DNA of 64,000 nt from Bacteroidota bacterium (lineage in GTDB: Bacteria > Bacteroidota > Bacteroidia > UBA8524): positions 62,001 through 126,000 of the forward strand of contig SBGR01000025.1 in NCBI GenBank assembly GCA_006226545.1, in the 5' to 3' direction. The position numbers and the translations under genes are program-made. Of the stretch, positions 1-64,000 are shown one piece after another. Position 1 is the stretch's first letter. Each line of letters starts with the position of its first letter. Below the pieces are notes generated by a model. It had not been told where the DNA came from. It made no database searches and was given only the letters and a program-made list of their open reading frames with translations.

Positions 1-426
1 AATGGAGTTGTAATTTCCATTTAGAAAGGTTAGTTGATTCAATGATGAAATAAATAGTCGATTAAAGTTATAAACTCTTCGAGCACCAACATGTCCGCCC
101 AAAAATGTTTGAGTGCTCTTTATATTGGTGAATTTTCCTTCGTAGTTAAGATTATTAATCGCATGGTTGAATCCAACTTCAAGTTGCCAATTGTTCTTTA
201 TCAGCCTATAGCCTCCTACTTGATTTTGGATTACAGTACTTAAAGTTGATCCAACTTCATTGTCCTGTGTTTGACTAATGTTGATTCCGGTACCTAAGTA
301 GAATCCATATTTCGATTGTGCCAAACTATCTGACGAATGAGTTAGGAGTATGATAATCAATATGGAATTGAGAAATTGAATTCTGTTTCGTTTCAAAGGA
401 TTAGGTATTGTTGCAGATTTATACAT
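1..426 (-). CDS. Outer-membrane beta-barrel-like protein, truncated by window edge
   Basis: The first 142 codons of a reverse-strand gene are visible. It has no stop before the left edge. A long basic N-region is followed by a hydrophobic stretch (about residues 18-30) and a likely signal-peptidase I cut after LAQ at residue 37. The mature part begins KYGFYLGTGINIS and continues with short alternating strands rich in Gly, Asn and Tyr, which is typical of small Bacteroidota outer-membrane porin-like proteins. No specific family is recognised. Its exported nature is well supported, while the barrel fold is inferred from composition only. Confidence 0.65.
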   Translation of the reverse strand, partial: MYKSATIPNPLKRNRIQFLNSILIIILLTHSSDSLAQSKYGFYLGTGINISQTQDNEVGSTLSTVIQNQVGGYRLIKNNWQLEVGFNHAINNLNYEGKFTNIKSTQTFLGGHVGARRVYNFNRLFISSLNQLTFLNGNYNSI

Positions 427-765
427 TTGGTTCAGTATGATTTTAAGTTTTTGTAGTAAGTCTAAGTTCAAGTCAGTCTAATTTTCACTGACGACTCAAT
501 ATTAATCAAATATAGAAAAGATTAGTCACTATTATTAAGTAGGAAGCACTAGGGTTGATTGAACTCGTGGATTCAGGACTAAATTGTTATTCACTAACTT
601 TTCTCATTACTAATTCTGATTGTGTTATTAATATGTTTGATTTATAGTTTGTTATGACGAATTAAGGTTTCTGCATAAGTCTGCCTTTCTGTTTTAGTTA
701 AACTATTTTCTACCCGAGGTAGGGGGGTGTTTCAATGACGTGTCTCAAGGTTGATGACACAGAAA
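427..765. other. Intergenic region before the TonB receptor
   Basis: This AT-rich stretch of about 340 bases holds no convincing gene. It separates two divergent genes and should contain both promoters. TATGTTTG at 632-639 fits the Bacteroidota -7 box TAnnTTTG, but no well-spaced TTTG lies upstream of it. A G run (about 723-728) precedes the receptor start. The short frame opening at 735 overlaps the receptor signal peptide in another frame and looks spurious. Confidence 0.4.
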
Positions 766-3129
766 ATGAAAACTATCAACTACATAACACTACTCTCCAT
801 TTTGTTCTTGTCTTGGACGGCCAGTGCCCAGGAGAAAACACAAACCATTCGTGGAACGGTGGTCGACAAAGTATCACAATCGCCTTTGATGGGCGTTACC
901 GTGGTTTTATTGAATTCAGAGCCTTTGAAAGGTACCGTTACCGACCTGGACGGTAATTTCAGTTTAAGCGATGTGCCGGTAGGCAATCAGGGATTGAAAT
1001 TCACCTATATCGGTTACCAAGATATAATGATGGAGAACCTCTTCCTCGCAGCCGGAAAAGAAATGGTGCTGCGCATTCAAATGGAAGAAAGTTTTATCGA
1101 ATCGGCCGAAGCAGTGGTAACGGCGAAAACAGATAAGGCCACCACACAGAATGATATGCTCACCGTGAGTTCGCGTACCTTTTCGGTAGAAGAAACACAA
1201 CGCTATGCCGCAGCGGTGAATGACCCGTTGCGTATGTCCTTGTCTTTCGCCGGCGTGGTTTCTACCCAAGACGGTAATAACAGCATCGCTATACGCGGCA
1301 ATTCGCCTAGAGGATTATTGTGGAGAATGGAAGGGGTGGATATTCCGAACCCGAATCACTTTTCTGAAGTGGGCGCTTCTGCCGGTGGAATCAGTATCTT
1401 GAGTTCTCAACTCTTGAGCAATTCAGATTTCTCAACCGGTGCTTTTTCTGCCGAATACGGTAACGCACTTTCAGGTGTATTTGACCTGAGCTTGAGAAAG
1501 GGGAATAACCAAAAGCGAGAGCATACCTTCCGCGCCGGGGTACTGGGTATCGATTTGGCCACGGAAGGTCCCATTAAAAAAGGATATGCAGGCTCGTATC
1601 TGGTTAATTACCGTTACTCTACCCTTGGTTTATTAGGAAAGATGGGCGTGAACATTGGCGATGCCACCACCAATTTCCAAGACTTAAGCTACCACGTCTA
1701 CTTACCTAGTCAGCGATACGGCAGCTTCTCCTTCTTCGGCTTCGGAGGCTTGAGTGCACAGTTTCAGAAAGCGATAAAAGACACCAGCGAATGGAGCCTG
1801 GATGCAGGCAAACAATACGATTGGCGCTTTGGCTCCAATACCGGAGCAGCGGGGATGTCGCACAAATACAATTTCAATAACCACAATTACCTGAAAACTT
1901 CCTTGGTCCTCTCTGGGGTTGTAACCGGCTACAAAGAGGAGAAACTCGATGAACAATTCAACAGTCAGGTGCAATACAAAGACCGCTATTTTCAAGGCAA
2001 GGCTACTTTCATGACTACCTTAAACAGCAAGTTTAGCAGTCGTTTGAACCAACGCTCCGGTATTATTATCAGTCGAGTGAATTTCAATATGTCGAAGAAT
2101 GTATTGGACGACAGCACCCAGCAGTTGGTGGAGTTCCTTAACAACGAAGGTCATACCTATACCTATCAAGCCTTTTCACAGTGGAGGTACCGTGCAACAG
2201 AACGACTTACGGCTCAAGTAGGACTACACTTCTTGAGCTTGGGCTTAAATGGATCGAGTTCAGTGGAGCCTAGAGCATCGCTTGCTTACGACATCAATTC
2301 ACGCAGCAAAGTGAGCTTGGGTTACGGATTACACAGTCAGGTACAATCCACCAATATCTACTTTGTTAAAACCTTGCAGTCTGATGGCACCTATGCAGCT
2401 AAAAACAAAAACCTTGATTTATCGAAAGCACACCACCTGGTTTTGGGCTACGATTACCGCTTCAGCCAAGACTGGCATGCCAAGGTGGAAGTATACTACC
2501 AACACTTGTATAATATCCCGGTTGGCACCGATACCGCCAAAATGTTGAGCGCCTTAAATACCGAATACGGCAGTGGCGATTTCGAGATGGTGAATGGTGG
2601 CCTAGGCAGAAACTACGGTATTGAATTGACCGTAGAGAAATTCTTCACTAAAAACTGGTACATGTTGTTCTCTGCATCGCTCTACGATTCTAAATACCGC
2701 GCGCTTGACGGCAGCTGGTTTGATACCCGATTTAACGGAAATCGCACCTTAACCTTAACCGGTGGAAAAGAATGGCAGCTTTCCGCCAAACGCAAAAACC
2801 GCATCGTCGGCTTTAACCTAAAAGCCATTTATGCCGGCGGATTACGCAATACGCCAATCGATTTGCAACAAAGCATTTCACAAGGGGAGGCCGTTCGTTT
2901 GTACGACCAAAGTTATACCCTGCAAAATCCGGATTACTTCCGTGTGGACCTCGGCTTTTCTGTGCGCAGAAACTACAAACGCAGCACAGGTACGCTGAGT
3001 CTGGATATTCAGAATGTAGCCAACCACAGCAACGTGGGCGGTGTGTACTACGATAACAAAACCATGCAAGTGCGCAACTGGTACCAAACCGGATTGATCC
3101 CAGTGCTCAGCTATAAACTGGAATTTTAA
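766..3129 (+). CDS. TonB-dependent receptor with carboxypeptidase-regulatory-like domain
   Basis: This is an outer-membrane active transporter or receptor that takes up a substrate with energy from TonB. From the chosen ATG it has 787 residues. A signal peptide (MKTINY...TASAQ) is followed by a CarboxypepD_reg-like beta-sandwich at about 28-110 (IRGTVVDKVSQSPLMGVTVV), a plug domain at about 125-240 (AIRGNSPRGLLWRMEGVDIP), and a long barrel ending in an aromatic-terminated strand (SYKLEF). A TTG at 751 and an ATG at 754 lie in frame upstream, but they would put MTQK in front of the signal peptide. The next gene starts in the stop codon (TAATG). No SusD-like partner lies beside it, so the substrate is unknown. 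Confidence 0.9.
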   Translation: MKTINYITLLSILFLSWTASAQEKTQTIRGTVVDKVSQSPLMGVTVVLLNSEPLKGTVTDLDGNFSLSDVPVGNQGLKFTYIGYQDIMMENLFLAAGKEMVLRIQMEESFIESAEAVVTAKTDKATTQNDMLTVSSRTFSVEETQRYAAAVNDPLRMSLSFAGVVSTQDGNNSIAIRGNSPRGLLWRMEGVDIPNPNHFSEVGASAGGISILSSQLLSNSDFSTGAFSAEYGNALSGVFDLSLRKGNNQKREHTFRAGVLGIDLATEGPIKKGYAGSYLVNYRYSTLGLLGKMGVNIGDATTNFQDLSYHVYLPSQRYGSFSFFGFGGLSAQFQKAIKDTSEWSLDAGKQYDWRFGSNTGAAGMSHKYNFNNHNYLKTSLVLSGVVTGYKEEKLDEQFNSQVQYKDRYFQGKATFMTTLNSKFSSRLNQRSGIIISRVNFNMSKNVLDDSTQQLVEFLNNEGHTYTYQAFSQWRYRATERLTAQVGLHFLSLGLNGSSSVEPRASLAYDINSRSKVSLGYGLHSQVQSTNIYFVKTLQSDGTYAAKNKNLDLSKAHHLVLGYDYRFSQDWHAKVEVYYQHLYNIPVGTDTAKMLSALNTEYGSGDFEMVNGGLGRNYGIELTVEKFFTKNWYMLFSASLYDSKYRALDGSWFDTRFNGNRTLTLTGGKEWQLSAKRKNRIVGFNLKAIYAGGLRNTPIDLQQSISQGEAVRLYDQSYTLQNPDYFRVDLGFSVRRNYKRSTGTLSLDIQNVANHSNVGGVYYDNKTMQVRNWYQTGLIPVLSYKLEF

Positions 3130-3191
3130 TGAAAACACTACTAGTCCTAATGTGCATTAATCTATTCACCCTTCAAAACGAACAACTTTAT

Positions 3192-3650
3192 ATGAAAATC
3201 ATGAAAAACACCTTTTTAGCTTCAGCCTTGGTATTAGGCTTGGGCTTGGTTTCTTGCTCTAAATCAGATGATACGTCGGCACAAAAAGCGGAGGCTGCTC
3301 GCACGGCTCTCCAAAGCGGTACGTGGAAAATCGAAACGTATAGTGATGATGGCAAAGATGAAACCTCACATTATGTGAACCTGAACTTCACGTTTCAAAG
3401 CTCAGGTGCCGTCAGCGTAAGTGGCGATTCAAACACCTACCAAGGTACTTGGCGCATAGAAAACGAGGGCTACGACGACAGCAGAAAAGAATCGGAAGTG
3501 GAACTCTACCTGTTGTTTGGTAGTCCGGCGAAGCTAGTAGAATTAAGCGACGACTGGGACATCGATAGCCAAACCGATACCCGCATAGTGCTACGTGATG
3601 AAAGTGGCGGCGACGGCAGCGTGGACCTGCTCATCTTCCAGAAAAACTAG
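3192..3650 (+). CDS. Small lipoprotein, lipocalin-like
   Basis: A short exported protein of 152 residues. The N-terminus MKIMKNTFLASALVLGLGLVSC ends in a lipobox, so it should be a lipid-anchored envelope protein. The mature part (TWKIETYSDDGKDETSHYVN, GTWRIENEG) has the look of the small lipocalin-like lipoproteins of Bacteroidota, but I cannot assign a family. The frame is open from 3129, where an ATG overlaps the receptor stop. I prefer the internal start because it puts the lipobox at normal distance. Translation could still couple to the receptor, and the two genes share one terminator. Confidence 0.7.
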   Translation: MKIMKNTFLASALVLGLGLVSCSKSDDTSAQKAEAARTALQSGTWKIETYSDDGKDETSHYVNLNFTFQSSGAVSVSGDSNTYQGTWRIENEGYDDSRKESEVELYLLFGSPAKLVELSDDWDIDSQTDTRIVLRDESGGDGSVDLLIFQKN

Positions 3651-3652
3651 TG

Positions 3653-3679
3653 AAAAAGCCCTCATCGGAGGGCTTTTTT
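3653..3679 (+). terminator. Intrinsic terminator after the receptor-lipoprotein pair
   Basis: An 11-base-pair stem (AAAAAGCCCTC with GAGGGCTTTTT) and a four-base loop, ending in a run of T, lie directly after the lipoprotein stop codon. This is a classical rho-independent terminator. Confidence 0.9.
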
Positions 3680-3731
3680 GTTGAATGACTGCAGTTAATA
3701 TATTCTGGAAGAAGTGGGAGTTGAAAAAGCA

Positions 3732-4127
3732 TTAAGCTTTTGAAACTTCTTGTTTAGCGAACTTCAAAAGTTGTTCGTACTCCTTTTCTTCGTAGGTCAG
3801 CGGGGTAAGTAGTGTTTTAAGATAGTCTTCCAATGCATCCTGCTGAACGAGAGCTTCTTTCTCTGAATCGGTTAAGCGGAAAATCCTTTGCTTAAGCGTT
3901 TCACCCGTTTCACTATGGAATTCAAAGACACCCGAACCTGGATGAATGGAATAACCACGACGGCTGGATTCTTCCCTAAAGTCCTTATTTACGCGTTGGT
4001 AGATATTAGCGATAAAAGGGCTTCCCACAAACAATTGAAACGATTCGAAATCTAAATCCTTGTCGAATTTTATCTTTCCAAGAAGGCTATTCAATGCATT
4101 TAACTCATTGTAGTCTGTGATTTCCAT
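3732..4127 (-). CDS. Conserved-looking hypothetical protein, 131 residues
   Basis: I do not recognise this family. From the chosen ATG (MEITDYNELNALNSLLGK) it is a soluble, charged protein without signal peptide or membrane segment. The middle holds a possible beta region (RRGYSIHPGSGVFEFHSETG) and the C-terminal third is helical and acidic (LTDSEKEALVQQDALEDYLK, YEEKEYEQLLKFAKQE). The open frame extends 14 codons further upstream, but that extension (MILCYTCSLPNQRP) looks non-coding. It stands alone, convergent with the preceding lipoprotein and its terminator. Confidence 0.55.
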   Translation of the reverse strand: MEITDYNELNALNSLLGKIKFDKDLDFESFQLFVGSPFIANIYQRVNKDFREESSRRGYSIHPGSGVFEFHSETGETLKQRIFRLTDSEKEALVQQDALEDYLKTLLTPLTYEEKEYEQLLKFAKQEVSKA

Positions 4128-4433
4128 TGGTCGCTGATTAGGTAAAGAACAAGTATAACAAAGAATCAATGCTACTGCAATTTACTAATTGGCAGTGCAC
4201 CTAAAAGAGTGCCAACGCCCCGGCTATGGACTAAGGTGGCTCTCTTCTACGCCTTGGTTGCTATGATAATTCAGGTGGTATCCGTATTGCGTTAGGCTCT
4301 CTATGATGAAGAGATGAAGGGATGATGAGGTGAAGTGAATTCAATTTTCAATCGCACAAAATCAGCAGCACTGGAATTCATTCCAGTGAACGCATCTGCC
4401 ATGGACCATCGTCAATGGTCTATGGACCATGGA
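4128..4433. other. Intergenic region carrying repeats
   Basis: About 300 bases hold no gene that I accept. The right half contains one copy of a dispersed repeat and a short repeat built from ATGGACCAT, both listed separately. The left half shows nothing recognisable. Confidence 0.5.
4305..4396. repeat. Dispersed intergenic repeat, copy 1
   Basis: The stretch beginning GATGAAGAGATGAAGGGATG matches 18604-18714 almost base for base over its first 70 positions, with only a few mismatches. After a short unlike segment the two copies align again at CCAG(T/C)GAACGCATC. Both lie between genes. The sequence has no good reading frame. It may be a non-autonomous element or the remnant of one. Confidence 0.85.
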
Positions 4434-4442
4434 CTATCGACT
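4399..4442. repeat. ATGGACCAT direct and inverted repeat at the 3' end of the TPR gene
   Basis: ATGGACCAT occurs at 4401-4409 and again at 4422-4430. Between them ATGGTC (4415-4420) pairs with GACCAT (4425-4430) around a four-base loop. The block runs into the last codons of the reverse-strand TPR gene. It could fold in that gene's messenger, but no U tract follows, so it is not a standard terminator. Confidence 0.6.
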
Positions 4443-5480
4443 GCCCAACAACTCCAACATCTCCCGAGCAATGGTATAGTTCGGGTCCAGCTGCAAAGTT
4501 GCTTCGTAATTGGCTTTGGCCTCAGATAAGTTACCAATGCCTTGGTGGGAAAGTCCGCGCATGTAGTAGGCATCCACATAATTCTCATCGGCGATGATGG
4601 CTTCGTTGAAATGCGCTACGGCATTTTCAAATTGGTCCAAACGGAAATTGATCATGCCTAAGTTATAGTAAGATGGGGCGTGGTTCGGGTTGATTTCGAT
4701 GATTCGGTTATAATCGGCAGCCGCATTCTTAATCATCTCTTTGTTTTTCTTCTTCAACCCAAACTCTTGCAAAGCCTGAGCACGTGTATAGAGTGCCAAT
4801 ACGCTGCTATCGTCCAGACGAACCGCATTGTTCAGGTAATCGATCGCTAGCTCATTTTGTTGTGCCGTTAACAATAAGCCTAACATCATATAGGCATCAA
4901 AATACGAGTCGTTTAGCGATACGGCTTTCTGCAAATTAGCGATGGAAGAGGCGGTATCGGTAATGTCGCGTTTGATCAAAGCCTGAATAAAATAGGCTTC
5001 CGCCAATTCGCCGTTTTCTTTGGTGCAGGCTTCTAAGCTCCTTTTTGAATCGTCGTAACGTTTGAGGTAAAACTGAATTTTAGCGAGTTTGAGCCAGGCT
5101 TTGGCCATTTTTGGATCCTTGCCCACAGCATTGTTTAAGGTACTTACCGCTTCAGCCACTTCATTCACTTCAAAGGCCGCTTGTCCAAGGCTAAACAGGT
5201 ATTCTGCATTGTCGGGAGCCAATTCAGCGGCTTTTTTCGCATCGGCATAAGCTTGTTTGAAATAGGCTGAGTCATATAATTTTACAGCTCTTTCATGGTA
5301 CAAGGCCGCATTGCTAGGGTCTTGCTCAATCTGGGCATTTAAAGCATGAATAAAAGCCGGGCCCTGAGCGCTATCGGCATTTTCGGTGGTATTGTCGGTA
5401 TTGGCCGACTTGTCGGAGCAGGCATTGAGCAGCATCATGGATGCGCCAATCGCCAAGAAATAAAACCTGATTAATCTCAT
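4434..5480 (-). CDS. TPR-repeat lipoprotein
   Basis: A lipid-anchored tetratricopeptide-repeat protein of 348 residues, probably an envelope scaffold for protein contacts. The signal peptide MRLIRFYFLAIGASMMLLNAC ends with the lipidated cysteine at residue 21, followed by an Asn/Thr/Asp-rich linker. From about residue 45 to the end there are roughly eight TPR units with the usual pattern (AELAPDNAEYLFSLGQAAFE, NPNHAPSYYNLGMINFRLDQ, DENYVDAYYMRGLSHQGIGN). The frame is open 17 codons further upstream, but the chosen start gives a proper lipoprotein signal. It is divergent from the homogentisate dioxygenase gene. Confidence 0.85.
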   Translation of the reverse strand: MRLIRFYFLAIGASMMLLNACSDKSANTDNTTENADSAQGPAFIHALNAQIEQDPSNAALYHERAVKLYDSAYFKQAYADAKKAAELAPDNAEYLFSLGQAAFEVNEVAEAVSTLNNAVGKDPKMAKAWLKLAKIQFYLKRYDDSKRSLEACTKENGELAEAYFIQALIKRDITDTASSIANLQKAVSLNDSYFDAYMMLGLLLTAQQNELAIDYLNNAVRLDDSSVLALYTRAQALQEFGLKKKNKEMIKNAAADYNRIIEINPNHAPSYYNLGMINFRLDQFENAVAHFNEAIIADENYVDAYYMRGLSHQGIGNLSEAKANYEATLQLDPNYTIAREMLELLGSR

Positions 5481-5568
5481 AGTTTGCAGGGAGCGAATTT
5501 CACTAATTTTGACCACAATTAATGAACGCAACGATAAGCACTTTCGTTGTACAGCTTAAAAATAGACT

Positions 5569-6720
5569 ATGCCGTTTTATGTGAGCCGGGGCGAAGTTCC
5601 CCATAAAAGACATACCGTTTTCCGCAAGCCGAATGGCGATTTATACGCCGAAGAACTGGTTTCTACCGAAGGGTTTTCGAGTGTATATTCCCTCATCTAC
5701 CACTGCCATCCACCTACCTTGGTGAAAGAGATAGGACAGGAATACAGCGTAGAGCCTAAGGTTGCCATGGCCAAAAACATGCGCCACCGCAGCTACCTTA
5801 CTTTTGGTGCTAGCGAAGCGGATTACATCCAAAGTAGAAAAATTTTATTGATGAATTCCGACCTGCAGATAGGCACACAAGCCCCTTCTGCTAACGTGGA
5901 TTATTTCTTCAAAAATGCCGATGCCGACGAGATGATTTTCATCCACGAAGGAGAAGGCACCTTGCATACCATTTACGGTGAACTGACTTTTGGCTACGGT
6001 GATTACATCATCATTCCAAGAGGAACCATCTACAAATTGGAGTTCAAAACCGACAAAAACCGTCACTTTGTGGTGGAGTCGCCAACACCTTTGGAAACGC
6101 CAAAACGTTACCGTAACCACAACGGTCAGCTATTGGAGCATTCGCCATTCTGCGAGCGCGATTTACGCACACCGCAAAACCTCAAGACTTACGATGAAAA
6201 GGGCGATTTCGAAGTACGCATCAAAAAACAAGGCTTGATTTACCCTTATGTTTATGCCACGCATCCGTTTGATGCCATTGGCTGGGATGGGTATGTGTTT
6301 CCTTATATTTTTAATATCAGCGACTTCGAACCAATTACCGGTCGCGTGCATCAACCACCTCCTGTACATCAAACCTTCGAAGGCAGAAACTTCGTAGTTT
6401 GTTCTTTCGTACCAAGGTTATTCGATTACCATCCGGAAGCCATTCCTGCACCATACAACCACAGCAACGTAGATTCAGACGAGATTCTGTATTACGTAGA
6501 TGGCGACTTCATGAGCCGCAAACACGTGGAAAAAGGTATGATTACCTTGCACCCTAAAGGCATCCCACATGGGCCACATCCGGGAACCGTTGAAAAGAGC
6601 ATTGGTGCTAAAGAAACCCTTGAGCTAGCTGTTATGATTGATCCATTCTATCCGCTTATGATTACCGAAGAAGCCGTTAAAATGGAACAAGAAGGCTACT
6701 GGAAAAGCTGGGTAGAATAA
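5569..6720 (+). CDS. hmgA: Homogentisate 1,2-dioxygenase
   Basis: It opens the aromatic ring of homogentisate to maleylacetoacetate in tyrosine and phenylalanine breakdown, using Fe(II). The protein has 383 residues, the shorter form usual in Bacteroidota. Family features are the start MPFYVSRGEVPHKRH, a cupin segment (DEMIFIHEGEGTLHTIYGEL), and the C-terminal metal site: His298 with Glu305 (NHSNVDSDEILYY) and His334 in PHGPHPG. The spacing of His298 to Glu305 is one residue longer than the His335/Glu341 spacing I recall for the human enzyme. The next gene makes its substrate, so the two form a functional pair about 165 bases apart. Confidence 0.92.
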   Translation: MPFYVSRGEVPHKRHTVFRKPNGDLYAEELVSTEGFSSVYSLIYHCHPPTLVKEIGQEYSVEPKVAMAKNMRHRSYLTFGASEADYIQSRKILLMNSDLQIGTQAPSANVDYFFKNADADEMIFIHEGEGTLHTIYGELTFGYGDYIIIPRGTIYKLEFKTDKNRHFVVESPTPLETPKRYRNHNGQLLEHSPFCERDLRTPQNLKTYDEKGDFEVRIKKQGLIYPYVYATHPFDAIGWDGYVFPYIFNISDFEPITGRVHQPPPVHQTFEGRNFVVCSFVPRLFDYHPEAIPAPYNHSNVDSDEILYYVDGDFMSRKHVEKGMITLHPKGIPHGPHPGTVEKSIGAKETLELAVMIDPFYPLMITEEAVKMEQEGYWKSWVE

Positions 6721-6870
6721 ACCTTTAAAAATTCCAATAGACAAGTTCCATTGGCCAAAACAAGTAATTCCTGAGCTTGCTGAATAGCTTGGTAAGTGGT
6801 TTTTGAAATTTGGAACTTCATCACCCTAAAGGCATTGACCCTTTGGTTAAACATAAATGATTATTGATAT

Positions 6871-6878
6871 TAACTTTG
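6871..6878 (+). promoter_or_regulatory. Possible -7 box (TAACTTTG) before hppD
   Basis: TAACTTTG fits the Bacteroidota consensus TAnnTTTG and lies seven bases before the ATG. A TTTG at 6842-6845 is 25 bases upstream, longer than the usual 19-22. If used, the messenger would have almost no 5' leader. Confidence 0.4.
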
Positions 6879-6885
6879 CAGTACA

Positions 6886-8013
6886 ATGAACGATACACTG
6901 ACTTCAAAAGAGATAGAAACTAACGTGGATTTTTTGCCTTTGAATGGCACGGATTACGTTGAGTTTTACGTGGGTAACGCAAAACAAGCAGCCCATTTTT
7001 ACAAAACGGCTTTTGGCTTCCAGAGCTGCGCGTACGCCGGTCCGGAAACTGGAGTGAAAGACAGAGCGTCTTACGTTTTGACGCAAAATAAATTGCGTTT
7101 TGTTTTCACCACACCATTGCAACCGGAAGGTGAAATTGCGGAGCACGTTAAAAAGCACGGCGACGGTGTTAAAGTATTGGCCTTATGGGTTGATGATGCA
7201 CGCAAAGCGTGGGAAGAAACCACCAAACGTGGTGCTAAATCCTTTATGGAGCCTCGTGTAGAAAAAGACGAACAAGGAGAGGTGGTAAGAGCTGGAATCC
7301 ATACCTATGGTGAAACAGTACACATCTTTGTAGAGCGTAGCAATTACAATGGCCCATTCCTTCCGGGTTATGAAACTTGGACTTCAGAATACAATCCTAG
7401 CGATGCGGGTCTATTGTACGTTGACCATTGTGTAGGAAACGTGGGCTGGAACGAAATGAACCAATGGGTGAAATTCTATGAAGACGTTATGGGCTTCAAG
7501 AACATCCTTTCATTCGATGATAAAGACATCTCTACCGAGTATTCTGCTTTGATGAGTAAGGTAATGAGCAACGGCAATGGTCGTATCAAATTCCCAATCA
7601 ACGAGCCGGCTGAAGGAAAGAAAAAATCCCAGGTAGAAGAATACCTCGATTTCTATAAGAGCCAAGGTGTGCAGCACGTAGCTATCGCTACCAATAATAT
7701 CATTGAAACGGTAAAAGATTTGAAGAGCCGTGGAGTAGAATTCTTAACCGTGCCTCAATCATACTACGATACCGTTTTGGATCGTGTAGGTACCATCGAT
7801 GAGGACTTGAAAGACCTTGCTCCGTTGGGTATTTTGATTGACCACGACGACGAAGGATACTTATTGCAGATCTTCACCAAACCGGTAGAAGACCGTCCAA
7901 CCTTATTTTACGAAATCATCCAACGTAAAGGCGCTAAGTCTTTCGGTAAAGGAAACTTCAAGGCGTTATTCGAAGCCCTTGAGCGCGAGCAGGATAGAAG
8001 AGGTAACCTCTAA
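6886..8013 (+). CDS. hppD: 4-hydroxyphenylpyruvate dioxygenase
   Basis: It converts 4-hydroxyphenylpyruvate to homogentisate, the step before the upstream dioxygenase. The protein has 375 residues with two glyoxalase/VOC-type domains. The Fe(II) ligands are visible in the C-terminal domain: His181 (VDHCVGNV), His264 (QHVAIATNNI) and Glu343 (LFYEIIQRKG). The ending FGKGNFKALFEALEREQ is characteristic of the family. It has its own likely promoter and is followed by a strong terminator, so it may be transcribed alone or with the upstream gene. Confidence 0.95.
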   Translation: MNDTLTSKEIETNVDFLPLNGTDYVEFYVGNAKQAAHFYKTAFGFQSCAYAGPETGVKDRASYVLTQNKLRFVFTTPLQPEGEIAEHVKKHGDGVKVLALWVDDARKAWEETTKRGAKSFMEPRVEKDEQGEVVRAGIHTYGETVHIFVERSNYNGPFLPGYETWTSEYNPSDAGLLYVDHCVGNVGWNEMNQWVKFYEDVMGFKNILSFDDKDISTEYSALMSKVMSNGNGRIKFPINEPAEGKKKSQVEEYLDFYKSQGVQHVAIATNNIIETVKDLKSRGVEFLTVPQSYYDTVLDRVGTIDEDLKDLAPLGILIDHDDEGYLLQIFTKPVEDRPTLFYEIIQRKGAKSFGKGNFKALFEALEREQDRRGNL

Positions 8014-8032
8014 TTCTACCGCGATAGCTTTG

Positions 8033-8060
8033 AAATCCCCCCTTTTTGGGGGATTTTTTT
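8033..8060 (+). terminator. Intrinsic terminator after hppD
   Basis: The stem AAATCCCCC with GGGGGATTT is followed by a run of T and lies 20 bases after the hppD stop. It separates the tyrosine pathway genes from the LOG-family gene. Confidence 0.9.
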
Positions 8061-8077
8061 ATGTATTTTAGTCGAGC

Positions 8078-8806
8078 ATGACAGACAATAAACCTAAATC
8101 AAAGGACGAGATAGTCCTCCTCGAAGGACCTCGCCCCAGGCTTACCGAATTCTTTTTAGCATTTCGTGTATTTATTGAGTTTATCCGTGGTTTCAGGGTA
8201 CTGCATTTTGTAGGACCTTGCGTAACCGTTTTCGGCTCTGCCCGTTTCAAGGAAGACCATCCACATTACCAATTAGGAATGAAGGTGGGTGCCGGTTTAG
8301 CGAACTTAGGTTTTACCGTTATGACAGGTGGAGGCCCGGGTGCCATGGAGGCCGCTAACCGCGGAGCCAAAGAAGCAGGCGGACGCAGTGTAGGCTGTAA
8401 TATTGAATTGCCGCATGAGCAATACCCGAACCGCTGGTTAGACCGTTGGGTGAATATTCGCTACTTCTTTGTACGCAAAGTATTGCTGGTGAAATACTCG
8501 TACGGTCTAGTAGTGCTTCCGGGAGGTTTCGGAACCTTAGATGAGTTCGCTGAAGTATTGACTTTGATACAAACGAAAAAGATCACCAATTACCCGATGA
8601 TTTTGATGGGTACCCAGTATTGGGACAAGTTTTTAGTTTTTGTGGATGAGATGATTTTGGAGAAAACCATTGATCCGGAAGACAAGAACCTCTTCTTGAT
8701 TACCGATGACGTAGACGAGGCCATGCAATACTTGAAGACACATTCAGTAGAGCGATTTGGATTACGTCCGGCAAAGATGCACCGTCGTGGAATCTTAGGA
8801 GAATAA
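8078..8806 (+). CDS. LOG-family / TIGR00730 Rossmann-fold protein
   Basis: This member of the lysine-decarboxylase-like LOG family has 242 residues. Relatives cleave the N-glycosidic bond of nucleoside 5'-monophosphates, for example cytokinin ribotides. The two family signatures are present: TGGGPGAMEAANRGA and PGGFGTLDEFAEV, which carry the catalytic Arg/Glu region. A hydrophobic N-terminal stretch (LTEFFLAFRVFIEFIRGF) precedes the fold. The start is the only ATG that includes this extension. The substrate in this organism is unknown. Confidence 0.88.
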   Translation: MTDNKPKSKDEIVLLEGPRPRLTEFFLAFRVFIEFIRGFRVLHFVGPCVTVFGSARFKEDHPHYQLGMKVGAGLANLGFTVMTGGGPGAMEAANRGAKEAGGRSVGCNIELPHEQYPNRWLDRWVNIRYFFVRKVLLVKYSYGLVVLPGGFGTLDEFAEVLTLIQTKKITNYPMILMGTQYWDKFLVFVDEMILEKTIDPEDKNLFLITDDVDEAMQYLKTHSVERFGLRPAKMHRRGILGE

Positions 8807-8811
8807 GCTCT

Positions 8812-9357
8812 TTAGCGATTAACAACCTTAAACACCCAGCCATTGGCTGTGGTGTTTTTTATTTTTTCAGGGAATAGCAATCGACGAATACCGTAGGTGC
8901 CAAGGCCTACTCCAAATGAAATGCCCAAGCGAGCAAGGGGTGGAATAGGCGCCGGACTCAAAACATAAGTATACAATAGGATATTCCCTCCTAAAGTTCC
9001 CACATCATAAGCTAAAGCCCCTAGGTGTCGAGCTGTGGTGAAATAGCGAAATCCCAGTAGATCGGAAATCTGGATTGTAAAGGTGTCTTTTTTATAGAAC
9101 CGCGTTCTCTTTACTTGGATAGCACTATCTGAAATGGAGAGTATAATACCTCTAACTTCTTCTTCTTGTCCTTGGTAGCCCGAATAGCGAAATGCCACAT
9201 CAAGTCCGGGTAATAGGTAAAATGCCTTCTTTAGCGAATCATTCCGCACCAATAGGGCTTGATCTGCCTGAGAAGCAATGCTAAAGAAGAGAAGAATAAA
9301 ACTGAAGAGTATCCGCTTAGTCAGGCAGATTGGCTTTAACCTTAGTGCGGATATCAT
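8812..9357 (-). CDS. Secreted hypothetical protein, 181 residues
   Basis: I do not recognise a family. A hydrophobic signal segment (RILFSFILLFFSIASQA) is preceded by a basic N-region. The mature protein contains a small beta region (EVRGIILSISDSAIQVKRTR) and a Gly-rich hydrophobic region (LGALAYDVGTLGGNILLYTY, LARLGISFGVGLGTYGIRRL) that could insert in a membrane. Its start overlaps the end of the upstream lipoprotein gene by 41 bases, and both follow the large T9SS protein, so a three-gene operon is likely. Confidence 0.6.
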   Translation of the reverse strand: MISALRLKPICLTKRILFSFILLFFSIASQADQALLVRNDSLKKAFYLLPGLDVAFRYSGYQGQEEEVRGIILSISDSAIQVKRTRFYKKDTFTIQISDLLGFRYFTTARHLGALAYDVGTLGGNILLYTYVLSPAPIPPLARLGISFGVGLGTYGIRRLLFPEKIKNTTANGWVFKVVNR

Positions 9358-9859
9358 ACGAAATCTTGTATTGTTTGCTGTTCACCTTGTCCGTGGTTAC
9401 TTTAATTTTCATTTCAAAGTTATCGGATTTCAAGTAAGCATCTAATACATCCGGTGTTACTTCTAAGGCGAGCTCTTGTCCAACCGCATCGTCCACATCG
9501 TATTTCCAGGCAACCAGCTTTTCACCAACACCGTCTTTGTTCAAGCGAATTTCAATGTCTTTGAGAAAACTCAAATCGCCCCCGATGGGCTCTTCCACCT
9601 TCAACTTCAGGTATTCAATTCTGATTTCTTTGACCAATTCTGCCTTGGTGCCGTTGTCTTCAAATTCTTTCGACATATTATGCGAGACAGGCAGTGTCGG
9701 TAATTCAAACGGGATATTGGCCGGAATACTGGGTGGAACAGGAAAATCGCCACGGATATTAAACCCGAAGTCGATGGTCTCCAAAAGCTTGGAGCACGCA
9801 GGGCTCAGTGTTAATGCAAAACTGAAGGATAGTAAGATTAGTATTTTGATTTTGTTCAT
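9317..9859 (-). CDS. Lipoprotein, unknown family
   Basis: A 180-residue lipid-anchored protein. The signal MNKIKILILLSFSFALTLSPAC ends at the lipobox cysteine. The mature part begins with a hydrophobic, Pro-rich segment (GDFPVPPSIPANIPFELPTL) and continues as an apparent beta-sandwich (IRIEYLKLKVEEP, FEMKIKVTTDKVNSKQYKIS). Its ATG overlaps the stop codon of the large upstream gene (ATGA), which indicates translational coupling. It may assist or anchor the T9SS product, but that is inference from position. Confidence 0.7.
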   Translation of the reverse strand: MNKIKILILLSFSFALTLSPACSKLLETIDFGFNIRGDFPVPPSIPANIPFELPTLPVSHNMSKEFEDNGTKAELVKEIRIEYLKLKVEEPIGGDLSFLKDIEIRLNKDGVGEKLVAWKYDVDDAVGQELALEVTPDVLDAYLKSDNFEMKIKVTTDKVNSKQYKISYDIRTKVKANLPD

Positions 9860-12800
9860 CGTAGAATGGTTAGGGTACCTTTCTGGCTGTGTTTGCTGCC
9901 GTCCCATCCAGTATATACCACATACCAGATGAACACGGTATCGAAAGGATCTTCATCACGAAAATAAGCATCCCATTGGTAATTCTTGTCATTGGTTTCC
10001 AATACTTTCTGTCCCCAACGGTTGTATACCAGCATTCTATAGTCTTTCACGAAAACATCTACAATACCCCAAACTTGGTTAAGGTAATCGCCGTTAGGCG
10101 TGAATGCCGTAGGCACGTGGAGCAATGGTTTTTGAATTAACTTGATTCGGTTACTTAAACTTTGTGCTCCGTTTCCACCATTTTCATAAGCTACCACTTC
10201 ATACCAGTAGGCACCCCAATCATAGTCTAAGCTGGTATCAATGGTCTGGGTAAATATACCGTCGCCTTTTTGAATGGATGTCTGAATCAAACGGTCATCT
10301 TGGCGCATGAGTTCGTAGTTCATTACGTCGTCGCCCCATTTACGGTAATCAGTCCATTCTAAGTTATGCTGGTACGGAATAGACTCGCCGGTTAGGAGTA
10401 TGGAACATCCTTCATTACTTCTTAGCGATGAGTTATCGCATTTATCAGCCACAGTGATCACATAGCAATACGAATAAAGGTCAACCTCCACGTCGGTATC
10501 AACATACAGGGTATCGTCACGTTCGTTGATGTCTTTGATGATTTGGTATTGGCTGCTACCATCGTTGGTCTTTTTCCAAAGGGTATAACCTTTAAAGTCG
10601 GGTTCTTGAGAAGCAAACCAATAGGTGTATACGTCGCGGTCTTCGTGAACGGTGGTGGTAAATATTTCACCGGAACCGATTGGGTTTTCTCGCTGATCTA
10701 TGGTGCAAATGCTATAGCTGGTATCGCCCGGCATATCACAGATATTCCGACCCACTATCTTGTAACAGTAATTGATTTGGTGGTTGGAGAGGGCGGTTTT
10801 ATCTATTTTTAAAAAGTCGCTAACGGCACCTATGGTATCCGTAGCTTGCCACGGTCCACCTGCTGAATTGCGGTAAAGGATATAATGGTCCAGGTGAACA
10901 TTGCTGTCAGGCATCTGCCAGGTCAACTTAATCTCGTCATCGCTTAAGAAGGTCATGCAAAGCACATCCGGAGGCATCGGAGCCGGTGGTGGTATCACCA
11001 CAATTCGGATATAGGCTGTATCGCTTTTAAATTCCGGGCAACCTTCATCGTGGGCGATGGCTTGAATTACGATAGTGTCTAAGCCTAAATGTTCGCAGCC
11101 GCTTTGCCAAACCCAAGTATTGGTTACCGTTGTGAGGCCTTTTCGCCTGCCGGGCACCAATTCAACCTTCGTTACTTTAATGTTGGTATCGCTTAAAAAG
11201 GTGCTATTGTATTCAATAAAAACAGAGTCATCGTCGGCATCTGTTGCGGTATAATCAAATTGGAGAAACTCACCGGCTACTATGGTGAACAAGGTATCTT
11301 TTACCTCGGGCGCTTGATTCAGATTTTCAAAGTCAATTTTAAAGACCGCGTTATTGCAATTACTGCTGTTGTTCTGTCGTGAGTATGCGCCTTGCGTTGT
11401 AGGGAAATCGGGCGTACTGCTGGCTCCACAACCTCCGCATACAGAATGATAAACAACGCCTTTAGGGTCAAAACGGCTGGTTCCTCCATCCACGTGTTCA
11501 CCTAGTGGATTGGAAAGAGAGCCGCCTCCCATGTAAGTAGCGTAGAGTAATTTCTTTATGCCCTTGGTAAAAACGATAAGGTAAAAATCAGAGGTGTCTG
11601 TGGTCTTTTGAACTGCATCTGAAGTGATGACTTGGTTTCGCGTAGAGCCGCCGTGCCCATACGGTGCGGCATTGGTTCGACCACCCCAGCCCGCAAAAAA
11701 CACCCGTTCACAAGAATCGACCAAGAAGGCAGTCGGACTTAATTGTGGCTTATGACTTCCTTTTCCAAAGGTGGTTTGAATGAGGATGGTAGTCAGTTTA
11801 TTATCGAATTTCAAAATGAACTGACCGCCTTCACCTTCATGGTAAACATTGGAAGGAATGGCGGCCCAATTGCCTTCGGTCTGTCCGGTGAGGTATACTT
11901 GCCCAAATTTGTCCACCTGCACAAAATAGGCTTGATCGTAAAGTGATGTGCCGATATAAGTTCCGGCTAGAATTGAACTGCCATTGGAAGAAATCTTTAA
12001 CACGTAACCATCGGATTTGCCCCCTTGGTAGCTTTTCATTGGTCCCGACATGCTAATGTTCATACCGGTAGAATTGGTGCCACCACACACAAAAACATTT
12101 CCGGCGGCGTCTAGGCCTAGCCCGTAGGCCGTTTCTTCGTCAGCGCCTCCGATATAGCTGCACCAGACAATCTGCGTGAGGTTAGCGTTGAGCTTGCAAA
12201 CAAACCCGTCTTTGTCTCCGCCAAAACTACTGTTAAAACCGTTTTGAACCGGAAACCCTTGTCCTTGACTGGATTCTGTGCACGATGCAATCAATACATT
12301 ATCAAAGCCATCTACCACTACCTCCCCGCGGAAATAATCACCAAAGTTGAACCCAAGCACATCGGAGTTTTGGCCACTGCTGTTCATGCTTCCATTCAAG
12401 CCGTCTCTGCCGCTTCCACCGATATACGACATGCCTAATAGTTGACTACCGTCTTCGCTAATTTTTGCTACAAAAACATCGGCACTACCGGCAATGGTTT
12501 TTTGCGCTCCGGTACCTTGTCCGGGAAAATTTGCACTGAAAGTAGTGCCAAAAACAATGAGGTTGTCTTTGCTGTCTACCACCATGGAATGAGGCTGCTC
12601 ATTTCGATTACCTCCGAGGTAGGTGGAATACAACATGCTTTTACCGTCGGGAGCAAATTTCATGATAGCCACATCGCGGGGAACATCGCCTAATAGCAAG
12701 TCTTGGTTATCTGTTCCGCCACCAAAGGTCTTTTGAAAAGCACCCAAGGAAGGAACCCAATTGCCATTAAAAACATCACGGGTATCGCCACCTCCAAAAG

Positions 12801-13590
12801 CATTTCCTTTGGAATCGTAAGTGGCAGTAAATCCGAAATTATCGGCAAAGGACCCTGTATAAGTTGAGAAAACAAGAACAGGATCAATCACCAAGGTTTC
12901 TGTATTTCTGTATTGGCCTAGGTTAAAACCAAAAAGGCCTTCACTCACTTGTTTATACGAAACCAAAATTCCCGCTTTGCTTTGGGTGCTTTCTTGGTAG
13001 GCGAGGGGAGCATATTCTTTTTGCGGCCCTAGGCTGGTTTGTAAATCGATTTCAAATCCGTTGAGCGCAATTCCGTCTAATCCATGGTACCGCCACTTTA
13101 TCTGATTCGGGTCGGCGCCCGGTTTTACTAAAAAGTTGTATTTGATCTCCCCTTTACCCGTACCGAAGATTTGAACATCGATGCCAGGGTAGAGTTCGTG
13201 TAAAATTACTTCTTCAAAAAGGGGCACTTTGGAAGCCCAGTATTTGGGGTCGTTTCCAATGAAGTAGTTATGGTATTCGGTGCGTTTTTTTAGACCTTCC
13301 GGACTCGGAATCTGAGCATTTTCCCAAGCGATAAAGAAGGTATGTGCTTTAAAGGTATCGCCCGGCATAAAGCCAAAAGCATGTCCGTGTTCATCCGGGT
13401 GAGCTTGGATATGATCGTAGAGGTAAATGCGGAAGCCTTTTTTCTCGATGTGGAATTGTGCATTCCTTAGCTCCGCACGGTATAAAATTGAATCGCCCCA
13501 TTGTCCTTTGTTCTGAACAAAAAGCTCTTGTGCCTGCAGTTGGACAAATCCAAGGATGAAAAGAAAAAGCAGACAGATACGGAGCTTCAT
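9856..13590 (-). CDS. Large secreted protein with type B T9SS sorting domain
   Basis: A 1244-residue exported protein. The signal peptide is MKLRICLLFLFILGFVQLQAQ. An N-terminal domain (LFVQNKGQWGDSILYRAELR) of the kind that precedes SBBP beta-propellers is followed by repeated blades (YSTYLGGNRNEQPHSMVVDS, MSYIGGSGRDG, WCSYIGGADEETAYGLGLDA), a cadherin-like region and fibronectin-like domains. It ends in the gliding-motility-associated type B sorting domain (VPTAFTPNGDYLNQVWGI, YNRWGQKVLE). It should cross the outer membrane by the type IX system and remain at the surface or be released. The start 49 codons inside the open frame is chosen for its signal peptide. Confidence 0.88.
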   Translation of the reverse strand: MKLRICLLFLFILGFVQLQAQELFVQNKGQWGDSILYRAELRNAQFHIEKKGFRIYLYDHIQAHPDEHGHAFGFMPGDTFKAHTFFIAWENAQIPSPEGLKKRTEYHNYFIGNDPKYWASKVPLFEEVILHELYPGIDVQIFGTGKGEIKYNFLVKPGADPNQIKWRYHGLDGIALNGFEIDLQTSLGPQKEYAPLAYQESTQSKAGILVSYKQVSEGLFGFNLGQYRNTETLVIDPVLVFSTYTGSFADNFGFTATYDSKGNAFGGGDTRDVFNGNWVPSLGAFQKTFGGGTDNQDLLLGDVPRDVAIMKFAPDGKSMLYSTYLGGNRNEQPHSMVVDSKDNLIVFGTTFSANFPGQGTGAQKTIAGSADVFVAKISEDGSQLLGMSYIGGSGRDGLNGSMNSSGQNSDVLGFNFGDYFRGEVVVDGFDNVLIASCTESSQGQGFPVQNGFNSSFGGDKDGFVCKLNANLTQIVWCSYIGGADEETAYGLGLDAAGNVFVCGGTNSTGMNISMSGPMKSYQGGKSDGYVLKISSNGSSILAGTYIGTSLYDQAYFVQVDKFGQVYLTGQTEGNWAAIPSNVYHEGEGGQFILKFDNKLTTILIQTTFGKGSHKPQLSPTAFLVDSCERVFFAGWGGRTNAAPYGHGGSTRNQVITSDAVQKTTDTSDFYLIVFTKGIKKLLYATYMGGGSLSNPLGEHVDGGTSRFDPKGVVYHSVCGGCGASSTPDFPTTQGAYSRQNNSSNCNNAVFKIDFENLNQAPEVKDTLFTIVAGEFLQFDYTATDADDDSVFIEYNSTFLSDTNIKVTKVELVPGRRKGLTTVTNTWVWQSGCEHLGLDTIVIQAIAHDEGCPEFKSDTAYIRIVVIPPPAPMPPDVLCMTFLSDDEIKLTWQMPDSNVHLDHYILYRNSAGGPWQATDTIGAVSDFLKIDKTALSNHQINYCYKIVGRNICDMPGDTSYSICTIDQRENPIGSGEIFTTTVHEDRDVYTYWFASQEPDFKGYTLWKKTNDGSSQYQIIKDINERDDTLYVDTDVEVDLYSYCYVITVADKCDNSSLRSNEGCSILLTGESIPYQHNLEWTDYRKWGDDVMNYELMRQDDRLIQTSIQKGDGIFTQTIDTSLDYDWGAYWYEVVAYENGGNGAQSLSNRIKLIQKPLLHVPTAFTPNGDYLNQVWGIVDVFVKDYRMLVYNRWGQKVLETNDKNYQWDAYFRDEDPFDTVFIWYVVYTGWDGSKHSQKGTLTILR

Positions 13591-13641
13591 AGCGATTTCT
13601 AAATAGATAACAATTCTACGTATAAAGTTGCTTGCTACCCC

Positions 13642-13649
13642 TATTTTTG
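13642..13649 (+). promoter_or_regulatory. Possible -7 box (TATTTTTG) before fmt
   Basis: TATTTTTG matches TAnnTTTG and lies nine bases before the first in-frame ATG of fmt. No TTTG is seen at the right distance upstream. If it is used, transcription would begin close to the first ATG, which favours the ATG at 13667 as the start. Confidence 0.35.
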
Positions 13650-13657
13650 CACTGCGC

Positions 13658-14608
13658 ATGCCAGAAATGACAGAAAACAGACTTCGTATCGTATTCATTG
13701 GAACACCTGATTTTGCGGTAGCTTCATTGAAATCCATTGTGGAATCCGGTTTTAACGTGGTAGCTGTAATTACGGCACCTGATCGTCCGGCCGGACGCGG
13801 ACAAAAGCTTCAAGAATCTGCTGTTAAAACGTATGCGGTAGAAAAGGGGTTGCCTGTTCTACAGCCGACCAATTTGAAGTCGCCCGATTTCCAAACAGAA
13901 CTAGCGTCATACAAAGCCGATATTCAGGTGGTTATTGCCTTCCGAATGTTGCCTGAAGCGGTTTGGGATATGCCTCGCTTAGGTACCTTTAACCTACACG
14001 CTTCACTGTTACCTGCATACCGTGGCGCGGCACCGATCAACAGGGCCATCATGAATGGCGAGAAAGAAACGGGCGTAACTACCTTCTTCTTAAAGCATGA
14101 AATCGATACCGGCAATATCATCTTCCAAGAAAAGATTGCCATTAGCGAAGACGATACAGCGGGCAGCTTGCACGATAAACTCATGAACTTGGGTGCTGAG
14201 CTCGTTGTGAAAACGCTGAATGCGGTGGAGGCCGGTGATTATCCTCAAGAGCAACAGTCTAACCCTGAAGGCACACCAACAGCGCCAAAGATATTTAAGC
14301 CGGATTGCAAAATCGATTGGGCCAAGTCTGCTGTGGAGGTTCGCAACCATATCCGCGGTTTATCGCCTTATCCTGCAGCCTGGACAAGCTTGGGCGGTAA
14401 GGGCCTGAAGGTATTCCAAACTTCGTTTGTCGAATTTCTAGATGAGCGCCAGCCTGGGAGCATTCACACCGATGGCAAACATTTTCTTTACGTAAAATGC
14501 CAAGATGCTTACCTCAGTTTGGAAGAGCTTCAGATTGAAGGCAAGAAACGCATGGGCGTTGAGGAGTTTCTCCGAGGATACAATGGCGAGGTCCTCATCA
14601 ATCCGTAG
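13658..14608 (+). CDS. fmt: Methionyl-tRNA formyltransferase
   Basis: It formylates initiator Met-tRNA with 10-formyl-tetrahydrofolate. The protein has 316 residues. The N-terminal formyltransferase fold (RIVFIGTPDFAVASL) carries the catalytic block NLHASLLPAYRGAAPINRAI, with Asn and His, and the Asp of HEIDTGNI. The C-terminal domain (IRGLSPYPAAWTSL) binds tRNA. Two ATGs are possible, here and at 13667, and the frame also extends upstream without merit. It is divergent from the large T9SS gene with about 65 bases between starts. Confidence 0.95.
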   Translation: MPEMTENRLRIVFIGTPDFAVASLKSIVESGFNVVAVITAPDRPAGRGQKLQESAVKTYAVEKGLPVLQPTNLKSPDFQTELASYKADIQVVIAFRMLPEAVWDMPRLGTFNLHASLLPAYRGAAPINRAIMNGEKETGVTTFFLKHEIDTGNIIFQEKIAISEDDTAGSLHDKLMNLGAELVVKTLNAVEAGDYPQEQQSNPEGTPTAPKIFKPDCKIDWAKSAVEVRNHIRGLSPYPAAWTSLGGKGLKVFQTSFVEFLDERQPGSIHTDGKHFLYVKCQDAYLSLEELQIEGKKRMGVEEFLRGYNGEVLINP

Positions 14609-14651
14609 AGAGAATTGCTAAATTCAGGGCGCGAATGCCTAAACTTGCAGG

Positions 14652-16835
14652 ATGAAGAGAATACTGCTTGTCCTAGCTGTGTTGATGCCTGTTCTTGGCA
14701 TTGCCGCTGAAGGAGATACCGTCAAAGTTCGTTCTCACGATCGTGTCCACCTTAACTGGAACGGCAACTTTGATCGCAAGGCCTATTTCCCTACCCAAGG
14801 GAAATCATTCAACAAAGTTCTAATGCACTACACGCTGGGCTGTCCGGATAAAGGATGCTCAGAATGGGATTATACTACCCAAGTTTTCTTTAGAAGACCC
14901 ACCGGTAGAATGGACTCAACGCAAAGGCTTTCGCCAAATTTCAAAATTGGAAACAATACACCTGATTCCTTCTTGTACAACCTGGATTCTACCTATTCCT
15001 ACTTTTACAATGCAGGAACCATGGCTTTAGACTCCATGGCGAATCTACCGGTTCAGCTGATTCGTTTTCTGGATGCCCAAAACCCAACTGCCGCTACCGA
15101 TACCCTTACGGTTTGGGATGCGCTTATCTACCGCCCGGTTTATGATATGAATGGTGTTCAGACCGATTCCAGTCAAATCGCATTCGATCATATCATTCAC
15201 AAGCAGCAGTATACGTGGTATCAAGTTTTTGAGGTTATTGAAAACCTGGAATTGGGACGGGTTATCACGCCTTATGCGAACGGGAAAACAAAAGAATGGA
15301 CCCATACCTATACGTTTGATGTTACCGATTTTGCCTTCCTATTGCAAGACAGTGTAGATATCCGTGCACGTTACAGCGGATACCAAGATGGATTTACCAT
15401 CACCCTTGATTTTGAATTGATTGAAGGCACCCCTTCGCTCGAATGCTATAAAATTGTATCGCTCTGGCAAGGAAGTTTCCCATACGGAAATGCCAATAAC
15501 CCAATTGAAAACTACCTGAAAAATGTGCGCGTTGCACCGGAGTCTATCGCTAAAGAAGCAAAGCTACGTGTGATTCAGACAGGACATGGTTTTGGTGGCA
15601 ATGAAAACTGTGCAGAATTCTGTGCTAAATCGCATTACCTCAAGGTAAACGGACAACAGAAGGGGAGTGCTTTGTTATGGCGCGACGACTGCGGCATGAA
15701 TGCCATTTACCCTCAACCGGGAACTTGGTTATACGATAGAGCCAACTGGTGTCCGGGAAGTGCGGTTAATCCAAACGATTACTTCATTGGTGCTCACCTT
15801 TCAGCTACGGATAGCTCGGATGTTGACCTCGATATGCAGCCATTTACCAATGTGAGCAATAACAACTGCTCTTATATCGTGAGCGGCATGTTGTTCTACT
15901 ACAAAGAGATTACTTACAAAAAAGAGTTAAGCATTGAAGAGATCATGGCGCCGAACAAAGATTCGCGCTATGTGCGCTATAACCCAACCTGTGGAGATCC
16001 GTATATCCGCATTCAGAACAACGGCTCAGACACCATCCACAGCGTGGAGTTTAAATACGGCATCTTTGGCGGCAACGAACGTACTTGGCTATGGACAGGA
16101 ACCGTGGCACCTTATAGCTCAAAGTCTATTTACCTAGCGAACTTCGATTGGACGGGTGCTTCAAGCGGCTTATTCTACGTGGAAGCTACCAAGGTAGACG
16201 GACAAGCCGATGAATTGGCTATCAATAACCGAAATGCTTCTACGTTTGATTTGGTGCCTCAAATGCCGAATGAATTCCAAGTTTGGTTCAGAACCAACCT
16301 TCAGCCGGATGACAATACCGTTCATATCTTAGATGCCTCAGGTAAGGAGTTGTGGAAACGCAGCTATACCCAAGCCAGCACCAATCACTTTGATACCATT
16401 CGTTTGGTGAGCGGCTGTTATGCTTTTGAGATTGTCGACGAGAGTAAAAACGGCATCAAGTTCTGGGCTAACTCAGCCGGAACCGGTAGCTTAACTTTAA
16501 GAGCGATGGCCGGTAGCATATTGAAAGTGGTGGATGGCGACTTCGGAACAGCCTACCGTTATTATTTCACGGCTGGTTATCCATTGTCTAATCAGTTGCC
16601 GGAAGCCCAATTCCAATTGTACCCAAATCCGGGTAATAAATTGGTTTCAGTTAACCACAGCGGTGATACCTATGCCATCCGAGTGGTGGACGTGCAGGGT
16701 CGTGTGGTTTGGAATGGCGAAAGCACCGGCACTGAGACTCGATTGAATACGGAAGCCTGGACTTCGGGCGTCTACTTTGTGGAACTGAGCAATAGCGAAA
16801 GCAAAGGCATTCAGAAACTGGTGATTCAACACTAA
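14652..16835 (+). CDS. Secreted PNGase F-like protein with type A T9SS sorting domain
   Basis: A 727-residue exported protein of the peptide-N-glycosidase F family, which releases N-glycans from glycoproteins. A signal peptide (ending GIAA) precedes the two beta-sandwich domains. Family blocks as I recall them from PNGase F are clear: GCPDKGCSEWDY with Asp73 at the place of Asp60, NCAEFCAKSHYLKVN with Glu322 at the place of Glu206, and YDRANWCPGSAV. The third catalytic acid (Glu118) is not matched; the aligned region reads IRARYSGYQDG. A further domain follows, and the C-terminus (QFQLYPNPGNKLVSVNHSG) is a type A sorting domain. Its stop overlaps that of the opposing Smr gene. Confidence 0.85.
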   Translation: MKRILLVLAVLMPVLGIAAEGDTVKVRSHDRVHLNWNGNFDRKAYFPTQGKSFNKVLMHYTLGCPDKGCSEWDYTTQVFFRRPTGRMDSTQRLSPNFKIGNNTPDSFLYNLDSTYSYFYNAGTMALDSMANLPVQLIRFLDAQNPTAATDTLTVWDALIYRPVYDMNGVQTDSSQIAFDHIIHKQQYTWYQVFEVIENLELGRVITPYANGKTKEWTHTYTFDVTDFAFLLQDSVDIRARYSGYQDGFTITLDFELIEGTPSLECYKIVSLWQGSFPYGNANNPIENYLKNVRVAPESIAKEAKLRVIQTGHGFGGNENCAEFCAKSHYLKVNGQQKGSALLWRDDCGMNAIYPQPGTWLYDRANWCPGSAVNPNDYFIGAHLSATDSSDVDLDMQPFTNVSNNNCSYIVSGMLFYYKEITYKKELSIEEIMAPNKDSRYVRYNPTCGDPYIRIQNNGSDTIHSVEFKYGIFGGNERTWLWTGTVAPYSSKSIYLANFDWTGASSGLFYVEATKVDGQADELAINNRNASTFDLVPQMPNEFQVWFRTNLQPDDNTVHILDASGKELWKRSYTQASTNHFDTIRLVSGCYAFEIVDESKNGIKFWANSAGTGSLTLRAMAGSILKVVDGDFGTAYRYYFTAGYPLSNQLPEAQFQLYPNPGNKLVSVNHSGDTYAIRVVDVQGRVVWNGESTGTETRLNTEAWTSGVYFVELSNSESKGIQKLVIQH

Positions 16836-17311
16836 CGAAGTAGAATCACAATAGCATGAGGCAGCTCTAGGGCTGCCTTTTGTATTTTTAGCGATTTGAC
16901 CGAAGGGTGAGACTGACACATTTGCATCAGCCTTTGATGCAAGACACCCTGGCCTTTTCCGTGCACCAATTCTAGCTCGCTACAAGATTCTTGAGCCGCC
17001 TTGGCTAACTGGTAAACAGCATAATCGCATTGGGCTTGAAGCAATGGTTGGTAACGGTAGTTGGAAGGGAGTTTCTTTTCGTGAAGGTCGATGCGCCTTT
17101 TTTGATTTTTAGGTTTAGCGATGGCTTCTTTGGTTTGCACGAAACCGGGATCGAAGCGTTGAACAAGTACCAGCTCGGATTCGTGCATATTCATTTCCAT
17201 GCCGAATTCCAATTCATAAATCATCAGGTAGCCACGGTCTAGCACCTTCAGCACCTTCGCCTTGAGTGTGCTGTCTTTTCCTCGTACTTCATCCCCTTCT
17301 TGAAACGCCAT
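16832..17311 (-). CDS. Smr-domain protein
   Basis: A 159-residue protein with an N-terminal small beta-barrel-like part (FQEGDEVRGKDSTLKAKVLK) and a C-terminal Smr domain, a nucleic-acid-binding or nicking module related to the end of MutS2. Smr marks are the DLH motif (RIDLHEKKL) and VHGKGQGVLHQRL. In Bacteroidota a similar arrangement occurs in DUF2027-type proteins. Its gene ends four bases inside the PNGase-like gene on the other strand, and its start is 27 bases from the start of the divergent oxidase gene. Confidence 0.82.
   Translation of the reverse strand: MAFQEGDEVRGKDSTLKAKVLKVLDRGYLMIYELEFGMEMNMHESELVLVQRFDPGFVQTKEAIAKPKNQKRRIDLHEKKLPSNYRYQPLLQAQCDYAVYQLAKAAQESCSELELVHGKGQGVLHQRLMQMCQSHPSVKSLKIQKAALELPHAIVILLR
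16859..16890 (+). terminator. Terminator for the PNGase-like gene, inside the Smr coding region
   Basis: AGGCAGC pairs with GCTGCCT around a six-base loop and is followed by TTTTGTATTTTTA. It lies 24 bases after the stop of the forward gene but within the last codons of the reverse Smr gene. Confidence 0.7.
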
Positions 17312-17338
17312 AAATCGCTAACTTCGTCGCAAGTTAGT

Positions 17339-18538
17339 ATGAAACAGGATATCATCATTGCCGGCGGCGGTATTGTGGGTTTAGCTACAGCCTACCGACT
17401 CTTAGAACAGAACCCCAACTTGAAAGTTACCTTACTGGAGAAAGAAGGAAAGGTAGCGGCGCACCAAACCGGACATAACAGTGGTGTAATCCATTCCGGT
17501 ATCTACTATAAGCCGGGTAGTTTAAAAGCGCAGAACTGCATTCAAGGTTACCATGACTTACTTGCTTTTGCCGATAAGCACGAGGTGCCTTATGAGCTTT
17601 GTGGGAAAATCATTGTTGCTACCAGAGCAGAAGAAGTGCCTGCCATGGAAAACGTTTTAACCAGAGGAATAGCCAATGGCTTGGAAGGTTTGAAGCGATT
17701 GGACAAAGGCGAATTGAAAGAATACGAACCACATGTAAACGGGGTGGCCGGCATCTTTGTACCACAAACCGGCATTATCGATTATAAAGTTGTTTCAGCC
17801 CGGTATGCCGAGTTGTTCCAACAAATGGGTGGTGAGATTCGATTGAACACCAAAGTGGTAGACCTGATTGACAAAGGAAACCATACTGAAGTTGTTACGG
17901 AAAACGAAACCTTGGATACCCGCTTGTTTATCAATTGCGGCGGACTCCATTCTGATCGCATTGCGCGCATGCAAGAAGAGAACGTGGATGTTCGCATCAT
18001 TCCGTTTAGAGGTGAATACTTCATGTTGAAAGACGAGAAGAAATCGCTTGTAAAAAATCTGATCTACCCTGTACCTGATCCTAATTTCCCATTCTTAGGA
18101 GTGCATTTTACGCGAATGATTGGTGGTGAGGTTGAAGCCGGTCCGAATGCGGTATTTGCTTTCAAAAGGGAAGGATACCACCGCAGCGACTTTGACTGGA
18201 ATGACTTCAAAGAATCCATTTCGTGGAAGGGCTTCCGCATGGTGGCTGCCAAATATTGGAAAACCGGTATGGGTGAGTTTTACCGCTCCTACAGCAAGGC
18301 TGCATTCACCAAGGCATTGCAACACCTGATTCCGGAGGTACAAGAAGACGATTTAATTCCGGCGGGTGCAGGCGTAAGAGCCCAAGCATGTAGTCGCAAT
18401 GGAGGTTTGGTAGACGATTTTATGTTTGCCGAGTTTAAGTCGCAAGTACACGTATTGAATGCACCTAGTCCGGCAGCAACTTCTTCTTTAGCGATAGGGA
18501 AGACGGTAGCGGAGAAAGCATTGGAACACCTTAAATAG
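17339..18538 (+). CDS. lhgO: L-2-hydroxyglutarate oxidase
   Basis: An FAD-dependent oxidoreductase of 399 residues that turns L-2-hydroxyglutarate to 2-oxoglutarate, removing a by-product of side reactions of malate dehydrogenase. The dinucleotide-binding motif AGGGIVGLATAYRL opens the protein. HQTGHNSGVIHSGIYYKPGS is the family signature around the flavin, and the C-terminal part (GVRAQACSRNGGLVDDF) closes the DAO fold. The open frame starts 13 codons earlier, but that would overlap the divergent Smr gene. TAACTTCG, a near match to the -7 box, lies just before the start. Confidence 0.93.
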   Translation: MKQDIIIAGGGIVGLATAYRLLEQNPNLKVTLLEKEGKVAAHQTGHNSGVIHSGIYYKPGSLKAQNCIQGYHDLLAFADKHEVPYELCGKIIVATRAEEVPAMENVLTRGIANGLEGLKRLDKGELKEYEPHVNGVAGIFVPQTGIIDYKVVSARYAELFQQMGGEIRLNTKVVDLIDKGNHTEVVTENETLDTRLFINCGGLHSDRIARMQEENVDVRIIPFRGEYFMLKDEKKSLVKNLIYPVPDPNFPFLGVHFTRMIGGEVEAGPNAVFAFKREGYHRSDFDWNDFKESISWKGFRMVAAKYWKTGMGEFYRSYSKAAFTKALQHLIPEVQEDDLIPAGAGVRAQACSRNGGLVDDFMFAEFKSQVHVLNAPSPAATSSLAIGKTVAEKALEHLK

Positions 18539-18603
18539 ATTATGGAGGCTCTATATACTTTTATAATTTAAAGGGTTTCTAAAATGAGGGAATGCCCTCT
18601 CGC

Positions 18604-18714
18604 GATGAAGAGATGAAGGGATGAGGAGGTGAAGTGAATTCAATTTTCAATCGTACAAAATCAGCAGCACTGAAGTTCTCCCGATTGTTTCCCATTTAGA
18701 CCAGCGAACGCATC
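18604..18714. repeat. Dispersed intergenic repeat, copy 2
   Basis: This is the second copy of the element at 4305-4396. The first 70 bases are nearly identical, then this copy carries about 18 extra bases before the shared CCAGCGAACGCATC. It sits alone in a 280-base gap between lhgO and the YwqK-like gene, which holds no coding sequence that I can support. Confidence 0.85.
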
Positions 18715-18767
18715 AGGATTGAAGACCATAAACTAGAGCAGAGCCAATACGCATCATAGAATTAGGC

Positions 18768-18797
18768 AAAAAAAAATCCGGCACGAAGGCCGGATTT
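18768..18797 (-). terminator. Intrinsic terminator after the YwqK-like gene
   Basis: AAATCCGGC and GCCGGATTT form a nine-pair stem. Reading the reverse strand, the stem is followed by a long U tract (nine A residues on the forward strand), so it serves the reverse gene. Confidence 0.88.
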
Positions 18798-18818
18798 CTT
18801 GTTTAGCGTGGTTAACGC

Positions 18819-19274
18819 TTAGTAGGTTTTGGTAGAGATGAGCTTGCCATTGGAATCCCATTGTTTCCAAGTTCCGCTGCGCTTACCATTGGTATAATGC
18901 ATTTCGAACAACATTTGACCGCTGTTATCGTATACGTACCAAGCACCGTCTTTTTCTCCGTTTTTGAAGTTAGCTGTACTTAATACTTTTCCGTCTTTGC
19001 TGTATTTGGTCCACGCACCGTCTTTTAAGCCGTTGGTATAGTTACCTGATTCTAGCAACTGTCCGCTTTCGTAAAAGAACTTAGCAGTACCGATGATCTT
19101 TCCTTCCTTAATATCGAAGTCGGTAGCAACCTTGCCGTTTGCGTGGTAGGTAAAGTATTTACCATTGTATAGGTTACCGTTAGCATCGTAGAAGATTTTG
19201 GCATCGTGACCTAAATCTACTGCCATGGTAGAACCTGCGAATAAGAGTGCGATAAAGAGAAATAAATTTTTCAT
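18819..19274 (-). CDS. Secreted MORN-variant (YwqK-like) repeat protein
   Basis: A 151-residue exported protein: signal peptide MKNLFLFIALLFAGSTMA, then about five repeats of 23 residues of the MORN_2 type (YFTYHANGKVATDFDIKEGK, GAWTKYSKDGKVLSTANFKN, GTWKQWDSNGKLIS). Databases often label such proteins as YwqK-family antitoxins, but no toxin gene is nearby and the protein is secreted, so I treat it as a surface or periplasmic repeat protein. The upstream extension of nine codons is rejected because the signal peptide begins at the chosen ATG. Confidence 0.8.
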   Translation of the reverse strand: MKNLFLFIALLFAGSTMAVDLGHDAKIFYDANGNLYNGKYFTYHANGKVATDFDIKEGKIIGTAKFFYESGQLLESGNYTNGLKDGAWTKYSKDGKVLSTANFKNGEKDGAWYVYDNSGQMLFEMHYTNGKRSGTWKQWDSNGKLISTKTY

Positions 19275-19411
19275 GGCCTGCGTATTTTTATCAAAGTTCA
19301 CAATTAATTAACATTAAAGAAATGTTTCGTTAAGATAACTTCATAAAAGATGCCAAGCCATGCGATTTTACTCGCTGGTGCAAGGTATTTATTAAGGTTA
19401 AGGGAAAAGAA

Positions 19412-19753
19412 TTAGAGAATTCCGTTTTTCTCTAACTTAACTGTCAGATTATCTGAAGTTTGAGTTTTGTTAGCGTCGAGGACTACTTCTTTGTCTTTGT
19501 ACGAAATAGAGCTGTAGGTGATGCTGATTTTTCCAGTTTTAGGAACTGAAATCTCATAATGACCCTCGATGTCTGTATAAACAACCTCTGCGGTGCCTGC
19601 AATTTTGATAGCAACCCCGGCTAAGGTTTCACCGTTTTCATCCTGAACAATTCCGGATACTGTTAATGTTTGAACGTGGGTATCGTTACCGGCAGTTACA
19701 CTGCTTAGTCCCAAGCTTAAGATTAACACGAATGCGATGAGTTTCTGTTTCAT
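19412..19753 (-). CDS. Secreted CarboxypepD_reg-like single-domain protein
   Basis: A 113-residue exported protein with signal peptide MKQKLIAFVLILSLGLSSVTA and one beta-sandwich domain (VSGIVQDENGETLAGVAIKI, YTDIEGHYEISVPKTGKI). The same domain starts TonB-dependent receptors such as the one at 766, but here it stands alone. Its role is unknown; such solo domains are common in Bacteroidota envelopes. No partner lies next to it. Confidence 0.75.
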   Translation of the reverse strand: MKQKLIAFVLILSLGLSSVTAGNDTHVQTLTVSGIVQDENGETLAGVAIKIAGTAEVVYTDIEGHYEISVPKTGKISITYSSISYKDKEVVLDANKTQTSDNLTVKLEKNGIL

Positions 19754-19906
19754 TCGGGAGCAAAAGTAAAATGGCTGTGTTAAGGCATTGTTAAGCGTTT
19801 GTTATCCCAGAAAAAATTATTTCCACATCGTTTAAAACCCAGGATTTTAAATGCCGCGAAATGCCTTAAGCTTCTGTCTATCAAGGTACCTAAGAACCCA
19901 AACCAA

Positions 19907-20710
19907 ATGAAAAAAGTGACCGGACTGCTGCTCCTTTTTATAGGAGTATTGCTTCTGCTGAATTTGAATGTAGCCCACCGATTCCATACCGAATCCACTC
20001 AAATTAAACCGGGCACACTCTTGCTTATGGCAGATGACTGGAACGTAAACAATTGGTATAAATACAAAGACAGCTTCGAGAAATACGGTTTAAAACTGAC
20101 GTTTTATGTTAGTCATATCCACACAATGGATAGCATGCGTTTGGCTAAACTTCGAGTATTACAATCCGAAGGACATGAAATTGCTTTCCATACTTTAAAT
20201 CATCATGATGCTCAGAAGTATGTTCAAGCGAATGGATTGCAGGAGTATTTGAAGGTAGAGGTTGATTCCGGATTGGCTTTATTTCGCAAGGCGGGATTTA
20301 CTACCAAAGCTTTTGCCTTTCCCTGTGGCAGTTATGCCTCGGCCTATTTTCCATCCATGCGGCAGCGTTTTCAAACGCTTCGCTTAAATAATTTCCCTTT
20401 GCATCAGGTTCCTTATGTAGAGGATTCAGTGAAGTTTATCCAACCCCACAATTTTATGTTTAGCTGTTTTGCCTTGGATGATGCTTACGGCTTCGATCAA
20501 GCTAAATTGAGTTCTCTGCTGGAAGAAGTACAAAAAGGCGAAACCGTAGCCTTGTTGTTCCACAGTATTGGAGAAGATAGCCCTTGGTCTATGAGTGAAG
20601 CGAACTTTAGAACCTTTTTAATGCTGTATGCGAGTTATCAAGTGCGCTCTGAAACGGTTTCCGGTTTTTTTAAAAATGCTGTCGTTGATTGTTCGGGTAG
20701 TATGGATTAA
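19907..20710 (+). CDS. Membrane-anchored polysaccharide deacetylase-like protein
   Basis: A 267-residue protein with an N-terminal hydrophobic anchor (VTGLLLLFIGVLLLLNLNVA) and a NodB-type deacetylase fold. Motifs: the metal-binding Asp region LLMADDWNV, the HxxxH motif in GHEIAFHTLNHHDAQ, and FAFPCGSYASAYF in place of the usual RxPYG block. The enzyme would remove acetyl groups from an envelope glycan or small glycoside. The chosen ATG gives the hydrophobic anchor; the 36 codons upstream in frame look non-coding. Confidence 0.75.
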   Translation: MKKVTGLLLLFIGVLLLLNLNVAHRFHTESTQIKPGTLLLMADDWNVNNWYKYKDSFEKYGLKLTFYVSHIHTMDSMRLAKLRVLQSEGHEIAFHTLNHHDAQKYVQANGLQEYLKVEVDSGLALFRKAGFTTKAFAFPCGSYASAYFPSMRQRFQTLRLNNFPLHQVPYVEDSVKFIQPHNFMFSCFALDDAYGFDQAKLSSLLEEVQKGETVALLFHSIGEDSPWSMSEANFRTFLMLYASYQVRSETVSGFFKNAVVDCSGSMD

Positions 20711-20729
20711 GCACATGCTGCTTGGAGCT

Positions 20730-20782
20730 GTCTCAAACTGATTTCATCTTTCACAAAATTCTTCGCTAAAAAGATGTGAGAC
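20730..20782. other. Imperfect long hairpin in an intergenic gap
   Basis: GTCTCA (20730-20735) pairs with TGAGAC (20777-20782), and CATCTTT (20745-20751) with AAAGATG (20770-20776); a nine-base bulge lies on the left arm. It sits 20 bases after the deacetylase stop. It has no U tract, so it is not a standard terminator. It might be a repeat remnant. Confidence 0.35.
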
Positions 20783-20847
20783 GCATAGCTTGCTAGGGCA
20801 ATGTATAGGTGTTTTAGTTTGACAGTAAATTTCGAGAATTGGCTTGA

Positions 20848-21402
20848 TTAGCGGTATTGTTTAGCTAATCGCTGATTCATCAAAATAGCATAAGACCTGG
20901 CCCAATTATCCAAACTAGGTTCACCCTTTAGTTTACAGGTGGTGTACAAAGGATGGAACTGACGGATATTTCCAGCTATCGATACATATACCGACAAGGA
21001 AGGGCCAGACGACCCAGCAACAATTGAATAGTCTGTTGCGACGCCATCGCAAGAATCCATGTAGCTTAGCATAAACATGGTTAGGGCATGTTTAATATCT
21101 GCGTGATTCTTTTCAATCGCCTTTTTCTTAGATGAAAAGGAAACATCAAAGAGTTTGATTTTTCCATTCTTTACAAAGGCCATATAGTTCATCGGCTGGC
21201 AATAGCAACTATTCGCGCAATACTTCACCAACAACATGGTATCGGTTTTATTGGCTGATATCAGCTTTTCAGCCTGGGGAACCACATTGACAGTATCCCA
21301 AGAAAAGTAATGAGCCAATTCAATGTCATGCTGAGTCGGCTTTTGTATCGAAGCACAAGCACTGAGCAGAAGTATTGCACCTACAAAGGTTAAAGTTTTC
21401 AT
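20848..21402 (-). CDS. Lipoprotein, unknown family
   Basis: A 184-residue lipid-anchored protein. MKTLTFVGAILLLSAC is a clear lipoprotein signal. The mature protein carries a compact cysteine cluster (KYCANSCYCQPMNYM) that could hold a metal or disulfides, and further Cys later (SCDG, TTCKLKG). I know no family with this pattern. The open frame extends 36 codons upstream into the DUF4240 gene; the signal peptide decides the start. Confidence 0.7.
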   Translation of the reverse strand: MKTLTFVGAILLLSACASIQKPTQHDIELAHYFSWDTVNVVPQAEKLISANKTDTMLLVKYCANSCYCQPMNYMAFVKNGKIKLFDVSFSSKKKAIEKNHADIKHALTMFMLSYMDSCDGVATDYSIVAGSSGPSLSVYVSIAGNIRQFHPLYTTCKLKGEPSLDNWARSYAILMNQRLAKQYR

Positions 21403-21487
21403 GAACACAGCGCTTTTCGTTGAAAAGTCATTGGCCCTGATTATAAGGTCTATTGCTAACAAAACGCCAAACCGGCCAACGGGGTTG

Positions 21488-22078
21488 TTATGAACTCCCG
21501 TACTTCGCATTCAGTTTCGGGAACATGGATTCCAAATCATCATCGTCCCATTCTTTGCCTCTAGGTCCGTCTTCTTCATCGCTTCCTTCATTTTCATCGT
21601 AATCCGGGAAATCCGGAATAGGCATAGATTGTCCGGTAAGTTCTTCAAATACTTTAAAGGCTACATAACTCAAACCTTCCCATTCGACAAACACGCGCGC
21701 TTCATCCACCTCAACGAGAGACTCCGGATCTGAAACGGTTTTGTAGAAAAAGTCTTTCCCTTGCGCCAAGACCCAATCCCGGAAATAATCGAAATCATCA
21801 TCGCCACAGCCACCTTGCATGAGGTAGATGGCACCCCAGAGTTCCCAAGTATAGGCATGCTCTTTTAGTTTATAGTATTGGTTTGAGAATCTGATGATAT
21901 CGTCGGCACTTAGCTTTTTCAGTTCCTTTTCTAATTCAGTTTGTTGTTTCTCGTAATCGCCACCGGCTGAAGCATAACTGGTGTGAATGAGGCTCCAGAA
22001 TTTACTTTCTTCAAGTGCCTCGTGCGTTGGGGTAAACTGCACTTTTTTCTTCCCAAAGAGTTTGTCAAAGAATCCCAT
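21488..22078 (-). CDS. DUF4240 protein
   Basis: A soluble 196-residue protein. The family pattern is plain: FWSLIHTSYASAGGDYEKQQ, LSADDIIRFSNQYYKL, and AIYLMQGGCGDDDFDYFRDW, followed by QGKDFFYKTVSDPESL. The C-terminus is very acidic (GSDEEDGPRGKEWDDDDLES). The start is preceded by MGFFDKLFGKKK, a basic amphipathic piece that may touch membranes. The biochemical role of DUF4240 is not known; in many bacteria it is found near immunity-like or WGR-domain proteins, which I do not see here. Confidence 0.8.
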   Translation of the reverse strand: MGFFDKLFGKKKVQFTPTHEALEESKFWSLIHTSYASAGGDYEKQQTELEKELKKLSADDIIRFSNQYYKLKEHAYTWELWGAIYLMQGGCGDDDFDYFRDWVLAQGKDFFYKTVSDPESLVEVDEARVFVEWEGLSYVAFKVFEELTGQSMPIPDFPDYDENEGSDEEDGPRGKEWDDDDLESMFPKLNAKYGSS

Positions 22079-22280
22079 GATTTATAATTGGTTTTAGGTT
22101 CAAAAGGGAAGATAGGAAATTTAATATTCCATCTAAGTTTTTTTCCTAAGCCTCTGGTAGAATACCACTACAGGAAAAAATCCAATACTCAAGTGCCAAA
22201 TTCCAATTAAAAGGTGCCTGGAAACAGATTTACAGATACACACTTTGATTTTCCCGACTCGGATGCATCGGCTTTCTAAA

Positions 22281-22640
22281 TTAGTCCCTTAAACGGGAAA
22301 TGGCATCCTGCAGGGAAGAAACAAAATTCACTTGATTTCCCTGATTCGATTCGAGGATAAAATCGCGTAGACTGCGACTCTCCAAGTGGGTGAATTGGCC
22401 AACGATAACCAATCGTATGCGGTAGTTGGTGAATTTCTGAAGTACCTCTCCGGCCAATCCATTTTGCAGTTCAAAAAAGGCCGGGGAGATGTTTTTCTGG
22501 TGAAGGATGACTTTGTCTAAACCTTGGAAATACATGTTGCCAACTAGGTCTGTGCCGTCTTCTGCCGTATTTATAAGCACCTGATCCGAGTTAAGTTCGG
22601 CAATTGGCCCCTCGGCAAATTCGTGAATCTGAATGTTCAT
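22281..22640 (-). CDS. DUF4180 protein
   Basis: A soluble 119-residue protein of the DUF4180 family. Marks are VLINTAEDGTDLVGNMYFQG, KVILHQKNISPAFFEL, GEVLQKFTNYRIRLVIVG and SLRDFILESNQG. The fold is probably alpha/beta like STAS-type proteins; function unknown. Its gene follows the MreB-like fragment with five bases between them and is the last of a likely three-gene operon. Confidence 0.85.
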   Translation of the reverse strand: MNIQIHEFAEGPIAELNSDQVLINTAEDGTDLVGNMYFQGLDKVILHQKNISPAFFELQNGLAGEVLQKFTNYRIRLVIVGQFTHLESRSLRDFILESNQGNQVNFVSSLQDAISRLRD

Positions 22641-22645
22641 TCTGC

Positions 22646-23026
22646 TTAATCTAACAACTTCTTTGCAAGCTCCGGTTCAAGTTCGGTTTGACTTTCTTCC
22701 ACCACTACATTATCGCCTCCGCATCGCTCTGCTATATCCAAAAGCATCCTACTTTCAAAAGGGGTGATGGGCCCTTCAAAATTGGAAATCTGCTGAATAC
22801 AGATGTCTAAACTAGGGCTGGGAATAAAAAACATCCGATCTGAAAACAGCGCCTTGAGCATTTGCTGCATCAGGTTGGTTGCAATTTCGTAATCGGCTAC
22901 AATCAGTCGTTCATTGGAGAAAGGCGTTTCGCTAACCCTTTCCATGCTTTTCATGTTGTCGAGCCTTTGAATCACAATTTTATTTGCGTGGACTTGGATG
23001 TAAACCGGGACGCTGAGGTTTATCAT
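22646..23026 (-). CDS. Short protein resembling the N-terminal part of MreB
   Basis: A 126-residue protein without signal peptide. By eye its order of motifs follows MreB subdomain I: an early strand region (VYIQVHANKIVIQRLDN), then ERLIVADYEIATNLMQQMLK like the GVIADF...TEKML block, RMFFIPSPSLDICIQ like the PRV-ICVP strand, and MLLDIAERCGGDNVVVEE like the AAxxAGAREVxLIEEP helix-strand. The phosphate-binding loop and the C-terminal half of an actin fold are absent, so it cannot be a normal filament subunit. The comparison rests on pattern memory and needs a structure search. It lies 14 bases after the P-loop gene. Confidence 0.5.
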   Translation of the reverse strand: MINLSVPVYIQVHANKIVIQRLDNMKSMERVSETPFSNERLIVADYEIATNLMQQMLKALFSDRMFFIPSPSLDICIQQISNFEGPITPFESRMLLDIAERCGGDNVVVEESQTELEPELAKKLLD

Positions 23027-23040
23027 GGGATGAAACGAAA

Positions 23041-23583
23041 TTATCTATTCTGAGCCGCGAAATCAATGTTGCCCAAAGTCATGGCCTCGCTAATTTGATG
23101 TAAGCGTTCTGGCATGCTGCCTTGAACAAAGAGTGTTTTAGTGGAATACTCGAGAATCCAGTTGCTCAGAATTTTGTGAACCTTCTCCCGTAATTCAGGC
23201 ATTTCTGATACCAAGCATGGCACACGGTCGGGCTTTTCTATTGAAACAAAAACGATGAGATCAATCTGCGTCATAGCATGCCTCATCGTTTCAAATTCAT
23301 CCGGAATACTTTCACCTTCATCAACTGCTGCTGCATACGCAAGTAAATCTAAAGGAGAGCGGTCGAAAAAAGCATTAGGGTGGCTGTTTTCAATCTGTTT
23401 TCGAGCAAAATCGGCCTGCATTATAAATTCATCAAACGTGGGTGGAGACGAAAACGCATACCCTCGTTCTTGCAACTCAAAATAGGGCTCCTGATAATAT
23501 TCGTATGTGGGATACTGTTCAGCTAAGGCTTCAAGCAGTGAAGTTTTTCCAACTCGGTGTGTTCCAATCAGGGCAACTCTCAT
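23041..23583 (-). CDS. P-loop ATP-binding protein, NadR/AAA-like kinase
   Basis: A 180-residue nucleotide-binding protein. The Walker A motif is GTHRVGKTSLLEAL with Lys13. A second conserved part (AFFDRSPLDLLAYAAA) resembles the DRS-x-D motif of NadR-like nucleoside kinases and AAA_28 proteins, and LIVFVSIEKPDRVP is the core strand with a ligand-binding turn. It may phosphorylate a small molecule or act as a switch. It begins a short reverse-strand operon with the MreB-like fragment and DUF4180. Confidence 0.72.
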   Translation of the reverse strand: MRVALIGTHRVGKTSLLEALAEQYPTYEYYQEPYFELQERGYAFSSPPTFDEFIMQADFARKQIENSHPNAFFDRSPLDLLAYAAAVDEGESIPDEFETMRHAMTQIDLIVFVSIEKPDRVPCLVSEMPELREKVHKILSNWILEYSTKTLFVQGSMPERLHQISEAMTLGNIDFAAQNR

Positions 23584-23718
23584 TTCTTTTCTGGCTATTG
23601 AATACGAATTTTAGCTTTATTCATTTCAGACTATTCACTCGGTATAACCAACAATGCATAGTCATCAAGAATAACTGTTCTTGAAGTAAAGTCCAAGCTA
23701 AGCGGTCTTCAATTCCGC

Positions 23719-24303
23719 TTAAGCCCTGCTTTTTAAAACCGCTTCAATAGCACTTAAGCTCAAGTTTTTTGCTTTGAGCAAAATCAAGAAATGGTAGAGC
23801 AGGTCTGCGGCTTCGTTTTTAAATAGGTCCTCATTGCTGTCCTTGGCTTCAATCACCAATTCAACCGCTTCTTCGCCCACCTTCTGAGCCATCTTATTGA
23901 TGCCTTGCCGGTAGAGTTTATTGGTATACGAATCGGGGTTATTGGAATCAATGCGCCGGTGAATCGTCTCTTCTATAGCATAAATAAAACCTTTGGCGGT
24001 TTCATCTCTAAAGCAAGATCGAGAACCGGTATGGCAGGTTGGACCTTGCGGATTGGCTAAAATCAAAAGTGTGTCGGCGTCGCAGTCTACCTGAATATCC
24101 ACTAACTCCAAGGTATTACCGGAGCTTTCGCCTTTTTTCCAGAGGCGTTGTTTAGAGCGACTGTAAAACGTAACCTGTTTGCTTTCTTGCGTCCTTTGCA
24201 AGGCTTCGGCATTCATGTAACCTAACATCAATACCTGCAAGGTTTGGGCATCTTGGACAATGGCCGGTACGAGGCCATCGCCTTTGCTAAAATCTAATTT
24301 CAT
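23719..24303 (-). CDS. hisIE: Phosphoribosyl-AMP cyclohydrolase / phosphoribosyl-ATP diphosphatase
   Basis: A fused enzyme of 194 residues for the second and third steps of histidine synthesis. The HisI part (about 1-110) has the zinc site [20 protein letters not shown] and the ending GSRSCF. The HisE part (about 115-194) has [20 protein letters not shown] and [11 protein letters not shown]. Its start overlaps the hisF stop (ATGA). It is the last gene of the his operon; the hairpin at its stop lacks a U tract. Confidence 0.95.
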
Positions 24304-25052
24304 CGGATGGGAATGTTTTGCGTGTTTAAGTATTTTTTTAGCGATGGAATGGGCAACTCATTGTAGTGAAAGATGCTGGCTGCTAAGCCTGCCGTCGCTT
24401 TGGTTTGTGTAAATAGCGATGCAAAATCCTCGGCTTTGCCTGCACCGCCGGAGGCAATAACCGGAACCTGAACGGCTTCGCAAATGGCTTGTGTGATCTC
24501 CAATGCAAATCCGTTTTTTGTGCCGTCGTGGTTCATGGAGGTTAACAGTATTTCACCCGCCCCAAGTTCCACCGCATACCGTGCCCAATCCGCAGTTTGG
24601 AGCGAAGTCTCCTCCCGGCCGCCTTTAACAAACACCTTCCAATCATTGCCATTGAATTGTGTATCGATAGCCAAAACCAAACACTGCGAGCCAAATTCCG
24701 AAGCTATTTCGCTCAGCAATTCAGGTCTCCGAACTGCAGCAGAATTGACCGATACTTTATCGGCACCGGCCCAAATCAAGCGACGTACTTCTTCCACCGA
24801 TTGAATGCCGCCACCTACGGTAAACGGAATATCAATCTCAGCTGCGATACGTTCCACCAGTTCCAGCAGCGTGGTCCGGTTTTCTACGGTAGCGGTGATG
24901 TCTAGAAAGACCAGCTCATCGGCGCCTTCAGCTGCGTATTTTTTAGCGAGTTCTACCGGGTCGCCGGCATCGCGGATTCCTTCAAAATTGACTCCCTTAA
25001 CGGTGCGACCGTTGCGGATATCCAAGCAGGGAATGATGCGTTTCTTCAACAT
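24300..25052 (-). CDS. hisF: Imidazole glycerol phosphate synthase, cyclase subunit
   Basis: A (beta-alpha)8 barrel of 250 residues that uses ammonia from HisH to make imidazole glycerol phosphate and AICAR. The start [19 protein letters not shown] carries the first catalytic Asp; the second is in [17 protein letters not shown] and [12 protein letters not shown] are the phosphate-binding loops. The gene overlaps hisA by seven bases and hisIE by four. Confidence 0.96.
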
Positions 25053-25759
25053 AAGTCACTCAGTTCTTTTAAGGTGATACGTCCTTCGTAAAAGGCTTTG
25101 CCTACGATTGCACCTTGGCACCCGAGTTCTTTCAAAGCCACTAAATCGGAAACAGAGGCTACGCCACCGCTGGCAATGAGGGCAACCCTGGTTTTTGTTA
25201 GAATCTCTTGGTAAAGCGAAAGCGATGGCCCACCCAACATGCCGTCTTTAGCGATGTCGGTTGAGATAACCTCGCTTATCCCTTCCGCTTCGAATGATTG
25301 GATAAAGTCAATCACATCGGTATCAGAACCCTGTAGCCAACCTTGGGTGGCGATTCTTCGGTTACGGCAGTCGGCGCCCAGTATAATTTTAGCTGGTCCG
25401 TAGCGATCCAGCCAAGTCAAGAACAAGGCTTTGTTTTGTATAGCGATGCTGCCTCCCGTAATCTGTGAGGCCCCGCATTCAAAGGCAATCGCAACATCCT
25501 TATCCGATTTTAAGCCTCCACCGAAATCGATTTTCAATTGGGTTTTACTGGCGATTTGCTCCAATACTTGGTGGTTCACAATATGACTCGATTTGGCTCC
25601 ATCTAAGTCTACCAGATGCAAATAGCGAATGCCGCTGCCTTCAAAGGCTTTGGCCACTTCTAAGGGGTCTTCGTTGTATACTTTCCGGGTGGCATAATCG
25701 CCTTGGCTTAAGCGAACACATCGGCCTCCCAGTATGTCGATGGCGGGAATAATTTTCAT
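25046..25759 (-). CDS. hisA: ProFAR isomerase
   Basis: The 237-residue barrel enzyme that isomerises ProFAR to [25 protein letters not shown] holds the catalytic Asp, and [17 protein letters not shown] contains the second one in [21 protein letters not shown] is the C-terminal phosphate site. It starts inside the stop of hisH (ATGA) and overlaps hisF at its own end, so the three genes are translationally linked. Confidence 0.96.
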
Positions 25760-26334
25760 AATGCTAAAAAGTTTTTAAGGATGAGGTTTCCAATGTCTGC
25801 CGACTTCTCCGGATGGAATTGGGTAGCATAAAAATTGGCTTTTTCGAGTATGGCGCTGAAAGGCGTGATGTAGTGGCAAACCGCTGAAGTTTGCGCCCCG
25901 AGCTCAGCATAGTAGCTGTGCACATAGTATACGTTAGCCGTAATATCCAGTCCTTCACATAGAGCGCTGTTGAGCGATTCAAAATTGTTCCAGCCCATGT
26001 GCGGCACGATGGCCTCACCACGGAATCGCAGTACTTTATGCGGAAAGATGCCCAGGCAGTCTACATGGCCTTCTTCGCTCGATTCACACATCAATTGCAG
26101 CCCGAGGCAAATGCCTAAAACAGGTTGTGTAAGCGATTTCACCACTTGGTCTAAACCCTTGGCTTTCAGCTGTTGCATAGCCGATTTAGCCTCGCCCACA
26201 CCGGGGAAAATGACTTTTTCAGCCGCTCGGATTGTAGCGGGATCGTCGGTTAAAACCGATTCGTAGCCCAGGCGTGTTAAGGCATTCTGTACCGAGCGAA
26301 TATTGCCGGCATTGTAGTTTATAATCGCTATCAT
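25756..26334 (-). CDS. hisH: Imidazole glycerol phosphate synthase, glutaminase subunit
   Basis: A class I glutamine amidotransferase of 192 residues that supplies ammonia to HisF. The triad is visible: Cys in [18 protein letters not shown], His and Glu in [12 protein letters not shown]. The start [18 protein letters not shown] is typical. Its ATG overlaps the hisB stop by four bases. Confidence 0.96.
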
Positions 26335-27422
26335 AAAAACCCTTTGGTACTTGGAATGGAATAATCAGAACCGCGCTTTACGGCCATTTTGATGGCCTTG
26401 GCAAAGGCTTTAAAAACCGACTCAATTTTGTGGTGTTCGTTAGCGCCTTCTGCCTTGATGTTCAAATTGCATTTGGCGCCATCGCTAAACGATTTAAAAA
26501 AGTGAAAGAACATTTCGGTAGGCATTTCACCGATTTTCTCACGTTTGAATTCAGCGTCCCAAACCAACCAGGGCCGGCCTCCAAAGTCGATGGCCACTTG
26601 TGCCAGGCAATCATCCATGGGCAGCAGAAAGCCGTATCGCTCAATGCCTTTTTTACTCCCAAGTGCTTCCGTAAAGGTTTCACCCAAACAAATCGCTACG
26701 TCTTCAATGCTGTGGTGCTCGTCAATTTCCAAATCGCCCTTCACCTGAACAGACAAATCGATGCCGCCGTGTTTGGCCAATTGCTCCAGCATGTGATCAA
26801 AGAATCCCAATCCCGTATCAAATTGACTCTTTCCTGAACCGTCAAGGTTGAGGCTGATGCGGATATCGGTTTCATTGGTTGAGCGCTCCTTTAGCGCTTG
26901 CCTAGGCCTCGATTTTAAAAACCGGTAAATCGTTTCCCAACTTCGGGTAGTCAAGGCCGTTTCTAGCTCACAATCATCACCTATAAAAATACCTTGTGCT
27001 CCGAGGTTTTGAGCGAGCTGAACATCGGTTAGACGGTCGCCAATAACATACGAATGGGCTAAGTCGTAGTTGCCGTAAAGGTATTTGTTCAGCAATGCGG
27101 TGCCCGGTTTTCGGGTGGGAGCTTGTTCTTCGGGAAAGGTTTTATCGATTATAATTTCACTGAACACAATTCCTTCGTTGGCTAAGGCTTGGATGATTTT
27201 TTGGTGAGCAGGCCAGAAGGTTTCTTCCGGAAATAGTGCCGTGCCCAGGCCGTCTTGGTTGCTCACCATCACCAGTTCATACTCCAGTTCTCGGGCTATT
27301 TTCGATAGTCCACTAAAAACGCCGGGATAGAATTCGAGCTTTTCCAAACTATCCAGCTGGTAATCAATAGGCGGTTCAATTACCAAGGTGCCGTCGCGGT
27401 CAATAAACAGTACTTTCTTCAT
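26331..27422 (-). CDS. hisB: Histidinol-phosphatase / imidazole glycerol phosphate dehydratase
   Basis: A fused enzyme of 363 residues. The N-terminal HAD phosphatase (about 1-165) starts [20 protein letters not shown] with the nucleophile Asp motif and contains [13 protein letters not shown]. The C-terminal dehydratase (about 170-363) starts after a basic linker and has the manganese motifs [31 protein letters not shown] and [21 protein letters not shown] two codons upstream is in frame, but the ATG is preferred. It overlaps the end of hisC by 23 bases. Confidence 0.96.
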
Positions 27423-28449
27423 TTTCAATTTGCTTTAGGGCATTCAGGAGTATTTCATTTTCGGTGGCGCTGCCAATGCTGATGCGAATGCAATTGGGCA
27501 CCTCTTTGTGTCGGTTTCGCACAATGATGTTCCGCTCAACCAGTTGGGCGTATAAGCGATTGGCATCCGTCACTTCCACCAAGAGAAAATTGGCATTGGA
27601 GGGGTATACCTTACGCACCAAGGGCAAGAGGGCTAACTCGCGCTCTAGCTTTCTTTTTTCATTTTTTATCTGTTCCAGCTGTTGAGCGAAGCTTTCTTCG
27701 TTGCGTAAGGCGGCCAGGACAGTTTGCTGGTTCAGCTCGCTCACGTTATAAGGCGGCTTAACTTTGTTTAGCACAGCGATGATTTCTTCACTGGCAAAGG
27801 CAAAGCCTACGCGCGCAGCGGCTAGTCCGCGGGCCTTACTCATGGTTTGGGTAATTACCAGATTTGGAAATTGAGGCAAAAGCTCGAGCCATGAACCTTG
27901 TTCGCTGAAGTCGGCGTAGGCCTCATCCAATACCACGATGCCTTGGGCTGCCTGCACCACCTCGCGAATTTTAGCTTGAGTAAAGGCATTGCCACTGGGA
28001 TTATTGGGTGAGCAAATGAAGGTGAGCTTAATTGGCTTTTGCTTCAACAGTTCGATGGCCGCTTCGCTGTCTAGGTCAAAAGAATCGGTTAAGGGGATTG
28101 TCACCAATTCCACGTCGTTGATGGCAGCGGAGACGGCGTACATGCCATAGCTGGGCGTAAAGCCGAGTGCTTTATCTGTCCCGGGAATGCAAAACACCCG
28201 AAACAACAGGTCGATGATCTCATCGCTGCCGTTGCCAACCAAAATCTGATTCGGGTTAATGCCCTTTTGTTTAGCGAGTTCAGCCTTGAGCGCTGTTTGG
28301 TAAGGGTCCGGATAGCGATTCCATTGGCCGTAGGGATTTTCATTGGCATCCAGAAATACGCCTTCGGCCGAACTGTATTCATTTCTTGCACTGGAATAGG
28401 GCTGCAAGGCGTTGATATTCGTCCGGATTAATTTTTTTAGATCAAACAT
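27400..28449 (-). CDS. hisC: Histidinol-phosphate aminotransferase
   Basis: A PLP aminotransferase of 349 residues. The N-terminal part has [18 protein letters not shown], the middle has the cofactor blocks [13 protein letters not shown] and [11 protein letters not shown], and the Schiff-base lysine is in [17 protein letters not shown]. The final Arg region is [13 protein letters not shown]. Start at the ATG of [11 protein letters not shown]; a TTG two codons earlier is in frame. It overlaps hisD by eight bases. Confidence 0.96.
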
Positions 28450-29731
28450 CAGCAAGGCGTTTTAGGCGGAGGCTCACCGCGTTTTTGTGTGCAACTAATT
28501 CTTCGGCGTCGGCCATGATTTCAATAGCCGGCCCAATACGTTTTAGCCCTTCCGGTGAGAGTTTCTGAAAGGTGATTTTCCGAACAAAGCTATCGAGCGA
28601 AACACCGCTATAGCTGCGGGCAAATCCGTTGGTAGGCAAGGTGTGATTGGTTCCGCTGGCATAATCGCCCGCACTTTCGCAGCTGTAATTTCCTACGAAT
28701 ACCGAACCCGCATTTTGAACAAGGTGCAGGTAGACTTCGGCTTGCGCTGAAGCGATAATCAAGTGTTCCGGAGCATACAGGTTACTCAACTCAAAACACT
28801 GATCCATAGTAGAAAGTAAAATGGCCCTGCTGCTAGCCAAAGCCTGGGCTGCCAGTTCTTTGCGAGGCAATGCTTGAAGTTGTTTTTCGAGCTCAAGGTT
28901 TACTTGGTTGAGCACTTCGGCAGACGGACTTAACAGCAGCACCTGACTGTCTGCTCCGTGTTCGGCTTGAGAGAGGAGGTCGGCCGCTACAAAGGCCGGA
29001 TCACAGGTTTCGTCGGCAATCACCAAAACCTCACTTGGTCCGGCCGGCATATCGATGGCAATGCCCATCTGCTGCACCCGCTCTTTGGCCTTGGTTACAA
29101 ACTGATTGCCCGGTCCGAAGATTTTGTAAACGGCAGGAATGCTTTCTGTGCCAAAAGCCATCGCTGCAATGGCTTGTGCGCCGCCCACTTTGTAAACGTT
29201 TTGAATGCCTAGCAGTTTGGCGGTATACAAGATGGCCGGGTGAATGCTTCCGTTTTTTGCAGGCGGAGTACATAAGCTGATTTCCGGACAAGCTGCTAGT
29301 TTAGCCGGTATTCCGAGCATCAATACAGTAGAGAAGAGGGGAGCTGAACCTCCGGGAATATACAGTCCTACTTTTTCGATCGCCTTGCTCTCACGCCAGC
29401 AGACTACGCCAGGCGTGGTTTCGATGGGGTTCACGATTTCTTTTTGGCTGCTGTGGAAACGTTCAATATTGCCTTTGGCTACTTCGATGGCGGCCTTCAG
29501 TTCGCTAGAAACAGCTTGTTCTGCAGCGGCAAACTCAGCATCACTCACCTTGAGATTGGGAAGTTCCAGATTATCGAATTTTTTCGCGTAAGCGTGCAAG
29601 GCACGATCGCCGTTTAGCTTCACTTGATTGAGTATTTCAAGTACTACAGCATCCAGTTTTTCGCTATCTAAGGCGGGCCTTTTGCAGAGTTCGGCCCAGC
29701 TCGATCTTATGGGATTTTCTATCGTTTTCAT
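28442..29731 (-). CDS. hisD: Histidinol dehydrogenase
   Basis: A 429-residue zinc and NAD enzyme for the last two oxidations to histidine. Marks are VGLYIPGGSAPLFSTVLM, GPGNQFVTKAKERVQ, AADLLSQAEHGADSQVLL with the metal-binding His, and NLYAPEHLIIAS with the catalytic Glu-His. Its ATG shares a base with the hisG stop (TAATG), another coupled junction. Confidence 0.97.
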   Translation of the reverse strand: MKTIENPIRSSWAELCKRPALDSEKLDAVVLEILNQVKLNGDRALHAYAKKFDNLELPNLKVSDAEFAAAEQAVSSELKAAIEVAKGNIERFHSSQKEIVNPIETTPGVVCWRESKAIEKVGLYIPGGSAPLFSTVLMLGIPAKLAACPEISLCTPPAKNGSIHPAILYTAKLLGIQNVYKVGGAQAIAAMAFGTESIPAVYKIFGPGNQFVTKAKERVQQMGIAIDMPAGPSEVLVIADETCDPAFVAADLLSQAEHGADSQVLLLSPSAEVLNQVNLELEKQLQALPRKELAAQALASSRAILLSTMDQCFELSNLYAPEHLIIASAQAEVYLHLVQNAGSVFVGNYSCESAGDYASGTNHTLPTNGFARSYSGVSLDSFVRKITFQKLSPEGLKRIGPAIEIMADAEELVAHKNAVSLRLKRLADV

Positions 29732-30588
29732 TACAAAACCATTTTATCAATTGGAACGATGAGGATTCCTTCCGCACCGGCTGCTTTGAGCTCATCAATC
29801 ATCTCCCAGAACTTATCTTCATCAATAACCGAGTGCAGAGAGCTCCAGCCCGGTTCGGCTAGAGGAAGCAGGGTGGGCGACTTCAAAACCGGCAACATGG
29901 CGCTCACCTCTTGAATTTTTTCATTGGGCACATTCATCAAAATGTATTTGGTGTTTTTTGCCCTAAGCACCGCTTCAATGCGGAAGATGAGCTTGTTGAG
30001 AATGGCTTGTTTTTCAGGGCTAAGCGAGCGGGTGGAAGCGAGAACGGCTTCGGATTTCAGAATTATTTCCGACTCCTTAAGGCCATTCTTAAAAAGGGTA
30101 GAGCCTGTACTTACAATATCGCAGATGGCATCGGCCAAGCCAATATTGGGGGCAATCTCCACGGAGCCAGATATCTTGTGAATTTCGGCTGAGACCCCGT
30201 TGGCATCGAGGAATTTTTTAACCGTATTGGGATAGGAAGTAGCGATGCGTTTGTTGTTGAAATAAGTGAGTCCGGAGGCCTTGACCCCTTTGGGAACGGC
30301 CAACGAAACCCGGCATTTGGAGAAACCCAGCTTACGCACCACATCCACCTGCTTCTCTTGTTCAATCAAGAGGTTTTCTCCCACAATGGCGATATCGGCC
30401 ACGCCGTCTTCCAGGTATTGCGGAATATCCGAATTACGCAGGTACAGGATCTCCAGAGGGAAATTGGGTACAGCCACCTTCAGCTGATCTCGGCCATTAT
30501 CGACCTTGATGCCGCAGGATTTCAGCAGCGCTAGCGAGTCTTCGTTGAGTCGCCCATTTTTTTGAATGGCAATTTTCAGTTTACTCAT
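29731..30588 (-). CDS. hisG: ATP phosphoribosyltransferase, long form
   Basis: The first enzyme of histidine synthesis, 285 residues, the long form with a C-terminal ACT-like domain that senses histidine (about 210-285: YILMNVPNEKIQEVSAMLPV, EGILIVPIDKM). The catalytic part contains LKIAIQKNGRLNEDSLALL, DIAIVGENLL and the PRPP loop DAICDIVSTGSTLFKNGL. It therefore combines feedback inhibition with the attenuator located in its leader. It is the first structural gene of the operon. Confidence 0.96.
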   Translation of the reverse strand: MSKLKIAIQKNGRLNEDSLALLKSCGIKVDNGRDQLKVAVPNFPLEILYLRNSDIPQYLEDGVADIAIVGENLLIEQEKQVDVVRKLGFSKCRVSLAVPKGVKASGLTYFNNKRIATSYPNTVKKFLDANGVSAEIHKISGSVEIAPNIGLADAICDIVSTGSTLFKNGLKESEIILKSEAVLASTRSLSPEKQAILNKLIFRIEAVLRAKNTKYILMNVPNEKIQEVSAMLPVLKSPTLLPLAEPGWSSLHSVIDEDKFWEMIDELKAAGAEGILIVPIDKMVL

Positions 30589-30621
30589 GTTTAATTTTTA
30601 AACGCCTGAGCAAACCATAGG

Positions 30622-30657
30622 GCAAAAGAAAACCCGCCTGATTTACTCAGACGGGTT
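30622..30657 (-). terminator. Attenuator terminator of the his operon
   Basis: On the reverse strand AACCCGTCTGA pairs with TCAGGCGGGTT (11 pairs, one G-U) around a five-base loop and is followed by TTCTTTTG. It lies between the leader peptide and hisG, the right place for premature termination when histidine is plentiful. Confidence 0.9.
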
Positions 30658-30708
30658 GCGATAATATATTGGTCAATCTACACTATACCATTATCAGCAC
30701 GCCTGAGC
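30645..30708 (-). promoter_or_regulatory. Antiterminator pairing of the his attenuator
   Basis: The leader segment GCTCAGGCG (30700-30708), which encodes Ala-Gln-Ala after the His codons, can pair over nine bases (seven Watson-Crick, two G-U) with CGTCTGAGT (30645-30653), the 5' arm of the terminator. A ribosome stalled at the early His codons leaves this segment free, so the terminator cannot form. A ribosome that reaches the stop codon covers it. A further copy of CTCAGGCG lies at 30603-30610, just before hisG. Confidence 0.75.
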
Positions 30709-30750
30709 GCTTGAATGATAATGATGATGATGTAGCTGATTTAAAATCAT
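30694..30750 (-). CDS. hisL: Histidine leader peptide
   Basis: An 18-codon frame translates to MILNQLHHHHYHSSAQAC and stops with TGA. Codons 7-10 and 12 are all CAT, with Tyr between them, so five of six consecutive codons read His. Such a run just upstream of an intrinsic terminator and a histidine operon is the mark of ribosome-mediated attenuation. The ATG lies about ten bases after the expected transcription start. The peptide itself is not expected to have a function beyond measuring charged tRNA-His. Confidence 0.92.
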   Translation of the reverse strand: MILNQLHHHHYHSSAQAC

Positions 30751-30767
30751 GGGGTGTTTTCCGGGAG

Positions 30768-30800
30768 CAAATGTAGAAAGTTTTTAGAAAGACCATCAAA
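30768..30800 (-). promoter_or_regulatory. Promoter of the his operon
   Basis: On the reverse strand TTTG (30797-30800) and TACATTTG (30768-30775) are 21 bases apart. This is a full match to the Bacteroidota sigma-A type consensus TTTG-N19-21-TAnnTTTG. Transcription would start near 30761, just before the leader peptide. Confidence 0.8.
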
Positions 30801-30832
30801 GAAAATTCAGCAGGATTTTCCCAAAGGGCATC

Positions 30833-32419
30833 TTATAGCGATAAAAAACGCTCAATATCAATCTGTTCCAGAAAATATTGATCATGTGATACCACCAACA
30901 AAGTGCCGCGGTAAGCCTTAACTGCAGCGGTTAGCATTTCGATGTTTTGAATGTCGAGGTTATTGGTTGGCTCATCCAATAGGATCAAATCGGGGGCCTT
31001 AGCCTGAATGCTCAGACAGCAGAGTGATAGTCGCATTTTTTCGCCTCCGCTTAAATGGCTGCAAGGCTTGTCCCAGTATTCTTGCGAAAACAAAAAGCGG
31101 CTAAGCCTGATTTTCACTTCATGTTCTTGCAATGCGCTTTGGTTAAAGATTTGGGCTTGCTGGTAGACGCTCAGTTCTTTGTTCAGCAAAGAATAGTCTT
31201 GATCGATGTAAACAGCATGAAACGGCGCTCGCACCAATTTTCCATGCTGAGGTACCAGTTCGCCTAAAAGCAGTTTGATTAGCGTCGTTTTGCCTGAGCC
31301 ATTGTTTCCTTTGATAGCGACGCGTTCGCCGCTCTGAATCTGAAACGACAGATTGCGCTTCCACAAGGGTACCTCGTTAAAGGCATAATTGAGTTGTTCG
31401 GCACTCAGAAGCACTTTGCCCTTGTGTAAATGGGAAGCGTCAAACCCGAATTTTATTTTATCGGTATCGGGCACCGAATCTCGAAGTTCCTGAAGCGTAT
31501 GGCTGAGTCCATCTAATTTCTCAGCGTGTACACTTTTAAGTTTCGCGCTATTGTTTTCAGCCGAATTGCGGAGTTTGTTCATCATGATGCGGGCTACGCC
31601 GGCTTTTTCTTGTTTGGCCTTACCGCGATTGTCCAGTTTCTGCTTTCGCTCCTGGGTTTCCCTTGCTTTTTCTTTGGCTGCGCGAAGGGCTTTTTCTTTG
31701 CTTTGAATGTCGTGATTCAAGGCGTTAAGCTCCGTGGTTTTTTGCGATTTATAGAAGTCGTAGTTGCCGCCATAGATTTTAATGCCGTGCCGACTCAATT
31801 CAGCCACAGAATCAACCAGGTTTAAAAGTGTTCTATCGTGACTCACCAGCACCAATGTGCTTTTGGTGGATTGAATAAAATCGTATAGCAGCTTACGACC
31901 GGCTAAATCGAGGTGATTGCTGGGTTCATCTAAGAGGATAAACTCCGGCTGGTGAATGCTGAGTCCGGCAAGGAAGACTTTGGTTTTTTGTCCGCCGCTG
32001 AGCCTCTCCAGCTTAAGCGATAAGTCGAGGTCTTCAATCTGCCAATAAGCGAGTGCTTCGGCACACCGCTCTTCAATGGTCCAATCGTCGTTTAAATTGG
32101 TGAAGTTTTCCTCGCTGGCATCCCCTTCTAAAATGGCTTTTAGTGCCTTGAGTTTAACATCAATCCGCAGGGCTTCAGCTACAGTCAGGTGGTTGTATTG
32201 ACCGAAAAGCTGGGGGATATAGTAGGGTGTTGCTAAGGAACTTAGTTGACCCTGTTGCGGTTGAAGTTCGCCTGCAATCAGTTTAAGCAAAGTGGATTTA
32301 CCGGTTCCGTTATTTCCGATTAATGCAACTTTATCTTGGGTATTAACTGTCAAGCTTAAATCGCTAAACAGCACGTCTTTATTGGGATGTGAGTATTTGA
32401 TGTTCTGAAGAACTAACAT
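30833..32419 (-). CDS. ABC-F family ATPase
   Basis: A soluble protein of 528 residues with two ABC cassettes and no membrane segment. Cassette 1 has Walker A GNNGTGKSTLLKLI and LSGGQKTKVFLAGLS with FILLDEPSNHLD; cassette 2 has GNNGSGKTTLIKLL and LSGGEKMRLSLC with LILLDEPTNNLD. The charged linker between them (about residues 225-300, EKALRAAKEKARETQERKQK) is typical of ABC-F proteins that act on the ribosomal E site. Whether it serves translation or antibiotic protection cannot be said. It stands downstream of the his promoter region in its own unit. Confidence 0.93.
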   Translation of the reverse strand: MLVLQNIKYSHPNKDVLFSDLSLTVNTQDKVALIGNNGTGKSTLLKLIAGELQPQQGQLSSLATPYYIPQLFGQYNHLTVAEALRIDVKLKALKAILEGDASEENFTNLNDDWTIEERCAEALAYWQIEDLDLSLKLERLSGGQKTKVFLAGLSIHQPEFILLDEPSNHLDLAGRKLLYDFIQSTKSTLVLVSHDRTLLNLVDSVAELSRHGIKIYGGNYDFYKSQKTTELNALNHDIQSKEKALRAAKEKARETQERKQKLDNRGKAKQEKAGVARIMMNKLRNSAENNSAKLKSVHAEKLDGLSHTLQELRDSVPDTDKIKFGFDASHLHKGKVLLSAEQLNYAFNEVPLWKRNLSFQIQSGERVAIKGNNGSGKTTLIKLLLGELVPQHGKLVRAPFHAVYIDQDYSLLNKELSVYQQAQIFNQSALQEHEVKIRLSRFLFSQEYWDKPCSHLSGGEKMRLSLCCLSIQAKAPDLILLDEPTNNLDIQNIEMLTAAVKAYRGTLLVVSHDQYFLEQIDIERFLSL

Positions 32420-32619
32420 AATTTCTTTCGTTAAAAATGGAACAATACAACCGGGCTAGAGTCGCCGATTGTGCTAATTCAGTGGAAAGAAATTTTATCT
32501 CACATTTTAGGATTACTTGTGTTAAAGCAATGCAAATATAAGGGGTATTATGGGTCTAACCCCGCGGAATGAGCTAGTGCTATGTTAAATTTATAAATCG
32601 CCGTATTGGATTGATTGAA

Positions 32620-34260
32620 TCACTTCCTACTCACGCACAAATGCTGGAGTCCCAATTCGATGATGGCCATTTCGCGCATTTCTACCTTTCTGATTTTGCC
32701 TGAAATCGTCATGGGGAATCCTTCCACAAACTTCCAATACTTCGGGATGCTGTGGTGGGCAATCTGGTTTTTACAGAAGGCCAACATCTCCGCTTCGGTG
32801 CAGGCTACATTGTGGTGAAGTTTAACCCAAGCCATAATTTCTTCGCCGTATTTCTCGCTCGGCACACCAATAACCTGCACATCCATCACCTTGGGGTGGG
32901 TATAGAGGAAATCTTCAACAGCCTTAGGTGAGATGTTTTCTCCTCCGCGGATAATAAGGTCTTTGATTCGGCCGGAAATGGAGATATAACCTTCTTCGTC
33001 CATAATGGCCACATCACCGGTATGCATCCACCGGGCATCGTCAATCACCTTGGCGGTTATCTCGGGTTCGTTCCAGTACTTCAACATAACGGAGTATCCT
33101 CGGGTACAAAGTTCCCCTTCCTGTCCAACGGGTACTACTTTGCCCGTTTCTGGATCTACAATTTTAATTTCCAGGTGTTCCATCACGGTACCTACGGTCG
33201 ATACCTGTTTATGGAGGGGAGTGCCAATTTTTGTTTGGGTGGAAACGGGTGAGGTCTCCGTCATGCCATAGCATACGGTAACGTCTTTCATGTTCATTTC
33301 ACTTTGCACGCGTTTCATGATTTCTACCGGACAAGGAGATCCGGCCATCACGCCTGTGCGCAAGGAGCTGAGGTCGTATTGTTTGAAGTTTTCCAAGGCG
33401 AGTTCAGCAATAAACATGGTAGGTACGCCGTAGAGTGAAGTGCATTTTTCCTGCTCCACAGCGGCTAAGCTGAGTGCCGCATCGAAGCTGTCGTTCGGGA
33501 TTACCATACAAGCCCCGTGAGAAGTGCAGGCTAAATTGCCGATTACCATTCCAAAACAATGGTAAAAAGGAACAGGGATGCAAACCCGGTCTAGTTCGCT
33601 ATAGTGAAGTCGGCGAGCGATGAAATAGCCGTTGTTCAGAATATTGTGGTGACTTAAGGTTACCCCTTTCGGAAAACCGGTGGTGCCCGAGGTGTATTGA
33701 ATATTGATGGGCTGGTCGAATTCGGTTAGCGATTCGGCTTCGCTTAATTCTGCATCGCTCACGGTTTCGCCTTCTTGGATAAAATTTTCCCAATCGGTAG
33801 AATCCAAGTAAACCGCACCTTGGAGTGAATAGCAGTTTTCAGCTACTTCGTTAATCATCTTTTGGTATTCGCTGCTTTTGTAAGCGATGGCCGAAACGAC
33901 CAACGAAATACCCGATTGGTTGATGGCGAAGAGTAATTCTTGCTTGCGGTAGGCCGGATTGAGGTTCACCATGATTACGCCAATGCGGGCTGTTGCGTAT
34001 TGCACCAAAACCCACTCGTAGCGATTGGGTGCCCAGATGCCTACGCGGTCGCCAAGTTTGAGTCCGCGCGACAGGAAAGCTTTCGCTAAGGCAGAGGTTT
34101 GATCATAAAACTCTTGGTAGGTGGCGCGGTAGTTCTGGTGAACGCTCACCAGTGCATCTTGGTTCGGGAATTTTTGGACGGTTTCAAACAGGTTTTGACC
34201 GATGGTTTGACCGAGTAGGGGTGCGGTTGACTCCCCGCAGATATACGATTGCGTTTGCAT
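32620..34260 (-). CDS. Acyl-CoA synthetase, AMP-binding family
   Basis: A 546-residue adenylate-forming ligase that activates a fatty or other organic acid to its CoA thioester. The P-loop is QYTSGTTGFPKGVTLSHHNI; further motifs are VCYGMTETSPVSTQT, the hinge ISGRIKDLIIRGGENISP and the catalytic Lys region MTISGKIRKVEMRE. The order and length resemble the ACSF2/FadD-like medium-chain group. The substrate is not fixed by sequence. The 150 bases upstream hold no gene. Confidence 0.92.
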   Translation of the reverse strand: MQTQSYICGESTAPLLGQTIGQNLFETVQKFPNQDALVSVHQNYRATYQEFYDQTSALAKAFLSRGLKLGDRVGIWAPNRYEWVLVQYATARIGVIMVNLNPAYRKQELLFAINQSGISLVVSAIAYKSSEYQKMINEVAENCYSLQGAVYLDSTDWENFIQEGETVSDAELSEAESLTEFDQPINIQYTSGTTGFPKGVTLSHHNILNNGYFIARRLHYSELDRVCIPVPFYHCFGMVIGNLACTSHGACMVIPNDSFDAALSLAAVEQEKCTSLYGVPTMFIAELALENFKQYDLSSLRTGVMAGSPCPVEIMKRVQSEMNMKDVTVCYGMTETSPVSTQTKIGTPLHKQVSTVGTVMEHLEIKIVDPETGKVVPVGQEGELCTRGYSVMLKYWNEPEITAKVIDDARWMHTGDVAIMDEEGYISISGRIKDLIIRGGENISPKAVEDFLYTHPKVMDVQVIGVPSEKYGEEIMAWVKLHHNVACTEAEMLAFCKNQIAHHSIPKYWKFVEGFPMTISGKIRKVEMREMAIIELGLQHLCVSRK

Positions 34261-34413
34261 GTGAAATTCTTAAGTGCAAAGCTTTTCAGCTTTGATTGGT
34301 TAATCGTTTTGGCGATAGCCAAAGTAGATTAATCGTGCACCAAAGGGCTTCACCATCTTCCCAAATTTCAGGTTTTAAACTAGGGGAGGGAAAGGCTAAA
34401 AGTAGCGCATTCT

Positions 34414-34899
34414 TTAGTCGTTAAACTCCGAATTTAAGACCTCGGATTGCAGGGTTCGTTTATGTAGAATACCCAATAGCTTGAACAGGGTAGCTTGAAA
34501 ATCAAGAACTTCTTTTTCGGTGATGGAATTGTCTTGAAATGAATCGATAATCTTCTTTGGAATTTCTTTGGCTTTGTATTTCAATGCTGCTCCCGCAGGG
34601 GTTAGACTGATGAGCACGGTTCGTTCATCGGTCTGGGATCGCTCGCGTTTAATAAATTTTTTTGATTCCAATCGCTTGAGCAAAGGGGTTAAGGTATTCG
34701 ACTCCAGAAATACCTGTTCTCCTAGCGATTTTACACTTTGAACGTCGTGCTGCCAGAGGGCGAGCATAACCAAATACTGCGGATAGGTGATGCCCAGTTC
34801 TTGCAAGAACGGATAGTAAATTTGGGTAGTTAGCCGAGAAGTGGCGTAGAGTGGAAAGCAGAGCTGGTTCTCTAAATACAACTGCGGTAGTTCTTCCAT
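34414..34899 (-). CDS. ohrR: OhrR-type MarR regulator, peroxide sensor
   Basis: A winged-helix repressor of 161 residues. The N-terminus YLENQLCFPLYATSRLTTQ has the redox cysteine at residue 14, matching the sensing Cys15 of Bacillus OhrR. The DNA-binding core is VKSLGEQVFLESNTLTPLLK, with the wing SQTDERTVLISLTPAG. It should respond to organic hydroperoxides. The usual target, an ohr gene, is not in this window; the gene upstream encodes a DoxX-like membrane protein. The long upstream open frame overlaps that gene and is rejected. Confidence 0.85.
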   Translation of the reverse strand: MEELPQLYLENQLCFPLYATSRLTTQIYYPFLQELGITYPQYLVMLALWQHDVQSVKSLGEQVFLESNTLTPLLKRLESKKFIKRERSQTDERTVLISLTPAGAALKYKAKEIPKKIIDSFQDNSITEKEVLDFQATLFKLLGILHKRTLQSEVLNSEFND

Positions 34900-34985
34900 T
34901 TGATTTCTTATTGAGTAAATCCGTTTGCAATTTCGGTATTGCCTTCTGGATTCCGTTGATTTCCCTTTTGAGTAACGCGTTCTGC

Positions 34986-35420
34986 CTATGCCGCTTTTTT
35001 GTAACGGTTCTTCAAATAGGCCAATGCGCCGGTCGACCACAATGCCCACAGTATTAAAACAGGTTGAAAGAATAATCGCACCAGTCGCTTTTGGTCCGTA
35101 TCCAAACCAAATGCACTGATCTCATTGGTGTATTGGGAGATATTACCCGGAAAGATAAGCACATAAAAGAGGGCTAAGGCCAGTCCAACTTGGATGCGGT
35201 TTTTAACCAGAAATAGCATGCCCAAGCCGAGTGCTATTTCCACTATTCCGGAGGAGAGCACAACAAAGTCCATAAAAGACTCATTGGAGGGAAGCCAACG
35301 CGGAACTTGAGCCAGAAATTCTTGGCGCTGGAATGTGAGGTGCCCTATTCCGGCGAGGGTCATGAATCCACCCAGTATGATTCGAGCACCGTGTTGCAGA
35401 AATGAAAGTTTAGTTTTCAT
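34986..35420 (-). CDS. DoxX-like integral membrane protein
   Basis: A 144-residue protein with four likely membrane helices (about 10-28, 45-65, 70-88, 110-130). ILGGFMTLAGIGHLTFQR and VVLSSGIVEIALGLGML are typical of the DoxX/DUF4267 group. Members are linked to redox stress. It is transcribed with ohrR 86 bases downstream, which suggests a response to organic peroxide. The start with MKTKLSFLQHG is used; the longer frame adds no sensible N-terminus. Confidence 0.8.
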   Translation of the reverse strand: MKTKLSFLQHGARIILGGFMTLAGIGHLTFQRQEFLAQVPRWLPSNESFMDFVVLSSGIVEIALGLGMLFLVKNRIQVGLALALFYVLIFPGNISQYTNEISAFGLDTDQKRLVRLFFQPVLILWALWSTGALAYLKNRYKKAA

Positions 35421-35512
35421 ATCGTAAAAGATTAAATCGTGTACGATGCAAATAGACATGCCTTTTGGTTTACTCGAAAAGATTTAGCAGAATTTGGATG
35501 CTATTGGATGGC

Positions 35513-35547
35513 AAAAGAAAACGGCTCAAGCGAGGCTTGAACCGTTT
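35513..35547 (-). terminator. Intrinsic terminator after the LRR protein gene
   Basis: AAACGG-C-TCAAGC pairs with GCTTGA-A-CCGTTT, one mismatch, and on the reverse strand is followed by TTTTCTTTTG. It lies about 45 bases after the stop of the reverse gene. Confidence 0.88.
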
Positions 35548-35592
35548 CTAACTTGGTGTTTTACACTAGTTGCGCCGGTTGAGAAAAGCTGC

Positions 35593-37206
35593 TTATTCTT
35601 TTATAAACTTCTTACTCCAAGTACCCGCATCCGAATGCACCACAAGGAAATAGATGCCATTCGAAAGCGTTGATACATCTATGCTTTGAGCTGAATTAGT
35701 TAAAACCATGACAGTTTTTCCCGATACATCCAGAACGCGCAAAGAAGAGATGGTTTGGGAAGTTTGAAGTAGGAGTTCTGATTTCACCGGATTCGGGTAA
35801 AGCATAATTTCATCTGCCGAATTTTGAGATTGAACTCCCAAGGTATTACCACAGTCTAAGCTGAAACTGGCAACAGAATCTATTTGAGTCCAGCTGGAAG
35901 TAGCAGCCGCTACATCATCCACTTCAATACAGGTTAAGCTTGGATTAGAAGTGGCGTCAAAACCGCTTAAAGTCGTGGTGCTCAAGTTTTTCATGTTGAG
36001 CTCCGTGAGACTATTAGAGGTGCAATTGAAGTTTTGCAAGCTTGTATTGTTGCTCACGTCCAAGGTTTCAATGCTATTGTTTGAGCATACCAAGATGGTC
36101 AGGTTTGTATTCTGGCTTAGATCGATATCCGTTAGTTCATTGTCGGAAATAGACAAGAGGGTTAAGCTGGTATTCTGGCTGATATCGAGGTCGGTAAGTT
36201 GGTTGTCTACACAGACAAAATTGCCAAGTGAAGTATTTTGGCTTAAGTCGATGCTGCTTAAGTCATTACTTTGGCATTGCAGGGTAAGCAAGGCTGTGTT
36301 TTGAGTTACATCGAGTGAAGTAAGATCGTTGTTTCCGCAAAGTAAACTTGTCAGGGAAACAAAAGCCTCAATTCCGCTTAAGTCGGAAATACCCATGTTT
36401 TGGCAGTTGATGGTGCCGGTAAATGCAGAGGCTTCTTCGCATTGAATCTCATTATCTGCATTGGTATTGATGCTTGTATTCCCCACCAGGTAGGCTTTGA
36501 AGTTTGCATCCGGAATGTTTACCGTGCAGCAGCTAAGACTGAAGCTTGTATTTGCTCCTTTGTTGGTCCAGTTTGCTGTGCTGTAAGCTACATCGTCTAC
36601 TTTGATACAAGAGAGGTTGGGACAGTCTACCACCACAAAGCCGGCGATATTGGTGTTTTGACCATTCGCTAAATCTACGCTGGTCATCTGATGGCAACTT
36701 GAGCTATAGAAATGTGTTAGATTGATGTTCTGCGACATATCAAGCGATGTGAAATTGTTTCCCCCGATAATCACATTAATAATGGCCAAATTAGACGTTA
36801 AATCCAATCCGGTCAATTGGTTGTTGGCTGCGGTGAGGTATTGTAAGTTGGTATTAGATGAAACGTCCAATGAAGTCAACTGATTGTTATTGCAAACTAG
36901 CTTAGTGATGTTCACATTGGCCGATACATCAAGGCTTGTCAGGTTATTCAGTTCGCAGTAGATTCCTTTGGTATTGATAAATGCTTCGATACCGGTCAAA
37001 TCGGAGATACCCATATTTGGACAATAAATGACATCTGTAAATGCAACTGCTTCGCTCATTTGAATCTCTGCATCTGCATTGGTATTGATGGCGGCATTGC
37101 CAACCAAATAGGCTTTAAAATTAGCGTCCGGGATATTTACATTTTGAGCAAATGCATTGAATCCAAAAACGCTTAAGACGGAGGTGATTAGTAATGTTTT
37201 TTTCAT
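35593..37206 (-). CDS. Secreted leucine-rich-repeat protein with type A T9SS sorting domain
   Basis: A 537-residue exported protein. After the signal peptide (MKKTLLITSVLSVFGFNAFA) there are two copies of a module of about 220 residues. Each starts VNIPDANFKAYLVGN, carries LRR units of about 21 residues (LTSLDVSSNTNLQYLTAANN) and ends with a CI-VDDVA---W---SFSL-C segment. The second copy has about eight units. The C-terminus (EIMLYPNPVKSELLLQTSQT, ending KKFIKE) is a type A sorting domain. It is likely a surface adhesin-like protein; the binding partner is unknown. TAGGTTTG, a -7 box, lies at 37232-37239. Confidence 0.9.
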   Translation of the reverse strand: MKKTLLITSVLSVFGFNAFAQNVNIPDANFKAYLVGNAAINTNADAEIQMSEAVAFTDVIYCPNMGISDLTGIEAFINTKGIYCELNNLTSLDVSANVNITKLVCNNNQLTSLDVSSNTNLQYLTAANNQLTGLDLTSNLAIINVIIGGNNFTSLDMSQNINLTHFYSSSCHQMTSVDLANGQNTNIAGFVVVDCPNLSCIKVDDVAYSTANWTNKGANTSFSLSCCTVNIPDANFKAYLVGNTSINTNADNEIQCEEASAFTGTINCQNMGISDLSGIEAFVSLTSLLCGNNDLTSLDVTQNTALLTLQCQSNDLSSIDLSQNTSLGNFVCVDNQLTDLDISQNTSLTLLSISDNELTDIDLSQNTNLTILVCSNNSIETLDVSNNTSLQNFNCTSNSLTELNMKNLSTTTLSGFDATSNPSLTCIEVDDVAAATSSWTQIDSVASFSLDCGNTLGVQSQNSADEIMLYPNPVKSELLLQTSQTISSLRVLDVSGKTVMVLTNSAQSIDVSTLSNGIYFLVVHSDAGTWSKKFIKE

Positions 37207-37459
37207 TTTGAATCAGTTTTAAGTGACATTACAAACCTATTTATTGGTAGATTTTTCGCTAAAAATCCAAGGGTGACAAATCGGGGGACACCTTATTAAG
37301 TGATTGAAAAACAGCTGTTTTTTTATTTCTGAGCCGCGATTCTAAAGCGGGAAGACAAAACGAATGGAAGGATATAAATGCTCAAGGATGGCTATGGGAG
37401 GAATGCGTTTATCCCCACGTCCGTATACAAAACAGGTATGCTTTAGTTGAAGACCGAAA

Positions 37460-38563
37460 TTAGAAGGGGCCTTTTTTAGTGATATTGAGAAGTTCACCAT
37501 TTTCATAACGGTAAGCTCCTCCAAATCCAACAAACCAAAGTCGGTTGAGGTGATCGCGGTAGATTTTAAAAGTCAGCGGACCGTTTTCACCCTTTTCCTC
37601 GAGATGGGTTATCACTTGATGGCCATTATAACGGAAAATAGCACGATGACAGTTGAACCACAAGTCGCCCATTGAGTCAACCTGAATACCTCCAATTCCC
37701 TTATAGTGAGATAAAACCGCTTTTGTGTCGTGCATCAGTTGTTCCTCTTTCAAGTGAATGAGTCCTGAAGGGCTAGACAGCCAATATTCACCCTTCTTCG
37801 CTTCTACTATATCCGTGATAAAATTGGTTTGGATTCCGAGAAGCTTTGAAACATGCTTTAGGCGATTGTTTTTATAAGAAAACAGTCCTGCATTGGTGCA
37901 AAACCACAGACCACCAGAGCTGTCTTCCAGAATTCGGTGTACCATCTTTGTGCTTGAAATAGCCAAGTTGGTGTCAATTTGACCTTCAGGCAATGAGAAC
38001 GGTGTGAATACTTGGCCATCAAATCGGCAGAGGCCTTCGTATGTGCCAACCCAGACTGTTCCCGAAGCATCTACTTCAATGCACCAAACATCGTTGTTAA
38101 GTAAGCCATCTGATTCGTAATAATTGGTAACTGAATCACCTTCCATCACACTCAAACCGTCTGTATGTCCGAACCAAATCCGACCGTCCTTGCCTTCGGC
38201 GATGCTTTTTATGCTTACCCCTTTTCCAATTTCACTCTGTATTCCGTCAATGTGAGTCAATGAATCGCCCACAACTACAAAAGCGCCGTTTTCTGTTCCG
38301 AACCAAATCCTGCCTTGCTGATCTTGGTAAACTATTCTCACCACTTGGCTGATTTGTTTGCTGAAGTCATTCAAAATTATTCCCGGCGTGCGATTACGAG
38401 AGGAATCTTCAATACCACCTTTGGCTTCGCTATCCACTGCAGAATTTTGAGGTTTCGCGGATCCGGAGCAAGCAAAGAGCAATGCAAAGCAAACCAATCC
38501 GGCCATGGTTAAACCCAAATTTTGGCTTCTGAAAGACGTGAGCCATTGTGAATTGTTATTCAT
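37460..38563 (-). CDS. Lipoprotein with two-component-regulator-type propeller
   Basis: A 367-residue lipid-anchored protein. The signal ends in LVCFALLFAC. The rest is a beta-propeller of Reg_prop repeats, as in the sensor half of hybrid two-component systems: IVYQDQQGRIWFGTENGAFV, IAEGKDGRIWFGHTDGLSVM, IEVDASGTVWVGTYEGLCRF, IQVDSMGDLWFNCHRAIFRY. No kinase or membrane-crossing part follows, so it is a free sensor-like propeller. About seven blades are visible. A shorter start at residue 20 is possible. The 250 bases downstream hold no supported gene. Confidence 0.85.
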   Translation of the reverse strand: MNNNSQWLTSFRSQNLGLTMAGLVCFALLFACSGSAKPQNSAVDSEAKGGIEDSSRNRTPGIILNDFSKQISQVVRIVYQDQQGRIWFGTENGAFVVVGDSLTHIDGIQSEIGKGVSIKSIAEGKDGRIWFGHTDGLSVMEGDSVTNYYESDGLLNNDVWCIEVDASGTVWVGTYEGLCRFDGQVFTPFSLPEGQIDTNLAISSTKMVHRILEDSSGGLWFCTNAGLFSYKNNRLKHVSKLLGIQTNFITDIVEAKKGEYWLSSPSGLIHLKEEQLMHDTKAVLSHYKGIGGIQVDSMGDLWFNCHRAIFRYNGHQVITHLEEKGENGPLTFKIYRDHLNRLWFVGFGGAYRYENGELLNITKKGPF

Positions 38564-38644
38564 TTTGATGGGGTAATTTAATTTAATAAGCGCAATACCA
38601 ATTAAAGTTGGTACCCTAGACAGATTTTAACTTGAGCGATTGGT

Positions 38645-38818
38645 TTACTTATTTAGCTTATTTGATTTCGAAATAGCCCCCAATAAGAAGCTTAAACTGC
38701 AAATCAGGGAGAATGCTTTGAACCAACCGGAGTCGCCGTAAATGGAGGTGAATTCCACAACCAAATAAGCAAGTAGGAATAAACCGGATAGTAATAGGTA
38801 ATTGGCGCGTTTTGACAT
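38645..38818 (-). CDS. Small two-helix membrane protein, 57 residues
   Basis: A short frame that I translated by hand. It begins MSKRANYLLLSGLFLLAYLV and shows two hydrophobic segments (about 7-22 and 34-49) with a loop EFTSIYGDSGW and a basic tail (AISKSNKLNK). Basic residues at both ends suggest that both face the cytoplasm. It sits alone between the propeller lipoprotein and the Acg-like gene. I know no family. The balanced hydrophobic pattern speaks for a real gene; another frame over the same bases gives no sensible protein. Confidence 0.6.
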   Translation of the reverse strand: MSKRANYLLLSGLFLLAYLVVEFTSIYGDSGWFKAFSLICSLSFLLGAISKSNKLNK

Positions 38819-38918
38819 ATTTCTTAGACCGACTAAACACTGTCGAGTTTGAATGAAATTTCAAGTAAACAAAATTTGGTAGATAAACCAGAGGGGAGGG
38901 TGAGTTTTCATTACCCTC

Positions 38919-40079
38919 TTATGTTTTTAGGTAGTCTTTTAAATTTCTGCGGTAGGCATAGTAAGGGCTTGAGCTCCGACCAATGCGAACAATCATCTGG
39001 ATTTTCTGCGGATCTTTAATATCCAGTAATCCATCCAATTTGGTTCTGACTTCCTTCATTTCATCGTATTCTTGGATGGCTTGGTTGTAAGGGTGAGCAT
39101 AGAGTTCCTTGCTGCTTAGGGCAAGTGCGAAGCGCACAAAATCCCGGCCCGACTTCACCCAATCTAGGAATTCGTTGCTTTCGGTATACCAAACCACAAT
39201 TCCCTTGGTGGAGTCGATTCCTTTCTTCATATTTTTGAGCGATAAGTTAATGGACTTGTCGCTGTGCCATTTTGTTTGATCACCCATGTCCAGTGAACTC
39301 TCTGCCAAGCTTATCATTAAGCCTTTATAGCCCATCTGAGGAATGCTAATCCCGTCTCTTTTTTCGGCCCTTTGTTTTTCATTGAATCGGAAGAGGTTAC
39401 GGGTTTCTTCGTTGGTGGCGAAAGTTCTGGATTCAATTTCAAAGCCTTTGTAAAAGACATCCAGGTAAGGCTCAAAATTGGTGTTGATGAAATGCATCTT
39501 GCTGTGACTTGGTCCCGCAAGTTTTACCAGCTCATCGTATTCTTTTTGGGTGATTAAATCGCCTTTGTATTTTCTTCTATTGGTCTGCCTTGATTCAATG
39601 AATTTAGCGAGTGGGTCAGGCTGAACCTTGCCTTGGCTAAGTTGTATTGAAGCAACAGGCTTTTTACCGAAATCGTTTTTACCGGCATAGCCTTCCGGGA
39701 AATAGTCGATTTGGCTCGTATACCCCAGGCGTTGTGCGCCTAAAACCAGGGTTTCGATAAAGCAACCGGCGCCCATGTGGATTTGCCTTGATGGTGGATC
39801 TGTGGCGGGCAAAAGGATGTTTTCATCCACATACAAACGCATCCGGTGGTCGTCTATGATTTCAAATTTCCACGATTGGGTATTGTGCGGACTCGGTGCA
39901 TTGATGCCCAAGGCTATGGCCTTTAGAATGGGCTGGTTAAAGTGATCCGGATTGGGTCTTTTGCTGTAATCGGGGGACTTGCTTGTTTCCGTTAGTGTGG
40001 AGGCAATCCCAAATTTGGCGGTGAAAACAGATGCGGCTATCAGCGTTCCTGATTTCACGATAAATTCTCTTCGTTCCAT
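38919..40079 (-). CDS. Acg-family FMN-binding (nitroreductase-like) protein
   Basis: A 386-residue flavoprotein. The start MERREFIVKSGTLIAASVF looks like a twin-arginine-type export signal with RREF. The fold is the two-domain nitroreductase-like Acg group: NAPSPHNTQSWKFEIIDDHR, ESRQTNRRKYKGDLITQ and VRIGRSSSPYYAYRRNLKDY. Acg proteins are thought to hold FMN and sequester it rather than catalyse; no substrate can be named. The Crp-type regulator lies 80 bases upstream on the same strand. Confidence 0.8.
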   Translation of the reverse strand: MERREFIVKSGTLIAASVFTAKFGIASTLTETSKSPDYSKRPNPDHFNQPILKAIALGINAPSPHNTQSWKFEIIDDHRMRLYVDENILLPATDPPSRQIHMGAGCFIETLVLGAQRLGYTSQIDYFPEGYAGKNDFGKKPVASIQLSQGKVQPDPLAKFIESRQTNRRKYKGDLITQKEYDELVKLAGPSHSKMHFINTNFEPYLDVFYKGFEIESRTFATNEETRNLFRFNEKQRAEKRDGISIPQMGYKGLMISLAESSLDMGDQTKWHSDKSINLSLKNMKKGIDSTKGIVVWYTESNEFLDWVKSGRDFVRFALALSSKELYAHPYNQAIQEYDEMKEVRTKLDGLLDIKDPQKIQMIVRIGRSSSPYYAYRRNLKDYLKT

Positions 40080-40159
40080 AGTAGTGACTTATTCAGGGAA
40101 CAAAGTTCATCGCCTCGAAAGGGATGGTCATTGATGTATGGTAAGAAAGAAGGGTCCTG

Positions 40160-40732
40160 TTAAACGGAAGTTTTTCGGATGCGACTTAAAGACTCCGGCG
40201 TAATTCCAAGGTATTCTGCAATGAGGTATTGTGGTACGCGTTGAGGCAATTCAGCTCTATTTTGAATGAGTTTGAGGTAGCGTTCGGTGGCATTGTCCAT
40301 GAGCAATGATTTACTCTTCTCATGCCATTGCAGGTACAGCTGCTCTGCCATCACCCTGCCCAGCCGCTCGAAGTTGGCTGAGTTGGTTTGGTAAAGCTGG
40401 TTGAGGCTCTCGTTTGACAGCACATAGACTTTGCAATCTTCCAAACATTGGATGTTTTTATTGGACGGGCTATGGGTTAAGAAGCTGGTATAGTCGGTAA
40501 TAAACTCGTGGTCTAATGAAAACTCGTCGATGTACTGCTTGCCGTCTTTGAGGTAATAACACATCATTGCTCCTTTCAAGATAAAAGTCAGGTGATTGCA
40601 GTATTCCCCTTCTTTCAACAGGTATTCCCCTTTCTTAAACTCCTTGTAGTTAAAAGCCTGAGCGAAGGCCGTAACGGTTTGCTCTTCAAAAGAATTGAAA
40701 ATACGGCTAAAGTGTTCGTGTAGTTTGTTCAT
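40160..40732 (-). CDS. Crp/Fnr-family transcriptional regulator
   Basis: A 190-residue regulator. The N-terminal cyclic-nucleotide-binding fold is KKGEYLLKEGEYCNHLTFIL, with GAMMCYYLKDGK and IDEFSLDHEFITDY; the C-terminal helix-turn-helix is short (VPQYLIAEYLGITPESLSRI). This matches the large group of Bacteroidota Crp-like proteins that do not bind cAMP in a proven way. A TTG three codons upstream is in frame; the ATG is used. It may control the Acg-like gene after it. Confidence 0.87.
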   Translation of the reverse strand: MNKLHEHFSRIFNSFEEQTVTAFAQAFNYKEFKKGEYLLKEGEYCNHLTFILKGAMMCYYLKDGKQYIDEFSLDHEFITDYTSFLTHSPSNKNIQCLEDCKVYVLSNESLNQLYQTNSANFERLGRVMAEQLYLQWHEKSKSLLMDNATERYLKLIQNRAELPQRVPQYLIAEYLGITPESLSRIRKTSV

Positions 40733-40868
40733 GGAGTGCAAGAGGCTGGTAAAGTAATTTTGAAGCGTGGTGTTTTAAGCCTGAAAATTATTGGATTTCC
40801 ATGAATTCTATGGGTTTTTATGAAGCCGATGACCATTCAGCATAAGAAGCCAAAACACACTCGGAGAG

Positions 40869-41381
40869 TTAAAACTGCCACTCCTCCATTTCATGAATGC
40901 ATTGTTGTTTAAGGCAGTTGATAATTTCTGTTAAAGTGCCGGGTGCCTTGATGCTTGAGCCTAACCATATGCCGCTTACTTTGCCTTCACGGTATGTGGC
41001 CAATAGGATCACATCGTAAACTCCTCGTGTCCCTTTTTTATAGGATAAGATGGAAGCGTTTTTCCCGATTGCAAAGAAATTGAGTTGTCTGGAGGGCAAA
41101 TTACGTCGGCTTTGCACGCACCCTACATTGCTGCGTTCACCGGGGTTTGCTAGTTTGAACTTCTCGTTGGTATGTTGTTCAATAGCGCTTATTAGTGATT
41201 TGGGTATTGCTGCTTTCGTATTTTGGGTAACTAAACTATCGGAATCTAAGAAGGAGAGTGCTTCCTTGAGTGTAATTTTAGACAGGGTTTGATTCACCAT
41301 GTTTCCCTCGTTGCTCGTAGTTTGTGTGCTTGAGCATGCAATCAAGAACAAAAAAATACAGATGATGCTAAGTTTTTTCAT
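40869..41381 (-). CDS. Lipoprotein, unknown family
   Basis: A 170-residue lipid-anchored protein with signal MKKLSIICIFLFLIAC. The mature part contains ERSNVGCVQSRRNLPSRQLN and YDVILLATYREGKVSGIWLG, probably a small alpha/beta fold; a Cys pair lies at the end (INCLKQQCIHEM). I do not recognise it. TAGCGAT touches its start. It is one of three neighbouring orphan lipoproteins on the same strand. Confidence 0.7.
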   Translation of the reverse strand: MKKLSIICIFLFLIACSSTQTTSNEGNMVNQTLSKITLKEALSFLDSDSLVTQNTKAAIPKSLISAIEQHTNEKFKLANPGERSNVGCVQSRRNLPSRQLNFFAIGKNASILSYKKGTRGVYDVILLATYREGKVSGIWLGSSIKAPGTLTEIINCLKQQCIHEMEEWQF

Positions 41382-41438
41382 AGCGATGTATACACCTCGA
41401 CTAAAATACGTAAACCTTTTAAGCAGGGGCTAGTCAAA

Positions 41439-41870
41439 TTATTTCTCATATTCAGTCTTTATGGATTTAAACCTCGCTTTGCAGAACTGGATGAATTCAG
41501 ATTTTTCGGGTTTTTCAGATAAGTCGTCGTCCATAAACCGTAAGGTGAGTTTTTCTTTGTTCCACCTTTCTATTGATATACTAACCTGAATAGAATCGTT
41601 GGGATGAAAAAGGGCACAATCTTCTTCTTTGTTGCTAAGTACTGCTCGTACGTATCCGCGTTTTTGTAAAATCCCCTTCAATTTTTGGTAGGACTGTTCT
41701 TCATTTGAATCTGTGAGTAAGGGTAAGTTAAAGGACATTGTCCTGATGTGCAGGCCTTCGATACAACCCATTTTTCTGATGGTTTTGTAGTTGTTACATG
41801 CACCTAGTGTTGATGCAATAAGGACTAAAACGAAAGTCCTGAAATGTAGGCGTAAGCTAGTGGTCTTCAC
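41439..41870 (-). CDS. Lipoprotein, unknown family
   Basis: A 143-residue lipid-anchored protein. The signal RTFVLVLIASTLGAC ends at residue 25. The mature domain (YQKLKGILQKRGYVRAVLSN, SIQVSISIERWNKEKLTLRF) is a small mixed fold. No family is recognised. The 57 bases to the next gene leave room for a promoter. Confidence 0.7.
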   Translation of the reverse strand: MKTTSLRLHFRTFVLVLIASTLGACNNYKTIRKMGCIEGLHIRTMSFNLPLLTDSNEEQSYQKLKGILQKRGYVRAVLSNKEEDCALFHPNDSIQVSISIERWNKEKLTLRFMDDDLSEKPEKSEFIQFCKARFKSIKTEYEK

Positions 41871-41953
41871 ACATTATCAACGAATAAGTTCTACTTCTCT
41901 TGTATAGGGAAGGTACGCTTTGTTCAAAATACGGTTACTAAGACAACTTCCAA

Positions 41954-42604
41954 TTATGAAACCCAAAGACTAATTTTTTGTTCAATTATCCATTGATTGT
42001 TCTTTTTGAAAAGAATGATCATCCAGGATTCACCGCCTAGCCCACTCCCGGATGGATCATATAAGGCTTGGAGAATGGCTTTTGAATAGTCTTTGTTAAA
42101 TGCCAGTCTTGAAAAACGAGCGAAGCCCAGGTAGCCTGGAATACTAGAATCTACAGGAGGACGAGTTTTTAAAACCTTGGCTTCAAGGTTTAGCTGGCTT
42201 GGCAATGGAATACTTTTAGATTCTTGGAGTTGGATTAAATAGCCTTCAGGCTCAGCTACCAAGAATGTATCGATAAGAATGAGGTATTCTGCCGGAAACT
42301 GAAATAAAGAATCTGCTACGTAAACACTGAAACCATTCACCCGTATTTGTTTTTTAAACGATTCTATGGAGTCTAATTTTCGCTTTTCATACTCACTTCC
42401 TGACTCTTCATTGAATCGGACAAGCGGTATGAATTGCCTTAGTGCGGCGTTTGTATCCACCTTGATGAATTGAGATAGCAGTTGATTCAATGCTGTTATT
42501 TCAAGGCTGTCTCTATCTACTTGTTTTCTTTTGGTTCCGTTTTGTTCGGAATTGAAAGAGCAGCCAAGGAATAGCAAAAGGGATATGAGGTAGCTGATTT
42601 TCAT
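41954..42604 (-). CDS. Lipoprotein, unknown family
   Basis: A 216-residue lipid-anchored protein with the short signal MKISYLISLLLFLGC. The second half (YLGFARFSRLAFNKDYSKAI, GSGLGGESWMIILFKKNNQW, IIEQKISLWVS) is typical of Bacteroidota lipoproteins that carry a beta-rich domain with a closing Trp strand. Function unknown. Confidence 0.72.
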   Translation of the reverse strand: MKISYLISLLLFLGCSFNSEQNGTKRKQVDRDSLEITALNQLLSQFIKVDTNAALRQFIPLVRFNEESGSEYEKRKLDSIESFKKQIRVNGFSVYVADSLFQFPAEYLILIDTFLVAEPEGYLIQLQESKSIPLPSQLNLEAKVLKTRPPVDSSIPGYLGFARFSRLAFNKDYSKAILQALYDPSGSGLGGESWMIILFKKNNQWIIEQKISLWVS

Positions 42605-42674
42605 GGCTGTATAATGAAAGAGGAATTACTGTAAACTTAATGTTTTAGCCTGAAGTATCAGTGAAACTGAGTTC

Positions 42675-42764
42675 GCGTGAGGGATTGCAGCGGATAGCCC
42701 GCAGGCCGGTTTCGGCCGAGGACTTGCAGCGAAAAGCCCGGCCCGACAACAGGAGGGACAAGCC
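42675..42764. repeat. GC-rich intergenic element with two related units
   Basis: Unit 1 (GGGATTGCAGCGGATAGCCCG, from 42681) and unit 2 (GGACTTGCAGCGAAAAGCCCGG, from 42719) are related copies. They flank a hairpin GGCCG-GTTT-CGGCC (42704-42717). Base composition is far richer in G and C than the neighbours. From memory, similar GATTGCAGCGGA-AGCCCG blocks occur between genes in other Bacteroidota. It lies just beyond the gyrB terminator. Confidence 0.7.
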
Positions 42765-42797
42765 CAAACAAAAACCCCGAAGCAATGCCCCGGGGTT
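42765..42797 (-). terminator. Intrinsic terminator after gyrB
   Basis: AACCCCG (42773-42779) pairs with CGGGGTT (42791-42797). On the reverse strand a U-rich tail (TTTTTGTTTG) follows. It is 25 bases after the gyrB stop. Confidence 0.82.
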
Positions 42798-42822
42798 CTT
42801 TAATTCTAAGTGTATAAACCGA

Positions 42823-44826
<2,004 letters not shown>

Positions 44827-44885
44827 TTAAATCTATGTTTTCAAGCGGTATTGAGCGGGTATTTTTCCACAAAAAACGGTGGAAA

Positions 44886-45767
44886 TCAAAGGCCCTCCGG
44901 CCGACTAATCTCAGCCTTATCCAATTCGATGTAAAGCGGCTTACCGCTGAGGGGGTGAAGAAAGCCCAAAGCACTAGCGAAGAGGTACATTCTACTCAGC
45001 TGCGTTTCACCTCCATAACGTTTATCGCCCAGTATTGGATGACCGGCATGCGAGAAATGCACGCGCAGCTGATGCGTTCGTCCGGTGAGGGGATAGGCTT
45101 CCACCAAGCTCATGTTGTTTACCCGTTCTTGGGTTTTAAATTTGGTGAGGCAGGCTTTGCCCTTGTCCATCACTTTGATGCAACGCTCGTTTTCGGGGTC
45201 GCGGCCCATGGCCCAGGTCAATTCCCCAGCGTCGGCTTCCATGGTTCCGGCTAACCAAGCATGGTAGCGACGTTCGTTTTTCTCTTCGGCAAATCGGGGT
45301 TTCAGCACTTTGAAGGCTGCTTCACTTCTGGCGAGTAGAATAAGTCCGGAGGTTTCTTTGTCTAAGCGATGCACAATGCCGTTCTCTATGGCCTTTATTC
45401 CGTTCTGTTGATGGTAGTGCATCACTGCGTTGAGCAAGGTGCCGTAGAAGACACCTAGGCCGGCGTGACATGCCATTCCCGCCGCTTTGTTCACCACCAA
45501 GATGTCATCGTCTTCGTAGCGAACATCCAGTGGCAGGTCTTCGGCGAAGATCTTTTTTTGCAGAAACCAAGTGAAATCAGCTTCTAGTAAGTCGCCTTTT
45601 TGAAGTTCTCGGTTTTCCCGAACCACCAAACCGTTCACGCGAACGAAACCTTTGTGCAAAGCTACTTCGGCTCTTTCCGGACCGATACCTTTATAACGTC
45701 CGATGAGGAGCGATAGCAGGTCGCGACCCGCATGCAGGGCAGTTAGCTTCAGGCTAAAGTGGTTCAT
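44886..45767 (-). CDS. RluA-family RNA pseudouridine synthase
   Basis: A 293-residue enzyme that isomerises uridine in rRNA or tRNA. It has an N-terminal S4-like RNA-binding region (VALHKGFVRVNGLVVRENRE) and the catalytic domain with NGIVHRLDKETSGLILLARS (catalytic Asp in HRLD) and PLTGRTHQLRVHFSHAGHPI. Its ATG overlaps the stop of the asparaginase gene (ATGA), so it is translated with it. The exact target site cannot be told from sequence. Confidence 0.93.
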   Translation of the reverse strand: MNHFSLKLTALHAGRDLLSLLIGRYKGIGPERAEVALHKGFVRVNGLVVRENRELQKGDLLEADFTWFLQKKIFAEDLPLDVRYEDDDILVVNKAAGMACHAGLGVFYGTLLNAVMHYHQQNGIKAIENGIVHRLDKETSGLILLARSEAAFKVLKPRFAEEKNERRYHAWLAGTMEADAGELTWAMGRDPENERCIKVMDKGKACLTKFKTQERVNNMSLVEAYPLTGRTHQLRVHFSHAGHPILGDKRYGGETQLSRMYLFASALGFLHPLSGKPLYIELDKAEISRPEGL

Positions 45768-46786
45768 AACCAAGGCGTGGAAAGAATCTCAGGATTGACT
45801 CTTAAAGTTCCGGTCTCGAATTTATTGAAGTTGGTGATAGCCGATTCTTCGTAGGCATCCAAAGGTGTCAATTGTGCTTCGCTCAGTATTCCAGATTGCC
45901 TAACAAGTTTCTGAGCAACGTTGTATTGCGGTAGCATTTTCCCATCGTCAACTTTGATGCAGGCGCCCATCACTTCTTCGGTAAAGGCTAGCGAATAGAT
46001 GCCTTCTGCACCGGTTTTACCAATGATACGTGATCCGCTTTGCGCCATAAGGTCGCTGCAGTATCGGCCTGTTCCGGCAATCATCATCGGATACGCCCCG
46101 GCAGCGTCAATCAATCGCTTGCAGGCTTTACCTAGTTCACTGTCTTCTTTAGCGAATTTGGCCAAGTACATATAGCCTAAGGCTTGGTTGTATACCGGGA
46201 TGGAAAAAATGGGAGCAGAGCAACCGTCGAGCGCGGTATGAAGCTTGGCTTCCGGGTATTTGTGAAACGCACTCACCAGCTTGCGTATTTCAAGCTGAAG
46301 TGGGTGTTGTGGGTTGATGTAATCAACCGTATCCCAGCCCCGGAAAACGCAGTAGGCGAGGAAGCCTGCATGTTTACCGCTGCAATTGTTATGAATGGCC
46401 TCGGGTTTTTGTCCGGCTACCAAAAGGGCATTGGCTGTTTTGCGGTGTGTTGGGTATTGGGCCCCACATTTTAAGGCACTGCGGTCTAGTCCGGCTTTTC
46501 GAAGAATGCTATCCACAGCTTTCACGTGCATGTCTTCCCCGTTATGTGATCCACAGGTAATGGCAATTTCTTCTTCACTTAGTCCTAAGGCATCTGCGGC
46601 ACCACTGGTTAAAAGTGGAATTTGCTGAAAGAATTTGAGCGCTGAACGCGGGTAACAGACTTGTTCAATATCGCCGGCGCTATAACGCAACTTTTCGTCT
46701 TGGTCTACAATACATACCACGCCGCGGTGAAAGCTTTCCAGCACATCACCACGCAGCACTTCAACAAGAATTGGATTGCAGTTCAT
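45764..46786 (-). CDS. Class 3 (Rhizobium etli-type) L-asparaginase
   Basis: A 340-residue hydrolase of the Asparaginase_II family, unrelated to the E. coli enzymes. The residues known for the R. etli enzyme fall at the same numbers here: Ser48 and Lys51 in RSALKFF, Ser80 in CGSHNGED, Cys135 and Lys138 in HNNCSGKHAG, and Cys189 in LDGCSAPIF. The two Cys and Lys138 form the zinc or lysine site. It makes aspartate and ammonia from asparagine. It follows rdgB by five bases. Confidence 0.93.
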   Translation of the reverse strand: MNCNPILVEVLRGDVLESFHRGVVCIVDQDEKLRYSAGDIEQVCYPRSALKFFQQIPLLTSGAADALGLSEEEIAITCGSHNGEDMHVKAVDSILRKAGLDRSALKCGAQYPTHRKTANALLVAGQKPEAIHNNCSGKHAGFLAYCVFRGWDTVDYINPQHPLQLEIRKLVSAFHKYPEAKLHTALDGCSAPIFSIPVYNQALGYMYLAKFAKEDSELGKACKRLIDAAGAYPMMIAGTGRYCSDLMAQSGSRIIGKTGAEGIYSLAFTEEVMGACIKVDDGKMLPQYNVAQKLVRQSGILSEAQLTPLDAYEESAITNFNKFETGTLRVNPEILSTPWL

Positions 46787-46790
46787 GGTT

Positions 46791-47369
46791 TTATTGCTGA
46801 CTTAAGAATTCATGCATTTTAGCGAGGGCACGGGCACGGTGGCTCATGCTGTTTTTCTCGGATGGACTCATCTCCGCGAAGCTGCGGGTTTCGCCTTCGG
46901 GCACAAAAAGTGGATCGTAGCCAAAGCCGCGGTCGCCACGTTTTTCTTCCAGAATATGGCCTTCTACGCTGCCTTCAAAATAATGAACGCCTTGCGGTTG
47001 TACCAGGGCAATCACGGTTTTGAAGCGGGCCTTGCGGTGTGCAGAACCTTTCAAGGCTTCGAGCAATTTGTCCATGTTCTTTTCAGCATTGCCGTGTTCT
47101 CCGGCATAACGTGCTGAATATACGCCCGGAGCACCGTTGAGTGCATCCACTTCCAATCCACTGTCGTCTGCAAAGCAGGCTACTTCGTAGTTTTTGAAAA
47201 CGTATTCGGCCTTCATCAAGGCATTGCCTTGGAAGGTATCGGCGGTTTCGGCCAGTTCTTCCTCACAGCCGATATCGTCGAGGTTAAGCAAAAGCAAGTC
47301 TTCCGGTAAAACCTGAGAGGCTTCTTGAAGCTTATGTTTATTATTGGTAGCGAAGACCAATTCCATCAT
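46791..47369 (-). CDS. rdgB: XTP/dITP diphosphatase (RdgB/HAM1)
   Basis: It hydrolyses deaminated purine nucleotides such as dITP and XTP so that they are not put into DNA. The protein has 192 residues. Marks are LVFATNNKHKLQEASQVLP, ACFADDSGLEVDALNGAPGV and GDRGFGYDPLFVPEGETRSF with the ending MSHRARALAKM. The first of two neighbouring ATGs overlaps the upstream stop (ATGA). Confidence 0.95.
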   Translation of the reverse strand: MMELVFATNNKHKLQEASQVLPEDLLLLNLDDIGCEEELAETADTFQGNALMKAEYVFKNYEVACFADDSGLEVDALNGAPGVYSARYAGEHGNAEKNMDKLLEALKGSAHRKARFKTVIALVQPQGVHYFEGSVEGHILEEKRGDRGFGYDPLFVPEGETRSFAEMSPSEKNSMSHRARALAKMHEFLSQQ

Positions 47370-47890
47370 AAGAAGTGTTTTTTAAGTTCGTTCCAAAGCG
47401 GCACCTTGAGTTTGGCGTCGGCTTCCAGCTGAGCAATGCTATCGCTCCATACCACCTTTACGCCGTGGTGAATTTCTGTTTTGTATTTCTCTGCCAGGGT
47501 AAGTCCGGTAGGGAGGCTGTCCCAACAGATGATTTGTTTCGGTTGAATATCGCGCAGTATGCTGTCCCAATCGGCCGGGGTTTGGGCTAGGTTGAGGATA
47601 GCACAATCGCTCAATTTTTTATGGAGGGCAGCCGGGTTTTCAACCAAACGTTCCAATAGTGGTCTATCGGTATCTTGAATTCCCGTTTTTCCCGAATGTG
47701 CAAAAACCAACAAAAGCCCATTTGAATTGTTTCCCTCAAAGGCAAGCGGGGCATGGTTTTCGATGTTTGCTTCAGCAGTAGCCTCGGCAGCTTTAGGCGT
47801 TTGTTCCGAATGGGTTCGGATGATTTCATCGCCGTCAAAAAAGGACAAAAGCTCAGGTGTTGCTAAGGACAAAGACTGCTTATCGTTCAT
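47366..47890 (-). CDS. Hypothetical protein, 174 residues
   Basis: No family recognised. A soluble protein with an acidic N-terminal part (LLSFFDGDEIIRTHSEQTPK), a low-complexity Ala/Glu stretch, and an alpha/beta-like second half (GLLLVFAHSGKTGI, PKQIICWDSLPTGL, VKVVWSDSIAQLE) ending LWNELKKHF. Its coupled position before rdgB, asparaginase and the pseudouridine synthase makes it a real gene. It starts 50 bases from the divergent aminotransferase gene. Confidence 0.65.
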   Translation of the reverse strand: MNDKQSLSLATPELLSFFDGDEIIRTHSEQTPKAAEATAEANIENHAPLAFEGNNSNGLLLVFAHSGKTGIQDTDRPLLERLVENPAALHKKLSDCAILNLAQTPADWDSILRDIQPKQIICWDSLPTGLTLAEKYKTEIHHGVKVVWSDSIAQLEADAKLKVPLWNELKKHFL

Positions 47891-47920
47891 ATCTTTTTCG
47901 GGTAATCGGTCCGTAAAGAT

Positions 47921-47928
47921 TAAATTTG
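47921..47928 (+). promoter_or_regulatory. -7 box (TAAATTTG) of the aminotransferase gene
   Basis: TAAATTTG fits TAnnTTTG and lies 12 bases before the ATG. The expected upstream box at about 20 bases reads TTTCG instead of TTTG. The messenger would have a very short leader. Confidence 0.5.
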
Positions 47929-47940
47929 TAGCGCAAAATT

Positions 47941-49011
47941 ATGGAAATGACATTGGAAATCGCTGTTGAAAAAGCCCAGAATTCAAGAATCGATCAGGTA
48001 GACTTCAACAACATTCAATTCGGAAAGATTTTTTCAGACCATCAGTTCATCGCAGAATACGATGGTGAAAAATGGACAAAGACCCGCATCGTACCTTACG
48101 GTAATATTTCATTGAGTCCGGCAATTTCAGCAATTCACTACGGCCAAGCCATATTTGAAGGAATGAAAGCCTATAAAACGGCAGAAGGCGGAATTCAATT
48201 ATTCCGTCCGCAAGACAACTGGAAAAGGTTAAATCGTTCTGCCACTCGCATGGGCATGCCTGAAATACCGGAAGAGGTATTTATGGAAGGTTTGGAAGAA
48301 TTGCTTCGTGTTGATGAAGCTTGGATTCCAACAACCAAAGGCAGCGCATTGTATTTGCGTCCCTTTATGTTCGCTACAGACGACTTCATCGGAGTACGTC
48401 CGAGCGATACCTATAAGTTTATCATCTTCTCTTGTCCGGTGAATGCCTATTACAATCAGCCTTTGAAGGTAAAAGCAGAAACTGAGTATATCCGCGCTGC
48501 AGAAGGTGGGGTAGGTTCTGCCAAATGTGCCGGCAACTACGGAGCTGTGATGCATCCAACACGTGAAGCACAACGCCAAGGATTTAACCAAATCTTGTGG
48601 TTAGACTCCAAAGAACATAAGTTTTTAGAAGAGACCGGTACCACCAATATCTTTGTTCGCATTGGTGATAAATTGGTTACGCCGTCTACCGATAAACATA
48701 CCATCTTGGAAGGCATTACCCGCGATTCACTCATTCAACTTTCCCGTTCATGGGGAATAGAAGTGGAAGAGCGTGATATCAGCATCGACGAATTGGTGGA
48801 GGCCTTTGATAAAGGTGAACTTAAAGAGATGTTTGGTGCAGGTACCGCCGCTACGGTTGCTCAGATTGAATTGGTGCATTACCAAGGCAAAGACATGCAA
48901 TTGACTAACCTGGATCAGTGGGAATACTATACCCGACTAAAAAACGCCATGGAAGGTATCAAAACCGGTTCAGAAGCAGATCCATTCAATTGGGTTCATA
49001 AAGTATATTAA
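47941..49011 (+). CDS. ilvE: Branched-chain amino acid aminotransferase
   Basis: A fold type IV PLP enzyme of 356 residues for the last step of Val, Leu and Ile synthesis or the first step of their use. Marks are AIHYGQAIFEGMKAYKT, SALYLRPFMFATDD, GSAKCAGNYGAVMHPT with the cofactor Lys195, and EETGTTNIFVRIGD. Length and motif order fit the class II BCAT group. ung follows after three bases, so both are in one unit. Confidence 0.95.
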   Translation: MEMTLEIAVEKAQNSRIDQVDFNNIQFGKIFSDHQFIAEYDGEKWTKTRIVPYGNISLSPAISAIHYGQAIFEGMKAYKTAEGGIQLFRPQDNWKRLNRSATRMGMPEIPEEVFMEGLEELLRVDEAWIPTTKGSALYLRPFMFATDDFIGVRPSDTYKFIIFSCPVNAYYNQPLKVKAETEYIRAAEGGVGSAKCAGNYGAVMHPTREAQRQGFNQILWLDSKEHKFLEETGTTNIFVRIGDKLVTPSTDKHTILEGITRDSLIQLSRSWGIEVEERDISIDELVEAFDKGELKEMFGAGTAATVAQIELVHYQGKDMQLTNLDQWEYYTRLKNAMEGIKTGSEADPFNWVHKVY

Positions 49012-49014
49012 TAC

Positions 49015-49686
49015 ATGGCTATTCAGCTAGAAACAAGCTGGCTTGAACACCTGAAAGGGGAGTTTGAGTCAGCTTATTTTTTGTCGCTTAAGTCCTTTCT
49101 TCAGCAAGAGAAGGCTTCGGGTATGCAACTGTATCCGCCTTCCCAACAGATTTTTGCGGCCATGGATACTACGCCCTTCCATGATGTGAAGGTTGTCATC
49201 ATCGGTCAAGATCCTTATCACGGTCCGGGCCAGGCCAATGGCTTAAGTTTTTCAGTAAATGAAGGCATAAGTCACCCGCCATCCTTAGTTAATATCTTCA
49301 AAGAAATCAGTAGCGATTTAGGCTATACGTATCCGCAAAGTGGTGATTTAAGTCGCTGGGCTAAGCAAGGCGTATTGTTGCTTAATGCTACTTTAACGGT
49401 TAGGGCCTCCGATGCCGGTTCACATCAAAACAAAGGATGGGAGCAATTTACCGATGCCATTATCGATGCTTTAAACAAGGAGCGAAGTGGATTGGTTTTT
49501 ATGCTTTGGGGAAGCTATGCCAAAAACAAAGGCAAGCGGATCGATCGAAGCAAACACTTGGTACTGGAATCGGGACACCCTTCTCCCTTAAGTGCCAACC
49601 GGGGTATGTGGTTCGGTAACCAGCATTTTAGTCGCTGCAATTCCTATTTAGTAGAACACGGATTATCAGCTATCGATTGGCGATAG
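49015..49686 (+). CDS. ung: Uracil-DNA glycosylase, family 1
   Basis: It removes uracil from DNA. The protein has 223 residues. The water-activating loop is VVIIGQDPYHGPGQANGLSF with Asp66, the uracil site contains LLLNATLTVRA, and the DNA-intercalating loop is GHPSPLSANRG. The C-terminus (FSRCNSYLVEHGLSAIDW) is the usual one. Confidence 0.96.
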   Translation: MAIQLETSWLEHLKGEFESAYFLSLKSFLQQEKASGMQLYPPSQQIFAAMDTTPFHDVKVVIIGQDPYHGPGQANGLSFSVNEGISHPPSLVNIFKEISSDLGYTYPQSGDLSRWAKQGVLLLNATLTVRASDAGSHQNKGWEQFTDAIIDALNKERSGLVFMLWGSYAKNKGKRIDRSKHLVLESGHPSPLSANRGMWFGNQHFSRCNSYLVEHGLSAIDWR

Positions 49687-49742
49687 AAATTAGGTAATGG
49701 ATTTACTGTTGAATGCAAACGGAAGTAGCCAGTTAAAGCCAT

Positions 49743-49771
49743 AAAAAAAGCCTCCCTAAGGAGGCTTTTTT
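49743..49771. terminator. Bidirectional terminator between ung and the OmpA/TPR gene
   Basis: AAAAAAGCCTCC pairs with GGAGGCTTTTTT around CTAA. The stem has T runs on both strands and lies between two convergent genes, so it can serve each. Confidence 0.92.
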
Positions 49772-49794
49772 CGTTTATATATTCTTTAATCCGA

Positions 49795-51561
49795 TTAGCG
49801 AATTGCGTTCTGGAATTCGGCACGGTCTCTAACTCTTCTGAATTCGAGGTCAGCTTTAGCTGCATCTCTCATCTTAGCATCCAATTGGATAGAGCGAGTT
49901 AAGTTGCTGGTTACAGCTTCCAAGTTGTTGGTACGTGCACCCAAGATAGCGCTCAAGTAGTAGTAGTTAGCGTTTTTATCTTCGTTTTTCACGCAATCCA
50001 AAGAAGCTTTAGCGTTGCTGTAATCACCTTTCATCAAGTAAGTCAAAGCAGTGTTGAACTCACACTTCTCGTTAGCCAAGTAAGTGATGGCACCTTCGTA
50101 GTTACCTTTACGGAACTCGAGCATACCCATGTTCATGTTTTCGTTCTCACCAGCTGCTTTAGCTGCTTTGTACATTTCTTCAGCTTTGTCGTAGTCTTTC
50201 TGCATTGCGTAAGCTACACCCATGTTGTTCAATACAACTTGATTGCTTTCGATGCTTTTCGCTTTTTCCAACAAAGGCATTGCATCAGTGTAGTTACCAC
50301 CCATCAAGTGAACATAAGCAAGGTTGTTGTAACCTTTCCAGCTGTTAGGGTAAGTATTGATGCAGTGTTGGTAGATACGAGCTTTTTCTTTGCTGTCAGA
50401 AGTCAAACGAGCCAATTGCATTAACTCAACTTCTTGAAGTTCGTTCAATTTGCTGCTGAACTCTTGCAACTCAGCATCTGTTTTCAAAGGCTGCTGACGG
50501 TTGAAGTTGATGGTTGCTCTTCTCAACAAAGGCAACATATCGTTCTTCATTTGGTTGTAAGACTTCGCGTGTTTTCTTTTGATTTCAGCTTCTTTAGCAT
50601 CGTTACTCATGTTGCTGTTCATGATGCTTAAGATTTCAGACTTATCAGCCAAGTCAGAAGACTCAACCAACATTTTCCAACCGTCCCAATCTTCAGTGAT
50701 AGAAGAAGACATGCTGAAAGCTGAATCGTTTACTTCGCTGAAGCCCAATTTTTTCAATTGTTTTTTCAGGTAGTTGAAAGTAGACTCAGCACGTTTGCCT
50801 GATAATTTTTCGTTGATTTTCAATTCACCGTCCGGTGAAGCAAAACCGTTGATTGTAATACCTTTAATCAAGTATACTGTATCAGCACCCAACTCTTTCA
50901 ATTTTGTCAATTGATCTTTGTTGTTGATGCCTGCAGATTTAACGCGGAAGTTCGGGTTGAAAGAAGATGAGTTGATTAAGTAGTACAACTCGATGCTTAC
51001 GTTTTTGAAGATTGGAACATAAGGATCACCGCTTTCCAATACGTTTTCGCCGTTTTCAGCAAGTTCGTGAGTGGTAACGATACCTTTAGCGATCAATACC
51101 TCAGGACCGTTGATACACTGATCTTGTACTTCGTCGTATCCTTTGATCATTACGGTTGGTTTCGCTTTCAACTCAGAGTTTTTCATCTCTGGCTGATACT
51201 TGAACTTATCTTTGTAAGTTACTTTACCACCGCTTTTTGATTGAATAGTAGTAGCACCTTTATTGCTTCCTTTTGCTTTTTCACCTTGAACGGTTACTTG
51301 CGGACGAGCTTGGCTCTGATCTCCGTATTCCAAAGTTGGATTGACATCCACTGTCGCTTTTTTGTCAAGCTTCTTAGGGTCAACCTGAATTGTCACAGTA
51401 TACTCAACTGAGTCACCATGGAGTTCCAGTACCTCAGGTTCGGCTTGGTACTTGGTTCCTTCATCGAAGTTTTTGGCCGCTTTTTTAACGTTTGTACAAG
51501 CTGCCAGGAGCATGCCTGAAGCAAGAATAGCTAACGTTCCGGTCTTAGTGTAGAATGTCAT
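49795..51561 (-). CDS. OmpA-like and TPR lipoprotein
   Basis: A 588-residue lipid-anchored protein. The signal ends LLAAC. Residues about 40-260 are beta-rich; about 230-330 contain an OmpA-type peptidoglycan-binding-like part (ITINGFASPDGELKINEKLS, GKRAESTFNYLKKQLKKLGF). Residues about 400-588 are TPR units (PNSWKGYNNLAYVHLMGGNY, NQVVLNNMGVAYAMQKDYDK). The codon use is very regular, as in strongly expressed genes. It may link the outer membrane to the wall. A strong promoter lies upstream. Confidence 0.87.
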   Translation of the reverse strand: MTFYTKTGTLAILASGMLLAACTNVKKAAKNFDEGTKYQAEPEVLELHGDSVEYTVTIQVDPKKLDKKATVDVNPTLEYGDQSQARPQVTVQGEKAKGSNKGATTIQSKSGGKVTYKDKFKYQPEMKNSELKAKPTVMIKGYDEVQDQCINGPEVLIAKGIVTTHELAENGENVLESGDPYVPIFKNVSIELYYLINSSSFNPNFRVKSAGINNKDQLTKLKELGADTVYLIKGITINGFASPDGELKINEKLSGKRAESTFNYLKKQLKKLGFSEVNDSAFSMSSSITEDWDGWKMLVESSDLADKSEILSIMNSNMSNDAKEAEIKRKHAKSYNQMKNDMLPLLRRATINFNRQQPLKTDAELQEFSSKLNELQEVELMQLARLTSDSKEKARIYQHCINTYPNSWKGYNNLAYVHLMGGNYTDAMPLLEKAKSIESNQVVLNNMGVAYAMQKDYDKAEEMYKAAKAAGENENMNMGMLEFRKGNYEGAITYLANEKCEFNTALTYLMKGDYSNAKASLDCVKNEDKNANYYYLSAILGARTNNLEAVTSNLTRSIQLDAKMRDAAKADLEFRRVRDRAEFQNAIR

Positions 51562-51602
51562 AATGTTTGGAATATATAACCTTTTTTCTTTTTGGGATTG
51601 CG

Positions 51603-51636
51603 CAAATTTATAAATTTTAAGCTGACTTCAAGCAAA
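51603..51636 (-). promoter_or_regulatory. Promoter of the OmpA/TPR lipoprotein gene
   Basis: On the reverse strand TTTG (51633-51636) and TAAATTTG (51603-51610) are 22 bases apart, close to the Bacteroidota consensus. The expected leader is about 35 bases. Confidence 0.7.
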
Positions 51637-51737
51637 TTAAAGTAAAATGAAATTGAAAATTATTTGTGTAATTACGAAAATTAAGCTGTTGTTTTGACAG
51701 CAATGGCTTTAGAGCCAGCTTGAATACACGTAATTTT

Positions 51738-52424
51738 ATGTCAGACGAGAAAGTCATAGCGCTTAAACAGGTCAATGTTTATCAAGGGGAAAACATGATT
51801 TTACATGATGTTGACCTTGAGATTAAATCCGGTGAATTTGTTTACCTGATTGGTAAAACCGGAAGCGGGAAATCCTCTTTGTTAAAGACATTGTATGGTG
51901 AGCTTCCGCTAAGTGAAGGAGAAGGAAACGTGGCCGGTTTCGATTTGAAGAAATTAAAACCGTCAAAGGTGCACATGCTGCGTAGGCATATTGGCATTGT
52001 ATTTCAAGATTTCCAATTACTAACCGATCGGAATGTACGCGAGAACCTCGATTTTGTTCTAAAGGCAACCGCCTGGAAAGACAAGAAGAAAAGGGAAGAG
52101 CGCATTACGGAAGTATTGAGTCTGGTTGGTTTGAGCACCAAAGACTTCAAAATGCCTTTTGAATTATCTGGAGGTGAGCAGCAACGTGTGGTGATTGCCC
52201 GTGCTCTATTAAACAATCCTGACCTCATTCTAGCCGATGAGCCAACGGGTAACCTGGATCCGGAAGTGGCGGAGGATATTATGAAGCTATTGAAAGACAT
52301 CGCTAATAAAGGTACTGCCATCTTCATGGCTACCCATGATTACCGCTTGATCAATAAATTCTTCGGGAAAATTTACCGCTGCGAAGGCGGAAAAATTCAG
52401 GCTACTTCTTCTTTGAACGGATAG
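51738..52424 (+). CDS. ftsE: Cell-division ATP-binding protein FtsE
   Basis: An ABC ATPase of 228 residues of the FtsE type, which with FtsX controls wall hydrolases at the septum. Walker A is GKTGSGKSSLLKTLYGELPL, the Q-loop region is VFQDFQLLTDRNVRENL, the signature [16 protein letters not shown], and Walker B LILADEPTGNLD. No ftsX follows; the next gene is on the other strand and overlaps the end by 23 bases. A TTG six codons upstream is in frame and is less likely. Confidence 0.88.
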   Translation: MSDEKVIALKQVNVYQGENMILHDVDLEIKSGEFVYLIGKTGSGKSSLLKTLYGELPLSEGEGNVAGFDLKKLKPSKVHMLRRHIGIVFQDFQLLTDRNVRENLDFVLKATAWKDKKKREERITEVLSLVGLSTKDFKMPFELSGGEQQRVVIARALLNNPDLILADEPTGNLDPEVAEDIMKLLKDIANKGTAIFMATHDYRLINKFFGKIYRCEGGKIQATSSLNG

Positions 52425-53538
52425 TCTCCACCAATAACTGGGCATTCTTTGAATTGGAGAATCCCAATTCCAACGCGGTTCTCCTTGCCTCAATCTGCTC
52501 TTTGGAAAACGGAGTCTTTATTAAGCTTTGCAACTTCTTGCTAAACTGTTTAGGCGTATTCGCTATTTCACAAAACGATTCCAAGCCTGTATTCTGAACC
52601 ATAAAGGAATTGGCAAGACAATGCCTCCCCAGAAACAAGGCGTTAATGAGCTTCAACTTGATGCCTGTATTCTGAAATGTGGGCAAGACGTTTACCTGCG
52701 CATTCTTTACATAATCCAACATCTGCGTCGAATCGAGGTTGTTAAGAATCTGAATATGCGGCTTACCTTCTATGGCTGCTGTTAGTTCTTTGGATGGATT
52801 GCTCCCGGCAATGTAGAACGGGTAGTCGAGGTCTTTGAAGACTTCATTTACCAAAAACTTCGCGGCTTCATCGTTTTCACCTACAGCGAGATTTCCGTGG
52901 TACAAAGCATATTCACCGCTGCCATTCACTGAACGTAGTTCTTTATTCGGATGGAAGGCCGGTAGGTAGATGACTTGCTCGAATTTTTTATGGAAGTGGT
53001 TGAAATCGGACGGAGAAATGGCGGCTATCAGGTTGGCATGTTTCAAAATCGACTCATGCTTCTTCAATCGCTCGCTTTCAATCCTAAAGAAATACTTCTT
53101 GAAGAAATTGGTTTCTACCTCTTCCAGCTTTTTATAGTAATCGTGCTCTACGTTGTGGGTTCGCACCACCTTAATCCGTTTCGCTAAATCAGGATGATCT
53201 AAGTAATAAGTGCAATGCAGGCCTTCGAATAAGATGGGGTGTTTGTCTTTTTTGAGGTTTTGCAATAACTCACTGGTATTGCGTGTTGCCACGATATAGG
53301 GCATTCGTCCGTAGAACGGGTTGCGGAAAGTTCGCCTTTGGTAGTAAAATACCTTATGGGCAATCTTCTCCAGCTTAGCGCTTTTCTCTCTGCCGTATTG
53401 ATAGCAATGTAGAATAACCTTCACGCCAAGCTCATGCAAGGCTTCCACTTTATAGTATATATCGATCACCCCGCCATAATTGGCAGGATACGGTATATCA
53501 AAAGCGACGATATGAAGGTATTCAGATGATCTGTTCAT
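52402..53538 (-). CDS. Glycosyltransferase, GT4-like
   Basis: A 378-residue GT-B-type enzyme. The N-terminal part has DIPYPANYGGVIDIYYKVEA, which is the usual donor-side Gly-rich start; the C-terminal part has VNVLPTFQNTGIKLKLINAL and GRHCLANSFMVQNTGLESF, like the end of family 4 enzymes. It probably adds a sugar to a surface glycan. Its end overlaps ftsE on the other strand, and its start overlaps the next glycosyltransferase gene by 17 bases. Confidence 0.82.
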   Translation of the reverse strand: MNRSSEYLHIVAFDIPYPANYGGVIDIYYKVEALHELGVKVILHCYQYGREKSAKLEKIAHKVFYYQRRTFRNPFYGRMPYIVATRNTSELLQNLKKDKHPILFEGLHCTYYLDHPDLAKRIKVVRTHNVEHDYYKKLEEVETNFFKKYFFRIESERLKKHESILKHANLIAAISPSDFNHFHKKFEQVIYLPAFHPNKELRSVNGSGEYALYHGNLAVGENDEAAKFLVNEVFKDLDYPFYIAGSNPSKELTAAIEGKPHIQILNNLDSTQMLDYVKNAQVNVLPTFQNTGIKLKLINALFLGRHCLANSFMVQNTGLESFCEIANTPKQFSKKLQSLIKTPFSKEQIEARRTALELGFSNSKNAQLLVETIRSKKK

Positions 53539-54616
53539 ACAAACTCAACAGGTGTTTACTTTCCTGTTCCCAATTCCATTTGGCTGATGCTTCTTTACAG
53601 GCAGTTTTTAAATTTTGGTAAAGCTTAGGGTCATTCAGTAGGGTTTGTATTTGGTGTTTGACAGATTCGGTTGAGGGTTCTGCAAATATAATAGCAGGGT
53701 ATTCTGATGCAAGAGACAGGTATTCGGGAAATTCGCTGCACATTACCGGAACTTCAGCTTGAATATAGTCGAATGTCTTATTCGCTAGCGAGTAATAATA
53801 GGATAGTCCCATGTTTTCCAACACGTTAAAGCCTAGCCAAGCCTGTGGACTGAGTTCATGTAGCTCCTTTGGTTGTAAGAATCCCAAGAATTTTATTTGT
53901 CCTTTAGCGATGCCTTCCTTCGCTTGTTCTCTTAGCGATGCACTGAGGTCGCCTTCTCCGGCAATCCACAATTGCACAGGCAGTCCATCAACAGCCGCAA
54001 TAAGATGTTCCAAGCAACGTCCTTTGTTTAGTGCACCTTGGTACAATACCACGGGTGGCTCAGGTTTTTCTAGCGATTTGATTTCCTTCACCAAAGGCAA
54101 ATTGCGAATAACAGCGAAGGACTTGCCGTAGTTTTTCTGAAAGAGTTCGGCCAAACCCGGGCTTACGGTATAACATAGACTCGCTTTGGGAATGCCAAAC
54201 CGGGCTACCTTTTCCCAAACAGCTTGAACCTTTTTCCGGCCTTGCAATTCGGGCACCTCCGTAAAGTATTCGTGGGCATCGTAAACCAATTTCTTAGCGC
54301 GAAGCTTCGCTACAAGGCTATTCGCTAAAAGGGTATCCAAATCCACTGCACCTAAAACATCTACTTTATAAAAAAGCAGAAAGAAGAAGAGGCGAATATT
54401 GTATTCGAGGTAGAAGAGGGCGCCGCGTTTAAACCAAGGTTTCAGACGGATGCAATGGTAAGGGAAGGAGGGAAGTGCTTTGGAAGTAGGTAAGGTTCTA
54501 CCAATCAGGCTAACCTCGTAGCCGGCCTCGCTCAAGCTTTGGCAAATCCGCTGCATACGCTGATCGTAGCTGAGATCATTGATTACCGTGAAGCTTATGC
54601 GTTTCCTTCGTTCCAT
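53522..54616 (-). CDS. Glycosyltransferase, GT4-like
   Basis: A 364-residue GT-B enzyme. VINDLSYDQRMQRICQSLSE is the N-terminal acceptor side, LVYDAHEYFTEVPELQGRKK is frequent in this group, and ALNKGRCLEHLIAAVDG and LGFNVLENMGLSYYYSLANK belong to the donor domain. It overlaps the following glycosyltransferase gene and, at its start, the recQ end by 22 bases. The pair likely acts in the same glycan pathway. Confidence 0.85.
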   Translation of the reverse strand: MERRKRISFTVINDLSYDQRMQRICQSLSEAGYEVSLIGRTLPTSKALPSFPYHCIRLKPWFKRGALFYLEYNIRLFFFLLFYKVDVLGAVDLDTLLANSLVAKLRAKKLVYDAHEYFTEVPELQGRKKVQAVWEKVARFGIPKASLCYTVSPGLAELFQKNYGKSFAVIRNLPLVKEIKSLEKPEPPVVLYQGALNKGRCLEHLIAAVDGLPVQLWIAGEGDLSASLREQAKEGIAKGQIKFLGFLQPKELHELSPQAWLGFNVLENMGLSYYYSLANKTFDYIQAEVPVMCSEFPEYLSLASEYPAIIFAEPSTESVKHQIQTLLNDPKLYQNLKTACKEASAKWNWEQESKHLLSLYEQII

Positions 54617-56490
54617 GTGATGCGTTGATCGGGGTGCAAGGTAATAAGTCCTTCGTCAATGAGGTGTCTCAAAACCTCACTCAGATGTTCTTCATGCCAA
54701 TAGCCTGCGTAGGATGTCAGGTCTTTTAAGGTATCGTGTCCTTTTTCTAAGGCTTGCTGAATCAGCACACGGTAGGCTTCTTCGCTTTTCTTTTCTTTCT
54801 GATCTGCTTGGCAGATATCGCATTGTCCGCAACGGGGTGAGTCGAGCTCGTTGAAGTATTCCAAAATGGTTTGGCTTCGACAATGTTGGTTTTCGGCATA
54901 GCCAAATACGGCCTCCAAGCGAATGCCTGCTCTGTGTTTCAGCTCCTTTTGGTTTTCTTGAACGTAGTGTACTTTGTCTTCGCGCGGACGAAGTAAAACC
55001 ACCTGCGGTTTGTCTTTGGCAGGCTCATAACTGACCAAACCTACTTCTTGCAGCTTCATAAAGACCTGCTTGATTTCTTCCACGCTGTGGTGAAGCTGTC
55101 TCGCTAAAAAGGCCTCATCTACCCGCACGTATTGGTCGAATAATCCGGCATAGCTGCGTAAAAGCAATTTGAGGAAACCGGCAATCTTGGGATTGCGGAG
55201 CTCAAAATCGTACATCACCGTATTGTCTACCTTGATATGCACCTTGGCCGGCTGGTGTAAGGCATCAGACAGGTGAAGCACCGATTCTTGTTCCAGCACT
55301 TTCAAACACTGAAAAGCTGCTGAAGGTTTGAGTTCATTCTTTTTCGCAAACTCGGCGATGTCAAAATCGTAGGAAGCATAGGCGCCGCTGTGCAAAGGTA
55401 TTTGCAGGTGATTGCAAAGCATGGTATAGACGCGGGCAACTTCTTCGTATGGAGGGTAAGACTGTTCCCACTGACGAAGTGCATCTTGCTTGTCTTGATC
55501 TCTGAATAGGGCAATGCAATACGCTGCTTTTTCATCGCGCCCTGCTCTGCCGGCTTCTTGGTAATAGGCTTCGAGCGAATCCGGGAGTTCGTAGTGAATC
55601 ACAAAACGCACATCGGGTTTATCGATGCCCATCCCAAAGGCATTGGTGGAAACCATGATACGGGTTTTTCCATTGATCCAATTCTCTTGTTTCCGACTGC
55701 GTTGTGCGCCATCCAGTCCGGCATGGTAGAAATCAACTGAATGTCCGTGGTTGTACAGGTATTCTGCCAAGTCTTTGCAGAGTCTGCGGTTTCTGGCATA
55801 AATCACGCCGCTACCTTTGATTTTGCTCACAATCTGGAGGATGCGGTCGAGTTTATTTTCTTCTTGTAGTATGAGGTAATGCAGGTTTTTTCGCTCAAAG
55901 CTCTTGCGAAAAACGTGACGCTCTTTGAAAGAGAGTCGTACCTGAATATCGTCTACCACTGCCTGGGTAGCGCTGGCAGTTAAGGCCAAAACAGGCGCCT
56001 TAAGCCATTCGCGCACCTCGGCGATGCGGAGGTATTCCGGACGAAAATCATAACCCCATTGTGAGATACAATGTGCCTCATCAATGGCGAGTAAGTTGAT
56101 TTTCATCTGTACCGCTCGAGCTTTAAAAAGTTCGGTATGCAGGCGTTCAGGTGAGACGTAGAGGAACTTATACTGTCCGTGAATGCAATTGTCGAGTTCG
56201 CGGTCCATTTCCCTGTGCGACATCCCCGAGTAAATAGCCAATGCAGGGATGCCTCTTTTTTGCAGGTTCTCTACTTGGTCTTTCATCAGCGCGATAAGCG
56301 GAGAAATGACGAGGCAAAGTCCGTCTTGGGCCATGGCAGGAACTTGAAAGCAAATCGATTTACCCCCGCCGGTTGGCAATAGCGCTAGGGTATCTTGGCC
56401 TTTCAATACAGACTGAATGATGTCTTCTTGTAAGGGCCTGAAATTATCGTATCCCCAGTATTCCTTGAGTATGCTGTGGATTTGATTCAT
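54595..56490 (-). CDS. recQ: ATP-dependent DNA helicase RecQ
   Basis: A 3'-5' helicase of 631 residues. Motif I is ALLPTGGGKSICFQVPAM, motif II LLAIDEAHCISQWGYDFRP with DEAH, motif VI YYQEAGRAGRDEKAAYCIAL. The C-terminal zinc part has RCGQCDICQ and a winged helix. The C-terminal HRDC domain is absent or much reduced. It works in recombination and fork repair. Spacing to the upstream ABC gene is three bases. Confidence 0.94.
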   Translation of the reverse strand: MNQIHSILKEYWGYDNFRPLQEDIIQSVLKGQDTLALLPTGGGKSICFQVPAMAQDGLCLVISPLIALMKDQVENLQKRGIPALAIYSGMSHREMDRELDNCIHGQYKFLYVSPERLHTELFKARAVQMKINLLAIDEAHCISQWGYDFRPEYLRIAEVREWLKAPVLALTASATQAVVDDIQVRLSFKERHVFRKSFERKNLHYLILQEENKLDRILQIVSKIKGSGVIYARNRRLCKDLAEYLYNHGHSVDFYHAGLDGAQRSRKQENWINGKTRIMVSTNAFGMGIDKPDVRFVIHYELPDSLEAYYQEAGRAGRDEKAAYCIALFRDQDKQDALRQWEQSYPPYEEVARVYTMLCNHLQIPLHSGAYASYDFDIAEFAKKNELKPSAAFQCLKVLEQESVLHLSDALHQPAKVHIKVDNTVMYDFELRNPKIAGFLKLLLRSYAGLFDQYVRVDEAFLARQLHHSVEEIKQVFMKLQEVGLVSYEPAKDKPQVVLLRPREDKVHYVQENQKELKHRAGIRLEAVFGYAENQHCRSQTILEYFNELDSPRCGQCDICQADQKEKKSEEAYRVLIQQALEKGHDTLKDLTSYAGYWHEEHLSEVLRHLIDEGLITLHPDQRITWNEGNA

Positions 56491-56493
56491 GGA

Positions 56494-57150
56494 TTAATTG
56501 CCTGCTACGAGTCCATCGCGGATGGTAAAACAGATATCCGCTTGTTTGGCTAATTCTGTATTGTGCGTAACGATGATGAAGCTTTGTCCGAGTTCATCCC
56601 TAAGCTGAAAAAACAGTTGATGTAGGTCGGAAGCGTTTTGAGAATCGAGGTTACCTGAAGGTTCGTCGGCCAAGACCACGGATGGCTTGTTCATCAAGGC
56701 GCGAGCCACGGCCACCCGTTGCTGTTCCCCGCCTGAAAGTTCTCCCGGTTTATGCAGTGCCCTTTCGCTGATGTGCAAAAGCTCTAATAATTCGTGTGCT
56801 CTGGTTTCCGCCTCTTTTTTAGAAAGTCCTTTGATATAGGCGGGAAAGCAAATGTTTTCGATGGCGGTGAATTCAGGTAGTAGGTGGTGAAATTGAAAAA
56901 CAAATCCCAGCTTGTCGTTTCTGAACTGAGCCAGCTTATTGCCTTTGAGTTTGCTCACTTCTTGTCCGCCGATATACAGTTCACCCGAATCCATGTGGTC
57001 TAAGGTGCCCAGAATCTGAAGAAGGGTAGATTTACCCGCACCTGAGGCTCCAACAATGCTGGCTACTTGTCCGGCTCCGATTTCCAAATCGATGCCGCGT
57101 AATACTTCCAGCTTACCGTATGCTTTGCGAATCCCTCTAGCTTCCACCAT
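56494..57150 (-). CDS. LolD-like ABC transporter ATP-binding protein
   Basis: An ATPase of 218 residues of the LolD/MacB group. Walker A is [20 protein letters not shown], the signature [16 protein letters not shown], Walker [16 protein letters not shown]. The [20 protein letters not shown] part is typical of LolD, which powers lipoprotein release from the inner membrane. Its permease is not adjacent. It starts a unit with recQ and the two glycosyltransferases. Confidence 0.87.
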
Positions 57151-57308
57151 AGGCAGCGAAGATAGGATTTATCGCGATTAGGATAAATACCCCGATTCCT
57201 CCATGGGATTGATTCGAAAGAAATCCTTTTTAACTCAGGGTCATATCTCCTTGAAACCACCGTAGATAAAGCGGATGAGGGAGGTTCTAAGCTCTTTCGT
57301 TTAATTCC

Positions 57309-57339
57309 TTGTTCGCTTGCTCCTCAAATCCTATTTTTG
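57309..57339 (+). promoter_or_regulatory. Promoter of sucC
   Basis: TTG (57309-57311) and TATTTTTG (57332-57339) are 20 bases apart, in full agreement with the Bacteroidota consensus. The leader would be about 25 bases. Confidence 0.72.
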
Positions 57340-57369
57340 CCGCACCTAAATCGATTTAAATAACCAGAT

Positions 57370-58581
57370 ATGAATATTCACGAGTACCAGGCGAAAGCCA
57401 TCTTGAATAAATACGGTGTTGCAATCCAGAATGGTATTGTAGCTACTACACCGGAAGAAGCCGTTGAAGCGGCCAAACAAATGCATGCCTCTTCAGGTCA
57501 GAGCTGGGTTGTGGTAAAATCACAAATCCATGCTGGCGGACGTGGAAAAGGTAATATCGTTGGGACTGAGCAAAGAGGTGTGGCCTTGGCTAAGAACCTG
57601 GATGCAGTGAAAGAAATCTCTACCAATATCTTGGGTAATGTTTTGGTTACCATCCAGACTGGTGAGAAAGGTAAAAAAGTAAGTAAGGTTCTCGTTGCTG
57701 AAGACGTTTACTACCCAGGTGCTTCTGAGCCTAAAGAATACTATATGTCGGTTTTGTTGGATCGTCAGACCAGCCAAAACGTAATCATCTACACTACCGA
57801 AGGTGGTATGGATATCGAAGAAGTGGCTGAGCATACGCCAGAAAAAATCCACAAAGAATGGATCGACCCACTTACCGGACTTACCGGATTCCAAGCTCGT
57901 AAAATCGCTTATAACCTTGGTTTGAGCGGACAAGCAAACAAAGAGATGGTGAAATTCGTAACAGCGCTTTACAAAGCCTACGAAGAAACTGACTCAGCCA
58001 TGTTCGAAATCAACCCGGTATTGAAAACTTCCGATGATAAAATCTTGGCAGTTGATGCTAAAGTTGACATCGACGATAACGCATTGTACCGTCACGCTGA
58101 CCTTGCAGAATTGCGCGATGAGTCTGAAGAAGATCCTACCGAAGTAGAAGCAAAGAAATCTAACCTTAACTACGTGAAACTTGATGGTAACGTAGGTTGT
58201 ATGGTGAACGGTGCTGGTTTAGCGATGGCTACCATGGACATCATCAAGTTGAGCGGCGGCGAGCCGGCTAACTTCTTGGACGTGGGAGGTACTGCAAACG
58301 CACAAACAGTAGAAGCAGGTTTCCGTATCATCTTGTCAGACCCTAACGTAAAAGCCATTTTGGTTAACGTATTCGGTGGTATCGTTCGTTGCGACCGTGT
58401 TGCACAAGGTATCGTAGACGCTTACAATAATATCGGAAATATTCCGGTGCCTATCATCGTTCGTTTGCAAGGAACCAATGCAGAAGAAGGCAAGAAACTG
58501 ATTGACGATTCAGGATTGAAAGTTTTCTCTGCTATTCAATTAAAAGAAGCAGCTGACTTAGTGAAACAAGTATTGAGCTAA
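57370..58581 (+). CDS. sucC: Succinate-CoA ligase (ADP-forming) beta subunit
   Basis: A TCA-cycle enzyme subunit of 403 residues. It has the ATP-grasp N-terminal part (MNIHEYQAKAILNKYGVAIQ, VKSQIHAGGRGKGNIVG), and the CoA-ligase part with NFLDVGGTANAQTVEAGF and LVNVFGGIVRCDRVAQGI. Codon use is smooth, as in strongly expressed genes. The alpha subunit sucD is not next to it in this window; a terminator follows. Confidence 0.95.
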   Translation: MNIHEYQAKAILNKYGVAIQNGIVATTPEEAVEAAKQMHASSGQSWVVVKSQIHAGGRGKGNIVGTEQRGVALAKNLDAVKEISTNILGNVLVTIQTGEKGKKVSKVLVAEDVYYPGASEPKEYYMSVLLDRQTSQNVIIYTTEGGMDIEEVAEHTPEKIHKEWIDPLTGLTGFQARKIAYNLGLSGQANKEMVKFVTALYKAYEETDSAMFEINPVLKTSDDKILAVDAKVDIDDNALYRHADLAELRDESEEDPTEVEAKKSNLNYVKLDGNVGCMVNGAGLAMATMDIIKLSGGEPANFLDVGGTANAQTVEAGFRIILSDPNVKAILVNVFGGIVRCDRVAQGIVDAYNNIGNIPVPIIVRLQGTNAEEGKKLIDDSGLKVFSAIQLKEAADLVKQVLS

Positions 58582-58602
58582 GCATCGCTGAAACGATAAA
58601 CA

Positions 58603-58634
58603 GAAAAGCCCGGCCATTTGGTTGGGCTTTTTTT
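58603..58634 (+). terminator. Intrinsic terminator after sucC
   Basis: AAAAGCCCGGCC pairs with GGTTGGGCTTTT (two G-U pairs) around ATTT and is followed by a T run. It lies 22 bases after the sucC stop. Confidence 0.88.
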
Positions 58635-58678
58635 GTGGGGAATGAGGTCAGAAAGAAGGTGCTTCGCAATACTTTCGG

Positions 58679-58718
58679 ATAGGTTGAGGATGAGATTAAG
58701 GTTGAGGTTGGGGTTAAG
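58679..58718. repeat. AGGTTGAGG-type low-complexity repeat
   Basis: AGGTTGAGG is repeated with variation (AGGTTGAGGATGAGATTAAG, GTTGAGGTTGGGGTTAAG) in a 200-base gap between sucC and the convergent peroxidase gene. It is a short purine-rich tract of about 40 bases. Nothing else in the gap is recognised. Confidence 0.55.
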
Positions 58719-58797
58719 AATAGTTTATTTTCAACTTCTTTCCTGAAGTGATGTAGCCTCTACTTCAGCACCAATAACTCAAATCGCTCGACAAATC

Positions 58798-59904
58798 TTA
58801 GAATGGCGATTTCCACTTCGGGTTGGTCACCAAGGTTGAATCATTCAATAGTTTCAAGAAGGCAATTACATCTTGCTTGTCTTGAGCAGAAAGCCTAGGG
58901 ATAGGCTGTTGGTTTGCATCCATGTGCTTCACTAAATTCACATTTAAAGTGGAGCTAAACTGAAATCCATGATCGTAGTGATCCAATACTTCTTCTAAGG
59001 TTGCAAAACGGCCGTCGTGCATATAGGGTGCGGTATACGCCAGGTTTCTGAGTGATGGCGTTTTGAACTTGCCTATATCGCTAGCCTTTCCTGTTACACG
59101 AGCATAACCCGAATCTGGCGAAGCTTCCAGTCCATTATTGGCAAATTCATTTTCCCTTAAATCAATAATAAAAGGAGAGTTTAAGGTATGGCAATGCCTA
59201 CAGTCTGCACCGGTTTCGCTTAAAAATAAATTAAAGCCGCGGGCCTCAGAAGCAGTCATGTGGGCTGCCGGGTTTTGCGGGGTCTTTTGCACGTACTCAT
59301 CCCATTTCGATTGGTAACTTGTAATGCTGCGTATGAACTGAGCAATGGCAAATCGAAGCGTGGTTTCTGTTATTTCCTTATCCGGAAAGGCTTGTTTAAA
59401 TCGTGCCGGGTAGCTAGGATGGGCTTTGAGTCTTGCCACCGCTTCCGTTAGGCTGAGGTTCATCTCATGCACTGCCGTAATTGGTTCACCGGCCAGCGAT
59501 TCCAAGGTGCTTTGTCTGCCATCCCAGAAATAGCCTGAGCTCCAATTCAGGTTAAACAGCGCCATGGCGTTTTTCGTTCCAACAGCTCCTTCACTCCCCA
59601 AGCTTACCTCAAGGCCATGATCAGTGAAGCCGAAGCCCTGGTTATGACAGCTAGCGCAACTCTGGGAACTGTTTTTAGACAAGAGTGGATCATAGAATAA
59701 ATACCGACCTAACTCAACGCCTTCATTGGTCAATGGATTTTCAGCGATGAAATTGCCCAAAGGCCAATTGGATGGAACGTCCAATACATAAGTAGTGGGA
59801 CCCGGGGTACCTACAGTAGGCGGTTCGTCCGGTTTACACGATTCCAATCCGGCAATCAGACCGAAGATCAGTCCAAGGGTTAAGAGGTATTTACTATTTC
59901 TCAT
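58798..59904 (-). CDS. Di-haem cytochrome c peroxidase / MbnH-like lipoprotein
   Basis: A 368-residue di-haem protein of the BCCP/MauG superfamily. A lipoprotein signal (LIAGLESC) is followed by haem sites CASCH (Cys83, Cys86, His87) and CRHCH (Cys233, Cys236, His237). KTPSLRNLAYTAPYMHDGRF is the usual distal block. The neighbour with which it overlaps encodes an MbnP-like protein, so it is more likely an MbnH relative, which oxidises a Trp of MbnP, than a plain peroxidase. No Mbn biosynthetic gene is near. Confidence 0.82.
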   Translation of the reverse strand: MRNSKYLLTLGLIFGLIAGLESCKPDEPPTVGTPGPTTYVLDVPSNWPLGNFIAENPLTNEGVELGRYLFYDPLLSKNSSQSCASCHNQGFGFTDHGLEVSLGSEGAVGTKNAMALFNLNWSSGYFWDGRQSTLESLAGEPITAVHEMNLSLTEAVARLKAHPSYPARFKQAFPDKEITETTLRFAIAQFIRSITSYQSKWDEYVQKTPQNPAAHMTASEARGFNLFLSETGADCRHCHTLNSPFIIDLRENEFANNGLEASPDSGYARVTGKASDIGKFKTPSLRNLAYTAPYMHDGRFATLEEVLDHYDHGFQFSSTLNVNLVKHMDANQQPIPRLSAQDKQDVIAFLKLLNDSTLVTNPKWKSPF

Positions 59905-60659
59905 TCAGCAGTCCAAGCGTTTAAAAGGTTATCGCGTAGCAGCATGGTAAAAGTAGGCTCATCCATGGTATGGGATACAGCCGGTACTTCGTTTAACTTG
60001 ATCAAATTCGGATTATCAAACAATTCCATCAGCTCAAAGTTCAGGTTGATGGTGGCTTTCGTATTGGAAACGGTCAATGCCTTTGTGGTACTGATAGGCA
60101 GGCTATAGCTCATCAGGTAATTGTCGGCGCCAATATGGTAACCAAACGGCACCACCACGTCGTTGCTGTTTTTAAACTTGCCTTCGTACTTGATAAAGAT
60201 ATATCCGGTATTCCATGTCCAAAGCATGTTATAGGCTGGATCAAGGGTATTGAAATGATCGATATTGTGGTTAATGGCAGAGTCTAATCCCATGTAAAAA
60301 CGCACGCTATCGTATTGTCCGAAGGGCAGGTCTTTGAAGTTTAAGGTTTGACTGGAAGCGATATCGTATTCCACCAAAGCATATTTCTCTACTTTTTCCC
60401 AGCCTGTTTCCGGACTGTGAAACTCAAAGTTGCTCAGGTAATGACGAATCAAGTCGAGCTGCACGCTGTCGCCGGCCGGAGTAACATACTCCATGCTTTC
60501 CCAGTTCACCGCGTTGCCATTCGCTTGAAAATTAACCTTCACCTCTAGTTCACCACCGCGGGCTTCAGGGGTTGCGGTAGGCTCTTTTTCAGAACAAGCA
60601 TTGAGCATAAAAAGGCTACCAAGAGCAGCAGCAAATAAATATTTCTTCATCGTTTTCAT
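59901..60659 (-). CDS. MbnP-like lipoprotein
   Basis: A 252-residue lipoprotein (signal ending LFMLNAC). Family marks: VKVNFQANGNAVNWESM, GDSVQLDLIRHYLSNFEF, FKDLPFGQYDSVRFYMGLDS and MLWTWNTGYIFIKYEGKF. MbnP binds copper, and one Trp is turned to kynurenine by MbnH in the known pair; two Trp lie in the WTW motif here. It is the partner of the di-haem gene that follows with an ATGA overlap. A second ATG three codons in is possible. Confidence 0.8.
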   Translation of the reverse strand: MKTMKKYLFAAALGSLFMLNACSEKEPTATPEARGGELEVKVNFQANGNAVNWESMEYVTPAGDSVQLDLIRHYLSNFEFHSPETGWEKVEKYALVEYDIASSQTLNFKDLPFGQYDSVRFYMGLDSAINHNIDHFNTLDPAYNMLWTWNTGYIFIKYEGKFKNSNDVVVPFGYHIGADNYLMSYSLPISTTKALTVSNTKATINLNFELMELFDNPNLIKLNEVPAVSHTMDEPTFTMLLRDNLLNAWTAE

Positions 60660-60744
60660 GGGTAAGACCAGTTAAGTGAGTAATTCGTTGTTTCACTTAG
60701 CAAGTTATTTTTAAAAGGGCAGAATGTGAGTGACTTAGGTCACC

Positions 60745-61914
60745 CTAGGGTTTGGCTTTTCTGATCTCATCCAGAAGCTTTACTGTTCCTAGTACATTAT
60801 TGCCATTTGCCTTTCCTACTTCAATGGCTTCTTCGGCTTTCTTTTCTGCCTCGTCTAGCTTACCGGCTTTTTTCAAGAGGGCCGCATGAGTATCCAGGTA
60901 ATTGTAATCTTTGTTCTCCTTGCAAACCGCGTCAATCCATGTTAAAGCTGAAGCAAGTAAGGCTTCGTCATTTGAATTTTCATATACATCCCAAGCTTGG
61001 GTATTCCACCAATTGGCGTCGTCCATGCCTTTATCAGCAAAACGTTTGTCCAGCAGCGATTTAACTTCAGCCCATACTTCCATCTCTTTGTAAAGGTAGA
61101 GTCGGTAATAGAATCCGGATTCCGCGCCATTTTGCAAAAGCGGTAAACGCTCCTTCAGCAGTTTCTCTGCTCTATCCGGCTCTCTGCTTTTCGCTAAACG
61201 CTGAATTTGGCTACCTAAAATGGTTCCGGCAATATCATCGGTTTTGTCGCGGCCATAAAGGGAATCAAGGCTGGGCTTGGTTTCCCAAAATTGTTCGAGC
61301 CCTGCTTCATCCATCTGTCCAACAAAACGGGAGAATACGGTCCAGTTGATTTCTTGGCTTAAGTCGCTATTCATGTTGAACCAAGCTTGCACCAAGGTAT
61401 CGGTAGGAAACTTCTTTTTTCCATTGCCTTGCATCGCTAGCAAATAAAACTCAGGGTAATACAAGTTGAATTTCGGGGTATAACCCGGTCTTTTAACATG
61501 GTGATCTGGCGATACCATTTCATTTAAGGTTTTCTGAAAAACCGACACTTCTTGGTAGCCCACGGTTTGATACACCAGTTCCCCATCGCTATTAAAAACC
61601 AGGTAAGTGGGGAATGAAGTAATACCGTATTTCAAGGCTAATTGTATCCCCAAGTCTTCTTTTTCCATTTCCAGCTTGAGGTTGATGAAATGCTGGTTCA
61701 TAAAAGCACCGATACCCGAATCAGCAAAGGTCTTTTTGTCCATCACCTTGCACCAACCACACCAATCGGTATAGGCATCTAAGAAGATTAGCTTCTTCGC
61801 GGCAGCGGCTTCTTTGCGAATGCCGTCCCAATCTTGACTTTTTATAAAATTCGCTTGAGCGCCAGCATCGCTAACGGCCCAAGACATGAGAATAAACAGA
61901 AGTAGTTTACGCAT
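60745..61914 (-). CDS. Secreted thioredoxin-fold protein
   Basis: A 389-residue exported protein. After a signal peptide (WAVSDAGAQ) there is a thioredoxin domain with YTDWCGWCKVMDKKTF (Cys52, Cys55) and cis-Pro in GITSFPTYLVFNSDGEL. The C-terminal half is helical and TPR-like (LDTHAALLKKAGKLDEAEKK). It should reduce disulfides or hold folding in the periplasm. It lies 85 bases before the MbnP-like gene on the same strand and may be part of its unit. Confidence 0.85.
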   Translation of the reverse strand: MRKLLLFILMSWAVSDAGAQANFIKSQDWDGIRKEAAAAKKLIFLDAYTDWCGWCKVMDKKTFADSGIGAFMNQHFINLKLEMEKEDLGIQLALKYGITSFPTYLVFNSDGELVYQTVGYQEVSVFQKTLNEMVSPDHHVKRPGYTPKFNLYYPEFYLLAMQGNGKKKFPTDTLVQAWFNMNSDLSQEINWTVFSRFVGQMDEAGLEQFWETKPSLDSLYGRDKTDDIAGTILGSQIQRLAKSREPDRAEKLLKERLPLLQNGAESGFYYRLYLYKEMEVWAEVKSLLDKRFADKGMDDANWWNTQAWDVYENSNDEALLASALTWIDAVCKENKDYNYLDTHAALLKKAGKLDEAEKKAEEAIEVGKANGNNVLGTVKLLDEIRKAKP

Positions 61915-61970
61915 ACAGCGAAGTTAAGCCATTTTAAAACGAGTAAAACCGCTTCCTCGGCTTGATTTTA

Positions 61971-61978
61971 TACCTTTG
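61971..61978 (+). promoter_or_regulatory. Possible -7 box (TACCTTTG) before the ACMSD-like gene
   Basis: TACCTTTG fits TAnnTTTG and lies about 21 bases before the ATG. No clear TTTG is present at the right distance upstream. Confidence 0.4.
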
Positions 61979-61999
61979 CCGGATTAGTTTACCTATACC

Positions 62000-63028
62000 A
62001 TGAAAATAGACAGTCACGCACACATACTCCCAAAGACTTGGCCTAGCCTAAAAGAAAAGTACGGTTACGGTGGTTTTATTTACCTAGATCACAAAGAAGA
62101 AGGGGTAGCTGATATGATGCGCGACGACGGGAAATTCTTCCGCCGGATTGAAGAAAATTGCTGGAACCCAGAAGCGATTATCAGCGATATGGATGCCAAT
62201 GGGGTAGACATGATGACGCTCTGCACCGTTCCTGTTTTGTTCAATTACTGGGCAAAGCCGGAAGATGCCTACGACTGGGCTTGCTTCTTAAACGATCACA
62301 TTGCCGAAGTACAAAACAAATACAAATCGCGTTTTATCAGCTTGGGTACCTTGCCTATGCAAGATATCGACTTAGCCGTTAAAGAATTGGAGCGATGTAA
62401 AAACGTACTTGGCCTACGCGGCGTACAGATTGGCAGTCACATTGAAGATAAAAACCTGGATGATCCAATCTTCCACCCGTTCTACAGAGCTTGTGAAGAA
62501 TTGGATATGGCCATTTTCGTGCACCCTTGGGACATGATGGGCCAAGAGAAAATGCCGAAGTATTTCCTGCCTTGGTTGGTGGGCATGCCGGCCGAAACCT
62601 CTTTAGCAATTTGCTCCATGATTTTCGGTGGCATCTTCGATAAATTCCCGAAACTGCGTGTGATGTTCGCGCACGGTGGAGGTAGTTTTCCGTTTACAGT
62701 CGGACGAGTTTCGCACGGATGGCATTGCCGTCAGGATTTATGCGACGTGAACAAAATCCAAGATCCACGCGAGTATATCGGTCGTTTTTGGGTGGATGGC
62801 ATCACACACGACATAGACGCACTCAAGTTTTTAATTGAAACCATGGGCGCCGATAAAATCACCTACGGCACAGATTATCCTTTCCCTTTGGGCGATCTGG
62901 AGCATGGCCGATTTATTGAAGAAAGTAACCTACCGGAAGAGGTGAAAGCAAAAATCTTGCATTCCAACTTCCTCGATTTCTTAAAAATACCTCAAACCGA
63001 ATTGCAGCAATTACGCGGTTCCTTATAA
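62000..63028 (+). CDS. 2-amino-3-carboxymuconate-6-semialdehyde decarboxylase (ACMSD-like)
   Basis: A metal-dependent amidohydrolase-fold decarboxylase of 342 residues. The N-terminal metal site is KIDSHAHILPKTW with His6 and His8; MAIFVHPWDMMG, VMFAHGGGSFPFTVGRVSHG and ITYGTDYPFPLGDLEHGRF carry the rest, with the catalytic Asp in TDYPFP. It takes the kynurenine-pathway intermediate away from quinolinate to picolinate or further breakdown. Other genes of that route are not in the window. A related decarboxylase activity such as that on 2,3-dihydroxybenzoate cannot be excluded. Confidence 0.85.
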   Translation: MKIDSHAHILPKTWPSLKEKYGYGGFIYLDHKEEGVADMMRDDGKFFRRIEENCWNPEAIISDMDANGVDMMTLCTVPVLFNYWAKPEDAYDWACFLNDHIAEVQNKYKSRFISLGTLPMQDIDLAVKELERCKNVLGLRGVQIGSHIEDKNLDDPIFHPFYRACEELDMAIFVHPWDMMGQEKMPKYFLPWLVGMPAETSLAICSMIFGGIFDKFPKLRVMFAHGGGSFPFTVGRVSHGWHCRQDLCDVNKIQDPREYIGRFWVDGITHDIDALKFLIETMGADKITYGTDYPFPLGDLEHGRFIEESNLPEEVKAKILHSNFLDFLKIPQTELQQLRGSL

Positions 63029-63035
63029 GCGATAC

Positions 63036-64000
63036 ATGACATACGCAGGCTATTTTGAACAGTGGGAAAAACTCGGCGTAAAACGTCCGGAGCAATCTTA
63101 CGACCTCAGCGAAACTTCTTTCCCTTCTTATTACCAAAAAGCCAGCCTAGAAGGCCTGGCTGAAGACCTGACGCGCCAGCTGGAACTGCTTAGTCCGGTG
63201 GCGGTGCTTTTGGCAGATAACGATGAGTACCTGGAGCTGCTTGAAGAATACTTGAGTACTTCTTTTAAAGTTCCTCAACAGGAGGGAAGCAAGGAAGAAG
63301 TGCTGGTTTGCATGTTGCATCCTGAGCTATTGCAGGAGCCTCAACTTTTGTTCTGTGAGTTAATCACCTTGGTGGTTTCGCAGAAGCTGGTTGAATTGGG
63401 ATTTGAGCCCAAAGACCAAGAAGAAGGTCAGTTGGTATTTGAGCTGTTTTGCATCTATGCTGGCTACGGCCAAATCATGCGTAATTCCGCCATGCAAGCG
63501 CAGTATTTTCAGGCGCTGAATGAGTCTGACTTGGATGAGTTGCTTGGTGAGTTGCCTAATAAGAATATTCTTTTTGCCTTTGCAGAAGCTGAAAAGCTCT
63601 TTGAAAAAGGCAAATACCAGGAAGCAGAAGACGTGATGTTAGGCTTGGTGGAAGAGCTGGAAGAAGGCGACCCAATGCAAGCCGATGCTTACAATAACGC
63701 CGGATACTATGCCATGGCGGGCAAGGCTTTTCAAAGGGCTAAGGTATACTTTGAGCAATCGCATTCCATCGATCCGGAATTTGCTGCGGCACAAGAAAAC
63801 TTGGAGTTTCTGAATTTATTGAAAGGCAAAGTATTGGTAACAGCCGTTCCGGAAGGCGATGAGCCTAGCGTGGAGAAAATTCGTAACCTCGGATTTGCTG
63901 CTGCTTTGGAAGGCCGTTGGGAGGAAGCTGCTGAATTGCTGGAGCAAGCTTTGGCAGCTGAGGAATCGGCTTACCTTCTTTACGTGGTGCACAAGCGCAT
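63036..64000 (+). CDS. TPR-containing protein, truncated by window edge
   Basis: The first 321 codons of a forward gene that runs off the right edge. It begins MTYAGYFEQWEKLGVKRPEQ seven bases after the ACMSD-like stop. There is no signal peptide. The visible part is acidic and helical, with at least two TPR-like pairs near residues 180-260 (EAEKLFEKGKYQEAEDVMLG, AYNNAGYYAMAGKAFQRAKV). The function is unknown. Confidence 0.75.
   Translation, partial: MTYAGYFEQWEKLGVKRPEQSYDLSETSFPSYYQKASLEGLAEDLTRQLELLSPVAVLLADNDEYLELLEEYLSTSFKVPQQEGSKEEVLVCMLHPELLQEPQLLFCELITLVVSQKLVELGFEPKDQEEGQLVFELFCIYAGYGQIMRNSAMQAQYFQALNESDLDELLGELPNKNILFAFAEAEKLFEKGKYQEAEDVMLGLVEELEEGDPMQADAYNNAGYYAMAGKAFQRAKVYFEQSHSIDPEFAAAQENLEFLNLLKGKVLVTAVPEGDEPSVEKIRNLGFAAALEGRWEEAAELLEQALAAEESAYLLYVVHKR

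Follow-up and report, generated by a model that had tools for sequence, protein, structure and literature searches.

The hisG upstream region on the minus strand of the window (the whole 64,000-nucleotide stretch of Bacteroidota DNA analysed here) constitutes, with high probability, a transcription attenuator of the his operon that is worked by the ribosome and has the geometry of the trp type, combined with an additional strand close to hisG (strand 5) for which a translational role is proposed. The operon is complete (hisGDCBHAFIE) and the attenuator parts precede its first gene. Judging by the comparative evidence, his attenuation of the classical ribosome-mediated type occurs widely in Bacteroidota, beyond the textbook groups, and the exact parts are given in Table 1.

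Table 1. Parts of the his leader and the operon downstream of it (positions in the window; colons denote pairing between numbered strands)
Feature	Position	Strand	Remarks
Predicted Bacteroidota-type promoter, TTTG-N21-TACATTTG	30768-30800	minus	pattern located in the sequence
Promoter boxes	TTTG 30797-30800; TACATTTG 30768-30775	minus	21-base spacer
Leader peptide ORF, MILNQLHHHHYHSSAQAC	30694-30750	minus	18 codons; His at 7-10 and 12
Regulatory codons 7-12, CAU CAU CAU CAU UAU CAU	30715-30732	minus	coincide with the on/off boundary of the model
1:2 (protector) hairpin	30673-30739	minus	predicted fold; leader codons pair with post-stop sequence
Strand 2, antiterminator, GCUCAGGCG	30700-30708	minus	codons Ala15-Gln16-Ala17
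Strand 3, terminator 5' arm and loop	30639-30653	minus	common to pairings 2:3, 3:4 and 3:5
Intrinsic terminator (3:4)	30631-30657	minus	11 pairs, loop GUAAA (5); U-rich tail to about 30622
Strand 5, UGGUUUGCUCAGGCG	30603-30617	minus	hisG 5'UTR; pairs with strand 3 over 15 contiguous positions
Strand 6, hisG start, AUGAGUAAACU	30578-30588	minus	10 pairs possible with strand 5; the start codon would be enclosed
hisG	29731-30588	minus	first operon gene; Pfam HisG and HisG_C (PF01634, PF08029)
hisD, hisC, hisB (bifunctional), hisH, hisA, hisF, hisIE	23719-29731	minus	after hisG

The promoter was found with both boxes exactly as the initial annotation had placed it, with 17 bases between TACATTTG and the leader ATG (30750), and a TAnnTT(T/C/G)G box was present 7-45 nt 5' of the leader ATG in most hisG upstream regions of relatives. 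The leader peptide upstream of hisG, with its length and the positions of its His codons, was confirmed to the base; between the promoter and hisG there is a short ORF with consecutive codons for the amino acid that the operon makes. It was the sole ORF with at least four His in six codons among the 977 ATG-started short ORFs of the window, and the leader RNA folded 4.8 sd better than its own shuffles. The intrinsic terminator described before hisG was also confirmed, between the leader ORF and the first gene and with all of its pairs, and was picked up by a scan at a site where shuffles yield 0.2 hits. The nine pairs said to join its 5' arm to the Ala-Gln-Ala codons proved correct as well, GCUCAGGCG being complementary to CGUCUGAGU with two G-U pairs among the nine. 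A biased codon choice was observed in the leaders of the window and its relatives, in which CAU accounted for 400 of 446 His codons; the his genes of the window favour CAC (26 vs 8). The preference for CAU in leaders is perhaps due to pairing of this codon with the AUG-rich strand 3' of the stop codon.

The His run, whose conservation in relatives had been proposed as support for the attenuator, was kept. A first set of relatives was built from the hisG genes of 25 genomes and 80 named genomes, mostly Flavobacteriales, and gave 105 usable upstream regions. A His-rich leader ORF was detected in 99 of these and was followed by a terminator in most; 66 of the 99 leaders were of the window type (...QLHHHHFHTCSQA...). 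The laboratory species Flavobacterium johnsoniae (L073) is among the carriers of this leader. In a wider sample of the phylum, comprising 70 loci (3 of them duplicating genomes of the first set), the leader was present at 46 of the 54 loci with HisG at least 42% identical and at one of the 16 loci with diverged HisG, a weak case. When only ATG starts were counted, at least four His in eight codons were found in 118 of 146 real upstream regions and in one of 438 dinucleotide shuffles, the 146 being regions already found to hold a leader and the shuffles being made from such leader-holding regions. No His-rich leader was found upstream of hisG at five loci (L011, L022, L026, L037 and L054), and at L022 a terminator-like hairpin nevertheless precedes hisG.

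Several observations concerned the distribution and the variants of the element. No HisG match was obtained in any of the four genomes that share the family of the window genome (G001-G004), and the window genome holds a complete operon, which suggests that the his operon was patchily lost or gained within this family. In one other family (L142, L143, L147, L152, L161, L162, L166 and L135), hisG was preceded by a longer and His-richer ORF, often with a GTG start, e.g., MRKNSLHIIYHHGVHHAHHGHHHISVQ. No intrinsic terminator was found between that ORF and hisG, and the ORF was followed by a C/U-rich, G-poor unpaired stretch; this family possibly uses a Rho-dependent or translational His attenuator. 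Another family (L119, L125, L126 and L148) had leaders of the H-L-H-L-H-H-R-R type, in which a compact GC-rich hairpin spans the stop codon and the terminator-like stem consists of A-U pairs only.

The Ala-Gln-Ala segment of the leader is conserved as RNA and not as peptide. The bases (C)UCARGCG were kept, with GCG as the Ala codon in 62 of the 66 window-type leaders, and their partner was CGUYUGAG in the terminator 5' arm and loop. Among 53 non-redundant sequences, strand 2 matched strand 3 in 92% of cells (at most 48% in slid controls) and the terminator was paired in 99.3% of cells. Covariation, which the initial annotation had named as possible support, was detected in both stems: double changes were found in 16 cells of 3:4 and, for 2:3, in L032 and L067, where the C-G pair of the loop has become U-A through changes in both partners. 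In the alignment of relatives, the arm C was seen only together with the codon G. The antiterminator complementarity had a mean z of -3.2 in 65 'QA' leaders, a z of -2.3 in 32 leaders of unrelated sequence and of -3.4 in 30 more; these divergent leaders, among them those of Chryseobacterium and Chitinophaga, retained complementarity near the stop codon. The conserved antiterminator is mutually exclusive with the terminator.

The effect of ribosome position was evaluated in an equilibrium model of the nascent RNA, in which 31 bases around the P site were blocked and RNA polymerase stood at the terminator loop. When the A site was at codons 7-10, 9.9 nt of strand 3 were paired with strand 2; this number fell to 5.7 when the A site was at His12, to 1.3 when it was at codon 13 and to 0.4 when it had reached the stop codon. 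Without a ribosome, 2:3 pairing was intermediate. The modelled switch occurred at the very point where the His run ends, and the order of ribosome positions was identical in 64 + 32 relatives. In silico, the antiterminator was thus free with the ribosome stalled at the regulatory codons and was not free with the ribosome at the stop codon.

A strand of the hisG 5'UTR, missed in the initial annotation together with the 1:2 hairpin, was found to be complementary to strand 3. In the window, the 3:5 pairing comprises 15 bp (-22.1 kcal/mol, z -8.6) and extends from the terminator 5' arm through the loop; UCAGGCG occurs three times in the leader, in the antiterminator, in the terminator 3' arm and in the hisG 5'UTR, the last copy being the one from which the 15 pairs extend. 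Strand 5 tracked the terminator loop in relatives, GAGUACA occurring with UGUACUC, GAGCACA with UGUGCUC, GAGACAAUC with GAUUGUUUC and GAGAAAUC with GAUUUCUC, and double changes were detected between strand 5 and the terminator-loop positions. Cognate 3:5 pairs exceeded non-cognate ones at z -12.25 (p < 1/5000) in a permutation over 53 sequences that, like the shuffles used throughout, took no account of phylogeny, and this advantage persisted when exchanges were restricted to genes with the same hisG start. Outside the discovery set, 7 of 11 leaders, including one with a new loop, GUAUA, showed the pairing at p < 1/400. The co-variation shows that the predicted 3:5 pairing co-evolved with the terminator arm and loop. 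Two other readings of strand 5 were rejected: a protein-binding DNA repeat, because the arms change sequence together, and chance, because of the 12-sd advantage of cognate over non-cognate pairs. Strand 5 accompanied leaders of the Flavobacteriales type and was not found in the other groups sampled.

The end of strand 5 lay 11-18 nt upstream of the hisG AUG in most sequences and 21-31 nt upstream of it in the genus Flavobacterium. The hisG start (AUGAGUAAA or AUGAGUAC) was able to pair with strand 5 in the window and in roughly one in three of the relatives tested, and conservation of the 5:6 pairing was limited to some relatives (16 of 53 at p <= 0.01). Strand 5 can pair with both strand 3 and the hisG start, and strand 3 therefore mimics the hisG start. 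For the read-through mRNA, the predicted energy was -63.6 for 3:4 together with 5:6, with the start codon in a hairpin, and -60.7 for 3:5, with the start free. Equilibrium folding of this mRNA revealed no ribosome-dependent change in 3:5 or 5:6. As the equilibrium favours 3:4 and 5:6 whatever the ribosome does, a role of strand 5 would have to be kinetic.

The initial annotation had viewed the leader as a minimal two-state switch, made of antiterminator and terminator only, with the ribosome as the sole agent that covers or frees strand 2. Two elements of this view were supported: the comparative data agree with the peptide coding sequence being itself the antiterminator strand, and, taken with the ribosome-position model, with stalling on His codons freeing this strand and translation to the stop codon covering it. 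The two-state form as such was not supported, and we consider it highly improbable. In its favour, coverage of strand 2 at the stop codon suffices in the ribosome model, and 1:2 pairing is weak in a few relatives, e.g., L007, L044 and L103. Against it stands a long 1:2 hairpin that per-sequence folds predict for the window and for nearly all relatives and that brings the number of alternative hairpins to three. The GCG of strand 2 lies in the apical stem of this hairpin (UUGC:GCGA in relatives), whose stability relative to shuffled post-stop sequence reached z = -2.9 in the window and a mean of -2.5 in 65 relatives; z was below -1.64 in 80% of QA leaders. Such folds and shuffles replaced an RNAalifold consensus for the leader part of the alignment, where no consensus fold was obtained because the register of the hairpin varies between lineages. 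The leader codons also pair 3' of the stop codon, which makes the element an ordinary 1:2 / 2:3 / 3:4 attenuator. A chance arrangement of the parts without regulatory function is contradicted by the leader conservation, the pairing counts and the shuffle controls, and its probability is negligible.

Strand 5 may add a second, translation-level lock on hisG. Because the equilibrium is independent of the ribosome and lineages without 5:6 retain 3:5 (the latter is kept and 5:6 is not conserved in L053, L088 and L094), this lock is something that we infer; moreover, the gap of 21-31 nt in Flavobacterium is far for a block of initiation by strand 5. The pairing could serve another purpose, either opening the terminator hairpin in the read-through mRNA or setting the stability or processing of that mRNA. 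Such a reading, unlikely but not strongly so, agrees with the fact that, among the pairings of strand 5, 3:5 is conserved most widely and is kept also where 5:6 is absent; its reach through the loop fits a strand that uses the loop as a toehold for invading the terminator hairpin. However, there is no known reason for the read-through mRNA to lose this hairpin, and 3:4 remains more stable in most folds. Action in trans would be conceivable too, with the loop and arm of the terminated leader RNA binding strand 5 of his mRNAs and shutting off their translation: the loop and arm are complementary to the hisG 5'UTR, and terminated riboswitch leaders of Sinorhizobium were reported to accumulate as sRNAs (PMC9373788). 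Yet each mRNA starting at the promoter has its own strand 3 in cis, which is expected to win, and the trans reading appears improbable.

In the preferred reading, that of a trp-type attenuator with strand 5 as a translational addition, a ribosome translating the leader under plentiful histidine would reach the stop codon and cover strand 2, and without a ribosome the 1:2 hairpin would hold this strand. With strand 2 unavailable, strand 3 would pair with strand 4 and transcription would end before hisG. When histidyl-tRNA is scarce, the ribosome would stall at codons 7-10, 2:3 would form, the terminator would be blocked and the operon would be transcribed. In read-through transcripts, strand 5 would compete for strand 3 and, in the window species, for the hisG start codon. 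In transcripts leaking past a formed 3:4 hairpin in rich medium, strand 5 would most likely close the hisG start; where 2:3 keeps strand 3 from strand 4, strand 3 could capture strand 5 before the hisG start has been transcribed, leaving the start open. The element could then be a coupled transcription-and-translation attenuator of Flavobacteriales, in which the captor of strand 3 (strand 2, 4 or 5) decides both whether polymerase continues and whether the hisG start opens, a leak-proof double lock operated by one stalled ribosome; we put this forward tentatively, as a proposal that falls somewhat short of probable. If true, it would explain how a trp-type leader, which is leaky, can give tight control of an operon, and the role of strand 5 is open to testing by point mutations.

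The assumption that, this case aside, attenuators of this kind belong to Proteobacteria is outdated. Naville and Gautheret listed leader peptides as known from Proteobacteria and Actinobacteria only, in addition to their own Firmicutes case (PMC2965389), and a Bacteroid-trp motif is listed in PMC2864571. In 2021, a structured 5' transcribed element of hisG, conserved in Flavobacteriaceae and not in Rfam, was reported for Flavobacterium psychrophilum, and leader-peptide attenuation was proposed for amino-acid operons; the peptide, the alternative stems and strand 5 are not described in the main text of that paper (PMC9723704). That element is very probably the same as the one in the window. No description of strand 5 was found in the openly accessible literature that was covered. 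Within Rfam, the leader scored 21.7 bits (E 0.17) with the RF00514 His_leader model, below the gathering cut-off of 49, and neither a T-box nor another cis-regulatory RNA matched at gathering score in the whole window.

The trp leader of Bacillus subtilis, controlled by TRAP, combines a terminator with a hairpin hiding the trpE ribosome site. It resembles the double control proposed here in joining termination to the hiding of a start site in read-through RNA, but it is protein-mediated, has no leader peptide and is an unrelated RNA. The element resembles the E. coli trp attenuator in that three hairpins are alternatives to one another, the regulatory codons lie in strand 1 and the position of the ribosome decides (PMC1183508); it differs in using His and not Trp codons, in having strand 2 inside the leader ORF and in carrying the extra strand 5 by the start of the first gene. 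The enteric his attenuator (RF00514) has the same run of His codons, the same terminator position before hisG and the same sensed signal, whereas the element in the window lacks the extra hairpin between the pause hairpin and the terminator, which in the enteric leader is thought to reduce basal read-through (PMC1183508). The switch part is of a known kind, and strand 5 is an apparently new addition to it.
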